Assembly (NCBI RefSeq): GCF_019703835.1
Contig: NZ_AP023054.1
Location: 2,789,580-2,853,579, forward strand
From: Thaumasiovibrio subtropicus
GTDB lineage: Bacteria > Pseudomonadota > Gammaproteobacteria > Enterobacterales > Vibrionaceae
DNA: 64,000 nt
Reading direction: 5' to 3'
Numbering within the stretch: the stretch's first letter is position 1; every line of letters starts with the position of its first letter. Under the pieces are notes generated by a model. It saw nothing but the letters and a program-made list of their open reading frames with translations. It had not been told where the DNA came from and made no database searches. The position numbers and the translations under genes are program-made. This document shows, in pieces, positions 1 to 64,000 of this stretch.

Positions 1-230
1 GCGCCGAAGTCCGCCGCTGTCAAAGTACTACTTGTACACGTCGAAGACGTCACTAAACAACCAACAACAGTTGCACTGCCTAACACACCCTTGGTCGCCG
101 TCCCTGAAAGCGTCACTGTGCCCGGATTACTTGTTGCTGGTGGTAGGTCATCATCACTATCAAAGGGGCAGCCTGTCAACACCAAAGAACAAGCTAAGGC
201 TAACGCTGAGACCTTCGCTATTTTATTCAT
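1..230 (-). CDS. Putative outer-membrane or surface lipoprotein, N-terminal part only (cut by left edge)
   Basis: An open frame reads leftward from an ATG at 228-230 and runs off the window, giving 76 residues. An AAGGA ribosome binding site lies about 8 bases before the ATG. The protein begins MNKIAKVSALALACSLVLTG followed by Cys, a clear lipoprotein signal peptide with an L-T-G-C lipobox near residue 21. The mature part starts C-P-F-D-S-D-D-D, an acidic stretch that disfavours inner-membrane retention, and continues with a Thr/Ser/Gly-rich segment (GTVTLSGTATKGVLGSATV) of the kind seen in beta-sandwich or carboxypeptidase-regulatory-like repeats of secreted proteins. The family cannot be named from this fragment. 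The competing forward open frame over the same bases has no recognisable features. Confidence 0.75.
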   Translation of the reverse strand, partial: MNKIAKVSALALACSLVLTGCPFDSDDDLPPATSNPGTVTLSGTATKGVLGSATVVGCLVTSSTCTSSTLTAADFG

Positions 231-566
231 AATTGTTTCCTTAATACTTGAATCACAATTCATCCATTGCATATCAAGTATTAGGGAGGGTCATAATTTT
301 TGCCAATAAAAAACAGAAAAAAATGTCATAAGTGACTCTTTCCATTAAAAGTCACACAAAGCGCTAGAAAATCAATAATACCTAATCATTATCACCAAAT
401 CAGACTACGAATGCCGACAGATTCATTATATACATCTACCACCAACACCGTGAAAAATACGTATTTTGTCATATTTTAGCGGTTACAGCTTGATTTGCGT
501 TCCATATCATAAAAATCAATCGATTAGATAAATATCAATAAAACTGTCAATTTTATGAAACTCAAT
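231..566. other. Intergenic region upstream of the left-edge lipoprotein gene
   Basis: This 336-base AT-rich stretch separates the 3' end of ybaK from the start of the lipoprotein gene, both read leftward. It should hold the lipoprotein gene promoter. I see no convincing small gene and no strong terminator here. Confidence 0.5.
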
Positions 567-1040
567 TTAACGCGCGATATCTGAAAAACGTGCATTCGTT
601 AATTTAGCCAAGTCACTGGGAGAGAGTTCAACTTCAACACCTCTTTTCCCCGCGCTAACAAACATGGTCGAAAAATGCTGCGCTGAAGCCGCGACAAAAG
701 TCGGCAATCGTCTTTTTTGGCCTAGGGGGCTGATCCCACCCACAATATATCCAGTTGCTTTCTCTGCGACGTCTGGGTTTGCCATCTCGGCTTTTTTTGC
801 ACCGGCTGCCTTCGCCGCGGCTTTTAAATCAAGTTTTTTAGCTACCGGTACAACAGCAACATTCAATGCCTTAGGATCGCCGTTGATACAAAAAAGAAGC
901 GTCTTAAACACTTGCTCGCCGTCTTGATTGAGCGCTTCAATAGCTTCAAGACCAAAGTCCGTATTACTCGAATCATGATGATACTGGTGTACCTTATGAG
1001 GCACCTTTTTTTTCTTTAGCAAATTGATTGCTGGTGTCAA
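567..1040 (-). CDS. ybaK: Cys-tRNA(Pro)/Cys-tRNA(Cys) deacylase YbaK
   Basis: This 157-residue protein matches the YbaK/EbsC family of trans-editing factors, which hydrolyse cysteine wrongly attached to tRNA-Pro by prolyl-tRNA synthetase. The usual family length is about 159 residues. Recognisable segments are the N-terminal helix (TPAINLLKKKKVPHKVHQY), the conserved KTLLF strand, and the GYIVGGISPLGQKRRLP loop near residues 96-112. The first in-frame start is TTG at 1038-1040: an in-frame stop lies two codons upstream, a strong GGGAGG site sits about 6 bases before it, and no ATG occurs early in the frame. The gene appears to be transcribed alone. Confidence 0.92.
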   Translation of the reverse strand: MTPAINLLKKKKVPHKVHQYHHDSSNTDFGLEAIEALNQDGEQVFKTLLFCINGDPKALNVAVVPVAKKLDLKAAAKAAGAKKAEMANPDVAEKATGYIVGGISPLGQKRRLPTFVAASAQHFSTMFVSAGKRGVEVELSPSDLAKLTNARFSDIAR

Positions 1041-1094
1041 AGCTCACCCTCCCACTTATCAAATCGCGAACTAAGTACTTTACCTTTATTGAGC

Positions 1095-1128
1095 CAAAAG
1101 AAAAGGCGCCCCTTTTGAGAGCGCCTTT
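1095..1128 (-). terminator. Rho-independent terminator after the nucleotidase gene
   Basis: AAAGGCGC at 1102-1109 pairs with GCGCCTTT at 1121-1128. Read leftward, the stem is followed by a CTTTTCTTTT tract. It lies just past the stop codon of the reverse-strand nucleotidase gene. Confidence 0.75.
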
Positions 1129-1148
1129 GAATTTAACTAACAAGTGGC

Positions 1149-2822
1149 TTATTTGTAAGTGATTTCACCTTGAGGATCATAATCCGCAGGGTTGATAGGA
1201 CTGTTTGCTTCTAAGTATGCTTTTAACACTTCAGCATCAACAAAGCCCGTATTGACATGCCCAGGATGATCTGTAATCACAGGGTAGCCATCACCACCGT
1301 TGGCGTTAAAGTCAGGCACGGTAAAACGGTAAGTTTTGTTCATATCAATCGGTTCACCACCAATGCGAACATCAAGCACTTGATTATCTGCAACCGTCAT
1401 TTCAATGCCATAGAACTGTGCATACGCACCAGAATCAACGGGTTTAGTCGCAACCACGTTTAGGTAATCAATGACTTCCGCACCCGTAAAGTCGTTGTAG
1501 GTCACCATATTACCAAATGGCTGAACAATCAGTACGTCACGGTAGGTAAACTCACCTGACTCAATCGAATCACGCACACCGCCTGAGTTCATCACTGCAA
1601 AATCTGCGTTAGCACGCTCCATATGGGACTTAGCAATCAGACGCCCTAGATTGGTTTGTTGGAAACGGACGACATTACGGTCACCTTCCAACTTGTCAGT
1701 CGAGGTTGCAACCACCTCTCCAAGCAAGTCTTGACCACGCTCTTGGAACGGACGCAAAAACTCAAGCACATCTTCATCTGCTTGGATTTCATCTTGGATA
1801 AATACGCGCTTCGAACTGCCATCCTCAAGGGTCACTTTCTTCTTAAGGTTTACCGGGATCAGATCGTAACTCACCATGTTGAGCTCACCATTGACGAACT
1901 CAAAATCCGCCTTACCGACGTATTTACCCCACTCATGCGCTTGTACTATCCAAGTACCATTTTGGTTATCTGGCTGACACTCTTCACCTGGCTTGAAGTT
2001 AAGGTTGTACATGGAAGGGCCTTCCATACACACAGGCTCTTGAGAGTGACCACCAACGATAATGTCGAGATCCCCTTCATTTAAATGACGAGCCAATGCA
2101 ACATCACCTGGAGCATTCACACCATGATTACCATCAACGTAGTGACCCATATGCGTCGTCGCGATGATAACATCAGGATTTTCTGTCGCTTTTAACTTAT
2201 CAATCAGCTTCTGTGCTTCAACCTTAGGGTCGCGGAATTCAAGCGTTCGCACATTGTCTGGATGCACTACTTTAGCGGTATCTTCTGTGGTTAAACCGAT
2301 GACGGCAATTTTGATCCCTTGCTGCTCAAAGATCTCGTACGGTTGGAAAGCACGATCACCACTGGCACGATCATAAATGTTGGCCGATAGCATTGGGAAG
2401 TTAGCCCACTCTTGTTGCTGGCGCAAAACATCCAACGAATTATCAAACTCATGGTTACCTAACGCCATCGCATCATAACCAAGCATGTTCATACCTTTAA
2501 AGTCAGGCTCTGCGTTCTGTAAATCTGACTCAGGTACACCCGTATTGATATCACCGCCTGATAGTAACAATGCCGTACCACCTTCAGCAGCGACTTCCAT
2601 GCGAAGTTCATCTAGCAGTGTTTTACGCGCCGCCATACCATATTCACCATGACGGTTTTCCCAGAAGCGACCATGATGGTCATTAGTATGAAGAATCGTT
2701 AGCTTATAAACCGTATCCTCTTCCCATCCTGGAGCTTGTGTTGTTGACGTTGTCGTACAACCAAACAAGCCAGCCAAAACGGCGGCACTCACAGCAGTGC
2801 GGAAAACTCGAGAATGTTTCAT
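1149..2822 (-). CDS. nutA: 5'-nucleotidase / UDP-sugar hydrolase lipoprotein (UshA/NutA family)
   Basis: This periplasm-facing, two-metal phosphoesterase hydrolyses extracellular nucleotides and UDP-sugars so that nucleosides can be taken up. The metallophosphatase domain carries HTNDHHGRF, GGDINTG, LGNHEFD, THMGHY and VGGHSQ. The C-terminal substrate domain carries NSGGVRDSIESG, VQPFGN and NANGGDGYP. I chose the ATG at 2820-2822 rather than one five codons upstream because it begins MKHSRVFR, gives a standard lipoprotein signal ending L-F-G-C, and has GGGTGA just before it. Enteric UshA is soluble and periplasmic; a lipid-anchored form is typical of Vibrio NutA. The gene is transcribed alone and preceded by an inverted repeat at 2838-2861. 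Confidence 0.9.
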   Translation of the reverse strand: MKHSRVFRTAVSAAVLAGLFGCTTTSTTQAPGWEEDTVYKLTILHTNDHHGRFWENRHGEYGMAARKTLLDELRMEVAAEGGTALLLSGGDINTGVPESDLQNAEPDFKGMNMLGYDAMALGNHEFDNSLDVLRQQQEWANFPMLSANIYDRASGDRAFQPYEIFEQQGIKIAVIGLTTEDTAKVVHPDNVRTLEFRDPKVEAQKLIDKLKATENPDVIIATTHMGHYVDGNHGVNAPGDVALARHLNEGDLDIIVGGHSQEPVCMEGPSMYNLNFKPGEECQPDNQNGTWIVQAHEWGKYVGKADFEFVNGELNMVSYDLIPVNLKKKVTLEDGSSKRVFIQDEIQADEDVLEFLRPFQERGQDLLGEVVATSTDKLEGDRNVVRFQQTNLGRLIAKSHMERANADFAVMNSGGVRDSIESGEFTYRDVLIVQPFGNMVTYNDFTGAEVIDYLNVVATKPVDSGAYAQFYGIEMTVADNQVLDVRIGGEPIDMNKTYRFTVPDFNANGGDGYPVITDHPGHVNTGFVDAEVLKAYLEANSPINPADYDPQGEITYK

Positions 2823-2837
2823 TATTATCACCCACAT

Positions 2838-2861
2838 AAATGTGCGAACAGGTGCACATTT
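2838..2861. promoter_or_regulatory. Perfect 8-bp inverted repeat just upstream of the nucleotidase start
   Basis: AAATGTGC at 2838-2845 and GCACATTT at 2854-2861 are exact inverted repeats with an 8-base spacer, 16 bases before the nucleotidase ATG. The half-sites resemble CRP half-sites (TGTGA), but the spacing is two bases longer than a CRP box. It could be a repressor operator or a leader stem-loop close to the ribosome binding site. Confidence 0.4.
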
Positions 2862-3023
2862 TTTATTAAAGACAGAGAGTTTAGGCGTGTTGTTTTGTGT
2901 TGGAAAACAGTGAAAGTCTAATTTATTTGACTATCAATGCATTCGGACAACATCATAAATGATATCCATGTCACATATGATATTGAGAGTGTTAGAAATT
3001 ATGAAATTGCCATACCTGAAAGG

Positions 3024-3064
3024 AATGCACTGAAAGCATGTTAAAAAATGCTTCACAGTGCATT
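3024..3064 (-). terminator. Long interrupted hairpin, probable terminator of the nhaC-type gene
   Basis: AATGCACTG at 3024-3032 pairs with CAGTGCATT at 3056-3064, and inside it AAGCAT at 3034-3039 pairs with ATGCTT at 3048-3053. Read leftward, the right-hand part also gives a short AATGC/GCATT stem followed by TTTTTT, a terminator-like arrangement just after the antiporter stop codon. The full structure is larger than a usual terminator and may also act on the downstream nucleotidase gene. Confidence 0.5.
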
Positions 3065-3070
3065 GAACAA

Positions 3071-4390
3071 TTAGTGACGCTTACGAAACACCATAGTTAC
3101 AGCAGCAGCAATGGCGAGAAAGAAACAATAGTACGAGTGACTAACCACGGTAAGCGGCGATAGTCCAAACACGGATCCCAACAGTAATGCCTGCGCGCCG
3201 TAAGGCAATAACCCCTGTACAACACACGAATAGATATCGAGTAAGCTTGCGCTTCGACGTGGTGAAACGTGGTTTTCTTCCGCAATCTCTTTTGCGACTC
3301 CACCCGCAACGATAATCGCGACCGTATTGTTTGCCGTACAGGCATTGGTTAACCCGACAACAGCAGCAATCCCCGCTTCACCATTTCGAGTAGTGTGGGC
3401 TTTACCTTTCAACAGACGACTGATAAGGCGAGTAATAAATACCAGTCCACCTTGGCGACGCATCAGCTCTCCCAAACCACCAATCATCATAGACAACAGG
3501 AAGATCTCTTGCATCTTGCTAAACCCACCATAGATGTCATTGGCGAATGTCGACAGCATATAGGTTGGCGATGAGATAAAGCCAATCAAACCTGCCAACA
3601 GAATACCGATACTCAACACAACAAACACATTCAATCCAGCAACGGCTAACACTAAAATGGTGAGATAAGGCAGAACCTTGAGCCATTCGACTTGCTCTGC
3701 CACAGGAGCTGAACTGACTTTACTGCTAAAGGCAAACAACACCATGGCAGCGATAGCGGCAGGAAGTGCGATACGGATATTCTCACGAAACTTATCTTTC
3801 ATCTCACAACCCTGCGAACGGGTAGCAGCAATTGTCGTGTCCGAAATGATGGACAGGTTATCACCAAACATCGCCCCACTCAGCACAACACCGGCGGTCA
3901 AGGCGATATCCATATCAGCAGCGTTTGCTATCCCCAACGCAACAGGCGCAACCGCAGCAATCGTCCCCATTGATGTGCCCATTGATGTCGCTATAAAAGC
4001 CGAAATCACAAAGATTCCCGGTAGAATCAATGTATCCGGAATCATCATCATCCCTAGGTTAACCGTCGCTTCTACTCCCCCCGTTGCACTGGCAACGGCA
4101 GCAAAAGCGCCCGCTAGCAAGTAGATCATACACATCGCAATGATGTCACTATGTCCGGCACCATTAAGAAACTGCTCAATCGCACGATTAAGCTTCTCTT
4201 TGCTGAGCAATATACCCAACACAATCGCAGGTAAGGCTGCAACAGGCGCTGATAACTGATAAAACGCCATATCAACCCCTTGAAGGGTCATATAAGTACC
4301 AGTACCGATAAAAATAAGCAGGAAAAGTCCCAACGGAAGCAGCGCTATTGCTGACGCTTGGGTATCTACATTAATGTTGTTGCTTGGCAT
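3071..4390 (-). CDS. NhaC-family Na+/H+ (or malate-lactate type) antiporter
   Basis: This 439-residue integral inner-membrane protein has about eleven hydrophobic segments. It carries signatures of the NhaC family, notably SGAMFGDNLSIISDTTIAAT near residues 171-190 followed by the RSQGCEMKDKF loop, and a second half-repeat with TNACTANNTVAIIVAGG. The family exchanges protons for sodium, and some members swap malate plus proton for lactate plus sodium (MleN). The true substrate cannot be read from sequence. The ATG at 4388-4390 starts a short hydrophilic tail before the first membrane helix. It is divergent from the chemoreceptor gene. Confidence 0.85.
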   Translation of the reverse strand: MPSNNINVDTQASAIALLPLGLFLLIFIGTGTYMTLQGVDMAFYQLSAPVAALPAIVLGILLSKEKLNRAIEQFLNGAGHSDIIAMCMIYLLAGAFAAVASATGGVEATVNLGMMMIPDTLILPGIFVISAFIATSMGTSMGTIAAVAPVALGIANAADMDIALTAGVVLSGAMFGDNLSIISDTTIAATRSQGCEMKDKFRENIRIALPAAIAAMVLFAFSSKVSSAPVAEQVEWLKVLPYLTILVLAVAGLNVFVVLSIGILLAGLIGFISSPTYMLSTFANDIYGGFSKMQEIFLLSMMIGGLGELMRRQGGLVFITRLISRLLKGKAHTTRNGEAGIAAVVGLTNACTANNTVAIIVAGGVAKEIAEENHVSPRRSASLLDIYSCVVQGLLPYGAQALLLGSVFGLSPLTVVSHSYYCFFLAIAAAVTMVFRKRH

Positions 4391-4698
4391 TTTTTCAGCT
4401 CATCATTCTAAAAATTCGGCGTAGACTATACATTACATCTATCCATGTCAACGTCTGGATGGCTAAACCGCTTCATGTCTATTTCCAGTTTAAATAACAT
4501 CAACGGTTCTTAGCGAGATGTAAAAACACCGCTCTAGATGTTGATAACCCGTATCAATACGGGTCTTATTTGAGGCTCATCTCTATAAAACTTGTCTGTC
4601 AATATGCAATTGCGACCACTTTAATGACAAAATAAGCAGACACTTCGTCGCATGGTTGTACTAACTATGTATGCAACACTTTTTAAGAGTCTGAGATT
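4391..4698. other. Divergent control region between the antiporter and chemoreceptor genes
   Basis: This 308-base AT-rich region must hold promoters for both flanking genes. Its clearest element is a palindrome at 4547-4564, listed separately. I see no credible small gene. Confidence 0.5.
4547..4564. promoter_or_regulatory. 18-bp palindrome, possible operator or short stem-loop
   Basis: ACCCGTATCAATACGGGT is an inverted repeat with eight bases in each arm, ACCCGTAT and ATACGGGT, around a CA centre. It lies about 135 bases before the chemoreceptor start, in the divergent region. If transcribed rightward it would be a small hairpin followed by CTTATTT. No regulator is assigned. Confidence 0.35.
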
Positions 4699-6579
4699 AT
4701 GAAGCAGTTAACTCTCAAGCAAAAAATACTTGGCGTGACGCTCTTGTCACTGCTGACGGTGGGCTTTCTTAACGCATTGATCGTCGGGAACCAGTTCTAC
4801 CGCAACACGGCTCATCACATTAATGAGAAAACAGAGCTCGCAACCATTGCACTCACTGCCATAGTGCAAGATTGGATTGCCGATCGTAGCCAGATCATTG
4901 AAGCACTGGTGATCGCAGATACCTTTCCTCCTGCAAAGCCTGCCCTCATTCAAGCACGTCAGTCAGCAGACTTCTTTGATGTCTATTTCGCAGACCCTCA
5001 TGGCGGCATGTTTATCAGTCTTGATGATGAGTTACCGAGCGATTACGACCCTAGAACTCGCGATTGGTACAAAGATGCGGTCTCTCAGGGGACAATGGTC
5101 ATGTCTGATGTCTACCCAGATGCTGGAACAGGCGGAAACTTAATGACCTTCTCTGTACCCGTCTATCAACATGGCCAACTTGTTGGTGTTATCGCCGCAG
5201 ACGTCGAGATCGATGATCTCATTGAAGAGCTCACTCATATTGTGGTCGGAGAAAATGCCCATACCTATCTCTTTAGCGGAGAGACCATTTTGGCGCATCA
5301 CCTTCCTCATATGTTAAATCAGTCGGTGAAAAGAATAGATCGTCACTTTTCGACAGACTTTTTTACGTCTGCATATCAATCTCAAGCTGACATCACCATA
5401 AATGTAGAAGGCGAGGAGAAACTGTTTCGCTTCTCCCCTATACCGAACACCGATTGGTGGCTAGCACTTGAGCTCGATAAACGCATAGAAATGGCGGATG
5501 CCGCACAAGCGATTCGAACCATGTTACTGATTGGCATACTCAGCGCCACAGTGATCATTGCGCTCACGATGGTTATCCTCAATCTACTCTTTCGTGATCT
5601 CTCTAATGTCTCGAAAGCACTCCAGCGAATAGCCAGTGGCAACGGTGACCTCACACAGCGCCTCAACCCAAAAAATAAGGATGAAGTCGGCAAACTGGCT
5701 CACAACTTCAACCTCTTCACTGACCAGATGCAGGGCATCATCCAGCAAATTGCCAAGGTTGCAGGAGAATTGAAATCGCAAAGTCATCACATAGCAGAAC
5801 AAGCGGAGCAACGTAAATCGCAAGTTCTCCACCAACAGCAAGAGGTGATTAGTGTTGCAAGTGCGCTGGAGCAGATGACAGGTTCAACCACCGAAGTCGC
5901 CAAGAATGCTGAACTCACGGCCCAATCAGCCAACCAAGCCCATAGTGAGGCCAATTCAGGCAATCAACAAGTGACACAAACGCAATCTTCTATTGCTGAA
6001 CTTGCCAACGGTATTCAAACCTCTGCCACAGTCATTGCCGCGTTAGAACGTCAATCAGAGGCGATTTCTGACATCCTCCATTCGATACAAGGTATCTCAG
6101 AGCAAACCAACCTACTCGCGCTAAATGCTGCCATAGAAGCGGCTAGAGCAGGCGAGCAAGGACGCGGCTTTAGCGTCGTTGCTGATGAAGTGAGAATTTT
6201 GAGTCAGCGCACCCATGATGCAACACAAGAGATCCAAACCAATATCGATACGCTGCAAACCACCACTCATCAAGCTGTAGAGAACATGAACCGCAGTCAT
6301 ACGTTGGCAGAAACCAGCGTTCAAGATGCGCAAACTGCGGCTGAAAACCTATGCAGTATTACCGACGCTGTCGCTGGTATCAATGATATGGCATCAACTA
6401 TTGCGGCTGCTGCTGAAGAACAAGCGCAGGTGACCCAAAGCATTCATACCAATACTCGAGACATCCGTGCCCTGACCGATCAGCTTGCTGAAGGCGCTCA
6501 ACTTGCGGCAAACCAAGCAAACTCACTTACCGAGCTTGCTGACTCGCTTGAAACGCAAATCAATAAGTTCACCTACTAA
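4699..6579 (+). CDS. Methyl-accepting chemotaxis protein with double-CACHE sensor
   Basis: This 626-residue transmembrane chemoreceptor has a first membrane helix at about residues 10-30, a periplasmic sensor to about 270, a second helix at about 273-297, a HAMP domain at about 298-350 ([19 protein letters not shown]), and a cytoplasmic methyl-accepting coiled coil. The sensor is of the dCACHE type, shown by [11 protein letters not shown] and VFVPVYQ-like strand text ([19 protein letters not shown]). The signalling tip near residue 467 reads [20 protein letters not shown] and contacts CheA and CheW. The C-terminus ends KFTY, so there is no CheR/CheB-tethering pentapeptide. The ligand is unknown; dCACHE receptors often bind amino acids or organic acids. 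It stands alone with its own terminator. Confidence 0.93.
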
Positions 6580-6616
6580 AACAGGCACCGTTTGGCACAC
6601 GACGGCGACAAACAAA

Positions 6617-6645
6617 AACGCCCTCAAACAATGAGGGCGTTTTTT
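6617..6645. terminator. Bidirectional terminator between chemoreceptor and kdsA
   Basis: AACGCCCTCA at 6617-6626 pairs with TGAGGGCGTT at 6632-6641, followed by TTTT rightward and by AAAAA-complement T residues leftward. It serves the converging chemoreceptor gene and kdsA operon. Confidence 0.92.
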
Positions 6646-6664
6646 GCATTCGATAGGGAAGAGG

Positions 6665-7528
<864 letters not shown>

Positions 7529-7537
7529 TTAGATTAG

Positions 7538-8350
7538 TTAATGCAATACCGCTGGGGTTTCGTTCAATACCATGACCTGCAGCTTCAATACATTTGCTGC
7601 AGGATCTTCAGGGCATTGATCGATGAAATATTGATAGTCCTGCGCCGCCAAATGGCTCACTTCTAGTTGTTGATAGATGTACCCCCGATCTCTGTGTTCG
7701 TGGGGATCTTCGGGACTAAAATGCAGCGCAAGGTCACTACAACGCAAAGCCAAAGGATAGTTTTCTTCTCGAATTAGTGCCCCTTTTGCGACACCAAGCC
7801 AGCGGCCAATAATGGTCGAATGTTCCGTCGCTTTCAGGTCTTTTTCTTTGATCTCGGCAACAGGGCCTTCTTGACCAATCAGCCATGCCTGCATCAAATG
7901 TTGGGTAACAAATACACCTTCGAAAGGATCAAAATAACTTGGTTCACGACTATCACGCCAATCCACGCGCAAAAGAAACTGCGTTGGAAAATTGACGGCT
8001 TTAACAGGCAATTCCATATCTTCCGCGATGTAGAGGAAAATCGCCCCCAGCGTGACGGGAGAGCCAGAACGCGCTTCAAGCACCTTGGAAAGAAATAAAT
8101 TATCTGAATGGTAAAAAGATTCGTGGTCACCACAAAACCCCCATTCACCATAGAATAGGCGCACCAGACAGTCGAACCGATCTCGCTCGTCTGGTAACAC
8201 CATACAGTGTTGTTCAGCGTCTTCAGCAAGGTCATCCAGTGCATTCATCACCGCCTCAAAGGGCTGAGAAGGGTCAATCAACGCGTTCAAACGCGCGCCT
8301 CCCTCAGCGAGCGGCATTGTATCTAATTGATCGTCAGTAAATTGGTACAT
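7538..8350 (-). CDS. sirB1: SirB1 family protein (transglutaminase-like plus TPR)
   Basis: This 270-residue protein belongs to the SirB1 family, conserved next to prmC and kdsA in gammaproteobacteria. The middle part contains the inactive-looking transglutaminase-like fold typical of the family (YHSDNLFLSKVLEARSGSPVTLG and FLLRVDWRD). The C-terminal 70 residues form tetratricopeptide-like helices (ALRCSDLALHFSPEDPHEHRDRG region). No enzymatic activity is established for the family, and its old name comes from a Salmonella invasion-gene regulator screen. The start is 12 bases downstream of the sirB2 stop, so it is very likely co-transcribed. It has no signal peptide and is presumably cytoplasmic. 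Confidence 0.88.
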   Translation of the reverse strand: MYQFTDDQLDTMPLAEGGARLNALIDPSQPFEAVMNALDDLAEDAEQHCMVLPDERDRFDCLVRLFYGEWGFCGDHESFYHSDNLFLSKVLEARSGSPVTLGAIFLYIAEDMELPVKAVNFPTQFLLRVDWRDSREPSYFDPFEGVFVTQHLMQAWLIGQEGPVAEIKEKDLKATEHSTIIGRWLGVAKGALIREENYPLALRCSDLALHFSPEDPHEHRDRGYIYQQLEVSHLAAQDYQYFIDQCPEDPAANVLKLQVMVLNETPAVLH

Positions 8351-8362
8351 CTTATTCTCAAA

Positions 8363-8749
8363 TCACCCAAACAGGGTCGTCGATTTGGTCACGGCAATAT
8401 TGTAAGCCATGACTAACCAGCCCATTGCCCCCAAAAAGCAAAAGGTTTGGAATAGGCGGCTATGGCTACGAAACGCAAACACACCCAACGCGATATAGGC
8501 CAACACACACGACAGCTTCGTCGTTAACCATTCACCCGCAGGCGTGAAAGGCATAAAACCCGTCAGCATGACTAATGCCACACCGCTCAACAACAAAAAG
8601 GTATCAATGGCATGCGGTGCAATCTTTAATGCCCGCTTCTGTAGCAATGGCGAATCTGTTACTTTCAAACCAAAACGAAAAATAAACAACACTGCGCTTA
8701 ATACAATTAACAGTAAATGCGTGTGCTTCAATGCCATATACATGTTCAT
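8363..8749 (-). CDS. sirB2: SirB2 family inner-membrane protein
   Basis: This small protein of 128 residues has four predicted membrane helices (around LLLIVLSAVLFIFRFGL, AIDTFLLLSGVALVMLTGF, LSCVLAYIALGVFAF and FLGAMGWLVMAYNIAV). It matches the SirB2 family, which always sits in the prmC-kdsA cluster but has no proven function. The ATG at 8747-8749 forms an ATGA overlap with the prmC stop codon, implying translational coupling; a second ATG two codons later is also possible because the AAGGA site fits it better. Confidence 0.85.
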   Translation of the reverse strand: MNMYMALKHTHLLLIVLSAVLFIFRFGLKVTDSPLLQKRALKIAPHAIDTFLLLSGVALVMLTGFMPFTPAGEWLTTKLSCVLAYIALGVFAFRSHSRLFQTFCFLGAMGWLVMAYNIAVTKSTTLFG

Positions 8750-9591
8750 AATCCTTTCCAACACCCCATCGTCACGCGGTCATGCCCCGCATAATCTTGT
8801 TCAGTGACAACATCGCAATATCCCAGCGCCGTTAAGCAGTCTCTCGCTAACGGGCCCTGATCATAACCATGTTCAAACATCAGCCAGCCACCGTCAGATA
8901 AGTGGCAACGACCCTGTTCTGCAATCCATTCGATATCCGCCATACCTTGCTTGTCAGCGATTAGCGCACTCAGCGGTTCAAAGCGCACATCACCTTGCGT
9001 CAAATGCTCGTCATCTGGGTCGATATACGGCGGGTTACTCACAATGACAGCAAACTTTGTGCCGTCTTGTAGTGGCGAATACCAACTCCCCTGCAAAAAC
9101 GTGGCATTTTCGATAGATAAGGCCGTCGCATTCGACTTAGCCAACGATACGGCTTCTGGCTGCAGATCAATCCCAGTCAATTGACAGTCTGGCCTTTCAC
9201 TCGCCAACGCCAGCGCAACGGCTCCTGTTCCCGTCCCCAGATCAAGGACATCTCCTCCCGAAGACGGTAGTTTCTGTAACGCTAACTCAACCAGTCTTTC
9301 TGTATCTGGGCGAGGAATCAAGGTAGAGGGTGCGACTTGCAACGGCAGTGACCAGAACTCCCTCACCCCCGTAATGTAAGCCACTGGCTCACCAGACAAA
9401 CGCCGAGAGAGGAAAACCTGAAGCTGATCGCTTTGCGTTGCGGTCAACGCTTTATCAGGCCAAGTGAACAGATAGCTTCGCGGTTTATCAAGCACCGATA
9501 GCAACAAGACTTCTGCATCAATGGCGGGGCTCGATGAGCCCGCCGTTGTCAGTTGCTGCTTGGCATACTTTAACCACTGCTCAACAGTCAT
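8746..9591 (-). CDS. prmC: Peptide chain release factor N5-glutamine methyltransferase
   Basis: PrmC uses S-adenosylmethionine to methylate the glutamine of the GGQ motif in release factors RF1 and RF2, which raises their termination activity. The substrate gene prfA lies directly upstream in the operon. The catalytic NPPY motif is present (VSNPPYIDPDD), as is the cofactor-binding glycine loop (VLDLGTGTGAVALALASERP). The ATG at 9589-9591 is preferred because MTVEQWLKYAK aligns with the N-terminus of enteric PrmC. A GTG four codons earlier (9601-9603), closer to the prfA stop, is an alternative, and neither has a strong ribosome binding site. Confidence 0.93.
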   Translation of the reverse strand: MTVEQWLKYAKQQLTTAGSSSPAIDAEVLLLSVLDKPRSYLFTWPDKALTATQSDQLQVFLSRRLSGEPVAYITGVREFWSLPLQVAPSTLIPRPDTERLVELALQKLPSSGGDVLDLGTGTGAVALALASERPDCQLTGIDLQPEAVSLAKSNATALSIENATFLQGSWYSPLQDGTKFAVIVSNPPYIDPDDEHLTQGDVRFEPLSALIADKQGMADIEWIAEQGRCHLSDGGWLMFEHGYDQGPLARDCLTALGYCDVVTEQDYAGHDRVTMGCWKGL

Positions 9592-9606
9592 AGCGACAGA
9601 CACAAC

Positions 9607-10695
9607 TTAGTTATTATCAGCCAAGGCGGCAAGTTGGTCAGCTTGGTGCTCTTGTAAGACAGGATCAACCAAACAACCGACATCCCCTTCCATCACTTCG
9701 TTTAAACGGTAAACAGTCAGGTTAATACGGTGGTCTGAGACGCGACCTTGCGGGTAGTTGTAAGTACGAATTCGGTCACTACGATCACCACTGCCGAGTA
9801 AGTTACGACGTGTTGAGGCTTCTTCAGCGTGACGTTTCTCTTCTTCCGCTTTCGTAATACGCGCCGCTAACACAGACATCGCTTTTGCTTTATTCTTGTG
9901 CTGCGAACGCTCGTCTTGACACTCGACAACAATACCGGTCGGTAAGTGAGTAATACGAATCGCTGAGTCCGTGGTATTAACGTGCTGACCACCCGCGCCA
10001 GACGCTCGGAATGTATCAATTTTCAAGTCGCCTGCGTTGATTTCAGGGATCTCGGCTTCCGGCACTTCCGGTAACACTGCAACCGTACAGGCAGACGTAT
10101 GAATGCGACCTTGTGATTCAGTTGCCGGAACACGCTGAACGCGATGTCCACCAGATTCAAACTTCATCACACCATAAGCGCCATCGCCTGACACTTTAGC
10201 AATCATCTCTTTGTAGCCACCTTGTTCACTGGCATTGGCACTCATCACTTCAACACGCCAACTCTTTGACTCGGCAAACTTGCTGTACATGCGGAAAAGA
10301 TCGCCCGCAAAGATACCGGCTTCATCGCCACCCGCACCAGCGCGGATCTCAACAAAACAGTTGCGCTCATCATTGGGATCTTTTGGTAAGAGAAGAATCT
10401 GTAGCTCATCCGTCAACGATTCAATGGTGGCTTTTGCGTCTTTGATCTCTTCTTGCGCCATTTCGCGCATTTCAGGATCGTCTTCGTTTGCCATCTCTTC
10501 TGCCGCGTCGAGATCTTCTTGCGCTTGTTGGTAACGCTGAAAACACTGCGTTACTTCTTCTAACTGCGAGTATTCACGGGATAGTGCGCGGAATCGGTCT
10601 TGATCACCAATGATTTCAGGATCACCCAACAGATGTTGAACCTCTTCATAACGCTCTACTAGCGTCTGAAGCTTTTGTAAAATAGATGCTTTCAT
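9607..10695 (-). CDS. prfA: Peptide chain release factor 1
   Basis: RF1 recognises UAA and UAG stop codons in the ribosome and triggers hydrolysis of peptidyl-tRNA. The 362-residue length is standard. The stop-codon-reading P-A-T tripeptide is visible in [16 protein letters not shown], and the catalytic GGQ in [17 protein letters not shown], both in the expected order. It lies 15 bases downstream of hemA and just before prmC, the methylase that modifies its GGQ glutamine. The ATG at 10693-10695 has TAGGAG-like bases just upstream. Confidence 0.97.
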
Positions 10696-10710
10696 AGGAG
10701 TTCGATTTGG

Positions 10711-11964
10711 TTAGTCTTCCATGCCTAGTGTGGCACGTATTTGCGCCAAGCGTTCAGGCTCACCGTCTTGGGCCGCCTGTTGCATGGCACGTGTCGGTGC
10801 ATGGATCAGTTTATTAGTCAGTTTGTTACTTAGCTCGGTAAGCAGCTGCTCTGGATCGCCTCCATTTTGCAGCGCATGCAGTGCGCGTTGTAAGGCATCC
10901 TGCTTGACGGCTTCCGCTTGCTGGCGGTACTCACGAATGCTATCTACCGCTTCCAACGAGCGTAGCCAGTGCATGAAATCAGCACTCTCTTCACTCACAA
11001 TCACCTCAGCTTGCATCGCTGCGGCTTTTCGTTGTTCGATATTCTTATCAATTATCGATTGTAAATCGTCGACAGTATAAAGGTAGACGTCACGCAAGTC
11101 GCCTACTTCCGACTCAATATCACGTGGTACAGCAATATCAACCATCAACATTGGCTGATGACGGCGCTGCTTCAGTGCTTTTTCAACCATGCCTTTGCCG
11201 ACAATGGGTAGTGGACTCGCTGTCGAACTAATCACAATATCAGCGCGATGCATATTGTCAGGAATTTCAGGGAGCCCGATGACCTCTGCACCAAACTCTT
11301 CAGCAAGAGACTGCGCATTTTCTGGCGTTCGGTTAGCGATAATCAATGTTTTACATCCATGTTCATAGAGATGACGAGCGACTAGCTCAATGGTTTCTCC
11401 CGCGCCAATCAACATCACGGTTGTTTCGTGTAGTGCTTCAAATATCTGCTTTGCCAATGAACACGCCGCGTACGCAACCGACACGGCATTACCGCCGATA
11501 TCCGTTTCCGTTCGCACGCGTTTCGCGACAGTAAAGCTTTTTTGAAACAGTTTCTCTAGCAAGCCATGCACCGTCGATGCTTCACGAGAATGGGAGTACG
11601 CTTGCTTTATTTGCCCGAGAATTTGTGGTTCACCCAAAACGAGGGAGTCTAAACCACAGGCGACACGCATAAGATGCTTAACAGCGGCTTGTTCTTCATG
11701 AAGGTAAAGACTCGGCATCAAGTCTTCTAAGCTGATATCGTGAAATTGGCTTAACCAATCAATGAGACCATGATTCCCTTTGCCATCTAATTGACAATAG
11801 AGCTCGGTGCGATTGCATGTCGACACAATAACGCCGCCGTCTACCTGCTCTCTATGCGCTAATTCCGTTAGCGCATTCGACAGCTTTTCAGGGGAAAACG
11901 CGACTTTTTCGCGCAACTCCACCGATGCCGTCTTATGATTTATTCCTAATACAAGCAGGGTCAT
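10711..11964 (-). CDS. hemA: Glutamyl-tRNA reductase
   Basis: HemA reduces glutamyl-tRNA to glutamate-1-semialdehyde with NADPH, the committed step of C5-pathway tetrapyrrole synthesis. The 417-residue protein shows the start [17 protein letters not shown], the catalytic-cysteine motif [24 protein letters not shown], and the NADPH-binding Rossmann loop [17 protein letters not shown], followed by the C-terminal dimerisation helices. It is the first gene of the operon that continues into prfA, prmC, sirB2, sirB1 and kdsA, and is divergent from lolB with a 119-base gap that should contain both promoters. The ribosome binding site is weak. Confidence 0.97.
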
Positions 11965-12083
11965 GGGAGTGAATTTTTATTCTCTACAGCCAGTGTTCGA
12001 CAATTTGAGGGGCAATTTTACTTGATGACCCTAATGAATAAAAGCAAACTATTTTTCTACTCGGGCCAAAATGGAAACAACTT

Positions 12084-12713
12084 GTGATCAATCACGCGCT
12101 ATTTCGCTCCTACAAAAATAAAGCGGATATTTGTAAGCTTTTCAAACTGCTTTTCACCATTTTTACTGTTTCAGGTTGTGCAACCCTTGAACCAACCCAA
12201 ACCGAATGGGATAAACATCAATCTCAACTCACTTCGCTCACGCACTATACCGCCAAAGGTCGACTTGCGTACAAAGGTGAAGATCAACGTGTCAGTGCAA
12301 CGCTCTATTGGGCACAGTCTCCCGAACAGACAGAGATCAAACTGATCAACTTTTTAGGCAAAACGCTTCTCTCGGTTAATAAGAACGCCAATCGCACCCT
12401 AGTGACTGATCTCGATGGTAACCAGCACATCGGTCATGATATCAACCATATGACCTATTACTTGACAGGACTGCGTATTCCCGTCGAGGAACTGCAAGAC
12501 TGGATGATTGGATTACCCACAGGTGCGGATAGCTATCAGCTCAATGAACAGCAACGACTGGCCTCCTTGCAAGTTTCTACTCAAGGGCAAGAATGGGAGA
12601 TGCGCGTCGATAGCTACCACTACGACCTCGACCCAGCATTACCCCAAAAGCTCACTCTGCGAAACGAAACGCAGCGAATTACTGTCATCATCAATCAATG
12701 GGACTTTGAATGA
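12084..12713 (+). CDS. lolB: Outer-membrane lipoprotein receptor LolB
   Basis: LolB accepts lipoproteins from the periplasmic carrier LolA and inserts them in the inner leaflet of the outer membrane. The 209-residue protein has a hydrophobic signal ending T-V-S-G-C near residue 32, then the LolA/LolB half-barrel, with [18 protein letters not shown] and [10 protein letters not shown] typical of LolB. The start is GTG at 12084, giving a longer than usual N-terminal extension before the signal peptide, so a later start is possible. It overlaps ispE by four bases (ATGA), a gene pairing found widely in gammaproteobacteria. Confidence 0.9.
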
Positions 12714-13558
12714 CTTTCTCAGCGACACAATGGCCTTCACCCGCCAAATTGAACCTTTTTCTCTACGTCAATGGCCGCCGTGACGATGGCTATCACGAGC
12801 TACAAACCCTATTCCAATTTGTTGACCACGGCGATACGCTGACAATTACACCTAATCAAACTGGGAAAATCACCCTTGCTCCGGCTATCGACGGGGTCCC
12901 ACTCGAAAGTAACTTGATCTATAAGGCCGCCATCGCACTGCAAGAAAAGGCACAATCCACCCTTGGGGCCGATATTCACCTCGATAAACGGTTACCAATG
13001 GGCGGTGGTTTAGGCGGCGGTTCTTCAAATGCGGCTACGGCATTGGTGGCACTCAACCATTTATGGGATACCCAACTCAGTGAAGATGAGCTCGCAGAGA
13101 TTGGCGTGAAACTCGGTGCTGATGTCCCCGTTTTTGTTCGGGGTAAAGCAGCCTTTGCTGAAGGTGTCGGCGAAATTTTTCAGGCAGCCGAGCCGGAAGA
13201 GAAATACTACTTAGTCGTCAAACCTCCAGTGGATGTTTCCACTGTGTCCATTTTCACTCACCCTAAATTGACAAGAAACACCCCAAAACGTGATTTATCA
13301 ACGCTTCTCAGCCAGAATTACGAAAACGATTGCGAAAAGATTGTCACTGAACTGCATCCGGAGGTTGATAAGGCACTTTCGTGGCTGCTAGAATACGCGC
13401 CGTCAAGATTGACCGGTACTGGCGCATGCGTGTTTGCCGAGTTCCAAACACGTGAAGATGCCGTTACCGTATTTAACAAATTACCCGACTGGCTAGAGGG
13501 TTTTGTTGCAAAAGGCATCAATAGATCACCTTTGTTGATTGCATTGCAACGCTCCTAA
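12710..13558 (+). CDS. ispE: 4-diphosphocytidyl-2-C-methyl-D-erythritol kinase
   Basis: IspE phosphorylates CDP-methylerythritol in the non-mevalonate isoprenoid pathway. It is a GHMP kinase of 282 residues, matching the family length. The conserved lysine segment [10 protein letters not shown] lies at 11-20, the ATP-binding glycine loop [14 protein letters not shown] at about 96-109, and the catalytic aspartate in KLGADVPVF near 138. The start ATG overlaps the lolB stop, implying coupled translation. The gene precedes prs. Confidence 0.96.
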
Positions 13559-13597
13559 GTCAGAACCCATTTTGGACGCAACCCTGAGGTTTCCACC

Positions 13598-14545
13598 GTG
13601 CCTGATATGAAGCTGTTTACTGGTAACGCGACACCAGAACTAGCCCAACGCATCGCTGATCGTCTTTACATCTCTTTAGGAGATGCATCTGTTGGTCGTT
13701 TCTCTGATGGTGAAATTGCAGTACAGATCAATGAAAATGTCCGTGGTAGCGACGTCTTCATTATCCAATCTACCTGCGCACCGACAAACGACAACTTAAT
13801 GGAACTGATCGTTATGATCGATGCCCTGCGCCGCGCTTCTGCAGGTCGTATTACCGCTGTAATCCCTTACTTCGGTTATGCCCGTCAAGACCGCCGTGTG
13901 CGTTCATCTCGTGTGCCTATCACTGCAAAGGTGATTGCAGACTTCCTTTCAAACGTTGGCGTTGACCGCGTTCTGACAGTGGACCTGCACGCTGAGCAGA
14001 TTCAAGGTTTCTTCGATGTACCAGTAGATAACATCTTTGGTTCACCTGTTCTTCTAGAAGATATGCAAGCGCGTGACCTAGAGAACCCTGTTGTGGTTTC
14101 TCCAGACATCGGTGGTGTTGTGCGTGCACGTGCAACAGCAAAACTGCTTGATGACACAGACATTGCTATCATCGACAAGCGTCGTCCACGTGCAAACGTG
14201 TCTCAAGTAATGCACCTTATCGGTGACGTCGAAGGTCGTGACTGCATCATCGTTGATGACATGATTGATACGGGTGGCACACTCTGTAAAGCCGCTGAAG
14301 CACTAAAAGAGCGTGGCGCGAAGCGTGTATTTGCTTACGCAACCCACCCTGTGTTCTCTGGTAACGCACCACAAAACATCAAAGATTCTGTGATTGACGA
14401 AGTGATCGTGACTGACTCAATCCCACTTTCTGAAGAGATGATTGCAACAGGCAAAGTAAAACAACTTACGCTGTCTGGTATGCTAGCTGAAGCGATTCGT
14501 CGCATCAGCAACGAAGAGTCTATCTCTGCAATGTTCAACGCGTAA
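13598..14545 (+). CDS. prs: Ribose-phosphate pyrophosphokinase
   Basis: Prs makes PRPP from ribose 5-phosphate and ATP for purine, pyrimidine, histidine, tryptophan and NAD synthesis. The 315-residue protein follows the enteric enzyme almost residue for residue, with [29 protein letters not shown] and the PRPP loop [12 protein letters not shown]. Translation begins at GTG 13598 (GTG-CCT-GAT-ATG-AAG), the same GTG start used in E. coli, with TGAGG upstream. Codon use is strongly biased to CGT, GGT and similar codons, as in highly expressed genes. It is 39 bases after ispE and ends in a strong terminator. Confidence 0.98.
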
Positions 14546-14570
14546 TCCTGACACGTTTGAACAGACTAAG

Positions 14571-14599
14571 CACCCCGCTTCGGCGGGGTGTTGTCGTTT
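14571..14599 (+). terminator. Terminator after prs
   Basis: CACCCCGC at 14571-14578 and GCGGGGTG at 14583-14590 close on a TTCG tetraloop, followed by TTGTCGTTT. Confidence 0.88.
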
Positions 14600-14619
14600 A
14601 GGGTTTGTGCTACTATAAG
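14591..14619 (+). promoter_or_regulatory. Probable sigma-70 promoter for pth-ychF
   Basis: TTGTCG at 14591-14596 and TATAAG at 14614-14619 are separated by 17 bases, about 40 bases before pth. The -35 overlaps the tail of the prs terminator, so this would restart transcription right after termination. Confidence 0.45.
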
Positions 14620-14656
14620 CCACTTTTTTAAACCTATCATGCTGAGAGACACGTAA

Positions 14657-15247
14657 GTGAGTGAGTCTATTCGCCTTCTGGTTGGCCTAGCTAACCCAGG
14701 TAAAGAATATGAACGAACCCGCCACAATGCGGGCGCATGGGTGGTCGAAGAACTCGCCCGCATGCACAATGTCGTACTGAAAAACGATCCAAAGTACTTT
14801 GGTTTAACCGGTCGAATCACCCTCAATGGCAGTGATTTACGCCTACTTATTCCAACCACTTTTATGAATCTGTCTGGAAAATCGGTGTCGGCGTTGGCCA
14901 AATTTTATCAACTGCCCATCGAATCAATCATGGTCGCACATGATGAACTAGACTTGCCTCCAGGCGTCGCGAAGTTCAAAAAAGGGGGCGGTCACGGCGG
15001 TCATAATGGATTACGTGACATCATCAGCAAGATGGGAAACAACAAAGATTTCTATCGCCTAAGGGTTGGCATTGGTCACCCGGGTGATAAAAACCGCGTT
15101 GCGGGTTTTGTGTTAGGTAAAGCTCCTACCAAAGAGCAAGAGTGCATTGATGCGGCAGTCGATGAGGCAACTCGCTGTCTCGACATCTTATTAAAAGATG
15201 GTTTGAACAAAGCACAGAATCGCCTACATACATTTAAAGCTGAATAG
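14657..15247 (+). CDS. pth: Peptidyl-tRNA hydrolase
   Basis: Pth recycles peptidyl-tRNAs released prematurely from ribosomes by cleaving the ester bond. The 196-residue length is typical. Catalytic and binding residues are visible: Asn13 and His23 in [17 protein letters not shown], Asp in [10 protein letters not shown], and Asn in [12 protein letters not shown]. The start is GTG at 14657, giving M-S-E-S-I-R. It is followed 34 bases later by ychF, the usual partner in gammaproteobacteria. Confidence 0.97.
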
Positions 15248-15281
15248 CTATTACTGAATTTACGAACAAAGGGTTCCATCA

Positions 15282-16373
15282 ATGGGTTTTAAATGCGGTA
15301 TCGTCGGTTTGCCAAACGTGGGTAAATCAACGCTTTTCAATGCGTTAACTAAAGCAGGTATCGAAGCTGCGAACTTTCCTTTCTGTACAATTGAGCCAAA
15401 TACAGGGGTTGTTCCTGTACCCGATCTTCGTCTTGATGCACTGGCTGACATCGTTAGCCCAGAACGCATCATGCCAACAACCATGGAGTTTGTTGACATT
15501 GCAGGTCTGGTTGCGGGCGCATCAAAAGGGGAAGGTTTAGGTAACAAGTTTCTCGCAAACATTCGCGAAACTGACGCGATTGGTCACGTTGTGCGCTGTT
15601 TTGAGAACGAAAACATCGTTCACGTTGCAGGTAAAATTAACCCGCTTGAAGATATCGAAGTCATTAACCTTGAGTTAGCATTATCGGACCTTGATACCTG
15701 TGAGCGTGCTATTCAACGCCAAGCAAAACGCGCTAAAGGCGGTGACAAAGACGCGAAGTTTGAAATTGCCGTACTTGAAAAATTATTGCCAACGTTAACA
15801 GAAGGCGGCATGGCACGCGCTGTCGAGTTAGCAAAAGAAGAACGCGCCGCCATTGAGTACCTCAACTTCCTAACACTGAAGCCAACCATGTACATTGCTA
15901 ATGTCAATGATGACGGCTTTGAAGACAACCCTTTCTTAGACCAAGTGCGTGAGCATGCGGCGAAAGAAAATGCTGTTGTAGTGCCTGTTTGTGCCGCCAT
16001 TGAATCAGAAATCGCAGAACTCGATGATGCAGACCGTGAAGAGTTCCTTGCCGATATGGGGATTGAAGAGCCAGGGCTAAACCGCGTTATTCGTAGCGGT
16101 TATGAGCTATTGAACCTTCAGACTTACTTTACGGCAGGCGTAAAAGAAGTGCGTGCATGGACAATTCCTGTCGGTGCGACAGCGCCACAAGCCGCGGGTA
16201 AAATCCACACCGATTTTGAAAAAGGCTTTATCCGAGCAGAAGTCGTTGGTTACGACGCCTACATTGAGCACCGTGGCGAAAGCGGCGCAAAAGATGCGGG
16301 TAAATGGCGTCTAGAAGGTAAAGATTACATCGTAAAAGATGGCGATGTGGTTCACTTCCGCTTCAACGTTTAA
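15282..16373 (+). CDS. ychF: Redox-regulated ATPase YchF
   Basis: YchF is an Obg-family P-loop protein that hydrolyses ATP rather than GTP, binds ribosomes and responds to oxidative stress. The 363-residue protein has the Walker A loop GLPNVGKST at 9-17, the switch region [19 protein letters not shown], the altered NKxD region ([10 protein letters not shown]) that explains ATP preference, and a C-terminal TGS domain ending [11 protein letters not shown]. It starts with ATG at 15282 and follows pth. Confidence 0.97.
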
Positions 16374-16400
16374 TTTTTATACGTTTACTCTCTGAATTAG

Positions 16401-16424
16401 AAGGCTACCAGCAGGTAGCCTTTT
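16401..16424 (+). terminator. Terminator after ychF
   Basis: AAGGCTACC at 16401-16409 pairs with GGTAGCCTT at 16414-16422 around AGCA, followed by TTCTTGCTT. Confidence 0.85.
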
Positions 16425-16766
16425 CTTGCTTGATAGACTGTTTTTCGATGTAGTCCACTAGACCGTCAAAGCAGTGCCTTGCTGACAAACCTAGAAATTT
16501 TCGCTGAACAAGCATCTCGAAGTCGCTTGCGTATACGCACCAAGCCAAGAAGCTGTCGAAATTCAATTTGTCTGCTTGTGCTGAAAAACGGCACATTTGG
16601 TCGATGTTTACAACGTTTTGTCCAAATAAACAGCGAACGGTTTAGAAATCCAAGATTCTGCAAAAAAACAGTTGACGGTTTTTTCTGAGATAAGCATAAT
16701 GCGCCCCGTTCCCGACACAGCGGCTTCGAAAGAAAACGTCGTGAGGAAACAGAAAATCAGAGAAAT
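16425..16766. other. Leader and upstream region of the tRNA operon
   Basis: This 342-base stretch between the ychF terminator and the first tRNA contains no gene I can support; overlapping short reading frames on both strands lack ribosome sites and similarity. Near its end lies the tRNA promoter at 16672-16700, preceded by an A-tract (16661-16670 region) that may act like an UP element. Upstream A/T-rich segments could bind Fis, but no site is clear. Confidence 0.55.
16672..16700 (+). promoter_or_regulatory. Stable-RNA-type promoter of the tRNA operon
   Basis: TTGACG at 16672-16677 and CATAAT at 16695-16700 are 17 bases apart. The -10 is followed by GCGCCCC, the GC-rich discriminator typical of rRNA and tRNA promoters under stringent control by ppGpp and DksA. 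An A-rich run lies just upstream of the -35. Transcription should begin near 16707, about 60 bases before the first tRNA. Confidence 0.8.
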
Positions 16767-16843
16767 GGCTACGTAGCTCAGTTGGTTAGAGCACATCACT
16801 CATAATGATGGGGTCACAGGTTCGAATCCCGTCGTAGCCACCA
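16767..16843 (+). tRNA. tRNA-Met (CAU), elongator, copy 1
   Basis: This 77-base cloverleaf has acceptor stem GGCTACG/CGTAGCC, anticodon loop CTCATAA with CAU, T-loop TTCGAAT and an encoded CCA. It appears to match the E. coli metT elongator tRNA. Confidence 0.97.
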
Positions 16844-16877
16844 TTCTCCCTCCTTGCAGGAGGTACAACTTGAAAAT

Positions 16878-16962
16878 GCGCGGGTGGCGAAATTGGTAGA
16901 CGCACCAGATTTAGGTTCTGGCGCCGCAAGGTGTGAGAGTTCAAGTCTCTCCTCGCGCACCA
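16878..16962 (+). tRNA. tRNA-Leu (UAG), copy 1
   Basis: This is an 85-base class II tRNA with a long variable arm, anticodon UAG in the loop TTTAGGT, and encoded CCA. This copy alone has A at position 13 (GGCGAAATTGG); its acceptor has a G6-U67 wobble pair. Confidence 0.97.
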
Positions 16963-16989
16963 TCTTCAAGTAGACAAAATGATTTTTGT

Positions 16990-17064
16990 AGGGCTATCGC
17001 CAAGCGGTAAGGCAGCGGCTTTTGATGCCGCCATTCCCTGGTTCGAATCCAGGTAGCCCTGCCA
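16990..17064 (+). tRNA. tRNA-Gln (UUG), copy 1
   Basis: This 75-base cloverleaf has acceptor AGGGCTA/TAGCCCT, anticodon UUG in loop TTTTGAT, G73 and encoded CCA. Confidence 0.97.
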
Positions 17065-17117
17065 TAATTTTTAAGGTATACTGCTTCGCTCTCAAAAGTG
17101 CGAGTGATATACAGGAT

Positions 17118-17194
17118 GGCTACGTAGCTCAGTTGGTTAGAGCACATCACTCATAATGATGGGGTCACAGGTTCGAATCCCGTCGTAGCCACCA
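17118..17194 (+). tRNA. tRNA-Met (CAU), elongator, copy 2
   Basis: The sequence is identical to the first tRNA-Met copy, with encoded CCA. Confidence 0.97.
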
Positions 17195-17264
17195 TTGATT
17201 CGTTGTTAACTCCGGTTGAGTAACAACTACTTGGTAGTAGTAAGCACTGCTAAGCAAAATTTGT

Positions 17265-17349
17265 GCGCGGGTGGCGGAATTGGTAGACGCACCAGATTTA
17301 GGTTCTGGCGCCGCAAGGTGTGAGAGTTCAAGTCTCTCCTCGCGCACCA
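17265..17349 (+). tRNA. tRNA-Leu (UAG), copy 2
   Basis: This is an 85-base class II tRNA with anticodon UAG, G13 and U67 (wobble with G6), and encoded CCA. Confidence 0.97.
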
Positions 17350-17380
17350 TTATTTAGAACGTGTCGTAGACACTTTCTGC

Positions 17381-17455
17381 AGGGCTATCGCCAAGCGGTA
17401 AGGCAGCGGCTTTTGATGCCGCCATTCCCTGGTTCGAATCCAGGTAGCTCTGCCA
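17381..17455 (+). tRNA. tRNA-Gln (UUG), copy 2, with G3-U70 acceptor pair
   Basis: This copy is identical to the other four tRNA-Gln genes except for one base: the 3' acceptor strand reads TAGCTCT instead of TAGCCCT. That turns pair 3-70 from G-C to G-U. G3-U70 is the chief identity element for alanyl-tRNA synthetase, although the discriminator base here is G73 rather than the A73 usual in tRNA-Ala. The anticodon remains UUG and CCA is encoded. Confidence 0.95.
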
Positions 17456-17497
17456 CTATTTCACATAGTGGCTATACAATTAGCGATTATGTACGTT

Positions 17498-17574
17498 GGC
17501 TACGTAGCTCAGTTGGTTAGAGCACATCACTCATAATGATGGGGTCACAGGTTCGAATCCCGTCGTAGCCACCA
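17498..17574 (+). tRNA. tRNA-Met (CAU), elongator, copy 3
   Basis: The sequence is identical to the other two tRNA-Met copies. It is the last Met gene of the array; after it only Leu and Gln genes follow. Confidence 0.97.
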
Positions 17575-17661
17575 TTATTTTAGATAACTTGCTACAAGTC
17601 ATCTAACCTCAATGATTGACATCTATTGTTTTCATTGAGAAAAATTTAGAAAACAAATTAT

Positions 17662-17746
17662 GCGCGGGTGGCGGAATTGGTAGACGCACCAGATTTAGGT
17701 TCTGGCGCCGCAAGGTGTGAGAGTTCAAGTCTCTCCCCGCGCACCA
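17662..17746 (+). tRNA. tRNA-Leu (UAG), copy 3
   Basis: This 85-base class II tRNA has anticodon UAG and C67, so the acceptor stem is fully Watson-Crick. It opens the first 420-base tandem unit. Confidence 0.97.
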
Positions 17747-17778
17747 TAATTTGATAAGTATCTGTTGATACTATCTAC

Positions 17779-17853
17779 AGGGCTATCGCCAAGCGGTAAG
17801 GCAGCGGCTTTTGATGCCGCCATTCCCTGGTTCGAATCCAGGTAGCCCTGCCA
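17779..17853 (+). tRNA. tRNA-Gln (UUG), copy 3
   Basis: This 75-base cloverleaf has a standard G3-C70 pair. It is the middle gene of the first tandem unit. Confidence 0.97.
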
Positions 17854-17882
17854 CTTTTCCTTACGAAAGTAAGTGTAAAAGT
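17853..17882 (+). other. Stem-loop with GAAA tetraloop between tRNA-Gln and tRNA-Leu
   Basis: CTTAC at 17860-17864 pairs with GTAAG at 17869-17873 around GAAA, and ACTTTT at 17853-17858 pairs with AAAAGT at 17877-17882. It could be a processing signal in the tRNA precursor. An identical copy lies at 18273-18302. Confidence 0.45.
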
Positions 17883-17900
17883 AGCAACACAATCAGTAAT

Positions 17901-17985
17901 GCGCGGGTGGCGGAATTGGTAGACGCACCAGATTTAGGTTCTGGCGCCGCAAGGTGTGAGAGTTCAAGTCTCTCCTCGCGCACCA
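17901..17985 (+). tRNA. tRNA-Leu (UAG), copy 4
   Basis: This 85-base class II tRNA has U67. It is the third gene of the first tandem unit. Confidence 0.97.
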
Positions 17986-18081
17986 TTGACTCTCTAGTCA
18001 AATTACACTGATTTAAAGCTGTTTTTTCGGTCGCTATGCAGCCCATGTGGTGAGCTAGCACAAAACTTGAAAACAAATTAT

Positions 18082-18166
18082 GCGCGGGTGGCGGAATTGG
18101 TAGACGCACCAGATTTAGGTTCTGGCGCCGCAAGGTGTGAGAGTTCAAGTCTCTCCCCGCGCACCA
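18082..18166 (+). tRNA. tRNA-Leu (UAG), copy 5
   Basis: The sequence is identical to copy 3 (C67), as the first gene of the second tandem unit. Confidence 0.97.
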
Positions 18167-18198
18167 TAATTTGATAAGTATCTGTTGATACTATCTAC

Positions 18199-18273
18199 AG
18201 GGCTATCGCCAAGCGGTAAGGCAGCGGCTTTTGATGCCGCCATTCCCTGGTTCGAATCCAGGTAGCCCTGCCA
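18199..18273 (+). tRNA. tRNA-Gln (UUG), copy 4
   Basis: The sequence is identical to tRNA-Gln copy 3, with G3-C70. Confidence 0.97.
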
Positions 18274-18320
18274 CTTTTCCTTACGAAAGTAAGTGTAAAA
18301 GTAGCAACACAATCAGTAAT

Positions 18321-18405
18321 GCGCGGGTGGCGGAATTGGTAGACGCACCAGATTTAGGTTCTGGCGCCGCAAGGTGTGAGAGTTCAAGTCTCTCCTCGCG
18401 CACCA
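18321..18405 (+). tRNA. tRNA-Leu (UAG), copy 6
   Basis: The sequence is identical to copy 4 (U67), as the third gene of the second tandem unit. Confidence 0.97.
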
Positions 18406-18501
18406 TTGACTCTCTAGTCAAATTACACTGATTTAAAGCTGTTTTTACGGTCGCTATGCAGCCCATGCGGTGAGCTAGCACAAAACTTGAAAACAAATTA
18501 T

Positions 18502-18586
18502 GCGCGGGTGGCGGAATTGGTAGACGCACCAGATTTAGGTTCTGGCGCCGCAAGGTGTGAGAGTTCAAGTCTCTCCCCGCGCACCA
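18502..18586 (+). tRNA. tRNA-Leu (UAG), copy 7
   Basis: The sequence is identical to copies 3 and 5 (C67). It opens a partial third unit. Confidence 0.97.
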
Positions 18587-18618
18587 TAATTTGATAAGTG
18601 TCTTTTGATACTTTCTAC

Positions 18619-18693
18619 AGGGCTATCGCCAAGCGGTAAGGCAGCGGCTTTTGATGCCGCCATTCCCTGGTTCGAATCCAGGTAGCCCTGCCA
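18619..18693 (+). tRNA. tRNA-Gln (UUG), copy 5
   Basis: This is the last tRNA of the array, with G3-C70 and encoded CCA, followed by a spacer and a strong terminator. Confidence 0.97.
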
Positions 18694-18747
18694 CTTCTTT
18701 CTAACTCTGCAAGCCATCGCTTGCTAAGTTACGATAAGTTGTTATTC

Positions 18748-18777
18748 AAAACCCAGCCTCGGCTGGGTTTTGTCGTT
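18748..18777 (+). terminator. Terminator of the tRNA operon
   Basis: AAAACCCAGCC at 18748-18758 pairs with GGCTGGGTTTT at 18761-18771, followed by TGTCGTTT. It is the only strong terminator after the tRNA promoter, so the 15 tRNAs could be made as one precursor of about 2 kb. Confidence 0.9.
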
Positions 18778-18831
18778 TATCTCTTTGCATCTTTCAAAGT
18801 CTGCCCTAAATAATCAGAAGTTCCACGGAAT

Positions 18832-18855
18832 AAAAAAGGTAGCTTACGCTACCTT
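18832..18855 (-). terminator. Terminator after ubiF
   Basis: AAGGTAGC at 18836-18843 pairs with GCTACCTT at 18848-18855. Read leftward the stem ends in TTTTTT. Confidence 0.88.
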
Positions 18856-18876
18856 CTCTTTCGATATCATTTTGAG

Positions 18877-20037
18877 CTACAACCCCATCGCGTACTTCAA
18901 AGCCTGCGCTTTTACTGGACCCGCTTTTTCTGCCAAGGCTAACCCGGCATTTCGTAGCAGCTTCAACGGCGGCAAATCATTGCTGAAGACACCATAGAAC
19001 AGATCCATTGTTGACTGCATCAAGCTATTGTCAGCGCGACGCCGACACTCATACTGTTGGAGTAAAGGCAAAGGTGAAGAAAAATCATCGACCTCAGCGG
19101 CGAGCCCTAGAAAAGCAGAGACATCTTTAAAACCAAGATTTACCCCCTGTCCTGCTAGCGGATTAATCGTATGGGCGGCATCACCCATTAATACGACTCG
19201 GCCAGAGAAATATTGCTGCGCATGACGACGAGTCAACGGAAACGCCCCATGGCGAATGACTTTCACCTCACCTAGCTCTTCAGGGAAATGCTCGTCGATT
19301 GCCTGTTCGAGCTGTTTATTGCTCATCATACCGAGCTGGCGAATTCGCTGTGGTGAGTCATACCACACCAGTGAGGCTTGATGTCCCGGCAGCGGTAAAA
19401 ATGAACGAGGGCCTTGGGGAGTAAACTGTTGCCAAGTTATATCCTGTTGGGCAGCTTCCGTTTCAACGTTGATCAACATGCAATGCTGGCGGTAATCGAA
19501 ACTTGTAATCCCAATCCCGGCCAATTGGCGGACTTTTGAGTTGGCACCATCAGCAGCAACCACCAATTCAGAGAAGATCTGCTCTCCACTTTCCAGTGTC
19601 AACAGCACCTCATTGCCCCGCTCTTCCAAGGAGACTAATCGGTCAGGACAATATAGACGTAATCGAGGAAAATGCCGAAACTGCGCCCAAAGTGATAACT
19701 GAATCAATCGGTTCTCAACGATGTAACCTAACCAATCTCGGTTTAAACCTTCAGTGCTAAAACGCGTACGACATAAGGGATGCTCCCACGTCTCTAAACG
19801 TCGAAAAGGGCATAAACGCATGGCTTTCAAGCCCTCCCAGCTCTCAAGCGCATCCAACAGCTTGACGGAATGAGGCGAAATGGCTGAAACACGCAGATCC
19901 ATGGGTTGTGTTGCGTCAAAGGCAGTTGGCTGCTGCCCTTCGATAACCGCGACACGTTTTCCCTGTTGGGCCAAACCCAATGCAGCAGCAGCACCCACCA
20001 TACCGCCACCAACGACCACGCAATCGAAGCGTTCCAT
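18877..20037 (-). CDS. ubiF: FAD-dependent ubiquinone biosynthesis hydroxylase UbiF
   Basis: UbiF adds a hydroxyl to the demethoxy-ubiquinol ring in aerobic ubiquinone synthesis. The 386-residue flavoprotein has the N-terminal dinucleotide-binding loop VVVGGGMVGAAAALGLAQ, the DG motif (VVAADGANSKVRQLAG) and the second FAD motif GDAAHTINPLAGQGVNLG. UbiF is chosen over its paralogues UbiH and UbiI because of the position: in E. coli ubiF lies between this same Met/Leu/Gln tRNA cluster and miaB. The ATG at 20035-20037 has AAGGA six bases upstream. It is divergent from miaB. Confidence 0.9.
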   Translation of the reverse strand: MERFDCVVVGGGMVGAAAALGLAQQGKRVAVIEGQQPTAFDATQPMDLRVSAISPHSVKLLDALESWEGLKAMRLCPFRRLETWEHPLCRTRFSTEGLNRDWLGYIVENRLIQLSLWAQFRHFPRLRLYCPDRLVSLEERGNEVLLTLESGEQIFSELVVAADGANSKVRQLAGIGITSFDYRQHCMLINVETEAAQQDITWQQFTPQGPRSFLPLPGHQASLVWYDSPQRIRQLGMMSNKQLEQAIDEHFPEELGEVKVIRHGAFPLTRRHAQQYFSGRVVLMGDAAHTINPLAGQGVNLGFKDVSAFLGLAAEVDDFSSPLPLLQQYECRRRADNSLMQSTMDLFYGVFSNDLPPLKLLRNAGLALAEKAGPVKAQALKYAMGL

Positions 20038-20185
20038 GGTGATTCCTTGTCTAAATTCAATTAACCGCAGTTTATCATGAGGTTATTCAAGAGTTCGAGA
20101 TGGCAGTGCGTTTTCGCCTCAAATCGTTAACCAAAGCCAAAGCGTAAACTTAAATTCCCACACTCGATTCAGGGTGGTGAGGATC

Positions 20186-20214
20186 TAGTCAGAGACGGCG
20201 TAAAGCAGTACAAT
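20186..20214 (+). promoter_or_regulatory. Possible promoter for miaB
   Basis: TAGTCA at 20186-20191 and TACAAT at 20209-20214 are 17 bases apart, about 120 bases before miaB in the 297-base divergent region after ubiF. The -35 matches the consensus at four of six positions. Confidence 0.35.
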
Positions 20215-20334
20215 ACGCGGCTTGCTAATGGTCCGGTGGCGTAAAAACGTGACATCAGGCCCTATCATTCCACAGAAATGATCTGTGCAAGCACTGTTGA
20301 AGCAACCAAACATAGTTAAAACAAAGAGTAAGAG

Positions 20335-21759
20335 ATGGCGAAAAAACTGCTGATTAGAACCTGGGGCTGCCAGATGAACGAATACGATTCATCAAAAATG
20401 GCCGACTTGCTAAATGCCGCTAACGGCTATGAGCTTACCGAGGATCCAGAAGAAGCAGATGTGCTACTCCTGAATACCTGCTCTATCCGTGAAAAAGCGC
20501 AAGAGAAGGTATTCCACCAACTAGGTCGCTGGAAAAACCTGAAAGACAAGAATCCAGAGCTTGTTATCGGTGTTGGCGGCTGCGTTGCGACCCAAGAGGG
20601 TGATCACATCCGAGACCGTGCTCCATACGTTGACGTTATCTTTGGCCCACAGACACTACACCGTCTGCCTGAGATGATTAAGCAGTCTCGTAGCGATCAT
20701 GCGCCTGTGATGGATATCTCTTTCCCAGAGATCGAAAAGTTCGACCGCTTGCCTGAGCCGCGCGCTGAAGGTCCAACCGCCTTCGTGTCGATCATGGAAG
20801 GCTGTTCGAAGTACTGTACCTACTGTGTCGTGCCTTACACCCGTGGTGAAGAAGTTAGCCGACCTCTCGACGACGTGCTTTTCGAAATTGCGCAGTTGGC
20901 AGAACAAGGGGTACGAGAGGTCAACCTACTCGGCCAAAACGTCAATGCCTACCGTGGTGACACGCACGATGGTGAGATCTGCAGCTTTGCTGAGTTACTG
21001 CGCTATGTCGCGGCCATCGATGGTATCGATCGCATTCGCTTTACCACCAGCCACCCGATTGAGTTTACTGATGACATCATCGCTGTCTACGAAGATACGC
21101 CTGAGCTCGTCAGCTTCTTGCACCTTCCAGTGCAAAGTGGTTCGGATCGCATCCTCACCTTGATGAAGCGCCCACACACCGCGATTGAATACAAGTCGAT
21201 CATTCGTAAGCTACGCAAAGCGCGTCCTGATATTACGATAAGCTCTGACTTCATCGTTGCCTTCCCTGGCGAATCAGATTTTGATTTCCAAGCGACAATG
21301 AAGCTGATCAAAGACGTTGATTTTGACATGAGCTTTAGCTTTATCTTCTCAGCACGCCCAGGTACACCAGCAGCAGATTACCCATGCGATCTTAGTGAAG
21401 AGACCAAAAAACAACGCTTGTACGAACTGCAGCAACAAGTAAATACCCAAGCAATGCGTTACTCACGTCAAATGTTAGACACTGAGCAACGTATTCTAGT
21501 GGAAGGTCCATCGAAGAAAGATCTCATGGAGCTACGTGGTCGTACTGAAAACAACCGTGTGGTTAACTTCGCAGGCTCTCCAGACTTGATCGGCCAGTTT
21601 GTCGATGTGAAGATCACGGATGTATTTAGTAACTCTCTGCGTGGAGAACTCCTACGTACCGAAGCTGATATGGACTTGCGCACTGCGATGTCTCCAGCGG
21701 AAGTCATAGAGAAAACCCGCAAAGAAGATGATTTGGGTGTAGGGGTGTATACTCCTTAA
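20335..21759 (+). CDS. miaB: tRNA-2-methylthio-N6-dimethylallyladenosine synthase MiaB
   Basis: MiaB is a radical-SAM methylthiotransferase that adds a methylthio group to isopentenyl-A37 of tRNAs reading codons that start with U. The 474-residue protein has the three-domain layout: an N-terminal UPF0004 domain with cluster cysteines ([33 protein letters not shown]), the radical-SAM triad [15 protein letters not shown], and a C-terminal TRAM domain. It heads the conserved set miaB-ybeZ-ybeY-corC-lnt. The ATG at 20335 follows AAGAG. Confidence 0.97.
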
Positions 21760-21777
21760 TGAATCCCAATAAACGCC

Positions 21778-21803
21778 GCGGGTTGGGCCTCAGCCCAATC
21801 CGC
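21778..21803 (+). other. GC-rich stem-loop between miaB and ybeZ
   Basis: GCGGGTTGGGC at 21778-21788 pairs with GCCCAATCCGC at 21793-21803 around CTCA, with one G-T pair. No T-run follows, so it is more likely an mRNA processing or stability element, or a leaky attenuator, than a full terminator. Confidence 0.55.
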
Positions 21804-21822
21804 AGCCTAATGTGAGGCAACA

Positions 21823-22932
21823 TTGAGTAAAATTATTACCCTCGAGCTTGTGCTCGAACCGGCTGATAACCAACGCTTATCCAGTCTATGTGGTCCTTTC
21901 GATGACAACATCAAGCACTTAGAACGTCGTCTGGGCGTTGAAATCAATTACCGAAGCAACCAATTCTCTGTCGTCGGTAAACCCCATACTGCGGAAGCAG
22001 CGACCAAAATTCTTAAAGATCTTTACGTTGAAACAGCGCCTGTGCGCAATGTCTTCCCTGACATTGAGCCCGATATGATCCATCTGGCTATCAAAGAGTC
22101 AGGGGTGCTGGAACAGACGGAAGAGTCATCGATCCCTTACGGCAAAGAAATCTTCATCAAAACCAAAAAAGGGGTGATCAAACCGCGTACACCAAATCAG
22201 GCGCAATATGTCTCGAACATGGTTACGCACGACATTACTTTTGGTATTGGTCCTGCAGGTACAGGTAAAACCTACCTCGCCGTTGCGGCGGCCGTTGATG
22301 CGCTTGAGCGCCAAGAAGTACGCCGTATTTTGCTGACACGTCCCGCGGTTGAAGCTGGCGAAAAACTCGGTTTTTTACCGGGTGATTTGTCACAGAAAGT
22401 CGACCCCTATTTGCGTCCACTCTACGATGCCCTGTTTGAAATGATGGGCTTTGAGCGTGTCGAGAAGTTGATAGAACGTAATGTGATTGAAGTAGCGCCA
22501 TTAGCGTACATGCGTGGACGAACGCTCAACGACGCCTTCATCATTCTTGATGAGAGCCAGAACACAACAGTCGAGCAGATGAAAATGTTCCTGACGCGTA
22601 TCGGCTTTAATTCTCGCGCCGTCATCACGGGTGATGTTACGCAAATAGACCTACCTCGCCATGCGAAGTCAGGCCTGCGTCATGCCATTGAAGTTCTGTC
22701 AGACGTCGATGAAATCAGCTTCAACTTCTTCCAATCAGATGACGTGGTGCGTCACCCTGTTGTCGCACGGATTGTTCAAGCTTACGATGTTTGGGATGCC
22801 GAAGAGCTAAAACACAAGAAAGAAGCAGAGAAGCGACGCGCTGAACGCGAAGCTAAACAGCAAGCGCAAGAGCAACTTCAACAAGCCGCCATCCAAGCCG
22901 TAGTGAAAGCGGCAGAGACAAATCCATCATGA
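21823..22932 (+). CDS. ybeZ: PhoH-like ATPase YbeZ
   Basis: YbeZ is a PhoH-family ATPase that works with YbeY in ribosome and RNA maturation. The 369-residue protein has the Walker A loop [17 protein letters not shown], the Walker [12 protein letters not shown], and a charged, Lys/Glu/Gln-rich coiled tail. It begins at TTG 21823, with GAGG five bases upstream and no better start nearby. It overlaps ybeY by four bases (ATGA). Confidence 0.95.
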
Positions 22933-23393
22933 GCCATTATCTTGACCTGCAAATAGCGAGTGAAGAGAGCCAAGGATTGCCTTCAGAAGCGCAACTCACC
23001 GAATGGTTTGTGAATGCCGTTGGCGAACGCCGCGACGAGTCTGAAGCAACGATTCGTATCGTTGATGAAGACGAAGGCCAAGCGCTAAACGCCGAATACC
23101 GCGGCAAAGACTATCCCACGAATGTGCTTTCATTCCCGTTTGATGCCCCGCCGGGCATAGAGCTTCCACTACTAGGCGATATGATCATTTGCCGTCAGGT
23201 GGTTGAAAAAGAGGCGAAAGCGCAGAACAAACCCCTCATGTCTCATTGGGCGCATATGGTTGTACACGGCACCCTGCATCTGTTAGGTTATGATCATATC
23301 GACGATGCAGAAGCTGAAGAGATGGAATCTCTAGAAACAGCCATCATGCAGTCCATGGGGTTCTATGACCCCTACATCGAAGAGAAGGAATGA
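22929..23393 (+). CDS. ybeY: Endoribonuclease YbeY
   Basis: YbeY is a metal-dependent single-strand endoribonuclease that helps mature the 16S rRNA 3' end and supports 70S quality control. The 154-residue protein carries the zinc motif [11 protein letters not shown] with His113, His117 and His123, and the conserved segment [18 protein letters not shown]. Its ATG overlaps the ybeZ stop, consistent with the known YbeY-YbeZ interaction. Confidence 0.96.
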
Positions 23394-23400
23394 AAGCTGG

Positions 23401-23425
23401 CCTGCAATTAACAGACTATTGCAGG
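23401..23425 (+). other. Stem-loop between ybeY and corC
   Basis: CCTGCAAT at 23401-23408 pairs with ATTGCAGG at 23418-23425, followed by GCGCTTTCTCT. It resembles a weak terminator or attenuator in the 87-base gap. Confidence 0.45.
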
Positions 23426-23480
23426 GCGCTTTCTCTCGTGTGCTATCACACATCTGATAGCGAAGTTAACTGAAGAAAAG

Positions 23481-24350
23481 ATGAACGACGATAACTCACA
23501 AAATTCGGATGGTCCGAGTAGAAAGACCTTCTTAGAACGTATTGGCCAACTCTTTCAGGGTGAACCTCAAAATCGCGAAGAACTCGTTGAAATGTTTCGT
23601 GATAGCGAAGAAAACGACCTGATTGATCATGACACACGCGACATGCTCGAAGGTGTGATGCAAATTTCCGAAATGCGGGTACGTGACATCATGATCCCGC
23701 GCTCGCAAATGGTCACCATTGAACGTTCTCAGAAGGTTGAAGATCTGATTGACTTGATCATTGAAACAGCCCACTCGCGCTATCCCGTGATCAGTGATGA
23801 TAAAGACCATGTTGAAGGGATCCTACTCGCGAAAGATTTGTTACGCTATCTTCGCCCAGACAGTGAACCTTTCAACATCGATGAAATCTTAAGACCCGCA
23901 GTGGTTGTGCCGGAAAGCAAGCGAGTCGATCGCCTGCTTAAGGAGTTCCGCGAAGAGCGCTACCACATGGCCATCGTCGTTGATGAGTTTGGCGGTGTTT
24001 CTGGGGTGATTACCATTGAAGATATTCTTGAAGAGATCGTTGGCGAAATCGAAGATGAGTTCGACGACGATGAAGAACAAGAGATCCGTAAACTGAGTAA
24101 GCACACCTATGCGGTCAAAGCACTCACCACTATCGAAGATTTCAACGAGATCTTTGATACTGAATTTAGTGATGAAGAAGTTGATACCGTTGGTGGTCTC
24201 GTAATGACGAGTTTTGGTCATCTACCTGATAAAGGTGAGGTGGTTGAGATCAACAACTACATGTTTAAAGTGACGTCAGCCGACAACCGTCGCATTGTGC
24301 AGCTTCAGGTCACGATTCCAGAAGACGCACCAAAACCGAATATAAAGTAG
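23481..24350 (+). CDS. corC: CBS-domain transporter-associated protein CorC (YbeX)
   Basis: This 289-residue cytoplasmic protein has two CBS domains ([30 protein letters not shown] region) and a C-terminal CorC_HlyC domain ([21 protein letters not shown]). The family was linked to magnesium and cobalt efflux, and the E. coli homologue YbeX also to ribosome physiology. There are no membrane helices, unlike longer CorB-type members. It sits between ybeY and lnt, 14 bases before lnt. Confidence 0.93.
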
Positions 24351-24364
24351 AGAGTCAGCGCATC

Positions 24365-25900
24365 GTGCCTGTTAGCTTAATCAAATATCTACGGCCCCTC
24401 GGGGCCGTTTTTTCTGGGGCAATCGCCACCTTTTCGTTTGCCCCCTATCACTGGTGGCCACTGGCAATAGTGTCAACCACTGTGCTGCTTTTGTGCCTTC
24501 ACAAGCAGTCAGCCAAACAAGGGGCACTCATCGGTCTACTGTGGGGGCTTGGTCAATTTGGCACCGGTATTAGCTGGGTACATGTCAGCATTGCTAACTT
24601 TGGCGGCGTTCCCCTGCTTGTTGGCTGGTTTATGATGGCCTTGCTCATCGGCTATCTCGCCCTCTATCCAGCGGCATTTGGTTACCTCTATAACCGTTTT
24701 TTCAGGCAGTTGAGCTCACCATTGCGCCTTGTTCTCTTTGCTCCGATACTTTGGCTATTGCTCGATTGGCTCAGAGGCTGGTTCTTGACTGGCTTTCCTT
24801 GGCTATGGCTAGGTTATAGTCAAACAGAAGGGCCAATGGCTCCGATTGCACCCATTTTAGGTGTCGAAGGCATCACAGTGGCCATCGTGGTGATTAGCGC
24901 CGCGCTTGCAGGCATCATTGCAGAAAAGCGCTATCGTCTTATCAGTGCGCCTCTACTGATTGCGACAATGACCTTTGTTAGTCACCAGACACAATGGGTG
25001 ACGCCAGAGCCAGAACGTAAAGTCGACATCGCAATTATTCAAGGCAACATTGCGCAAGAGCTGAAATGGCTACCCAGCCAACGTTGGCCAACACTGATGA
25101 CTTATGCCGATCTCACCCGCAAGAACTGGCAAGCAGATATTGTTATTTGGCCAGAAGCCGCGATTCCGGCACTCGAAGAAGAAGTTGCGATGTTCATTGG
25201 ACGTATGGACAGTGCTGCTAAGCTTAACGAGGCGACGTTAATCACTGGTGTACTCGACCATGTGGGCGAGCAAGTCTATTTCAACAACATCCTGACTATT
25301 GGTGAGAATGGCCAAGATGAGTACACCTACGAGACGGCACAACGTTATAGCAAGCATCACCTCTTGCCTTTTGGCGAATTCGTACCGTTTGAATCGATCC
25401 TACGCCCACTCGCCCCCATATTTAACTTGCCGATGTCCTCTTTTAGCCGCGGCGATTACATTCAACCGAATCTGATTGCAGGCGAGAATCAGATCGCCCC
25501 TGCACTTTGCTACGAAGTCGCATATAACGAGCAGGTTCGCCGCAATGTCACCGCCGATACAGATATTCTCTTAACACTTTCTAATGATGCGTGGTTTGGC
25601 GCTTCGATAGGGCCTCATCAACACTTAGAAATCGCACAGATGCGGGCATTAGAGTTAGGACGGCCAATGATACGCTCAACCAATACGGGAATTTCAGCCT
25701 TGATTAACCACAAAGGGCAAATCATTGCGACCATTCCGCAGTTTGAACAAACGGTGTTACGCGACTACCTCGTTCCTACCGTCGGGCAAACACCCTATCA
25801 TCGCTATGGCTCTATGCCTCTTTGGATAGCAAGTTTACTTGGTCTCGGACTGCTTCTCGTTGCTCAGCGCAAGCAAAAGCCGGCGACCTGCTGCCAGTAA
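24365..25900 (+). CDS. lnt: Apolipoprotein N-acyltransferase
   Basis: Lnt adds the third acyl chain to the N-terminal cysteine of lipoproteins in the inner membrane, needed before Lol export to the outer membrane. The 511-residue protein has about six N-terminal membrane helices, then a periplasmic nitrilase domain with the catalytic triad Glu264 (WPEAAIPALE), Lys330 (YSKHHLLPFGEFVP) and Cys382 (LCYEVAYNE), and a last membrane helix near the C-terminus. The start is GTG at 24365, followed by CCT-GTT-AGC. It ends the miaB-to-lnt gene set. Confidence 0.96.
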   Translation: MPVSLIKYLRPLGAVFSGAIATFSFAPYHWWPLAIVSTTVLLLCLHKQSAKQGALIGLLWGLGQFGTGISWVHVSIANFGGVPLLVGWFMMALLIGYLALYPAAFGYLYNRFFRQLSSPLRLVLFAPILWLLLDWLRGWFLTGFPWLWLGYSQTEGPMAPIAPILGVEGITVAIVVISAALAGIIAEKRYRLISAPLLIATMTFVSHQTQWVTPEPERKVDIAIIQGNIAQELKWLPSQRWPTLMTYADLTRKNWQADIVIWPEAAIPALEEEVAMFIGRMDSAAKLNEATLITGVLDHVGEQVYFNNILTIGENGQDEYTYETAQRYSKHHLLPFGEFVPFESILRPLAPIFNLPMSSFSRGDYIQPNLIAGENQIAPALCYEVAYNEQVRRNVTADTDILLTLSNDAWFGASIGPHQHLEIAQMRALELGRPMIRSTNTGISALINHKGQIIATIPQFEQTVLRDYLVPTVGQTPYHRYGSMPLWIASLLGLGLLLVAQRKQKPATCCQ

Positions 25901-25920
25901 AACACCCCCTCAAACACAGT

Positions 25921-25948
25921 AAAACGCCTACTTGATAGGCGTTTTTTC
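25921..25948 (+). terminator. Terminator after lnt
   Basis: AAAACGCCTA at 25921-25930 pairs with TAGGCGTTTT at 25936-25945, followed by TTC. Confidence 0.9.
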
Positions 25949-26086
25949 TATTGCCTCTACCATATATGAGTATAAAACGTTTAAACCAACTTCCGGCTGA
26001 AAAGCCTAAAGCAATCTCGTGCGACAAGCCTTTTGAGGTTGCTTGCGTTTAAAAGTGTGACAGGGCTGCCAAGCTACATTTTGTTA

Positions 26087-26154
26087 CGCTTTTTCAGGAG
26101 AAAAGCGTCTGTTCAGGAGTCATAAGTATACTCAAGCGCTAATAACAGACGCTT
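26087..26154 (+). promoter_or_regulatory. Two mutually exclusive stem-loops upstream of the SYLF gene
   Basis: CGCTTTT at 26087-26093 can pair with AAAAGCG at 26101-26107. Alternatively AAGCGTCTGTT at 26103-26113 pairs with AACAGACGCTT at 26144-26154, eleven perfect base pairs. The two share bases 26103-26107, so only one can form at a time, as in attenuators and riboregulators. Whether the segment is transcribed is not known. It lies 29 to 96 bases before the SYLF start codon. Confidence 0.45.
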
Positions 26155-26182
26155 AAGCGGCAAGATTGAAAAAGGAAAGATT

Positions 26183-26761
26183 ATGTTTCAACGGGTTAAA
26201 CACGCACTGCTGCCTTTACTGGTGCTATTCATCGCCATTCCAGCATTCGCTACGGAAAACTATGAAGTAGATGCAACCCTACAACAGTTTCAGCGTGCAC
26301 CTGAAACCGAGCCTTTCTTCGCGACGGCTTATGGCTACGCGGTTTTTCCATCCATCGGCAAGGGTGGGTTCTTTGTAGGAGGGGCACACGGCAGCGGTCA
26401 GGTATTCAAAGACAATGTACTGCAAGGCGAGAGTAAAATGACTCAAGTCTCGATTGGTCTTCAATTTGGCGGACAAGCCTACAGCCAAATCGTCTTCTTC
26501 CAAGATAAACGCGCTTACGATCGTTTCACCAGCGGCAGTTTTGAGTTCGATGCTCAATCTTCAGCCACAGCGTTAACCGAACATGCCTCTGCGCGTGCAG
26601 GCACACAAGGTCGTAGCGCTCAAGCCAACGAGAACGTAAACCATGCAGGCTATACCAATGGCATGGCCATTTTTACTGTCGCAAAAGGTGGATTAATGCT
26701 CGAAGCCTCCATCGCGGGTCAAAAATACAGTTACACGCCGATCATCCCAGAGACAATCTAA
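26183..26761 (+). CDS. Exported SYLF (YSC84/DUF500) domain protein
   Basis: This 192-residue protein has a signal peptide (hydrophobic run LLPLLVLFIAIPAFA, likely cut after the second AFA alanine) and one SYLF domain, a lipid-binding module first described in eukaryotic YSC84/SH3YL1. Family hallmarks are YGYAVFPSIGKGGFFVGGAHG, QVSIGLQFGGQAYSQIVFF and FTVAKGGLMLEASIAGQKY. Bacterial members are exported and their role is not established; envelope lipid binding is a reasonable guess. The ATG at 26183 follows AAAGGAAAG. Transcribed alone, with unusual stem-loops upstream. Confidence 0.9.
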   Translation: MFQRVKHALLPLLVLFIAIPAFATENYEVDATLQQFQRAPETEPFFATAYGYAVFPSIGKGGFFVGGAHGSGQVFKDNVLQGESKMTQVSIGLQFGGQAYSQIVFFQDKRAYDRFTSGSFEFDAQSSATALTEHASARAGTQGRSAQANENVNHAGYTNGMAIFTVAKGGLMLEASIAGQKYSYTPIIPETI

Positions 26762-26762
26762 A

Positions 26763-26831
26763 ACGCCTTGAACCAAAAAGCACAACGCCACATGTATCCA
26801 CTTTTGTGGCGTTGACGGTTTATCAAGGCGT
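26763..26831. terminator. Nested double hairpin between converging SYLF and ybeL genes
   Basis: The inner stem AACGCCACA (26784-26792) with TGTGGCGTT (26805-26813) lies inside an outer stem ACGCCTTGA (26763-26771) with TCAAGGCGT (26823-26831). It fills the gap between the two converging stop codons. No strong T-run is present on either side, so termination may depend on the stem itself. Confidence 0.6.
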
Positions 26832-26838
26832 ATGGCTA

Positions 26839-27318
26839 TCATGGCTCAAAAGCTTGCCGACTGAACTGATCATGGCCACATCGACTGCATAACGCCACAC
26901 GTTGCGGGTGATGGTAAACTTCTTGATGCTGACATTTTTCACACACCAGAATCCCCAAGCCAACAATCTCACCAGTGTTATAAATACCTTGATGTTCCAA
27001 GTCAGTGAAAACCTCATGCCACTCTAGCTGGGTTTTATCCGTAATATCAGCAAGGCTCTGCCAAATCGTGTTGGTGATGGTTTGATAAAAAAGACTCGAC
27101 TGCAACGGGTAGTTATCCGTCGCATTGCGTCCGAACTCTTTTAAATCACGTTTTAAGTATTGATGAATCAGCGCCAGCTCGTCTTTCGTCATATCAGAAG
27201 CAGCTTGGAGCACTTTTTCGCTCGTCTCCACCCATTCTTTGAACGCATCTGGACTGTGTTGTAAGGCCTCTTTCGCCTCCTCCAACATGGCTTCATATCG
27301 GGCTTTTTGCTCAGGCAT
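26839..27318 (-). CDS. ybeL: Zinc-ribbon protein YbeL (DUF1451)
   Basis: This 159-residue protein of unknown function has a helical N-terminal part and a C-terminal zinc ribbon with paired cysteines in LVCEKCQHQ and ALCSRCGHDQF. The family signature WQSLADITDKTQLEWHEVF and the ending QAFEP match E. coli YbeL, whose gene lies near leuS. I chose the ATG at 27316-27318 (M-P-E-Q-K) rather than one five codons upstream, because a GGGGG run falls at ribosome-site distance. It is divergent from leuS. Confidence 0.9.
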   Translation of the reverse strand: MPEQKARYEAMLEEAKEALQHSPDAFKEWVETSEKVLQAASDMTKDELALIHQYLKRDLKEFGRNATDNYPLQSSLFYQTITNTIWQSLADITDKTQLEWHEVFTDLEHQGIYNTGEIVGLGILVCEKCQHQEVYHHPQRVALCSRCGHDQFSRQAFEP

Positions 27319-27392
27319 TGCGAATACCCCCATATTGATAATGCTTGCGTACTTGTTGACACAGGCTGCATTAGTTATTCTATGCCGATTAA

Positions 27393-30017
<2,625 letters not shown>

Positions 30018-30026
30018 GCCCCTTGA

Positions 30027-30053
30027 CCAACGCGGCGCACGTCGCCGCGTTGG
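30027..30053 (+). other. Stem-loop between leuS and lptE
   Basis: CCAACGCGGCG at 30027-30037 pairs perfectly with CGCCGCGTTGG at 30043-30053 around CACGT. No T-run follows, so it may protect the leuS mRNA end or be a partial terminator before lptE. Confidence 0.6.
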
Positions 30054-30144
30054 TGATTGGACACCTCATGACACCGCTAACAGCGTGAAGCCATAACGTT
30101 CACTGCTAACAAGGTAGTTTGGAAAAGAATTAAGGAGTGAATCA

Positions 30145-30705
30145 GTGATCACTGTTTTCCATCGTCTGTTGTCACGACGTTTTCGTCATCTTGCCCTACT
30201 CACCATGACACTGTTTATCAGTGCTTGCGGTTTTCAGCTACGTGATACTAGCCTGCTTCCACCAGAACTCGACCATGTCTCTCTCAGTAGTTTTGACATC
30301 TATGGCCCATTGAGCCGTATCATGCGGAATCAAATGAGTTTGTATGGTATTGAGCATGTACCTCCAACGGCGGATACGCCAAACTTGCACCTCTCCAGTG
30401 AGATCATTGAAGAGCGCACCCTGTCTCTGTATCAAAATAGCCGTCGAGCTGAGTATGAACTCACCATGGAAGTCTCTTATACCATTAGCTTGCCGGGCAA
30501 AGCGCCCCTGTTTTTGACGACGCAGGTGAACCGAAACTTCCTCGATAACCCGCAAACTGCACTCGCAAAATCGGTAGAACGTGAGTTGGTTGAAAACGAA
30601 ATGCGTGAGCAGGCCGTCTCTCAAATCATGCGTCAACTTGCGCGTGTTAATCGTCTGTTCGAAACGACTGAAAACGACGCTGACGCGACGGATACTCAAT
30701 CCTAA
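30145..30705 (+). CDS. lptE: LPS-assembly lipoprotein LptE
   Basis: LptE is the outer-membrane lipoprotein plug of the LptD translocon that places lipopolysaccharide on the cell surface. The 186-residue protein has a signal ending I-S-A-C near residue 28, then GFQLRDTSLLPPEL, the typical first mature segment. It begins at GTG 30145 with AAGGAG seven bases upstream. The gene is three bases from holA, and the leuS-lptE-holA order is conserved. Confidence 0.93.
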   Translation: MITVFHRLLSRRFRHLALLTMTLFISACGFQLRDTSLLPPELDHVSLSSFDIYGPLSRIMRNQMSLYGIEHVPPTADTPNLHLSSEIIEERTLSLYQNSRRAEYELTMEVSYTISLPGKAPLFLTTQVNRNFLDNPQTALAKSVERELVENEMREQAVSQIMRQLARVNRLFETTENDADATDTQS

Positions 30706-30708
30706 TCT

Positions 30709-31743
30709 ATGCGCGTATTTCCTGAACAGCTTGCGACGCAGTTAAAACAACCGCTGAAGCAAAGCTACCTACTCCTCGGCAATGAACCTTTATTGCTCAA
30801 TGAATCGATGCAAACCCTGCTTCAAGCTGCACGACAGCAGGGTTTTGACGAGAAACACCACTTTGAGATCAATGCGCAAACGGACTGGCAAGCCATTTTC
30901 GACTGCTGCCAAGCCTTGAGCTTATTTTCGGCACGCCAAATCATCGTACTCAGTTTGCCCGACAATGGCCTCAATACGGCCATGAGTAAACAGCTCGTTG
31001 AACTTGCCAGCCTGCTGCATCAAGATATTTTGCTGGTTGTGCTTGGGCCAAGAATTAACAAACGCCAAGAAAGTGCACAATGGTTCAAAGCACTCACAAA
31101 AAATGGCCTCTGGGTACCGTGCAACACGCCCGATGTGCGACAGTTGCCCCGTTTTATTCAGCAACGTTGCCAGCAACTGAATCTTCAAGCAGATCATGAG
31201 TCTATACAGATGTTGGCTCAATCTCATGAAGGAAACCTGCTTGCCCTCGCACAGAGTTTAGAAAAGCTATCGCTGCTCTATCCTGATGGCCAGTTAACGC
31301 TCGTTCGCTTACAAGAATCATCCAGTCGGCATAATCACTTTACGCCCTTTCAACTGGTTGATGCGTTACTCGCCGGTCAAGCAAAACGCAGCCAACGGGT
31401 ACTCACCCAGCTTCAAGGTGAAGGCGTAGAGCCCATTATCTTACTGCGTACGTTACAAAAAGAGCTTTTCCAACTTAACCGTATTCATGAAATGGGACTA
31501 GAGGGAAAAACCCTCGCAAACATTTTTGAACACCTTAAAGTGTGGCAACAACGACGACCACTTTTAACCGGCGCTTTACAACGCCTCCCTAGACAGCGTG
31601 TTACCGTATTGATTCAACATCTCGCGCAGCTCGAAGTGGAAGCGAAGACCAGTTTTGATCATGATATCTGGTTGGGACTGCGCCAATTTAGCATTGGTAT
31701 GTGCGGCTTACCGATAAGCCCGCCTCCAACGCACTTGCCCTGA
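30709..31743 (+). CDS. holA: DNA polymerase III delta subunit
   Basis: HolA opens the beta sliding clamp as part of the clamp-loader complex. The 344-residue protein matches the delta subunit: LLLGNEPLLLNES near residue 22-34 at the beta-contact end, LVVLGPRINKRQESAQWFKAL, and the helical collar with LVDALLAGQAKRSQRVLTQLQGEG. In E. coli the next genes are nadD and cobC before rsfS; here rsfS follows after only 96 bases. Confidence 0.95.
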   Translation: MRVFPEQLATQLKQPLKQSYLLLGNEPLLLNESMQTLLQAARQQGFDEKHHFEINAQTDWQAIFDCCQALSLFSARQIIVLSLPDNGLNTAMSKQLVELASLLHQDILLVVLGPRINKRQESAQWFKALTKNGLWVPCNTPDVRQLPRFIQQRCQQLNLQADHESIQMLAQSHEGNLLALAQSLEKLSLLYPDGQLTLVRLQESSSRHNHFTPFQLVDALLAGQAKRSQRVLTQLQGEGVEPIILLRTLQKELFQLNRIHEMGLEGKTLANIFEHLKVWQQRRPLLTGALQRLPRQRVTVLIQHLAQLEVEAKTSFDHDIWLGLRQFSIGMCGLPISPPPTHLP

Positions 31744-31762
31744 CAACGGCGAATGCTATACT
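31735..31762 (+). promoter_or_regulatory. Probable promoter of the rsfS-to-rlpA operon
   Basis: TTGCCC at 31735-31740 and TATACT at 31757-31762 are 16 bases apart, about 78 bases before rsfS. The -35 overlaps the holA 3' end. Confidence 0.5.
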
Positions 31763-31839
31763 CCTTCGCTTTCAGGCTTCATCTATAATTTTTAATGCTG
31801 CGCTAATGCGGCATATTGCAGACAAATTGAGGAATTCTT

Positions 31840-32157
31840 TTGCAACTACAAGAACTTCAAGACTTTATTGTTGATAAAGTCGACGACATGAAAGCTGTTG
31901 ATATCGTCACTCTCGATGTTGCAGGTAAATCTAGCATCACTGAAGTTATGGTTATCTGCACAGGTAACTCGAATCGCCATGTTTCATCGATTGCCGACCA
32001 CGTTGAAAAAGAGAGCAAAGCAGTCGACTTTCCTCCATTTGGCATAAGTGGTCAAGACGATGCAGAGTGGGTGATCGTGGATATGGGTAGTGTGATGCTG
32101 CACATCATGCAAGAAAGCGCTCGTGAGCTTTACCAGTTAGAAAAACTGTGGAGCTAA
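31840..32157 (+). CDS. rsfS: Ribosome silencing factor RsfS
   Basis: RsfS binds ribosomal protein L14 and blocks subunit joining in stationary phase or starvation. The 105-residue length equals that of E. coli, and the conserved core [20 protein letters not shown] and YQLEKLWS are present. The start is TTG at 31840, with GAGGAA five to six bases upstream. It leads a tight run rsfS-rlmH-mrdA-mrdB-rlpA. Confidence 0.95.
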
Positions 32158-32164
32158 CCCCTTA

Positions 32165-32635
32165 ATGAAGTTACAACTGATTGCCGTTGGCACTAAGATG
32201 CCAAAGTGGGTAGAAGAAGGCTACAAAGAGTACAGTCGTCGCTTCCCAAAAGACATGCCACTCGAACTCGTTGAAATCGCAGCGGGCAAACGTGGAAAAA
32301 ATGCTGACATTGCGCGTATTTTGCAAAAAGAAGGCGAAGCCATGTTAGCCGCCGTGCCAAAAGGCAATCGGATTGTAACCTTAGATATCCCAGGAAAGCG
32401 CTGGGATACAGACCAACTCGCTCAGCAGTTAGAAAGCTGGAAGTTGGATGGCCGTGATGTGTCTATTCTCATTGGCGGCCCTGAAGGATTAGCGCCCGCG
32501 TGTAAGGCTGCAGCAGACCAAAGCTGGTCGCTATCGCCCCTCACCTTGCCTCACCCACTTGTCCGTGTCGTGATGGCTGAAAGCTTATACCGCGCTTGGA
32601 GCATTACCGCCAACCACCCGTATCACCGAGAATAA
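32165..32635 (+). CDS. rlmH: 23S rRNA pseudouridine-1915 N3-methyltransferase
   Basis: RlmH is a small SPOUT-class methyltransferase that modifies pseudouridine 1915 in helix 69 of 23S rRNA on assembled 70S ribosomes. The 156-residue protein has the standard length and knot-forming motifs ([33 protein letters not shown]). It lies seven bases after rsfS and six before mrdA. Confidence 0.96.
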
Positions 32636-32641
32636 CGCCCA

Positions 32642-34582
32642 ATGAGACAAAAGCGAACGCAGATCCGCGATTACCGTGCTGAATCGGCCCTTTTTTTTCG
32701 CCGAGCATTGGTCTCATTCGCGGGCATTCTTGTGCTCGTCAGCCTACTCCTTGTCAACCTGTACAACATTCAGGTGAGTGAGTACGAAGACTACGCCACA
32801 CGCTCTAACGACAACCGCATCAAATTTGTTCCTGTCGCCCCAAACCGTGGCCTGATTTACGACAGAAATGGCGTTGTACTCGCAGAGAATTTGCCCGTAT
32901 TTTCTCTGGACATCACCCCCGAGCAAAGCCCCAACTTAGACGAAACTATCGCATCGTTGAGCGAGCTTATTCCCATCACCGAAGCGGAAATAACCCGCTT
33001 TGAGCGCGAGCGACGCCGCACACGACGCTTCAATGCCGTCCCGCTCAAAAACCAGCTAACAGAAGATGAAGTAGCCCTATTCTATGTAAACCAACACCGT
33101 TTTCCCGGTGTAGAAGTGCGCGCTCACCTAAAACGTCACTATCCATTTGGTGATGCATTAACCCACGCGCTGGGCTATGTTGCCCGTATTAATGATCGAG
33201 ATGTTGCCCGCCTCGAACGCGAAGAGAAAATCAGCAACTACCGAGCAACACGTGATATCGGCAAACTTGGGGTTGAGCGTTACTATGAAGACCTGTTGCA
33301 TGGCACTGCCGGTTATCAAGAAGTTGAAGTAAATAGCCGTGGCCGCGTCATTCGTACCTTGAAATATGTGCCGCCAATACCTGGCAAAGACATCTACCTT
33401 AACATCGATATCGACTTGCAGCTTTACGTGCAAAAGAAACTGACTCGAGAAGTCACCGACCCAGAGACTGGCGAAATACGTGAAGTGCAAAAACGTGGCG
33501 CAATCGTCATCCTAGATCCGGATGATGCTTCCGTACTCGCGATGGTGTCGAGCCCAAGTTATGACCCTAACTTGTTTGTACATGGTATTTCCGCTAAAGA
33601 TTACCGTGGTCTACTGAATGACAATAGCCGCCCTCTGGTTAACCGTGTCACGCTGGGGATTTACCCTCCTGCCTCGACTATCAAACCTCATCTCGCCGTC
33701 GCCGCACTGCAAGAGGAGGTTATCGACGAAGAAACAACGCGAAATGATCATGGTTCGTGGCGTATTCCCGGCACCGATTCACGTAGCGCGCGCGCCTTCC
33801 GTGACTGGAAGCGCTGGGGGCACGGTAAGGTGAATATATTCCAAGCGATTGAAGAGTCTGTCGATACCTTCTATTACCAAATGGCCTATGATCTCGGCAT
33901 TGATCGCATGTCGGTTTGGATGAATAAGTTTGGTTTTGGTGATTATACCGGCATCGATATCTTCGAAGAGAGCAGCGCCAACATGCCAACCCGTGAATGG
34001 AAGCAAGTGCGGCATAAAACACCTTGGTATAAGGGTGACACCATTCCAATCGGCATTGGACAAGGTTACTGGACAGCGACCCCAATGCAGCTCGCAAAAG
34101 CAACCAATGTGTTAGTTAACCATGGCAAAGTCGATGCGCCGCAACTTCTCATGCGTATCGGTGATGGCGACGAATCCGACATCGTGCCACGTCCATTCGA
34201 AAACATTACGCCTGTGCGCGAGCGTCACTGGGAGGTTGCGCTGGAGGGAATGCGGCTCGTCAACCATGGTAAAAAAGGCACGGCGCGAGCGAGCTTTACG
34301 CAAATGGATTATGAGACAGGCGGTAAAACCGGGACAGCGCAAGTCTTTGGCCTTGCCGAAGACCAAGAGTATGAGGCGGATGAGATTGAGGAACATCTTC
34401 GTGACCATGCCCTCTATGTCGGCTTTGCGCCATTTGATAAACCTGAGCTGGTTGTCTCCATGGTACTTGAAAATGCGGGCGGGGGTTCATCCAACGCCGC
34501 CCCACTTGCTAGACGTATTTTCGACCACATCTTAGTCACACCTGAAATAACGACCGCAGAATTAAGAAAGGTAGAAGAATGA
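32642..34582 (+). CDS. mrdA: Peptidoglycan transpeptidase PBP2
   Basis: PBP2 crosslinks peptidoglycan in the rod (elongasome) complex and partners RodA. The 646-residue class B penicillin-binding protein has one N-terminal membrane helix (about residues 22-42), a pedestal domain, and a transpeptidase domain with the active-site motif S-T-I-K at Ser345 ([15 protein letters not shown]), the S-V-D triad in [14 protein letters not shown], and K-T-G in [11 protein letters not shown]. It overlaps mrdB by four bases, consistent with equal production of the two partners. Confidence 0.96.
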
Positions 34583-35703
34583 ACACCCTATCTTCAGTAA
34601 CCGGCCAAAAGAAAACGATCTTTGAACGTATTCACCTCGATTTGCCGCTACTCCTTGGCTTAATTGCAGTTGTCGCCTTTGGGTTACTCGTGATGTGGAG
34701 CGCCAGTGGTCAGAGTGTCGCGATGATGGAGCGTCAGGTCATACGTATTGGTATGGCTTTTGGTGTCATGTTTGTGCTCGCCCAAATCCCCCCGCGACAA
34801 TATGAAAACTGGGCCCCTTACATGTTCTTTGCTGGCGTGATTCTACTGCTCTGCGTGTTGTTTTTCGGTGTGTCATCAAAAGGGGCGCAGCGTTGGCTAG
34901 ATCTTGGCTTTATCCGCTTCCAGCCGTCAGAACTGTTAAAGCTTGCTGTGCCACTCATGGTGGCACGGTTTATTGGTAATCAACCTCTGCCGCCGAGCTT
35001 CAGGAACTTAATGATTGCCTTAGTGATGATCGTTATTCCGACCATTTTAATCGCGAAACAGCCCGACCTTGGCACCTCTATTCTTATCGCTGCGTCAGGT
35101 ATTTTCGTCCTGTTTCTTTCTGGAATGAGTTGGCGGCTGATATTTTCTGCTGGTGTCTTAGCGGGCGCATTCATGCCGATATTGTGGTTTTTCTTGATGC
35201 GAGACTATCAACGTGTCCGCGTTCGAACACTGTTTAACCCTGAATCAGATCCGCTTGGGGCTGGCTATCACATCATTCAGTCTAAGATTGCGATTGGCTC
35301 AGGGGGTATTACAGGCAAAGGCTGGTTACAAGGCACCCAGTCGCAACTCGAGTTTCTCCCCGAACGTCATACCGACTTCATCTTTGCGGTCATCGCCGAA
35401 GAGTGGGGGCTCGCAGGCATTGTTACCCTGCTGATCCTTTACCTCTTCATCATCGGGCGTGGTCTGCTACTTGCGAGTCGTGCGCAAACCGCGTTTGGTC
35501 GCATGATGGCAGGCAGTGTCGTTCTCAGTTTCTTTGTTTATATTTTTGTAAATATTGGCATGGTGAGTGGTATTTTGCCTGTAGTAGGCGTACCGTTGCC
35601 ATTAATCAGTTATGGCGGCACATCCATGGTGACGCTTCTCGCTGGTTTTGGCATCTTAATGTCAATTCACACTCACCGAAAAATGCTGTCTAAGGCGACA
35701 TAA
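34579..35703 (+). CDS. mrdB: Peptidoglycan glycosyltransferase RodA
   Basis: RodA is the SEDS-family glycan polymerase of the elongasome. The 374-residue protein has about ten membrane helices and signature segments [46 protein letters not shown] and [14 protein letters not shown]. The start overlaps the mrdA stop, and its own stop codon shares a base with the rlpA start. Confidence 0.96.
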
Positions 35704-36641
35704 TGCGAAAAAGGATTCTATTTACCGCAGCGTTACTACTTGCAGGTTGTAACAGCACAACAACAGAGCGCTATGATTTAGCCGATGACATTGCGCCAGA
35801 GTATACGCCTGACGTGGTGCACCTTGAGAATGCTCAACCTCGTTATGAGCCTTATAGCCTTGCAGGAAACAAAGACTACACACTGCGTGGTCAGTCTTAT
35901 CAAATTATTACTGACACCGAGGGCTTTACCGAGCAAGGTGATGCTTCATGGTACGGGAAAAAATTTCACGGCCACCTCACCTCCAACGGTGAAGTGTATG
36001 ACATGTACTCGATGACGGCCGCACATAAGACGCTGCCTTTGCCTAGCTATGTCAAAGTGACGAATTTACAAAACGAGAAAACCGTCATCGTTCGTGTCAA
36101 TGACCGAGGTCCATTCCATGAAGGGCGCATCATCGATCTCAGTTATGCAGCCGCAAAACGTATTGGCTCGCTAGAAAAAGGGACGGTCCCAGTCAACATC
36201 GAAGTCATCACAGTCCCGAAACCGGGCAAAGATGAAGTGCACACGATTAGCCCTAATCACTATTACGTGCAACTTGCCGCGGTGAGTCAGCCCGATGCCG
36301 TCATTGCTAAAGCAGCGCCACTCGCGCAATCACATAGCACCAAAGTGATCAGCGAAGAAGACCCAGATCGCGGTCTGTTCAGAGTGCGTCTCGGCCCATT
36401 TAATGACCGCCATGCCGCAACGCAAGCACAAGCGGCTGCCAAACAACACGGATTTACCCACGCTTATATCATCACGGTAAAACGTCCAACGGCAAAAGAA
36501 GATGGTGTCGTTGCAGAAGCTAGCTCAACTATCCAGTTTGGTGTTGCAACGTCTCAAAATACAATCTCGACACCTGCTGAGGTTCAAACCACACCAACAA
36601 AAAGTGCTTCCCAAGTGAGTGATAAGGCACCTTCGTCTTGA
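35703..36641 (+). CDS. rlpA: Septal-ring lytic transglycosylase lipoprotein RlpA
   Basis: RlpA binds glycan strands lacking stem peptides at the septum and in some species cleaves them. The 312-residue protein has a lipobox L-A-G-C near residue 15, a double-psi beta-barrel (GDASWYGKKFHGHLTSNGE through VRVNDRGPFHEGRIIDLSY) and a SPOR domain (HYYVQLAAVSQPDA). The catalytic-type Asp in NDRGPF is present, so activity is possible. The first base of its ATG is the last base of the mrdB stop. Confidence 0.93.
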   Translation: MRKRILFTAALLLAGCNSTTTERYDLADDIAPEYTPDVVHLENAQPRYEPYSLAGNKDYTLRGQSYQIITDTEGFTEQGDASWYGKKFHGHLTSNGEVYDMYSMTAAHKTLPLPSYVKVTNLQNEKTVIVRVNDRGPFHEGRIIDLSYAAAKRIGSLEKGTVPVNIEVITVPKPGKDEVHTISPNHYYVQLAAVSQPDAVIAKAAPLAQSHSTKVISEEDPDRGLFRVRLGPFNDRHAATQAQAAAKQHGFTHAYIITVKRPTAKEDGVVAEASSTIQFGVATSQNTISTPAEVQTTPTKSASQVSDKAPSS

Positions 36642-36726
36642 GATTGCTTCAAAGCACTCGCTGCTGTTGAAAACGGAATTTGTTAAGATAGTGGGGTTAC
36701 AACACCCTAAACAATAAGATTTCTCT

Positions 36727-37890
36727 ATGTATAAATTAGCTTTGCGTTCGTTACCTGCTCTTTGTTTCATGTCTCTTTCTGCCACTGCTGCGCCTGCAAT
36801 CGTGCCTGATGCTCCAAGTATTGCAGCGAAAGGTTATGTGTTAATGGACTTTAAGTCGGGGCAAATCCTCGCCGAAAACCACCAAGACACTCGCCTCCAC
36901 CCAGCCAGTTTGACAAAGCTGATGACCAGCTATGTCATCGGCCAAGAAATTAAGCAAGGTAACCTGTCACACGATGATGATGTCACTATCAGTGAAAAGG
37001 CTTGGGCGAAAAACTTTCCCGGCTCATCAAAAATGTTCATCGAAGTAGGCACAAGCGTCAAAGTCTCCGACCTCAATCGCGGTATCATCATTCAATCGGG
37101 TAATGACGCCTGTGTCGCGATGGCAGAACATATTGCTGGCTCGACGGATGCGTTTGCAGAGCTGATGAATGGCTGGGCAACCACGCTCAACATGACGCAA
37201 TCCTCTTTCTCCAATCCACACGGTTTAGATGACGATAAGCTCTACACGACTCCATATGACATGGCATTGCTGACGCAAGCGATTATTCGTGATCTACCTG
37301 AAGAGTTTCCTATCTATGGTGAAAAGTCGTTCACCTACAACGGCATCACTCAGTACAACCGAAATGGTCTTTTATGGGATGAAAGCCTCAACGTAGACGG
37401 CATGAAAACCGGCCACACCAACAAAGCAGGCTACAGTTTGGTCAGCACGGCCACCCAAAACGACATGCGCCTTATTGCCGTTGTGATGGGAACAGAAAGT
37501 CCGGATGCACGGAAAGCGGAGAGCAAAAAACTGCTTAGCTACGGCTTCCGTTTCTTTGGCAACATTACCCCGAATCAAGCCGGTGACGTATTTGCTACTG
37601 AGCGCGTCTGGATGGGTGAAACAGACACCGTCAAGCTAGGGTTGCAACAAGATATTCACCTAACGTTACCTCGCAGCCAAATTCAATCGCTTGAAGCAAG
37701 TTTTACATTGAATGAAACACTTAAAGCCCCGATTAAAACGGGTGATGTACTGGGCACCATCTACTACCATGCTGATGGCGAAGATATTGCCGAATATCCG
37801 TTAGTCGCACTGGAAGATATCAAAGAAGGCAGCTGGTTTAGCCAAATGCAGGACAAGCTCTCCCTCTCTGTATCGGGCTGGTTCGGCTAA
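36727..37890 (+). CDS. dacA: D-alanyl-D-alanine carboxypeptidase PBP5
   Basis: PBP5 trims the terminal D-alanine from peptidoglycan pentapeptides and influences cell shape. The 387-residue protein has a cleavable signal (to about residue 22), the active-site motif S-L-T-K with Ser61 and Lys64 ([15 protein letters not shown]), S-G-N ([18 protein letters not shown]) and K-T-G ([14 protein letters not shown]). The C-terminal amphipathic helix ([19 protein letters not shown]) anchors it to the membrane surface. Confidence 0.96.
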
Positions 37891-37945
37891 TCTCAATAGG
37901 TTAGCCCAGAACGTATTTTGTTCCTATCGCGGGGCATACAGTGAC

Positions 37946-37974
37946 TTGAGTTCTTCAACACTTGAGATTACTAT
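37946..37974 (+). promoter_or_regulatory. Probable promoter of ybeD
   Basis: TTGAGT at 37946-37951 and TACTAT at 37969-37974 are 17 bases apart, about 32 bases before the ybeD ATG. Confidence 0.55.
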
Positions 37975-38005
37975 TCCCCGCTTAATAATATTGCTGGAGC
38001 CTGTT

Positions 38006-38278
38006 ATGCAACAACCACAAGCCACGTTGCGCGATCTATTGGAATTTCCTTGCTCGTTTACCTACAAAGCAGTGGGCGCAGCGAAGCCGGAGCTTCCAGA
38101 TCTCGTCCTTGAAGTGATTCAACGTCACGCACCAGGTGACTATACGCCACGCGTTAAGCCGAGCGCTAAAGGGAACTTTAATTCAGTCTCAGTAACCATT
38201 ACTGCAACCTCAATTGAGCAAGTGGAAACACTTTACAAAGAGCTTGCTGATATTGATATCGTTAAGATGGTGCTGTAA
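38006..38278 (+). CDS. ybeD: YbeD family regulatory protein (DUF493)
   Basis: This 90-residue protein is of the YbeD family, with an ACT-like ferredoxin fold and no proven molecular role. It is conserved between dacA and lipB. Family text includes [34 protein letters not shown] and [11 protein letters not shown]. The ATG at 38006 is chosen because GGAG lies six bases upstream and the product length matches E. coli (87 residues). A longer frame back to 37946 would overlap the -35 of the promoter. Confidence 0.93.
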
Positions 38279-38354
38279 AACCCTGCAATTCTGGTGTGAA
38301 TTGTAACTGACGGCCGCGCAACGTGGTCGTCTATCTTTCTCCGAATCCATTCTT

Positions 38355-38374
38355 TATAATGTCCGCCAACGGAC
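38355..38374 (+). promoter_or_regulatory. lipB promoter with palindrome at the start site
   Basis: A perfect TATAAT lies at 38355-38360, though the -35 is poor. It is directly followed by GTCCG (38361-38365), CCAA and CGGAC (38370-38374), a small palindrome covering the likely transcription start near 38367. This could be an operator. Confidence 0.45.
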
Positions 38375-38404
38375 GTGACACTCCCTGATAACAATCGTTT
38401 TACT

Positions 38405-39064
38405 ATGGGTATTTCAGTGCTAAACCACCTTATTGTTCGCAATCTAGGCCGATGTGACTATCAAACCACTTATCAAGCCATGCATGACTTTACCGATCAA
38501 CGCGGCGAAGACACCACGGATGAAGTATGGTTAGTTGAACATCACCCAGTTTTTACCCAAGGACAAGCAGGAAAGGCTGAGCACCTGATCAATCCAGGCG
38601 ATATTCCGGTTGTACAGGCAGATCGAGGTGGACAGGTGACTTATCACGGGCCGGGGCAACTCGTCGCTTACGTGCTAATTGACCTGCGTCGTCGCAAGCT
38701 CGGCGTTCGCGATTTGGTGACACACATTGAAAATACCGTCATCAACACTCTCGGCTCTCTTAATATCGACGCGAAAGCTCGACCTGATGCACCTGGTGTT
38801 TATGTAAATCACCAGAAAATCTGCTCACTCGGACTTCGCATTCGAAAGGGATGCTCGTTTCATGGTCTGGCACTCAATGTTAATATGGATCTAGCACCTT
38901 TCTTGCGCATTAACCCTTGTGGTTATGCTGGAATGGAAATGACACAGGTGGCTCAGCTCAACGAGTCAAGTCAATTGTCGGACATACAGCCTATTTTAAT
39001 ACAACACTTCACTGCGCTTCTCGGATATGAGCAGATTGAGTGGACTACGGAAAACAAGCAATAA
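38405..39064 (+). CDS. lipB: Lipoyl(octanoyl) transferase
   Basis: LipB transfers octanoate from acyl carrier protein to lipoyl domains of 2-oxoacid dehydrogenases and the glycine cleavage H protein. The 219-residue form shows [53 protein letters not shown] with the catalytic lysine, and [10 protein letters not shown] with the acyl-carrying cysteine. I chose ATG 38405 by alignment to enteric and Vibrio LipB; a GTG at 38375 would leave almost no leader after the predicted start site. It shares one base with lipA. Confidence 0.93.
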
Positions 39065-40029
39065 TGAGCAAGCCTATTCAAATGGAAACTGGCGTCAAAT
39101 ACCGTGATGCCGACAAAATGGCGCTAATTCCGGTGAAACACGTCACCGAAGAGCCAAAGCAAGCACTGCGCAAGCCTGACTGGATGAAAATCAAGCTTCC
39201 AGCGGATAGCCAGCGTATTCAAGACATTAAAGCAGCAATGCGTAAAAACAAACTGCACTCAGTTTGTGAAGAAGCGTCTTGCCCGAACTTGGCTGAGTGT
39301 TTCAACCATGGTACGGCAACCTTTATGATCCTTGGGGCGATTTGTACACGCCGTTGTCCATTCTGTGATGTTGCCCATGGCCGCCCGTTGCCACCAAGTG
39401 CTGAAGAACCTCAAAAACTGGCACAAACCATTGCTGACATGAAGCTGCGCTATGTTGTGATCACCTCCGTTGACCGTGATGACCTTCGCGATGGCGGTGC
39501 GCAGCACTTTGCTGACTGTACCCGAGAAATTCGAGCGAAATCACCCAACATTCGCATCGAAACCCTTGTACCAGATTTTCGCGGCCGCATGGATCGAGCA
39601 CTCGAGCTATTAAAAGACAATCCACCGGATGTCTTTAACCACAACCTAGAGACTGCACCACGCCTGTACCGTCGAGTTCGCCCAGGTGCAAACTACAAGT
39701 GGTCTCTCGAGCTACTGAAGAAATTCGGTGAAATGCATCCTGACGTCCCAACGAAATCAGGCTTGATGATGGGACTTGGTGAAACAAAAGAAGAGATTGT
39801 TGAAGTACTGAAAGATCTTCGTGCCCATGGCGTGACTATGCTAACGCTAGGCCAATACCTCGCACCGAGTCGTCACCACTTACCTGTCGAGCGCTATGTA
39901 CCACCTTCAGAGTTTGATGAGTTAAAAGAGATTGCCCTTGAACTTGGCTTTACACATGCCGCTTGTGGTCCCTTTGTACGCTCTTCTTACCATGCAGACC
40001 TGCAAGCGAAAGGTGAAGAGGTGAAGTAA
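39064..40029 (+). CDS. lipA: Lipoyl synthase
   Basis: LipA is a radical-SAM enzyme that inserts two sulfurs in the octanoyl chain made by LipB. The 321 residues equal E. coli LipA. Both clusters are visible: the auxiliary cluster cysteines in [15 protein letters not shown] and the radical-SAM triad in [15 protein letters not shown]; the [12 protein letters not shown] tail with the cluster-ligating serine is also intact. ATG 39064 overlaps the lipB stop by one base. Confidence 0.97.
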
Positions 40030-40050
40030 CCCTTCACTACTCTCCGACAC

Positions 40051-40079
40051 AAAAAAGCCAGCTTATCGCTGGCTTTTTT
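40051..40079. terminator. Bidirectional terminator between lipA and bamC
   Basis: AAAAAAGCCAGC at 40051-40062 pairs with GCTGGCTTTTTT at 40068-40079. Both strands end in T-runs, serving the converging lipA and bamC. Confidence 0.92.
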
Positions 40080-40107
40080 ACATATGGCTTTCAAGCTTTC
40101 AAAGTAC

Positions 40108-41142
40108 TTACTCAGCACTACGCTCAACAAATGCGGCAAAAGCCAACGCTAAGCTTTCAAGATCCTGTTCTGCAACCGGCTTGCCGTTACCATCGGTGAC
40201 ATTGATTGAGGTACGGTTACCCAAATCACCCAATTGCACTTTATAAGTACGACTACCTAAACGGATTGGCTTCACACCCAACTCTTGCCAGAACTCGTCG
40301 TCCGCCGGTTTGAAGCGTACATCAATCTCACCTTGCGAGCGGTTTCGCCCTTCTAACGTAAAGCCAGACTTGTTCAATAGTGACGGGATACGCTCCCAGA
40401 ACACATCATACGAAGCTCGAGCGATAATCACAGGTAAACCACTGCGATCTTGTCCCATACTGATTGGAATACGCTTAATCTGCTGTTGGGCCAAACGCTG
40501 CGCTTCTTCACGCATCTCTTGGTCATAACGTGATGTGATCAAGTTGGTCATGATGGCACTGTAGCGCTGACGTGTGAGCTGATCGGCAGGAAGCGCATCA
40601 AAGCCCTCTTTCTTAAACTCAAGCGGTTTCACCATGAAGCCAAAACGACGTCCATCCATCACCATACGAATCAGATAACGAGAGCTGATCCCGGCTTCAT
40701 CATCGCCTTCTTGTGTCCAACGAATCCAGTTGGTTTCAATCAACCCAGGCTCGCGACGACGCACATCAACCCCTGAACGGGTCACAGCACGTTTAAAGAC
40801 ATCCCAAACTTTTTCAAGATTTTCTTCAGAAACGAGCCAAACTGTCACGGTACCATCGGCATCAACTTGTGTACGCGCGCCCGGAATAAGCTCTAGCACC
40901 TGAACAGGTGAACGAATATCCACCTCAGGCCCCGTACCACCTTGGAACTGACCTTCTGGAATACGATAGTCAGAGTAAACAGGCATATTCATGCCCTCAG
41001 GCACACGCATTGCTTCTAAAGCTGGCGCATCAAGGTAGTCAAAATCTTGTTTTGCCTGACGACGCGCCTCGGGGTTACTTGAACATGCAGCTAGAAGCAA
41101 AATGACGGTACTGCTTAGCGCTAGCCTAGAGGTGAACTTCAT
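40108..41142 (-). CDS. bamC: Outer-membrane protein assembly factor BamC
   Basis: BamC is a lipoprotein of the BAM complex that inserts beta-barrel proteins in the outer membrane. The 344 residues match E. coli. The signal ends L-A-A-C near residue 20, followed by the unstructured BamD-binding stretch (RRQAKQDFDYLDAPAL) and two helix-grip domains. It lies 14 bases downstream of dapA in the conserved dapA-bamC operon. Confidence 0.94.
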   Translation of the reverse strand: MKFTSRLALSSTVILLLAACSSNPEARRQAKQDFDYLDAPALEAMRVPEGMNMPVYSDYRIPEGQFQGGTGPEVDIRSPVQVLELIPGARTQVDADGTVTVWLVSEENLEKVWDVFKRAVTRSGVDVRRREPGLIETNWIRWTQEGDDEAGISSRYLIRMVMDGRRFGFMVKPLEFKKEGFDALPADQLTRQRYSAIMTNLITSRYDQEMREEAQRLAQQQIKRIPISMGQDRSGLPVIIARASYDVFWERIPSLLNKSGFTLEGRNRSQGEIDVRFKPADDEFWQELGVKPIRLGSRTYKVQLGDLGNRTSINVTDGNGKPVAEQDLESLALAFAAFVERSAE

Positions 41143-41156
41143 TACTTCTCCTGAAA

Positions 41157-42035
41157 TTACAGCAAACCAGCATCAACAAGTGCTTGGCGAACCACAGGCT
41201 CGGCCGCGTCACTCAAATCAACCAGTGGAAGGCGCAGTTGAGCATTCTCAATCAGGCCTAATTGCTTTGCCGCCCACTTCACTGGGGTCGGACTTGATTC
41301 AATAAATAAATTCTTATGCAGTGCTGACAAACGACGGTCAATCAAACGCGCTTCTTCAATCTGGCCATCCAAGGCTAGCTTAAACATTTCAGCCATATCT
41401 GCCGCGGCAATATTCGCCGTAACCGAAATCACACCGTGACCACCTAGCGCCACAAAATCGAGGCCAGTCAGATCATCACCGCTCAGTTGGATGAAGTTTT
41501 CACCACAAAGTTCCCGTGTTTTATTCACACGTGCCAAATCACCTGTTGCATCTTTAATACCGATAACATTCGGCAGCTTAGCCAAGCGTGCTACGGTTTC
41601 AGGAAGGAGGTCGACACCTGTACGAGCTGGTACATTGTAAAGAATCTGTGGGACGTCCGCAGACTCAGCAATCGCTTTGAAATGCTGGTACAAACCTTCT
41701 TGCGTTGGACGATTGTAATAAGGAGTCACAGTGAGGCATCCATCGATACCTGTGTTTGCAAAACGCTGGTTAAACTCAATCGCTTCATGAGTCGCATTTG
41801 CACCTGTACCCGCAATAATCTTTATGCGGCCTGCAGCAAATGCGATGGTCTTGAGTACGACTTCCACGTGCTCTTCAACACTGAGTGTCGCTGACTCACC
41901 TGTGGTACCCATAGAAATGATTGCTGAAGTCCCTGCATTTACATGGTACTCAACTAAATTCTGCAAACTTTTATAATCAACATTGCCAGCCTCGTCGAGA
42001 GGCGTGACCAAAGCTACCATGCTTCCTGTAAACAT
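41157..42035 (-). CDS. dapA: 4-hydroxy-tetrahydrodipicolinate synthase
   Basis: DapA condenses pyruvate with aspartate semialdehyde, the first step of the diaminopimelate-lysine branch that also feeds peptidoglycan. The 292-residue barrel enzyme has the Schiff-base Lys161 ([11 protein letters not shown]), Tyr133 and Arg138 (LYNVPARTG), and the GTTGESATL motif. It begins with ATG 42033-42035 and is divergent from gcvR. Confidence 0.97.
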
Positions 42036-42502
42036 GTCCTTCTCCCCTTATAGATCAGTGTCTCATGGTACTTTTGCCAAACCGGAAACACAAGCCTGAC
42101 GCGGTGAAATACGCGACAATTATCCAGACTCTTCGTCACACTTCCTGCTCCCTAAAAATGCCTTTGATGAAAACACTCAAAAGCGCATGATCTCATCAGG
42201 AAGTTTGCTGCATTCGTGCTCTCTCAATCCCGCGTAAATAGACAGATAGGCGAAGCCAGAAAATCATCGGTATTTCCTGTCAAAATCTGCCTAATCGCAA
42301 CCTTGACGTGATGTTACTTTGCCAAGCGAACGGTTTTGCTGGTTTGATACTATTGGATATTCCCTACTCAGGTAATCGATCTCTCCGCTTATTTCCGCAA
42401 TATCCATTTGTCTTACTACACTTTTTCAGTACTCTTATAGGTAGCACCCTCACGTCTGCTTAACAGACGATTGCGACTTAAACAACCATATAAAGGCGAA
42501 CT
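42036..42502. other. Divergent control region between dapA and gcvR
   Basis: This 467-base region holds promoters for both genes but I cannot assign them firmly; TATAGG near 42436-42441 lacks a well-spaced -35. I see no riboswitch I can recognise and no small gene. Its length is more than a pair of simple promoters needs. Confidence 0.45.
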
Positions 42503-43036
42503 ATGGAACACCATATCGTGCTAACCGCAATGGGAAAGGATCGTCCCGGTATATGCGATGAAGTCATTCAACTGATCAGTGAATGCGAGTGTAACATCGT
42601 CGATAGTCGGATAGGCGGATTCGGAAGTGAGTTCACCATGATCATGCTCATCTCTGGCAGTTTACCCGCGATCACTCAAGTGGAAATGCGATTACCTCCA
42701 ATGGCGCAACAGCGTGATCTTATCACCTTGATCAAACGTACAACGCCGCAGCACGTTGCTGTAGGAGAATATACCGCTGACTTCAATATTGCGCTGGGTG
42801 ATGGACCTGGACTCATTGTCCGGTTCACACATTTTATGGCTGAGCGGAGTATCGATCTCACCGCGCTAAGCGCCAACACACACATGAATAAAGATGGTAC
42901 TAAGCAATTAGTTATTTACATTAGCAGTCGCTTACCTGAAGGGTGCCACATTATTCAAATACAAGAAGAATTTGAAAACCTGTGCACTGAGCTCAACGCC
43001 ACAGGAACCGTCACCTTCAATCAAAATAATTTATAG
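42503..43036 (+). CDS. gcvR: Glycine cleavage system transcriptional repressor GcvR
   Basis: GcvR is a two-ACT-domain protein that binds the activator GcvA and blocks the glycine cleavage operon when glycine is low. The 177-residue protein has an N-terminal ACT domain (HHIVLTAMGKDRPGICDEV) and a second one (FNIALGDGPGLIVRFTHFMA). It has no DNA-binding motif, as expected. It is followed nine bases later by bcp, the same pairing as in E. coli. Confidence 0.93.
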   Translation: MEHHIVLTAMGKDRPGICDEVIQLISECECNIVDSRIGGFGSEFTMIMLISGSLPAITQVEMRLPPMAQQRDLITLIKRTTPQHVAVGEYTADFNIALGDGPGLIVRFTHFMAERSIDLTALSANTHMNKDGTKQLVIYISSRLPEGCHIIQIQEEFENLCTELNATGTVTFNQNNL

Positions 43037-43045
43037 GAAGACATC

Positions 43046-43513
43046 ATGGAATACCTTGCTGCAGGTAATGCTGCGCCCAACTTTTCACTGCTAAATCAAG
43101 ATGGCGAAACGGTCACACTGAGCGATTTTGCGGGCAAAAAAGTCTTAGTCTATTTCTACCCAAAGGCAATGACGCCGGGTTGCACTACCCAAGCATGTGC
43201 ACTCCGCGACAGCAAGGCCGAGTTTGAAGGTCACAATGTTGAGATCTTAGGGGTGAGCATTGATGCGGTAAAGCGTCTCCCTAAGTTTATCGAGCGCGAT
43301 AACCTCAACTTCACGTTGCTATCAGACGAAGATCACGCAGTTGCCGACCAATTCGGCGTCTGGGGCGAGAAAAAATTCATGGGGAAAGTCTACGATGGCT
43401 TACATCGCATTAGTTTCCTGATCAACGAAGAAGGCGTGGTTGAAAAAGTATTTGATAAGTTCAAAACCAAAGATCACCACGAAGTCGTACTCCGCTATCT
43501 CAATGGCGAGTAA
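43046..43513 (+). CDS. bcp: Thioredoxin-dependent peroxiredoxin Bcp
   Basis: Bcp reduces hydrogen and organic peroxides with thioredoxin. The 155-residue protein has the peroxidatic Cys46 and resolving Cys51 in TPGCTTQACALRD, an atypical two-cysteine arrangement of the PrxQ class, and NEEGVVEKVFDKF near the C-terminus. It probably shares a transcript with gcvR. Confidence 0.96.
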   Translation: MEYLAAGNAAPNFSLLNQDGETVTLSDFAGKKVLVYFYPKAMTPGCTTQACALRDSKAEFEGHNVEILGVSIDAVKRLPKFIERDNLNFTLLSDEDHAVADQFGVWGEKKFMGKVYDGLHRISFLINEEGVVEKVFDKFKTKDHHEVVLRYLNGE

Positions 43514-43537
43514 GCTTTGAGCACCCCCTCTCACGAT

Positions 43538-43567
43538 CAAAAAAGGCAGCGCAAGCTGCCTTTTTAA
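43538..43567. terminator. Bidirectional terminator between bcp and perM
   Basis: AAAAAGGCAGC at 43540-43550 pairs with GCTGCCTTTTT at 43555-43565 around GCAA, with T-runs on both strands. Confidence 0.92.
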
Positions 43568-43574
43568 TGCCGCA

Positions 43575-44648
43575 TTACTTAGCCGTCAGTTCAGCATCCT
43601 CATCGGGGGATGGAAAAGCGCGCCATACGGCTTTAACTAATGTCGCGAGCGGGATGGCAAAGAAGACCCCCCAAAAACCCCACAGACCACCAAAGACGAG
43701 CACCGCAATAATGATTGCCACAGGGTGCAAATTGACCGCTTCTGAAAAAAGGATAGGTACTAAGACATTGCCGTCGAGCGCTTGGATAACACCATAGGCA
43801 ACCAAGACCCACCAGACTTCAGGCCCAACACCCCATTGAAAGAGTGCCACCATCACAATAGGAATCGTTACCACGGCAGCGCCAATGTAGGGAATCAATA
43901 CTGAAAAACCCGCCAAGACACTTAATAGCACCGCATATTGCAGACCAAGCACCAAGAAGGTGACATAAGACACCCCACCCACAATCATGATTTCAGTAAC
44001 TTTACCGCGAATGTAATTTGAGATCTGTAGGTTCATCTCGTCACCCACTTTGTTCGTCAAACGGCGATTCTTGGGCAGAATAGAGCTCAGCATAGAGAGC
44101 ATTTCATCTTTGTCTTTCAGCAGGAAAAAGACTAAGAGGGGCACCAAAATCAGATAGACGGCCAAGGTTGCTATACTCACTAAAGAAGCGACAGAGCCTT
44201 TGAGTACCGTTTCGCCCACGCCAAGCATTTTAGAGCGCAGCGTATCCATCACAGTGACCACTTGCGCCTCATCAACTAGCTCAGGGTAACGCTCAGGTAA
44301 ACTCAGCACGAACCCTTGGAAGCTATTAAACATGTTCGGAATATCCGCGACTAGATTGATGACCTGACGCCAAACCGTCGGAAGTAAACCAAAGAGCGCC
44401 AATAGCATCACACCCATAAACAGCACGATCACCACCACCACGGACATCGTGCGCGGTACACCCAGTTTGGTCATGCGCATCACTGGCCACTCGAGTAGAT
44501 ACGCCAACACAATGGCGGCGAGCACGGGTGCAATCAAATGCCCAAAGAAGTAAATGGTAAGAAAACCGACCACCAGCAATACGAGAAGTGCGGTCGCATG
44601 GGGATCAGAAAAGCGGCGTTTGTACCAACTGTTCAACATTTCAAACAT
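43575..44648 (-). CDS. perM: AI-2E family transporter / PerM permease
   Basis: This 357-residue inner-membrane protein has about eight helices of the AI-2E (UPF0118) family, to which E. coli PerM and TqsA belong. Motifs include VPLLVFFLLKDKDEM, LQISNYIRGKVTEIMIVGG and GAAVVTIPI. Members have been tied to autoinducer-2 export or sodium/proton exchange, so the substrate is open. PerM is preferred over TqsA because its E. coli gene lies beside bepA, as here. It is four bases from the TusA-like gene upstream. Confidence 0.88.
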   Translation of the reverse strand: MFEMLNSWYKRRFSDPHATALLVLLVVGFLTIYFFGHLIAPVLAAIVLAYLLEWPVMRMTKLGVPRTMSVVVVIVLFMGVMLLALFGLLPTVWRQVINLVADIPNMFNSFQGFVLSLPERYPELVDEAQVVTVMDTLRSKMLGVGETVLKGSVASLVSIATLAVYLILVPLLVFFLLKDKDEMLSMLSSILPKNRRLTNKVGDEMNLQISNYIRGKVTEIMIVGGVSYVTFLVLGLQYAVLLSVLAGFSVLIPYIGAAVVTIPIVMVALFQWGVGPEVWWVLVAYGVIQALDGNVLVPILFSEAVNLHPVAIIIAVLVFGGLWGFWGVFFAIPLATLVKAVWRAFPSPDEDAELTAK

Positions 44649-44652
44649 GGGT

Positions 44653-44880
44653 TTATTCTTCTCTTATCACTCTGAGACGCATAACCGACTCAGATTCACA
44701 TTCCATTGATACTGAATAGTGATGCTGGGTTAAATAACGGGTAATATCCTGAAGGCTTGCCGTGTCAGTCAAATGAATGTCGAGTCGTTGATGCACTGAC
44801 AACTGACACGCCGCTCGCTTCGCGAGTAACAGTGCCATAGGGCAACGTTCATTCTTCAAATCAAGGATTTGTATTGTCAT
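44653..44880 (-). CDS. TusA/SirA-like sulfurtransferase family protein
   Basis: This 75-residue protein has the TusA-family fold with the signature Cys-Pro in NERCPMALLLAKRA. TusA proteins relay sulfur as cysteine persulfide, for example to tRNA thiolation. This one is a divergent member linked with perM, so its partner is not known. It begins at ATG 44878-44880 and is divergent from bepA. Confidence 0.85.
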   Translation of the reverse strand: MTIQILDLKNERCPMALLLAKRAACQLSVHQRLDIHLTDTASLQDITRYLTQHHYSVSMECESESVMRLRVIREE

Positions 44881-45023
44881 ACGCTTTTATCAATCGCTAT
44901 TATACTTTTGAGCCTCATCAACATAGCAGCCTAAACCGCGCTAATAACTGAACGTTCCCTGAACTCAGGACAGAAAAGCGTTGATGACATTGAAAGAGAT
45001 AACACGCGCTGATAAGCCTTAGT

Positions 45024-45040
45024 AAACCTCTACGAGGTTT
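45024..45040 (+). other. Small stem-loop in the bepA leader
   Basis: AAACCTC at 45024-45030 pairs with GAGGTTT at 45034-45040 around TAC, about 50 bases before bepA, followed by TGGTGTCTT. It is terminator-like but short. Confidence 0.35.
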
Positions 45041-45089
45041 TGGTGTCTTATACAGACTTAAGAGAATAACCGAGGTCGTTTCGCCCGTC

Positions 45090-46535
45090 ATGTTTAAATT
45101 TTCTAAATTGTCGACCTATTTTCTGATTTCCTGCCTGAGTATCACGCCTGCGGCAGCAAATATCTCCTCGCTGCCAGATATGGGCACCGCGGCAGCGTCG
45201 ACATTGACTATCGATAAAGAGATCGAGTACGGCGATGCCTACATGCGCATGATGCGCGCCAGTCAGCCCATCATTGCTGACCCTTTGCTAAACGAGTATC
45301 TCACCAACTTGGGCAGTAAGCTGGTCGCAAATGCCAGCGATGTCCGTACACCGTTTAAGTTTTTTCTGATTCAGAACAGCGATATTAATGCCTTTGCTTT
45401 TTTCGGCGGACACATTGGTGTTCACTCAGGGCTCTTTCTTCATGCCAATACCGAAAGTGAACTCGCCTCTGTTCTAGCACACGAAATTGCTCACGTCACC
45501 CAACGTCACCTTGCGCGGAGTATGGAAGAGCAAGCAAAGCGATCACCCGCGACCATGGCTGCCATGATTGGCTCACTGATGTTAGCAATAGCCGCACCCG
45601 AGGCCGGAATAGCGGCATTACACGCTACCACTGCGGCCTCAATGCAAGGCCAAATCAACTATACCCGCAGTAATGAGCGCGAGGCAGATCGCATCGGCAT
45701 GTCGACATTAGCGAAATCCGGCTTTGACCCACAAGCCATGCCACGCTTCTTTGGTCGTATGGCCGAGCAGTACCGCTATGCCAGTAAGCCTCCCGCGATG
45801 TTACTGACCCACCCATTACCAGAAGAGCGCTTAACTGAAAGTCGCGAGCGCGCTGCGCAATTCGGCCGTGTGAATGACCCAGACGGCACACGCTATTATC
45901 ATGCACGTTCACGTATCGTCGCACGTCATGCAGGCATTGAGGGCGACGCCGCACTGGATTGGTTTGAGCGACAGCTACGACGCAACAAGGCTGAACGTAA
46001 AAACGCACTACACTACGGCCAAGCCTTGGTCCATATCGACAACAACCGCTATGACAAAGCCAAGTCGTTACTCGATCCGCTACTCAAAGCAGAGCCCTAC
46101 AACCGGTACTACATTGATGCGGCGACCGATTTAGATGTCAAACAGCAGCATTACGACGAGGCGTTGGCAAGATTAGAGACCGCCCTTACTCGATCTCCGG
46201 GGAATGCGGTACTGCGTATCAACCAAGTCTATGTCTTGCACGAAGCGGGAAGGTACGAAGAGTCCGTCCCACTACTTAGTCGCTATACCTTTGACTATCC
46301 AACCGATCTTAACGGCTGGGCCATGCTCAATGAAGCCTATGCGAAAACAGGGGATCGTGCTGGTGAACTGGCAACGCGTGCAGAGCAATTTGCGCTAAGA
46401 GGTCGTTGGGATCAGGCAATATCCGACTATATTCAGGCCAGCCGCATCGTTGAAACAGGCTCGATGCAGCAGTCAATTTATGATGCGCGCATTGATCAAC
46501 TCCGTATCGCGAGACAACGATTCGAAGCCTTGTAA
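45090..46535 (+). CDS. bepA: Periplasmic chaperone/protease BepA (M48 family)
   Basis: BepA (YfgC) assists folding of LptD and degrades stalled outer-membrane proteins at the BAM complex. The 481-residue protein has a signal peptide, a zinc metalloprotease domain with HEIAH (His131, Glu132, His135) and the third ligand in NEREADRIG near 196, and a C-terminal tetratricopeptide region. In E. coli the neighbours perM and yfgD are the same. The start is ATG 45090, without a strong ribosome site. Confidence 0.94.
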   Translation: MFKFSKLSTYFLISCLSITPAAANISSLPDMGTAAASTLTIDKEIEYGDAYMRMMRASQPIIADPLLNEYLTNLGSKLVANASDVRTPFKFFLIQNSDINAFAFFGGHIGVHSGLFLHANTESELASVLAHEIAHVTQRHLARSMEEQAKRSPATMAAMIGSLMLAIAAPEAGIAALHATTAASMQGQINYTRSNEREADRIGMSTLAKSGFDPQAMPRFFGRMAEQYRYASKPPAMLLTHPLPEERLTESRERAAQFGRVNDPDGTRYYHARSRIVARHAGIEGDAALDWFERQLRRNKAERKNALHYGQALVHIDNNRYDKAKSLLDPLLKAEPYNRYYIDAATDLDVKQQHYDEALARLETALTRSPGNAVLRINQVYVLHEAGRYEESVPLLSRYTFDYPTDLNGWAMLNEAYAKTGDRAGELATRAEQFALRGRWDQAISDYIQASRIVETGSMQQSIYDARIDQLRIARQRFEAL

Positions 46536-46568
46536 TACCCAAACCTATACCGCGCTAACAACATGATA

Positions 46569-46595
46569 GAGGACAGATTTTCTGTCCTCTTTTTT
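46569..46595 (+). terminator. Terminator after bepA
   Basis: GAGGACAGA at 46569-46577 pairs with TCTGTCCTC at 46581-46589 around TTT, followed by TTTTTTG. Confidence 0.9.
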
Positions 46596-46655
46596 GTTTC
46601 CTCTTCTGAAAACACATACAATCACAACATATTTCTAACAACACCGGAAAGCACT

Positions 46656-47994
<1,339 letters not shown>

Positions 47995-48009
47995 GCGTTC
48001 AGATGTAAC

Positions 48010-48033
48010 AAAACCGCTGTAAACAGCGGTTTT
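48010..48033. terminator. Bidirectional terminator between DUF2069 and DUF2066 genes
   Basis: AAAACCGCTG at 48010-48019 pairs with CAGCGGTTTT at 48024-48033 around TAAA. It serves two converging genes. Confidence 0.88.
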
Positions 48034-48064
48034 AATCTCTTTAAGGCTTTCCATCAATCCAGTC

Positions 48065-49150
48065 TTACTGCCATGCATAAACGGGACGAAGAGGGGTTGG
48101 TTGGGTTGTTTCAGCCCCACTGACATCAATGACCGGTGGCGCGGGTGTAAAGGCCTTCTCAACCTGACTATGCCCTACCCACTCACGTTCAAATGTCGCC
48201 TCATCACCCAATAAGTTGATCGCAAAGTTAGCTTGATTCCCAGTAAACTGCACCATGCTTGCTGATGCCACGCTCGGCAATGCAGTTAACGCACGTTCGA
48301 TGGCGACCAACTCTTCAAAGCGATCAATATTGGTGACCGTGATTTGCAGACCTTCTTCGCCTTTCACACCCAAAGGTACCGCATAACGGTTAGCATAAAA
48401 GGCAGCAATATCCGCCATCATCCGATCATAGGCATCATCACCAAATGCTTGTCCACGTACCACTTCTGGTCTTGGGCCTTGCATCACTTTCGCATTGACA
48501 GGATACAGGCTCCATTCCAACGCTTTCTCACCCGTGCGTGTTCGGCTTTTCACCATAAGCACAGATTCTGCTGCATAGCGTTCAGAAGCCACACCAACAG
48601 GTTGCGCGAAGCCGCCCCAAATATCGGGCACAGTCACGGCAGTTTGGTCATCAAAGTCACCCACAGGCATCAACATAGGAACACCGCGACTATCTGCAGC
48701 GCGCTTAATTTTTCCTATGGCTGGATTTGTTGATTGATCCCAAACAACTTGGCGACGACCATTGTCTTCTTCCACCATCCAGACCAGCATCAATGGACGC
48801 TCCTGAGGCCAGAATGAGGCTTGCGCTTGAGTCAATAACGCTTGCATTTGCGCGGGTTCAAACACCACATTCAAGCTTCTCGCCCCATCCAGTTGGCCAT
48901 AGCTAAGCTGCCGGACATATTGGCTTGAACTTGACTGGGCTTTTTTCAACGCTTCATTATCCAGAATGGCTTCATCGCCGGTCAGCTTAATCAACACTTG
49001 TTCGAAGGCGGCTTCCCTAGCTGCTTGCTCGCTGCCACGATCACTGTCGGCCAGCGGTACCTGCACATGATACAGGTTGGCCACCGTTGCTGCGTTTACG
49101 CTACAAGCTGCGAAAAACAAGCCGAGGGCCATTGAAATCACTCTAAACAT
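48065..49150 (-). CDS. DUF2066 exported protein
   Basis: This 361-residue protein has a signal peptide ending near S-V-N-A and the DUF2066 domain (LYHVQVPLADSDRG, AAREAAFEQVLIKLTGDEAI, FWPQERPLMLVWMVEEDNGRR). The family is common in Vibrio and Pseudomonas next to purMN and uracil genes, with no known function; it is presumably periplasmic. The ATG is at 49148-49150. Confidence 0.9.
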   Translation of the reverse strand: MFRVISMALGLFFAACSVNAATVANLYHVQVPLADSDRGSEQAAREAAFEQVLIKLTGDEAILDNEALKKAQSSSSQYVRQLSYGQLDGARSLNVVFEPAQMQALLTQAQASFWPQERPLMLVWMVEEDNGRRQVVWDQSTNPAIGKIKRAADSRGVPMLMPVGDFDDQTAVTVPDIWGGFAQPVGVASERYAAESVLMVKSRTRTGEKALEWSLYPVNAKVMQGPRPEVVRGQAFGDDAYDRMMADIAAFYANRYAVPLGVKGEEGLQITVTNIDRFEELVAIERALTALPSVASASMVQFTGNQANFAINLLGDEATFEREWVGHSQVEKAFTPAPPVIDVSGAETTQPTPLRPVYAWQ

Positions 49151-49637
49151 ACTTCACTCGTTAAACTATCACTCTATGATGATCTTACTGTCCACCCTTT
49201 AGGGCAGCAATGTTTTAAGACAAAAAAGATTCACAAATCACTAAATTACTGCTTTTCTGTTTGGCAAAACCGACAGCCTTGCCCTAATACCGTTTCAGCA
49301 CTGATAAATTGCATTATGCATCAAGGTGTCACTCTACCTGCCTTATGTCAGGTCAATTTCAAGCATACTGATAACGCTTTTCTAGATTATCACTAATGGC
49401 TCATTTAATTGACCAAATTAATAATACCCTAACCCAACACAAATTGTTGATTCGAAATCGATATCTGGACAACTAGACAGTGAAGGCAACCTTAACTGCC
49501 GTCGTAGTCTGGTAAGGCATTTTTTTCTGTCCTTTCGGTTAGAACACACCAAAGGACTAAAGTGCCATTTTCCGCACATTTTGCACCGAAAATCGTGTGA
49601 AAATAACAGGATTTATAACTGACAAATATAACAGTGG
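49151..49637. other. Long intergenic region upstream of uraA
   Basis: About 490 bases lie between the DUF2066 gene start and the uraA promoter. The left end must hold the DUF2066 promoter. I see no credible gene; a 26-codon frame at 49396-49476 lacks a ribosome site. GATTCGAAATC near 49450 is a small dyad. Confidence 0.45.
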
Positions 49638-49680
49638 TAGGCAGTAAGCAGGGCAAGTGATAAGATCTGCCGATTTTGTT
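49638..49680 (+). promoter_or_regulatory. uraA promoter with UTP-sensing type start region
   Basis: TAGGCA at 49638-49643 and TAAGAT at 49661-49666 are 17 bases apart, which places the start at G49672 or A49673. The first transcribed bases would be GATTTTGTTTTTTTG. E. coli codBA and upp begin with GATTTTTTGG and GATTTTTTTTG, and UTP level there controls start choice and slippage. GAGG at the proper distance from ATG 49698 gives a leader of about 26 bases. Confidence 0.55.
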
Positions 49681-49697
49681 TTTTTGCGAGGCTAATT

Positions 49698-50921
49698 ATG
49701 TTGCATATACTCCAAGGAGCGCAAATGCTATTTGTTGCATTTGGTGCTCTGGTCTTAGTGCCGTTGCTGACCGGCCTAGACCCCAATGTTGCTCTTTTCG
49801 GCGCAGGTGCCGGTACCCTTCTCTTCCAACTCATTACCAAACGCCAAGTCCCCATCTTTCTCGCTTCTTCTTTTGCCTTTATCGCCCCTATCATTGTTGG
49901 TGTTCAAAACTGGGGGATCCCTGCCACCATGGGCGGACTGATGGCTGCAGGCTTGGTTTATATCTGCCTCGGCGGTCTCATCAAAGTACGCGGTGTTGCC
50001 ATCATTCATCGATTACTTCCCCCTGTTGTGGTTGGCCCAGTGATCATGGTGATCGGTTTAGGGCTAGCCCCTGTCGCCGTCAACATGGCCCTTGGCAAGA
50101 CCGGAGATGGTGCGGTGCAACTTATTGATGGCAGTATCGCGATGTTCATTGCTGCCGCTTCATTGCTGACCACAATTGCCGTCAGCGTCTTTGCAAAAGG
50201 GTTCTTTAAACTGATCCCTATCATGGCCGGCATCATTGTTGGCTACAGCATGAGTCTGTTTTTTGGTGTGGTTGATTTCACGCCCGTGCAGCAAGCCGCT
50301 TGGCTAGCCATGCCAGCCTTTACCTTGCCTGAGTTCAATCTCAGCGCTGTGCTATTTATGATCCCGGTAGCAATTGCACCTGCCGTCGAACACGTCGGCG
50401 ATATGCTCGCGATATCGAATGTGACCGGAAAGGACTATATCAAGAAGCCTGGCCTGCATCGCACCATCGCAGGTGATGGCGTAGCAACCATTGCTGCCTC
50501 TATGGTTGGTGCTCCACCAAACACCACTTACAGTGAAGTCACAGGCGCTGTCATGCTGACCAAAGCATTTAACCCGGTGATCATGACCTACACTGCCATT
50601 ACTGCCATTACACTCGCATTTGTCGGTAAGCTTGGTGCGCTATTGCAAACAATTCCAGTCCCTGTGATGGGCGGCATCATGATTTTGCTGTTCGGATCCA
50701 TTGCCACGGTGGGTTTGAATACACTGATCAAAAACCAAGTAGATTTGAACGCACCTCGAAACCTTGTCATCGTCGCGATTACACTTGTTTTTGGTATTGG
50801 TGGCATGGCATTAGGCATTGGTGAGCATAGCCTAGAAGGCGTTAGCCTTTGTGGTATTGTCGCTATCCTTCTAAACCTCGTGCTCCCAAAAGACTTGGGT
50901 GACACATCCAAACATAGCTAA
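49698..50921 (+). CDS. uraA: Uracil:proton symporter UraA
   Basis: UraA imports uracil with a proton; Upp then turns it to UMP. The 407-residue NCS2 (nucleobase:cation symporter 2) protein has about 14 helices and the substrate-site segments PAVEHVGDMLAISNVTG and GAPPNTTYSEVTGAVMLTK. The ATG at 49698 follows GAGG. In E. coli uraA lies directly downstream of upp in one operon; here the two genes face each other. Confidence 0.94.
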   Translation: MLHILQGAQMLFVAFGALVLVPLLTGLDPNVALFGAGAGTLLFQLITKRQVPIFLASSFAFIAPIIVGVQNWGIPATMGGLMAAGLVYICLGGLIKVRGVAIIHRLLPPVVVGPVIMVIGLGLAPVAVNMALGKTGDGAVQLIDGSIAMFIAAASLLTTIAVSVFAKGFFKLIPIMAGIIVGYSMSLFFGVVDFTPVQQAAWLAMPAFTLPEFNLSAVLFMIPVAIAPAVEHVGDMLAISNVTGKDYIKKPGLHRTIAGDGVATIAASMVGAPPNTTYSEVTGAVMLTKAFNPVIMTYTAITAITLAFVGKLGALLQTIPVPVMGGIMILLFGSIATVGLNTLIKNQVDLNAPRNLVIVAITLVFGIGGMALGIGEHSLEGVSLCGIVAILLNLVLPKDLGDTSKHS

Positions 50922-50951
50922 CAGAGTCATCGCACATCGGTTAAACAACAA

Positions 50952-50983
50952 AAAAGGGCGTAACCCAGCGGTTACGCCCTTTT
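50952..50983. terminator. Bidirectional terminator between uraA and upp
   Basis: AAAAGGGCGTAACC at 50952-50965 pairs with GGTTACGCCCTTTT at 50970-50983 around CAGC, a 14-base perfect stem shared by the converging genes. Confidence 0.93.
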
Positions 50984-51002
50984 CTCGAAGATGACTCAGT
51001 GC

Positions 51003-51629
51003 TTACTTAGTACCAAAGATCTTATCGCCAGCGTCACCTAAGCCCGGCACGATATAACCTTTGTCGTTCAACTTCTCATCGATAGCGGCAGTATATAGCT
51101 CAACATCTGGGTGCGCTTTTTCCAACGCATCGATGCCTTCAGGTGCCGCGACAAGCACCAGCACTTTAATCGCTTTACAGCCTTTCTCTTTCAGCAAGTC
51201 AATCGTGGCAATCATTGAACCACCCGTTGCTAACATCGGATCGACAACCAATGCCATTCGCTCATCAATGTTAGAAGCCAGCTTGTTGAAGTAAGGCACC
51301 GGCTCAAGGGTTTCTTCATCACGATAGATACCAACCACGCTGATTCGCGCGCTAGGAATATGCTCCAGTACGCCGTCCATCATACCAAGACCAGCACGTA
51401 AGATAGGCACAACGGTGACCTTCTTGCCTTTGATTTGATCGATCTCAACGGGGCCATTCCACCCTTCAATGGTCACTTTCTCAGTCTCAAAGTCCGCCGT
51501 TGCTTCATAGGTCAATAGGCTACCCACTTCGGTTGCCAACTCACGGAAACGCTTGGTGCTGATATCACCTTCACGCATCAATCCAATTTTATGCTTAACC
51601 AGCGGGTGCTTGACCTCAACGATTTTCAT
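51003..51629 (-). CDS. upp: Uracil phosphoribosyltransferase
   Basis: Upp joins uracil to PRPP to give UMP in pyrimidine salvage. The 208-residue protein shows the PRPP-binding loop [33 protein letters not shown] and [11 protein letters not shown] at the C-terminus. It is divergent from purM. Confidence 0.97.
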
Positions 51630-51677
51630 AGAATGCTGTCCTAATTAGTTATTCTTCGAACTGATAAATATGGGGAA

Positions 51678-51706
51678 ATTATACCTCAGACCCACGAATA
51701 TGGCAG
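51678..51706 (-). promoter_or_regulatory. Promoter of upp
   Basis: Read leftward, CTGCCA (51706-51701) and a perfect TATAAT (51683-51678) are 17 bases apart, about 49 bases before the upp ATG. Confidence 0.6.
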
Positions 51707-51849
51707 CTATCCGCACCCACTAACTGCCTATTTTCGTATAGTTAATCACACCATTTTCATGCACTTCATCATTATCTTCTGTTGCAGCACGTACTCATCA
51801 CATCTCAGCACGCCAATTTAGCGTGACAATAACTAGAAAAAATATTTTT

Positions 51850-51865
51850 ACGCAAACGTTTTCCT
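51850..51865 (+). promoter_or_regulatory. PurR operator upstream of purM
   Basis: ACGCAAACGTTTTCCT agrees with the E. coli PurR consensus at essentially every position. It lies just upstream of a TAGAAT -10-like element at 51884-51889, so bound PurR with hypoxanthine or guanine would block purMN transcription. Confidence 0.85.
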
Positions 51866-51929
51866 TTAGGTGACGTCTGCTGTTAGAATAGCCCCGCTTT
51901 TTTATCTTCAATGCGGTGAGGGTCCCCTT

Positions 51930-52970
51930 GTGAGCAGCAATAATTCTTCTCTTAGTTACAAAGATGCGGGTGTTGATATCGATGCTGGTAATGCTTTGGT
52001 TGATCGTATCAAAGGGGTGGTAAAGCGCACCCATCGTCCTGAAGTGATGGGCGGTATCGGTGGCTTTGGTGCTTTGTGCCAGCTACCAACAAAATACAAA
52101 GAGCCTGTACTGGTTTCAGGTACGGACGGCGTAGGTACAAAGCTACGCTTGGCAATGGATTTGAAAAAGCATGACACAATCGGTATCGACCTTGTGGCCA
52201 TGTGTGTAAACGATTTGATTGTTCAAGGGGCAGAGCCTCTGTTCTTCTTGGACTACTACGCGACAGGTAAGCTAGACGTTGATACGGCAGCGGCTGTTGT
52301 TGCGGGTATTGGTGAAGGTTGTCTGCAGTCAGGTTGTGCACTGATCGGTGGTGAAACGGCTGAAATGCCTGGCATGTACCATGGCGAAGACTATGATGTC
52401 GCCGGTTTCTGTGTCGGTGTTGCTGAGAAATCAGAAGTGATCGACGGTACCAAAGTGAAAGCGGGCGATGCACTGATTGCACTGGGTTCAAGTGGTCCTC
52501 ACTCGAATGGCTACTCGCTTGTGCGTAAAATCATCGAAGTGTCTCAAGCTGATCTTTCTGAAGAGCTTGAAGGTAAAGCACTTTCTGAGCACCTGCTTGA
52601 GCCGACCAAGATTTATGTGAAGTCAGTACTTAAGCTGCTAGAAAGCACCGATGTACATGCTATCTCTCACATCACAGGTGGTGGTTTCTGGGAAAACATC
52701 CCACGCGTTCTACCTGAAGGTGCCAAAGCCGTTGTTGATGGCAACAGCTGGGAATGGCCAGCAATCTTCAACTGGCTACAAGAGCAAGGCAACGTTGAGC
52801 GTTACGAAATGTTCCGTACTTTCAACTGTGGTGTTGGTCTTGTTATCGCTCTACCTCAAGAGCAAGCTGAACAAGCGATTGAGATCTTGAAAGCAGAAGG
52901 TGAAAACGCTTGGCTACTCGGCAAGATCGCCGATGCAGCCGAAGGCGAAGAGCAAGTAGAGATTATCTAA
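51930..52970 (+). CDS. purM: Phosphoribosylformylglycinamidine cyclo-ligase
   Basis: PurM closes the imidazole ring to make aminoimidazole ribotide in purine synthesis. The 346-residue protein begins near [18 protein letters not shown] and has [27 protein letters not shown] and [16 protein letters not shown] chose GTG 51930 (GTG-AGC-AGC-AAT) with GAGGG upstream; an in-frame extension upstream would start within the promoter region at 51870. purN follows after three bases. Confidence 0.96.
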
Positions 52971-52973
52971 GCC

Positions 52974-53618
52974 ATGAAAAAGATCGTTGTGCTGATTTCC
53001 GGCAGTGGCTCGAATTTACAAGCCATTCTGGATGCCTGTGAACAAGGTAAGATTGCAGACAGCCAAGTTGTAGCCGTATTCTCCAATAAAGAGAGTGCCT
53101 ATGGCTTAGAGCGCGCACGACAAGCCGGTGTGGATGCGATTAGCTTAGATGCGAAAGCCTTCGACAGCCGCGATAGCTTTGATGATGCGCTTGCCAATAA
53201 AATTGATGCTTACACGCCAGACTTAGTGATTCTGGCGGGGTATATGCGCATCTTATCTGGTGAGTTTGTTCGTCGCTATCTCGGCAAGATGATTAACATC
53301 CACCCTTCGTTACTGCCAAAATATCCGGGCCTACATACCCATCAGCGTGCGATTGATGCCGGCGACAAAGAGCATGGCACAAGTGTGCACTTTGTCACTG
53401 AAGAGCTTGATGGCGGTCCAGTCATTTTGCAAGCGAAGGTGCCATTGTTTCCGGAAGACACAGCCGATGACGTACAAGCGCGTGTTCAACAACAAGAACA
53501 TCGCATCTATCCGCTTGTTGCTGATTGGTTTGTCTCTGGGCGTTTAGTCATGAACAATGAGCAAGCGATCTTAGATGGGCAAGTGCTGCCCTCACAAGGC
53601 TATGCGAGCGACGAGTAA
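52974..53618 (+). CDS. purN: Phosphoribosylglycinamide formyltransferase
   Basis: PurN transfers a formyl group from 10-formyl-tetrahydrofolate to GAR, the third step of purine synthesis. The 214-residue protein has the ribotide loop ISGSGSNLQAI, catalytic Asn108 and His110 in MINIHPSLLPKYPG, and the Asp in EELDGGPVI. It is co-transcribed with purM under the PurR box. Confidence 0.97.
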   Translation: MKKIVVLISGSGSNLQAILDACEQGKIADSQVVAVFSNKESAYGLERARQAGVDAISLDAKAFDSRDSFDDALANKIDAYTPDLVILAGYMRILSGEFVRRYLGKMINIHPSLLPKYPGLHTHQRAIDAGDKEHGTSVHFVTEELDGGPVILQAKVPLFPEDTADDVQARVQQQEHRIYPLVADWFVSGRLVMNNEQAILDGQVLPSQGYASDE

Positions 53619-53634
53619 TCGTTTGTTAAGCAAC

Positions 53635-53667
53635 AAAAAACGCGACTTCAATGAGTCGCGTTTTTTT
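53635..53667. terminator. Bidirectional terminator between purN and yafJ
   Basis: AACGCGACT ending at 53647 pairs with AGTCGCGTT starting at 53654 around TCAATG, with long A and T flanks (53635-53667). Confidence 0.93.
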
Positions 53668-53690
53668 ATGCCGTGTTTCCAGCCACTTCG

Positions 53691-54518
53691 CTACTGCGAA
53701 GATGTTGCCTCATTGCCCTGCTGAGGCTCTGGATGAGGCGTGCCTTCACGATGATAAATCACTTCACCCTTCTTAAACACACACATTTCCCCCACCAGCA
53801 TACGATGCCACTGTTCGTTGTTTGTCAATGGCTGTGTGGCAATGACGGAGACCACATCGTTTGGGGTGGTCTCTTTCTGAAAGTCGATGGTGACATCTTC
53901 ATCGATCAAGGACGCCTCACCAAAGGGTGCACGGCGCGTGATCCAATGTAGGTTATTGGTACAGTAATTAGCCACGACATCGCCATCAGAAAGCAGCATG
54001 TTGTAAACACCCAACTCACGTAACTGATCGCAACATTCCGCCATGAAGCTAAACAAGAGTGCGTCGTCATCAGGGCGGGTCGCAAAACGTTGCTCCAATT
54101 GGTTGAGTAACCAACAAAAGGCAATCTCGCTGTCCGTATCGCCAACCGGCACAAAACGTCCCGTCTCCAATCCCTGATAATTACTCAACTGACCATTGTG
54201 TGCAAAGGTCCAGTAGTGCCCCCAAAGCTCACGAGTAAAGGGATGCGTATTGACTAAACTCACCGAGCCACGGTTTGCTTGGCGAATATGGCTGATCACG
54301 GCACAACTTTTAATGGGGTACTGTTGCACTAACTGCGCAATACGCGACTCACAACTTGGATTAGGATCTTTAAAGTTCTGATACCCTTTACCATCATAAA
54401 ACGTGATGCCCCAACCATCGCAATGAGGGCCGGTCTTTCCGCCTCGTTGCATCAGACCGGTAAAACTAAAACAGATATCAGTCGGCACATTGGCACTCAT
54501 GCCAAGTAGTTCACACAT
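53691..54518 (-). CDS. yafJ: Class II glutamine amidotransferase YafJ
   Basis: This 275-residue Ntn-hydrolase has the nucleophile Cys2 (M-C-E-L-L-G-M), the HIRQANRGSVSLVNTHPF strand-loop and FAHNGQL, as in glutaminase domains. The family resembles EgtC and YafJ; the amide acceptor is unknown. It is 21 bases downstream of gmhA and probably co-transcribed, as in E. coli. Confidence 0.92.
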   Translation of the reverse strand: MCELLGMSANVPTDICFSFTGLMQRGGKTGPHCDGWGITFYDGKGYQNFKDPNPSCESRIAQLVQQYPIKSCAVISHIRQANRGSVSLVNTHPFTRELWGHYWTFAHNGQLSNYQGLETGRFVPVGDTDSEIAFCWLLNQLEQRFATRPDDDALLFSFMAECCDQLRELGVYNMLLSDGDVVANYCTNNLHWITRRAPFGEASLIDEDVTIDFQKETTPNDVVSVIATQPLTNNEQWHRMLVGEMCVFKKGEVIYHREGTPHPEPQQGNEATSSQ

Positions 54519-54539
54519 ATTCCTTGTGATCTCCTTTGA

Positions 54540-55118
54540 TTACTTTTCCATCTCTTTCTCAATCAATTGGATCAGGATATGGATAATCTTAATATGGATT
54601 TCTTGAATACGATCAGCATAGCCGAAATGCGGCACTCGAATCTCTACATCCGCGAGACCTGCCATTTTACCGCCATCTTTCCCGGTCAATGCGATCGTTT
54701 TCATGCCTTTCTTCTTAGCTGCATCGATAGCATTCAAGATGTTGCCTGAGTTACCAGATGTCGATATACCCAGTAGCACATCACCCTGGCTACCTACCGC
54801 CTCCACGTAGCGCGAGAACACATAGTCATAGCCAAAATCATTGCTGACACAAGACAGGTGACTAGGGTCTGAAATCGCAATACCAGGATAACCAGGACGA
54901 TTTTCACGGTAACGCCCCGTCAGCTCTTCGGCAAAATGCATCGCATCGCAATGCGAGCCACCGTTACCACAAGATAGTACCTTTCCGCCCTGCTTAAAAG
55001 ACGCCGCTAGCATCTCCGCTGCACGCTGAATATCAGAAATGTTGTCGTCATTACTTAGGAATTCATTCAAAACACGTGCGGCTTCTTCTAGTTCACCGCG
55101 AATCAAATCGCTATACAT
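54540..55118 (-). CDS. gmhA: Sedoheptulose 7-phosphate isomerase
   Basis: GmhA (LpcA) turns sedoheptulose 7-phosphate to heptose 7-phosphate, the first step to the ADP-heptose used in the LPS inner core. The 192-residue SIS-fold enzyme has the conserved [31 protein letters not shown] and the metal-site His segment [11 protein letters not shown]. It is divergent from fadE, the same arrangement as in E. coli. Confidence 0.96.
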
Positions 55119-55454
55119 ATCAGTCTCTTTTGTCAGTGCTGTACGCTACAGCTAAGCCTTGCCATCATTTAACTGCAAAAAACAAAATCTGTCGACCTTT
55201 GCGCCCGGAGGTTGTGAACAGCCCCCAAACACCCATTCGCCATAACAGTTTGAATTTAATAGATCTATTACAAAGTGTAGTGCGAAATAGCCAAATTTGA
55301 CTGCGCAATCTGTAAACAGTTGATTCTCTGAAAATTAGAGTAAAAACACTGATCCTGCTCACAAGCTTATTCACAATTATTTTACAACTTATCAAAGATG
55401 ACATTACACTCAATAAGTGGTTAGACCTCTTACCAAGGTCTTAAGGAGAGCACT
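55119..55454. other. Divergent control region between gmhA and fadE
   Basis: This 336-base region holds the fadE promoter and FadR-like site near its right end, listed separately. I see no small gene in the rest, and no clear gmhA promoter. Confidence 0.5.
55382..55431 (+). promoter_or_regulatory. fadE promoter with FadR-like operator
   Basis: TTACAA at 55382-55387 and TACACT at 55405-55410 are 17 bases apart. AAGTGGTTAGACCTCTT at 55415-55431 fits the FadR core TGGT-NN-GACC, with three departures from the full 17-base consensus. The operator covers the expected start site, a position that would repress fadE until long-chain acyl-CoA releases FadR. Confidence 0.6.
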
Positions 55455-57908
55455 ATGACAACCCTCAGCTTTACTCTACTCATGATTGGCGTACTCGGTA
55501 CTCTCGCGTACCATCGCGCCAGTTTGAAGACCTTTACTTTCATCACAGCGATCACTCTGCTCATTGGCACCGCTTTCTCCATTGTCGGTTTATATACTTG
55601 GCTCACCGCGGCTGCGTTATTCCTTTTTTTGAACACACCTTCTTTACGCTTGCCAGTTAGCCATAAGCTACTGCAACTCTTTCGTGGTGTGATGCCAGAA
55701 ATGTCCCCAACAGAAAAAGCTGCCATTGAAGCCGGGACGGTATGGTGGGAAGCTGAACTGTTTGCAGGAAAGCCAGATTGGCAACGACTTCACGATGTCC
55801 CTGTGCCGCGGCTGACTGCTGAAGAGAAAGCGTTTCTGGAGGGGCCAGTCAATGAAGTGTGTAAAATGGCCAATGACTTTGAAATTACCCATGAGTTAGC
55901 CGACCTTCCAGAGCCTATTTGGCAATACCTCAAAGAGCAACGTTTCTTCGCGATGATTATCAAAAAGGAGTACGGCGGGCTGGCGTTCTCTGCGTATGCA
56001 CAATCTCTGGTATTACAAAAACTCACTGGCGTCTCGAGTGTACTGGCATCAACAGTCGGTGTCCCAAACTCATTGGGCCCCGGCGAGCTGTTACAACACT
56101 ATGGTACCGAAGCCCAATGTAACCACTACTTACCACGCCTTGCTGTCGGCAAAGAGATGCCTTGTTTCGCCCTCACGAGTCCAGAAGCAGGCTCCGATGC
56201 TGGCGCGATCCCTGATTTTGGTGTGGTTAAACGTGGCATGTGGGACGGTGAAGAGATCCTTGGTATGGAACTCACATGGAACAAACGCTATATCACACTT
56301 GCGCCGATCGCCACCGTCCTTGGACTCGCATTTAAACTCTCCGATCCCGATCATTTACTCGGTGACACAGAAGAGCTCGGGATCACCTGCGCATTGATCC
56401 CAACGGATCTCGACGGAGTGAAAATAGGACGCCGTCATTTTCCGCTCAACATTCCTTTTCAAAATGGTCCAACACAAGGCGAAAAAGTCTTTGTACCACT
56501 CGACTTCATCATCGGCGGGCCGAAGATGGCTGGTCAAGGTTGGCGAATGCTGGTCGAATGTTTGTCGGTGGGTCGTGGTATTACTCTCCCTTCCAACTCC
56601 ACCGGCGGCGCAAAATCGGCCGCTCTCGCTATCGGTGCCTATGCGCGGATTCGTCGTCAATTCAAACTCCCGATAGGTAAAATGGAAGGCATTGAAGAGC
56701 CACTCGCGCGGATTGGAGGGAATGCTTATGCCATGGATGCCGCGACGACGTTAACGGTATCAGGTATCGATCAAGGCCAAAAACCCTCCGTCATCTCCGC
56801 CATCGTGAAGTATCACTGCACCCATCGCAGCCAACGTTGTATTATCGATGCCATGGATATCGCTGGCGGTAAAGGCATTTGCATGGGGCCTAACAACTTC
56901 CTTGCCCGAGGCTATCAAGCCGCTCCCATCGCCATTACCGTCGAAGGTGCAAACATTCTCACACGATCGATGATCATCTTTGGACAAGGCGCGATCCGCT
57001 GTCACCCCTATGTACTCGAAGAGATGCATTCCGCTTATCTTGACGATCAACACGCCGCCTTAACACGCTTCGATGCGGCATTATTCGGCCATCTTGGTTT
57101 TGCTATCAGTAATACCGTGCGCGCTCTCTACCTTGGTCTCACGCTGGGTCGCAGCAGCGCATCCCCCTACAAAGACAAAACCAAACGCTATTATCAACAG
57201 CTCAATCGTTACAGTGCTGACCTTGCGCTACTCTCCGATGTGTCGATGGCTGTTCTTGGTGGCGATTTAAAACGTAAAGAGCGCCTGTCTGCTCGTCTTG
57301 GTGACATGCTTAGCCAAATGTATATTGCTACGGCAGCACTCAAGCGCTTTGACGATGAAGGCCGACAAGCAGATGACTTCCCCCTATTGGATTGGGCCGT
57401 CCAAGATGCGCTTTATCAATGCGAAGTCGCTATGGCAGCCTTCTTAGCTAACTTCCCTAATCGCTGGATAGCAACAGGCTTAGCAGCCATCGTCATGCCG
57501 CTTGGACAACGTCAGCGTGCGCCGAGTGACATCGCCGATCATCGCGTCGCACGGATACTGCAAACCCCTTCTGAGACACGTTCTCGTCTGGGTCGCAACC
57601 AGTATTTAATCGCTGGAGTAAATAACCCAATAGGCAATATCGAGTCCGCACTCAACGCCGTACTCGCGGCAGAGCCCATTTTTGATCGCGTCTGTGTTGC
57701 ACTCGGTAAGAAGCTACCTTTCGTTCGACTGGATGAAGTGGCGGCTCAAGGGCTAGCCAAAAATGCCATCAATGACACTGAAGCAGAGGTATTGATCAAA
57801 GCAGAGCAAGCGCGCTTACAAACCATTAATGTGGATGATTTTGACCCTGTAGCTCTTGAGGCCAGCCAAGTGAAAGGGAAACAAAGCGATCATATCAACG
57901 CAGCCTAA
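55455..57908 (+). CDS. fadE: Acyl-CoA dehydrogenase FadE
   Basis: FadE catalyses the first oxidation step of fatty-acid beta-oxidation. The 817-residue protein has the long FadE layout: two N-terminal membrane helices (about residues 3-20 and 28-55), an acyl-CoA dehydrogenase core ([32 protein letters not shown]), and the family-specific C-terminal DUF1974 extension ([18 protein letters not shown]). It lies opposite gmhA and behind a FadR-like site. Confidence 0.96.
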
Positions 57909-57927
57909 GCCACTATCTTGAGCAACA

Positions 57928-57955
57928 AAAAGAGGCAGCCTATGTGCTGCCTCTT
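57928..57955. terminator. Terminator between fadE and the TIGR03503 gene
   Basis: AAGAGGCAGC at 57930-57939 pairs with GCTGCCTCTT at 57946-57955. Leftward it is followed by TTTTG; rightward by CGTCTATTCC. It mainly serves the reverse-strand gene. Confidence 0.85.
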
Positions 57956-57984
57956 CGTCTATTCCCACCAGCACGCTTGATCGT

Positions 57985-59238
57985 TTAGCTCGACTCCGGC
58001 GAATCGAGATCAGGCATACTGTCAGCCATCATCTTCGCTGTGCGGCGTTTCTTAATAATAATGGCTATCACAATCGCCAATAGCAGGATCACGACATTTG
58101 TGACTATCACAATCATCATTGTCGTCTTCTGTGCTGCCGCGCGTTCTTCTGCCATTTTCGCTTCCAGTTCCAAACGCTCTTTTTCTTCTTGGACGCGTCG
58201 AAACTCTTCGAGATTCCTATCGAGCTGCAGTTCGGCCTGTACAGCGAAAGACTGCTCTGGCAACTCAAAAATTAATTCGCGATCGTTGTAAGCATCTGTG
58301 GCATACAACCAGCCCTGCCAGCCATATCTACCGGGCTCTTTGCCGTTAGTAATCGATGCCACCAGCGTCTCTTCATCTTGCATGGCTTGCGCTTGGTCGA
58401 TCTCCATTTGCCCACCCGGAAAAGTTTGTTCAACATGGATGGCCAAACTGCCTGGCACAATGGTGCCCGGTTCTGGTTCAACAGCAATCTTATGCGGCTC
58501 TTCGGCGGTGCGCCCTTGAATAAAGCTCACCATGATTGGCGAAGGATACACCAACACTTGTTGATCCTCAGCCCGCATAAAAACACCGTTTTCTGAGGAG
58601 ATCCGCACATTGTACTTTCCTGGCGCGACCGAAATAGGCAGCGTTACCGTGAAGGTGCCATCACCCGCACGCTCGTCCATCATGGTGCCATCATCGACAA
58701 ACTCACCAATCACTTGTGGTATCGGGCGAGCAGCCGCTGGCAAAGATTCAACGTTCTCCATGGCTTTGGTGAAAATCACTTGAAGCTTGATCCGATCGAG
58801 AAAATCTCGACTCCGAACCTGCTCGCCTTCTTCAGTTAGCCGCGCGGTAAATTTCAAGGTTTCACCATAGTAAAGACGACGCGGAAACTGATCTAAGCTC
58901 ATGATAAGGTTCGTCATCAACTTAATACTGTTGTCTGGCGAAACCTGCCCTATCGCTTGCCACGGCCCCGGCATAGGTTCATTAACCGAGACAATATCCA
59001 TACCGTCTTCTTGATACCATTCGATATAAGACGGATGCCGCCATGCATAATATTTTGTTCCATCAGGACGCACCAGCACGACGGGTGTACTGCCTTCGTC
59101 GCGGTAAATCATGAAGGTGATACGCTCAATAGAGGGGTCAACACGAAATCGATTTTCTAGCAGTTGCATTTCCATCTCTGCCCAAACGGGCAAAGAGAGC
59201 AGGAAACTGAGAAGAATACCGATAAAGCGTGCCGTCAT
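57985..59238 (-). CDS. TIGR03503 family membrane-anchored protein
   Basis: This 417-residue protein has a signal peptide ending near V-W-A, a long periplasmic beta-rich region, a charged coiled segment (RVQEEKERLELEAKMAEERA) and one C-terminal membrane helix (about residues 373-397) followed by a short cytoplasmic tail. It fits the TIGR03503 family of Vibrio and Shewanella, always near dnaQ and of unknown function. Repeats such as DERAGDGTFTVTLPI suggest immunoglobulin-like folds. It lies eight bases downstream of dnaQ. Confidence 0.85.
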   Translation of the reverse strand: MTARFIGILLSFLLSLPVWAEMEMQLLENRFRVDPSIERITFMIYRDEGSTPVVLVRPDGTKYYAWRHPSYIEWYQEDGMDIVSVNEPMPGPWQAIGQVSPDNSIKLMTNLIMSLDQFPRRLYYGETLKFTARLTEEGEQVRSRDFLDRIKLQVIFTKAMENVESLPAAARPIPQVIGEFVDDGTMMDERAGDGTFTVTLPISVAPGKYNVRISSENGVFMRAEDQQVLVYPSPIMVSFIQGRTAEEPHKIAVEPEPGTIVPGSLAIHVEQTFPGGQMEIDQAQAMQDEETLVASITNGKEPGRYGWQGWLYATDAYNDRELIFELPEQSFAVQAELQLDRNLEEFRRVQEEKERLELEAKMAEERAAAQKTTMMIVIVTNVVILLLAIVIAIIIKKRRTAKMMADSMPDLDSPESS

Positions 59239-59246
59239 ATCTGCTC

Positions 59247-59990
59247 CTATTGTCGCCAGAGGGAGGTATTCCCTTTCTTTTCAATCAGATCAAGTCTGGA
59301 CTCGTGTGCATCCATTTCATCGGCCGATGCCTTGATGACCTTTAGCGCTTTTCTGCCACTGGCGAGACGTCGAATGCCACTTTCTGTACCTGTGTCACTA
59401 TTTCCATCGCCACTGCCATCAGAAAAAGCCAAACTTGTCTGTCCCCCCGTCATCATCAGGTAGACATCGGCGAGGATCTCGGCATCGAGCAAAGCGCCGT
59501 GAAGGGTACGGTGCGAGTTATCTATACCGTATCGCGAACATAACACATCAAGATTATTCCGCTTCCCGGGGAAGATCTTCTTCGCCATTGCCAAAGTATC
59601 GGTCACATGACAAAGGTCGGCCGTTTTCACCCCAGCCTTGAGTTTATCAAACTCATAATCCATAAAGCCGACGTCAAAGGGCGCGTTATGCGCAACTAAC
59701 TCAGCACCCTTGATGTAATCAAGAAATGACTGATGGATGGCGGCATAATCCGGCTTATCTTCTAAAAATTCATCGGTGATACCGTGAACGTCTATCGCTT
59801 CGAGATCAATGGCGCGATCGGGCTTGATATAGACGTGGAAATTGTTTCCAGTCAATTTACGATTCACGATCTCCACGGCACCAATTTCGATGATACGGTG
59901 CCCAAGGTAATGGGGACCGCTCTCCATATTCATACCCGTGGTCTCGGTATCGAGCACGATAATGCGCTCGTTACTGGCTTCAAACATCAT
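59247..59990 (-). CDS. dnaQ: DNA polymerase III epsilon subunit
   Basis: DnaQ is the 3'-5' proofreading exonuclease of the replicative polymerase. The 247-residue DEDD exonuclease has Exo I LDTETTGM with Asp14 and Glu16, Exo II AHNAPFDVGFMDYE, and the Exo III His/Asp in LHGALLDAEILADVY. A clamp-binding Q-rich segment follows the nuclease domain. It is divergent from rnhA, the arrangement conserved in enteric bacteria. Confidence 0.97.
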   Translation of the reverse strand: MMFEASNERIIVLDTETTGMNMESGPHYLGHRIIEIGAVEIVNRKLTGNNFHVYIKPDRAIDLEAIDVHGITDEFLEDKPDYAAIHQSFLDYIKGAELVAHNAPFDVGFMDYEFDKLKAGVKTADLCHVTDTLAMAKKIFPGKRNNLDVLCSRYGIDNSHRTLHGALLDAEILADVYLMMTGGQTSLAFSDGSGDGNSDTGTESGIRRLASGRKALKVIKASADEMDAHESRLDLIEKKGNTSLWRQ

Positions 59991-60037
59991 ATCTGTGTCA
60001 CACTACTGGCATTGTTAATTATTGAATACTACCAAAT

Positions 60038-60505
60038 ATGCGCAAACAGGTAGAGATTTTCACCGATGGATCTTGCTTAGGTAACCCGGGGCCGGGCGGA
60101 TATGGCGTCGTCATGCGCTACAAAGGGCATACCAAAGAGCTCAGTGATGGCTTCCATCTCACCACCAATAATCGGATGGAATTACTGGCGGCAATCGTTG
60201 GTCTCAAAACGTTGAAAGAGTCTTGCACTGTCGATCTCACCACTGACAGCCAATATGTCCGCCAAGGGATTACGCAGTGGATCCATAACTGGAAAAAACG
60301 TGGTTGGAAAACCGCAGATAAAAAGCCGGTGAAAAATGCTGACCTTTGGGTAAAACTCGATGAACAATGCCAGCACCATGAGGTTAACTGGCACTGGGTC
60401 AAAGGGCATGCTGGTCATCCAGAAAATGAACGTTGTGATGAACTCGCTCGCACTGCAGCTGAAGCACCACAACAAGAAGATGAAGGCTACGAGCCGAGCC
60501 GTTAA
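60038..60505 (+). CDS. rnhA: Ribonuclease HI
   Basis: RNase HI degrades the RNA strand in RNA-DNA hybrids. The 155 residues equal the E. coli enzyme length. Active-site residues Asp10 ([14 protein letters not shown]), Glu48 ([10 protein letters not shown]), Asp70 ([11 protein letters not shown]) and Asp near 134 (NERCDELAR) are all present. Its stop codon overlaps the stop of the converging yafS gene. Confidence 0.98.
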
Positions 60506-61266
60506 GGCTTATCCTGAGAGCGCGTTTTCGAATGCGCTCCTTTTCCCATCTGGCTCAAATTTGCCCCAGCCGTGGTTAATCGCCGGCGCAGCAACCAACC
60601 CGGCTTAACTGGCTTCAATGGTACTGTGCGCTTTCTGGCGACAATGAAATACATGCAGCCTAGTGAGGAAAAGTAATCCACTAAGGCATTCTCAGCCCAA
60701 GCCCAGCACACTTCATGCTTAGTCGCAGGTAAAATCGCGAAAGATTCGTGATGAACCACCTCGTAATTAAGCACGCCCAACCAATCTTTTACGCGATAGG
60801 GGGTAAATAGTCGGCCACACCAGGGGTATTTCTTCCGCTTCCATGGCAAAACTGACGTGATGCCATAGAGGCTAAAGGGATTAAAGCCGCCAATAAGTAG
60901 ATAGCCGTCATCCACTAAGACTCTATCGATTTCACGCAACATGCCGTGAGGATCGGCGCTGTACTCTAGCTGGTTGGCAATCAAAACCGCATCAATCGAT
61001 TTTTCTATAAAAGGCAACGCTTCTGGAGTCGCAGTCACATTTCGATGCGGGTTCGTCATATCGAGATGGATATGGTGTGGTACATTGCAATGCATGCTCG
61101 CGAGCTCGCAACTTAGACCGCCAATTTTAAGAAAATGGTAGCCAAAAATTTTCGGACACCACTCGTCTAAGCGTGCTTGCAACAACTCACTCGCCCACTG
61201 GCCGTTTGAAAGCGCTTGCCAAGAAGAAGGGGCTTGAATATGTTTGGAAATACGAGCGGGCTTCAT
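60502..61266 (-). CDS. yafS: SAM-dependent methyltransferase YafS
   Basis: This 254-residue protein is a class I methyltransferase of the UbiE-like Methyltransf_11 group, with [15 protein letters not shown] as cofactor loop, [21 protein letters not shown] and [11 protein letters not shown]. Family members in the rnhA-gloB block (YafS) have no confirmed substrate. I chose the ATG at 61264-61266; a TTG five codons upstream would overlap the gloB promoter. It overlaps rnhA tail-to-tail. Confidence 0.9.
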
Positions 61267-61271
61267 ATAAT
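61244..61271 (+). promoter_or_regulatory. Promoter of gloB
   Basis: TTGGAA at 61244-61249 and a perfect TATAAT at 61266-61271 are 16 bases apart, about 30 bases before gloB. The -10 overlaps the yafS start codon on the other strand. Confidence 0.6.
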
Positions 61272-61301
61272 GACTATTCAATACCTTAGAAAGGATGATC
61301 C

Positions 61302-62060
61302 ATGCTTACAGTTGAGAGCATACCTGCATTTAACGACAATTACATATGGCTGATTCACAATCAAGATAAACGTGCCGTGGTTGTCGATCCGGGCGATGCA
61401 CGTGTCGTCCTTGATTACTTGTCTGCGCATGAGATGACCCTTGATGCCATACTTATTACCCACCATCACGCGGATCACACAGGTGGCATCAGCGAGCTCA
61501 AACGTCACTTTCCTAACTGTAAGGTTATCGGGCCAAGACATGACCCAATTCCGGGTTTAACTGTCGAACTCGACGATGAAGACCAACTCGACCTCTTTGG
61601 CCTTAACTTCAGCGTGCTTCATGTGCCTGGACATACTCTTGGCCATATCGCTTTTTATGGCGATGGAAAGCTATTTTGCGGCGATACCCTTTTTGCGTCC
61701 GGTTGTGGACGCCTGTTCGAAGGCACACCAGAGCAGATGTATCATTCTCTGCAGCGTTTGGCCCAGTTGCCAGAAGAGACCCTCGTCTACTGCACCCATG
61801 AATACACCAGCAGCAACATCGCTTTTGCTTTAGTAGTAGACCCAGACAATGAAGCGCTACAGACCTACCGCGACGAGGTCAACCACCTTCGAGCCCAATC
61901 ACTCCCCACCTTACCCAGCAGTATTGGTCACGAGAAAACAGTGAATCCATTCCTGCGTTGTCATCTCGATGCCGTCAAGCAGTCTGTGATGGATCGCACG
62001 CAAAATCGCGACGATATCGAAACTTTTACACAACTCAGGCATTGGAAGGACAATTTTTAA
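61302..62060 (+). CDS. gloB: Hydroxyacylglutathione hydrolase (glyoxalase II)
   Basis: GloB hydrolyses S-lactoylglutathione to lactate and glutathione in methylglyoxal detoxification. The 252-residue metallo-beta-lactamase-fold enzyme has the metal motif THHHADHTGG with His54, His56, Asp58 and His59, VPGHTLGHIAFY, FCGDTLFASGCGRLFEG and the CTHEYTSSNI motif. AAGGATG precedes ATG 61302. Confidence 0.97.
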   Translation: MLTVESIPAFNDNYIWLIHNQDKRAVVVDPGDARVVLDYLSAHEMTLDAILITHHHADHTGGISELKRHFPNCKVIGPRHDPIPGLTVELDDEDQLDLFGLNFSVLHVPGHTLGHIAFYGDGKLFCGDTLFASGCGRLFEGTPEQMYHSLQRLAQLPEETLVYCTHEYTSSNIAFALVVDPDNEALQTYRDEVNHLRAQSLPTLPSSIGHEKTVNPFLRCHLDAVKQSVMDRTQNRDDIETFTQLRHWKDNF

Positions 62061-62129
62061 CCAACAAGGGTTGTGCATCTGTGGGCTAGACCAGTATGAT
62101 TCACGACCGTTTTGGCAAAAGACTCAATT

Positions 62130-63716
62130 ATGAAATCGAAATTACTAGTAGCAAGCGCGCTTTTCTTAGCCGGTTGCCAACTGTCGAATACGACAGTAGA
62201 CACCTCGCAACCTGAACAGAATCAACCGGCAGACGCTGCTACAACGCAAACGGGTAGCAACGCAACAGCAAAACAGACGGACGCTGTTTCAAAACCAGTG
62301 GTAAAAGCCCTGACACCACAGCAACAAGAAAACGTCTGGGATCGCATCACGATGCAACTCTCTCTAGAGGTGCCAGATGAAGACCGCGTTGAATACTACC
62401 GCAAATGGTATCTTCGTCACCCAACTCACTTAAAAACCGTCGCTGAGCGCGCTGAACCTTTCCTTTTCTTAATCACGGAAAAAGTGGAAGAGCGTGGTTT
62501 CCCGCTTGAACTTGCCATGCTACCGATTGTTGAAAGTTCCTTTGACCAGTTTGCTTACTCACACGGTCGCGCCGCGGGTCTATGGCAAATTACCCCGCCA
62601 ACCGGCCGAACGTTTGGTCTTGAGCAAAACTGGTGGTATGACGGCCGTCGTGATGTAGTGAAATCGACAGATGCGGCATTGGACCTCCTTGATTATCTTC
62701 AGAAGAAGTTTGACGGTGACTGGCTACATGCGCTTGCTGCCTACAACACTGGGGAAGGCCGTGTGTTCCGCGCGATTCGCAACAATAAAGCAGAAGGCAA
62801 GTCTACCGAGTTTTGGGCACTAAAATTACCGCGTGAAACCAGTGATTATGTGCCAAAACTTCTCGCTGTTGCAGACGTTATTTCCAATGCCGACGAATAT
62901 GGTATTGAGATCCCAGCTATTGCCAATAAACAAGTCGTTGAACTGGTTGAGCCGGGCGTTCAAATGGATATTGGCCTTGCCGCCAAATATGCAGGCATGG
63001 ATGTCAAAGCGTTGCAGCGCTTAAATCCGGCCTATAACCAATGGGCTACCGCACCTTCGGGGACTAATCACTTCTTGCTCCCACTTGAAAATGCAGCACG
63101 CTTTAATGAACAGTTCACAGCCAATAACAATCAGGGCATGAACTTGATCCGCTATGAAATTCAACCCGGCGACACCTTAAGCCAATTGGCAGAAAAGCAT
63201 AACACCCGCACCGACCTTATCATGAAAGCAAACAACATGGAGTCAACGGCGCTGCGTGCTGGTCGCCACCTAATGATTCCGGTTGCGATGCAAGATGGTT
63301 CGGCATTGGCGTCTGCACGTACGACACAACAGACTTCACATGGCACGGGACACCGAGTGGAGTATGTGATTCAGTCCGGCGATAGCTTGTGGACCATTGC
63401 ACGCAAGCACGGCGTGTCCATCGACCAAATTACCCGCTGGAATGGCATCTCTCGCAACACGACATTGCGTGCAGGTAAAACGTTAACCTTATGGCAAAAA
63501 GGCAGCGCAGCAAGCCAACAAGCAAGTAATAGCGAAGGCATTATCCGTACTATCAGCTATTCTGTACGCAGCGGCGATAGCTTAAGTACCATTGCTAGCC
63601 GTTACAAAGTACGCGTGTCTGACCTTGTAAAATGGAACAATCTCGACACGAGCAAGTACTTACGCCCAGGGCAGAAGTTAACGCTACACATTGATGTCAC
63701 TAAGGTAAGTGCATGA
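62130..63716 (+). CDS. mltD: Membrane-bound lytic murein transglycosylase D
   Basis: MltD cleaves glycan strands of peptidoglycan, giving anhydromuropeptides. The 528-residue lipoprotein has a signal ending L-A-G-C near residue 16, an SLT domain with the catalytic Glu in LPIVESSFDQFAYSHG, and AAYNTGEGRV. Three LysM repeats follow (YEIQPGDTLSQLAEKHN, YVIQSGDSLWTIARKHG, YSVRSGDSLSTIASRYK), one more than in E. coli MltD. I chose ATG 62130 because it gives M-K-S-K-L-L-V; an upstream TTG frame begins at 62112. Confidence 0.95.
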   Translation: MKSKLLVASALFLAGCQLSNTTVDTSQPEQNQPADAATTQTGSNATAKQTDAVSKPVVKALTPQQQENVWDRITMQLSLEVPDEDRVEYYRKWYLRHPTHLKTVAERAEPFLFLITEKVEERGFPLELAMLPIVESSFDQFAYSHGRAAGLWQITPPTGRTFGLEQNWWYDGRRDVVKSTDAALDLLDYLQKKFDGDWLHALAAYNTGEGRVFRAIRNNKAEGKSTEFWALKLPRETSDYVPKLLAVADVISNADEYGIEIPAIANKQVVELVEPGVQMDIGLAAKYAGMDVKALQRLNPAYNQWATAPSGTNHFLLPLENAARFNEQFTANNNQGMNLIRYEIQPGDTLSQLAEKHNTRTDLIMKANNMESTALRAGRHLMIPVAMQDGSALASARTTQQTSHGTGHRVEYVIQSGDSLWTIARKHGVSIDQITRWNGISRNTTLRAGKTLTLWQKGSAASQQASNSEGIIRTISYSVRSGDSLSTIASRYKVRVSDLVKWNNLDTSKYLRPGQKLTLHIDVTKVSA

Positions 63717-64000
63717 CGCCATCCGCCAACCCTTTCATCGCTTTGATTGACCTGTTTCGCTCTCCCGCAGAGTGTTTAGCTGGGGTGTTTCAACGCCCGA
63801 AGTGGGGATGGTTTGCTTGGTTGTTCATTATTCTTAGCCCCTTTATGTTTTGGGGCTATTACTTTGATTTAGTCAATCAAACTTGGCTTTTTAACAATAT
63901 CGTCGCGCAAAATCCTTTCTTTGCTGATGGTGAAAATACAGAGTGGTTGACCATCGACCTCTTACTCACCAGCGAAGTGATCAAAGATATTGTGGGTCGC
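63713..64000 (+). CDS. YIP1-family membrane protein, N-terminal part (cut by right edge)
   Basis: The ATG at 63713 overlaps the mltD stop by four bases (ATGA), and the frame stays open to the window end, 96 codons. The text NPFIALIDLFRSPAECLAGV followed by an aromatic-rich helix (WGWFAWLFIILSPFMFWGYY) is typical of bacterial Yip1-domain proteins, multi-helix membrane proteins of unknown role. The gene pairing with mltD suggests co-transcription. The family call rests on the N-terminus only. Confidence 0.75.
   Translation, partial: MTPSANPFIALIDLFRSPAECLAGVFQRPKWGWFAWLFIILSPFMFWGYYFDLVNQTWLFNNIVAQNPFFADGENTEWLTIDLLLTSEVIKDIVGR

Follow-up and report, generated by a model that had tools for sequence, protein, structure and literature searches.

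A tRNA-Gln gene with a G3-U70 pair lies within a 15-tRNA cluster

The window – the whole 64,000-nucleotide stretch of DNA that was analyzed – contains a cluster of 15 tRNA genes (Table 1). Judged by its protein sequence, the upstream neighbor (15282-16373) is presumably a ychF-like gene, and downstream lie what we take to be a ubiH-like gene on the opposite strand (18877-20037) and a miaB-like gene (20335-21759). All five matches to a tRNA-Gln pattern in the genome fall inside the cluster. The five copies differ from one another only at base 70, which is U in the copy at 17381-17455 (hereafter the variant) and C in the other four. ARAGORN calls the variant as tRNA-Gln(ttg) across its full length, and the Rfam tRNA call ends at 17452. 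The acceptor strands read A1 G2 G3 G4 C5 U6 A7 and U66 A67 G68 C69 U70 C71 U72 G73 CCA. The first-pass annotation had described this locus as a tRNA-Gln(UUG) with G3-U70 next to four G3-C70 copies and had pointed to the resulting redundancy. ARAGORN and our base-by-base reading confirm both points, and the variant is thus a real, complete tRNA-Gln(UUG) gene with a G3-U70 pair.

Table 1. Coordinates of the tRNA cluster, its associated signals and G3-U70 tRNA-Gln genes found in other sequences
Feature	Position	Strand	Basis
15-tRNA cluster: 3 Met, 7 Leu(UAG), 5 Gln(UUG)	16767-18693	+	ARAGORN, Rfam
tRNA-Gln(UUG), G3-U70, CCA encoded (variant)	17381-17455	+	ARAGORN, Rfam RF00005, base-by-base reading
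G3, 5' half of wobble pair 3-70	17383	+	sequence
U70 (T in the gene; C in four sister copies)	17449	+	sequence
Discriminator G73 (A73 in tRNA-Ala)	17452	+	sequence
tRNA-Gln(UUG), G3-C70	16990-17064	+	ARAGORN, sequence
tRNA-Gln(UUG), G3-C70	17779-17853	+	ARAGORN, sequence
tRNA-Gln(UUG), G3-C70	18199-18273	+	ARAGORN, sequence
tRNA-Gln(UUG), G3-C70	18619-18693	+	ARAGORN, sequence
Sigma-70 promoter-like site upstream of cluster, followed by G+C-rich stretch	16672-16700	+	10 of 12 matches
Second sigma-70-like site, within cluster	17616-17645	+	motif scan
Intrinsic terminator-like hairpin after last tRNA	18747-18772	+	11 pairs
Bacillota tRNA-Gln(CUG), G3-U70	L007 3128-3202		
Bacillota tRNA-Gln(CUG), G3-U70	L008 3093-3167		
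Bacillota tRNA-Gln(CUG), G3-U70	L009 7034-7108		
Bacillota tRNA-Gln(CUG), G3-U70	L010 7071-7145		
Bacillota tRNA-Gln(CUG), G3-U70	L011 5580-5654		
Phage tRNA-Gln(UUG), G3-U70	L123 1734-1808	-	
Phage tRNA-Gln(UUG), G3-U70	L124 7494-7568	+	
Phage tRNA-Gln(UUG), G3-U70	L125 8344-8418	+	

The cluster is probably expressed as one transcript. No plus-strand terminator-like site occurs within it, and the only one on that strand in the region is the hairpin that follows the last tRNA. We infer a single transcript from this arrangement because the numbers of such sites are not clearly above chance: four promoter-like sites were found in the region versus 2.7 expected, with the upstream one weak on its own, and two terminator-like sites versus 3.0 expected, so that the position and strength of the hairpin count rather than the number. 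The variant is the sixth of the 15 tRNAs, and no plus-strand terminator-like site separates it from the upstream promoter-like site.

The idea that the variant might be a decoy or a partly silenced gene, raised in the first-pass annotation, finds little support in an intact gene so placed; the one point in its favor is a somewhat weaker predicted fold. Predictions for the isolated strand – which the modified tRNA in the cell need not follow – give the variant cloverleaf -27.4 kcal/mol versus -30.4 kcal/mol for the C70 form, favor an alternative non-cloverleaf fold of the variant by 0.3 kcal/mol, and yield z-scores against shuffled sequences of -1.12 and -1.94, respectively. The variant may be less stable than its sisters. 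A functionally silent copy – transcribed but misfolded, poorly processed, degraded, or barely charged by either synthetase – would fit these values, as well as an Rfam RF00005 score that is the lowest of the five tRNA-Gln copies (59.4 bits, versus 61.8 bits for the four sisters). That score is nevertheless far above the gathering score of 29 bits, all four stems can pair with a single wobble, the same wobble pair is standard in the almost identical tRNA-Ala stem, and the variant shares its cluster with normal copies. We therefore regard silence as improbable.

Copy-to-copy differences in acceptor wobble pairing are not confined to tRNA-Gln in this cluster, since the tRNA-Leu(UAG) isodecoders have G6-U67 in four of seven genes (16878, 17265, 17901, 18321) and G6-C67 in three (17662, 18082, 18502). 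The first tRNA-Leu copy (16878) additionally has A for G in the D arm. By eye, near-identical 420-base units of Leu-Gln-Leu and their spacers span 17662-18081 and 18082-18501, followed by a third, partial Leu-Gln unit at 18502-18693; these units likely arose by recent tandem amplification within the cluster. The variant lies outside them.

Arrays of near-identical tRNA genes are prone to sequence errors, and U70 is seen in one genome only, as expected if the base were an artifact of sequencing or of assembling this repetitive array. Against an error, the genome is assembled in three contigs and rated 100% complete, and the variant's spacers are unlike the others on both sides, including those of the 420-base units from 17662 on. 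Because of these distinct flanks, ordinary short reads should place the variant uniquely. An error is, in our estimate, very improbable.

The variant combines glutamine and alanine identity elements

The reported bacterial glutamine determinants are G73, U1-A72, G2-C71, G3-C70, G10, and U34-U35-G36-A37-U38, and the alanine determinants are A73, G2-C71, G3-U70, G4-C69, and G20 (PMC9976931). Consistent with the earlier claim, G3-U70 is given as the main determinant for alanyl-tRNA synthetase (AlaRS) (PMC9976931, section 22). From the glutamine set, the variant has the anticodon and loop bases U34, U35, G36, A37, and U38, along with G73, G2-C71, and G10. It lacks G3-C70, which the other four copies keep. 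It also lacks U1-A72, though this is not specific to the variant, as A1-U72 is shared by the five copies here and by all seven copies of a congener. From the alanine set, G3-U70, G2-C71, and G4-C69 are present. A73 and G20 are absent, the variant having G73 and U20, and so is an alanine anticodon. The first-pass annotation had noted G73 in place of A73, and the published alanine set bears this out (PMC9976931).

Comparison with the genome's own tRNA-Ala extends the likeness beyond the wobble pair. The acceptor strands are GGGGCTA / TAGCTCC-A in tRNA-Ala and AGGGCTA / TAGCTCT-G in the variant, such that U70 leaves no difference in pairs 2-71 to 7-66 and the acceptor differences come down to pair 1-72 and base 73. 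The body of the variant also differs from that of tRNA-Ala. We considered gene conversion from tRNA-Ala as the source of U70 and rejected it: only six bases around the changed position, U66-C71, are shared, the flanks differ at 65 and 72 from the UGC tRNA-Ala and at 72 from both tRNA-Ala, and a point transition is simpler.

To place the pair among the tRNAs of the genome (5.56 Mb), 150 of 335 candidates were scored, giving at least 121 tRNAs. G3-U70 is present in all six recovered tRNA-Ala and in 1 of the 115 others, which include one doubtful tRNA-Asn. The latter, a tRNA-like match called as tRNA-Asn(att) at G000:C2:1376021-1376093 (L099), lacks CCA, is unpaired at 3-70, and is probably a false positive or a pseudo-tRNA. 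Among the contigs, G000:C3 is possibly a plasmid: 20,000 of its 35,361 bases (L105), compared with PLSDB plasmids, gave only short matches to six Vibrio plasmids covering 2-3% of the query each. In five of these six plasmids, the matches are annotated as toxin-antitoxin-type genes (RelE or HicA/HicB).

U70 is derived and private among the genomes compared

The first-pass annotation had proposed looking for the same base in related genomes. Within an even sample of 296 family genomes, a strict pattern found a G3-U70 tRNA-Gln only in the variant's own genome, in one copy, and a looser pattern validated on the window again returned this genome alone. By comparison, G3-C70 tRNA-Gln accounted for 906 copies in 227 of the 296 genomes; the other 69 have tRNA-Gln genes that fall outside the strict pattern. 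The ratio of 1 to 906 copies in the sample would fit purifying selection against the G3-U70 pair. A control pattern with G2-U71 also matched none of the 296 genomes, and a rarity particular to position 3 is accordingly not shown.

The one congener compared (G001) encodes seven tRNA-Gln copies, all with C70. Two of these have a downstream spacer like that of the variant (CTATTTC.CATAGTGGCTA...), and both are C70. Since the spacer-matched copies and the family pattern agree on C70, we conclude that U70 is derived and private to its genome among those compared, with the polarity read from one congener and the family pattern. The base is absent from the 295 other family genomes sampled as well as from the spacer-matched congener copies, and we rejected a conserved functional variant on these grounds. 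Conservation across related genomes, as expected of a dedicated mistranslating tRNA of the tRNA-ProX type, is not seen (1 of 296).

One AlaRS and one GlnRS of the genome exceed the family cut-offs

We next consider the enzymes that would charge the variant. One AlaRS (alaS) and one glutaminyl-tRNA synthetase (GlnRS; glnS) exceed the family cut-offs in the genome, both in frames without stops. A dedicated second AlaRS was looked for, and none above the cut-off was found there; nor did a co-encoded or second synthetase isoform of the kind that accompanies tRNA-ProX appear above the cut-offs. Weaker matches fell below the cut-off (L119, L121, L122), two of which (L119 and L121) we take, by sequence, to resemble threonyl- and glutamyl-tRNA synthetase.

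By alignment, the AlaRS and GlnRS are close to PDB chains 3hxu and 1o0b, respectively, both presumably from E. coli. The AlaRS keeps the N of PSNE and the D of LYDTYGFP, which we take to be N303 and D400, the residues that read G3-U70. The GlnRS keeps FQDNRR, presumably the site of D235. A relaxed GlnRS was rejected because this context is unchanged relative to the aligned chain, and neither enzyme gave any sign of adaptation at these sites, the ones inspected.

The variant is probably a redundant copy charged mostly with glutamine

Taken together, these observations suggest that the variant is probably an expressed, redundant isodecoder carrying a recent private C70U change and charged mostly with glutamine, with a minor alanine fraction (probability roughly 0.6). 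A single recent C-to-U transition at position 70 in this lineage would have removed one GlnRS determinant (G3-C70) and added the main AlaRS determinant (G3-U70). Four sister copies make the gene redundant, so the mutation would be tolerated and drift. The variant would be transcribed with its neighbors and mature. Its charging would be mostly with glutamine, or somewhat incomplete, since GlnRS is still favored by the anticodon, which is intact, and by G2-C71, G10, and G73. The ordinary AlaRS would charge a minor fraction with alanine, leading to low-level Gln-to-Ala substitution, and no selected function is required. The variant is accordingly most likely a spare copy with a near-neutral mutation, and selected mistranslation has no support, given the lack of conservation and of a second AlaRS above the cut-off. 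An intact tRNA in a cluster with an upstream promoter-like site and a downstream plus-strand terminator-like hairpin argues for this reading. The identity of acceptor pairs 2-7 with those of tRNA-Ala argues against it, in that the alanine share may be more than minor.

The codons exposed to such substitution are more numerous than first proposed. Pattern searches and the recovered tRNAs revealed no tRNA-Gln(CUG) in the genome, so CAG as well as CAA should be read by the UUG copies; the earlier suggestion that alanine could be placed at CAA codons would extend to CAG. Across the window, the 36 mechanical ORFs with 250 codons or more contain 677 glutamine codons among 14,651 (438 CAA and 239 CAG).

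The reverse balance of charging has also to be weighed. Should AlaRS outcompete GlnRS and EF-Tu deliver the resulting Ala-tRNA-Gln, the variant would be mainly an alanine acceptor and the code would be ambiguous at both glutamine codons; given equal expression of the five genes, this would concern as much as roughly one fifth of the pool of glutamine tRNA. Pairs 2-71 to 7-66 shared with tRNA-Ala and an AlaRS that keeps both residues taken as readers of G3-U70 are consistent with this outcome. On the other side stand G73 rather than A73, A1-U72 rather than G1-C72, and U20 rather than G20; a share of glutamine codons at which heavy replacement would be costly; and a base conserved in none of the other family genomes. 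Weak binding of Ala-tRNA-Gln by EF-Tu would count against delivery as well: LaRiviere 2001 reportedly placed this species among the weakest EF-Tu binders. That argument is weakened because a review gives EF-Tu little part in fidelity in vivo (PMC11415595, section 8). The cited papers, in the sections drawn on here, name no bacterial editing enzyme for Ala-tRNA-Gln, and G3-U70 transplanted into other tRNAs makes them substrates of AlaRS, both in vitro and in vivo (PMC7373986). On balance, we consider a predominantly alanine-accepting variant distinctly unlikely.

An intermediate state, in which AlaRS charges a measurable part of the variant and some alanine is inserted alongside glutamine at both CAA and CAG, is a more tentative proposal than the mostly glutamine-charged copy that we prefer, and is itself rather unlikely. 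Were such a natural dual-identity tRNA-Gln to exist here, it would represent a standing, gene-encoded ambiguity arising from one base in a tRNA with tRNA-Ala-like pairs 2-7.

The first-pass interpretation is borne out in part: it holds for the pair itself, its role as a determinant, G73, and redundancy, and gains from pairs 2-7 and the AlaRS residues; the private base and the lack of a second AlaRS above the cut-off tell against it. The locus offers a natural single-base comparison in one bacterium, where one G3-U70 tRNA-Gln gene sits beside four normal ones. The system would allow a direct test of how well glutamine codons are protected by G73, A1-U72, and competition from GlnRS, and of whether identity mutations can drift in redundant tRNA arrays.

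Relation to known non-alanine tRNAs with an alanine pair

Human tRNA-Gly variants with G3:U70 are among the closest precedents: they are natural non-alanine copies in redundant families, some made by one base change, as here, and mistranslation is predicted for them (PMC6779403). Like them, the variant is a non-alanine tRNA gene with G3-U70. In the human tRNAs the change is at position 3 (PMC6779403), while here it is at position 70 of a bacterial tRNA-Gln whose pairs 2-7 equal those of tRNA-Ala.

Measured consequences of the same wobble pair come from yeast and mammalian cells that carry tRNA-Pro G3:U70 (PMC6779403, PMC8599886). In yeast, this tRNA places alanine at about 5% of proline codons (PMC6779403). 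The human tRNA-Pro G3:U70 is an efficient alanine acceptor that gives about 2-3% alanine at proline codons in mammalian cells, and it is toxic in combination with a polyglutamine allele but not by itself (PMC8599886). Those genes were added and concern proline, with alanine insertion measured, whereas the variant is a native glutamine tRNA gene known from sequence. A review also lists mutants of human tRNA-Pro, -Cys, -Thr, and -Gly (PMC11415595). In the papers cited here, the non-alanine G3-U70 tRNAs are transplants or human variants.

A choanoflagellate tRNA-Gln with G4-U69 offers a natural acceptor G-U pair in a tRNA for the same amino acid and is charged by AlaRS to 4-7% (PMC7302879). It differs in the position of the pair, in being eukaryotic, and in that the editing enzyme ATD is invoked; bacterial AlaRS is described as charging only G3-U70 tRNAs (PMC7302879).

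Bacterial examples of mixed identity are also on record. tRNA-ProX and ProRSx of Streptomyces and relatives combine the identity elements of two amino acids, as the variant does, but tRNA-ProX is spread across many species, has an altered anticodon, and comes with a dedicated synthetase (PMC11415595); the variant is a private base change with no dedicated synthetase. The variant thus shows neither the conservation nor the synthetase of a tRNA-ProX-type system. A tRNA-Sec with a Cys anticodon is a rare natural mismatch between identity and anticodon, and further mismatched bacterial tRNAs are noted in the same review (PMC11415595, section 18); in the variant, one acceptor pair is affected rather than a whole-tRNA hybrid formed. 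The variant is therefore of a known kind – a private non-alanine tRNA allele with the alanine pair – found here in a bacterial tRNA-Gln. Judged by titles and abstract openings, and with most subscription journals outside coverage, none of the literature matches listed described a bacterial tRNA-Gln that naturally carries G3-U70.

G3-U70 tRNA-Gln genes occur rarely elsewhere

We scanned a collection of 84,980 species, with one genome per species, using the strict G3-U70 tRNA-Gln pattern and requiring an encoded CCA; the scan may omit the window's own and very near records. Five other G3-U70 tRNA-Gln genes were recovered, all in Bacillota metagenome bins (Table 1), of which three are titled as clostridia (Alkalibaculum, Clostridium, and 'Clostridia bacterium') and two just as Bacillota. 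All five have U1-A72, G2-C71, and G73. L008 and L009 are related, with 84% identity over 1.9 kb. Each of these genomes has one match to the looser tRNA-Gln pattern, and the G3-U70 gene may be the sole CUG isoacceptor in its genome.

Among IMG/VR sequences, the strict G3-U70 pattern matched 3 stretches, versus 65 for C70. The three stretches (L123-L125) are one phage, since the compared parts that they share are 100% identical (8,687 and 3,765 bases). G3-U70 tRNA-Gln genes thus occur in other sequences, but rarely. Like the variant, the Bacillota and phage genes have G2-C71, G3-U70, and G73. The Bacillota genes differ from it in their CUG anticodon and U1-A72. The phage gene has UUG, A1-U72, and G4-C69. 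If a dual-identity tRNA-Gln is borne out, the Bacillota CUG tRNAs and the phage tRNA, which carry the same pair, would be further natural cases. The phage gene sits within an array of tRNAs for Ser, Trp, Pro, Gly, and Leu.
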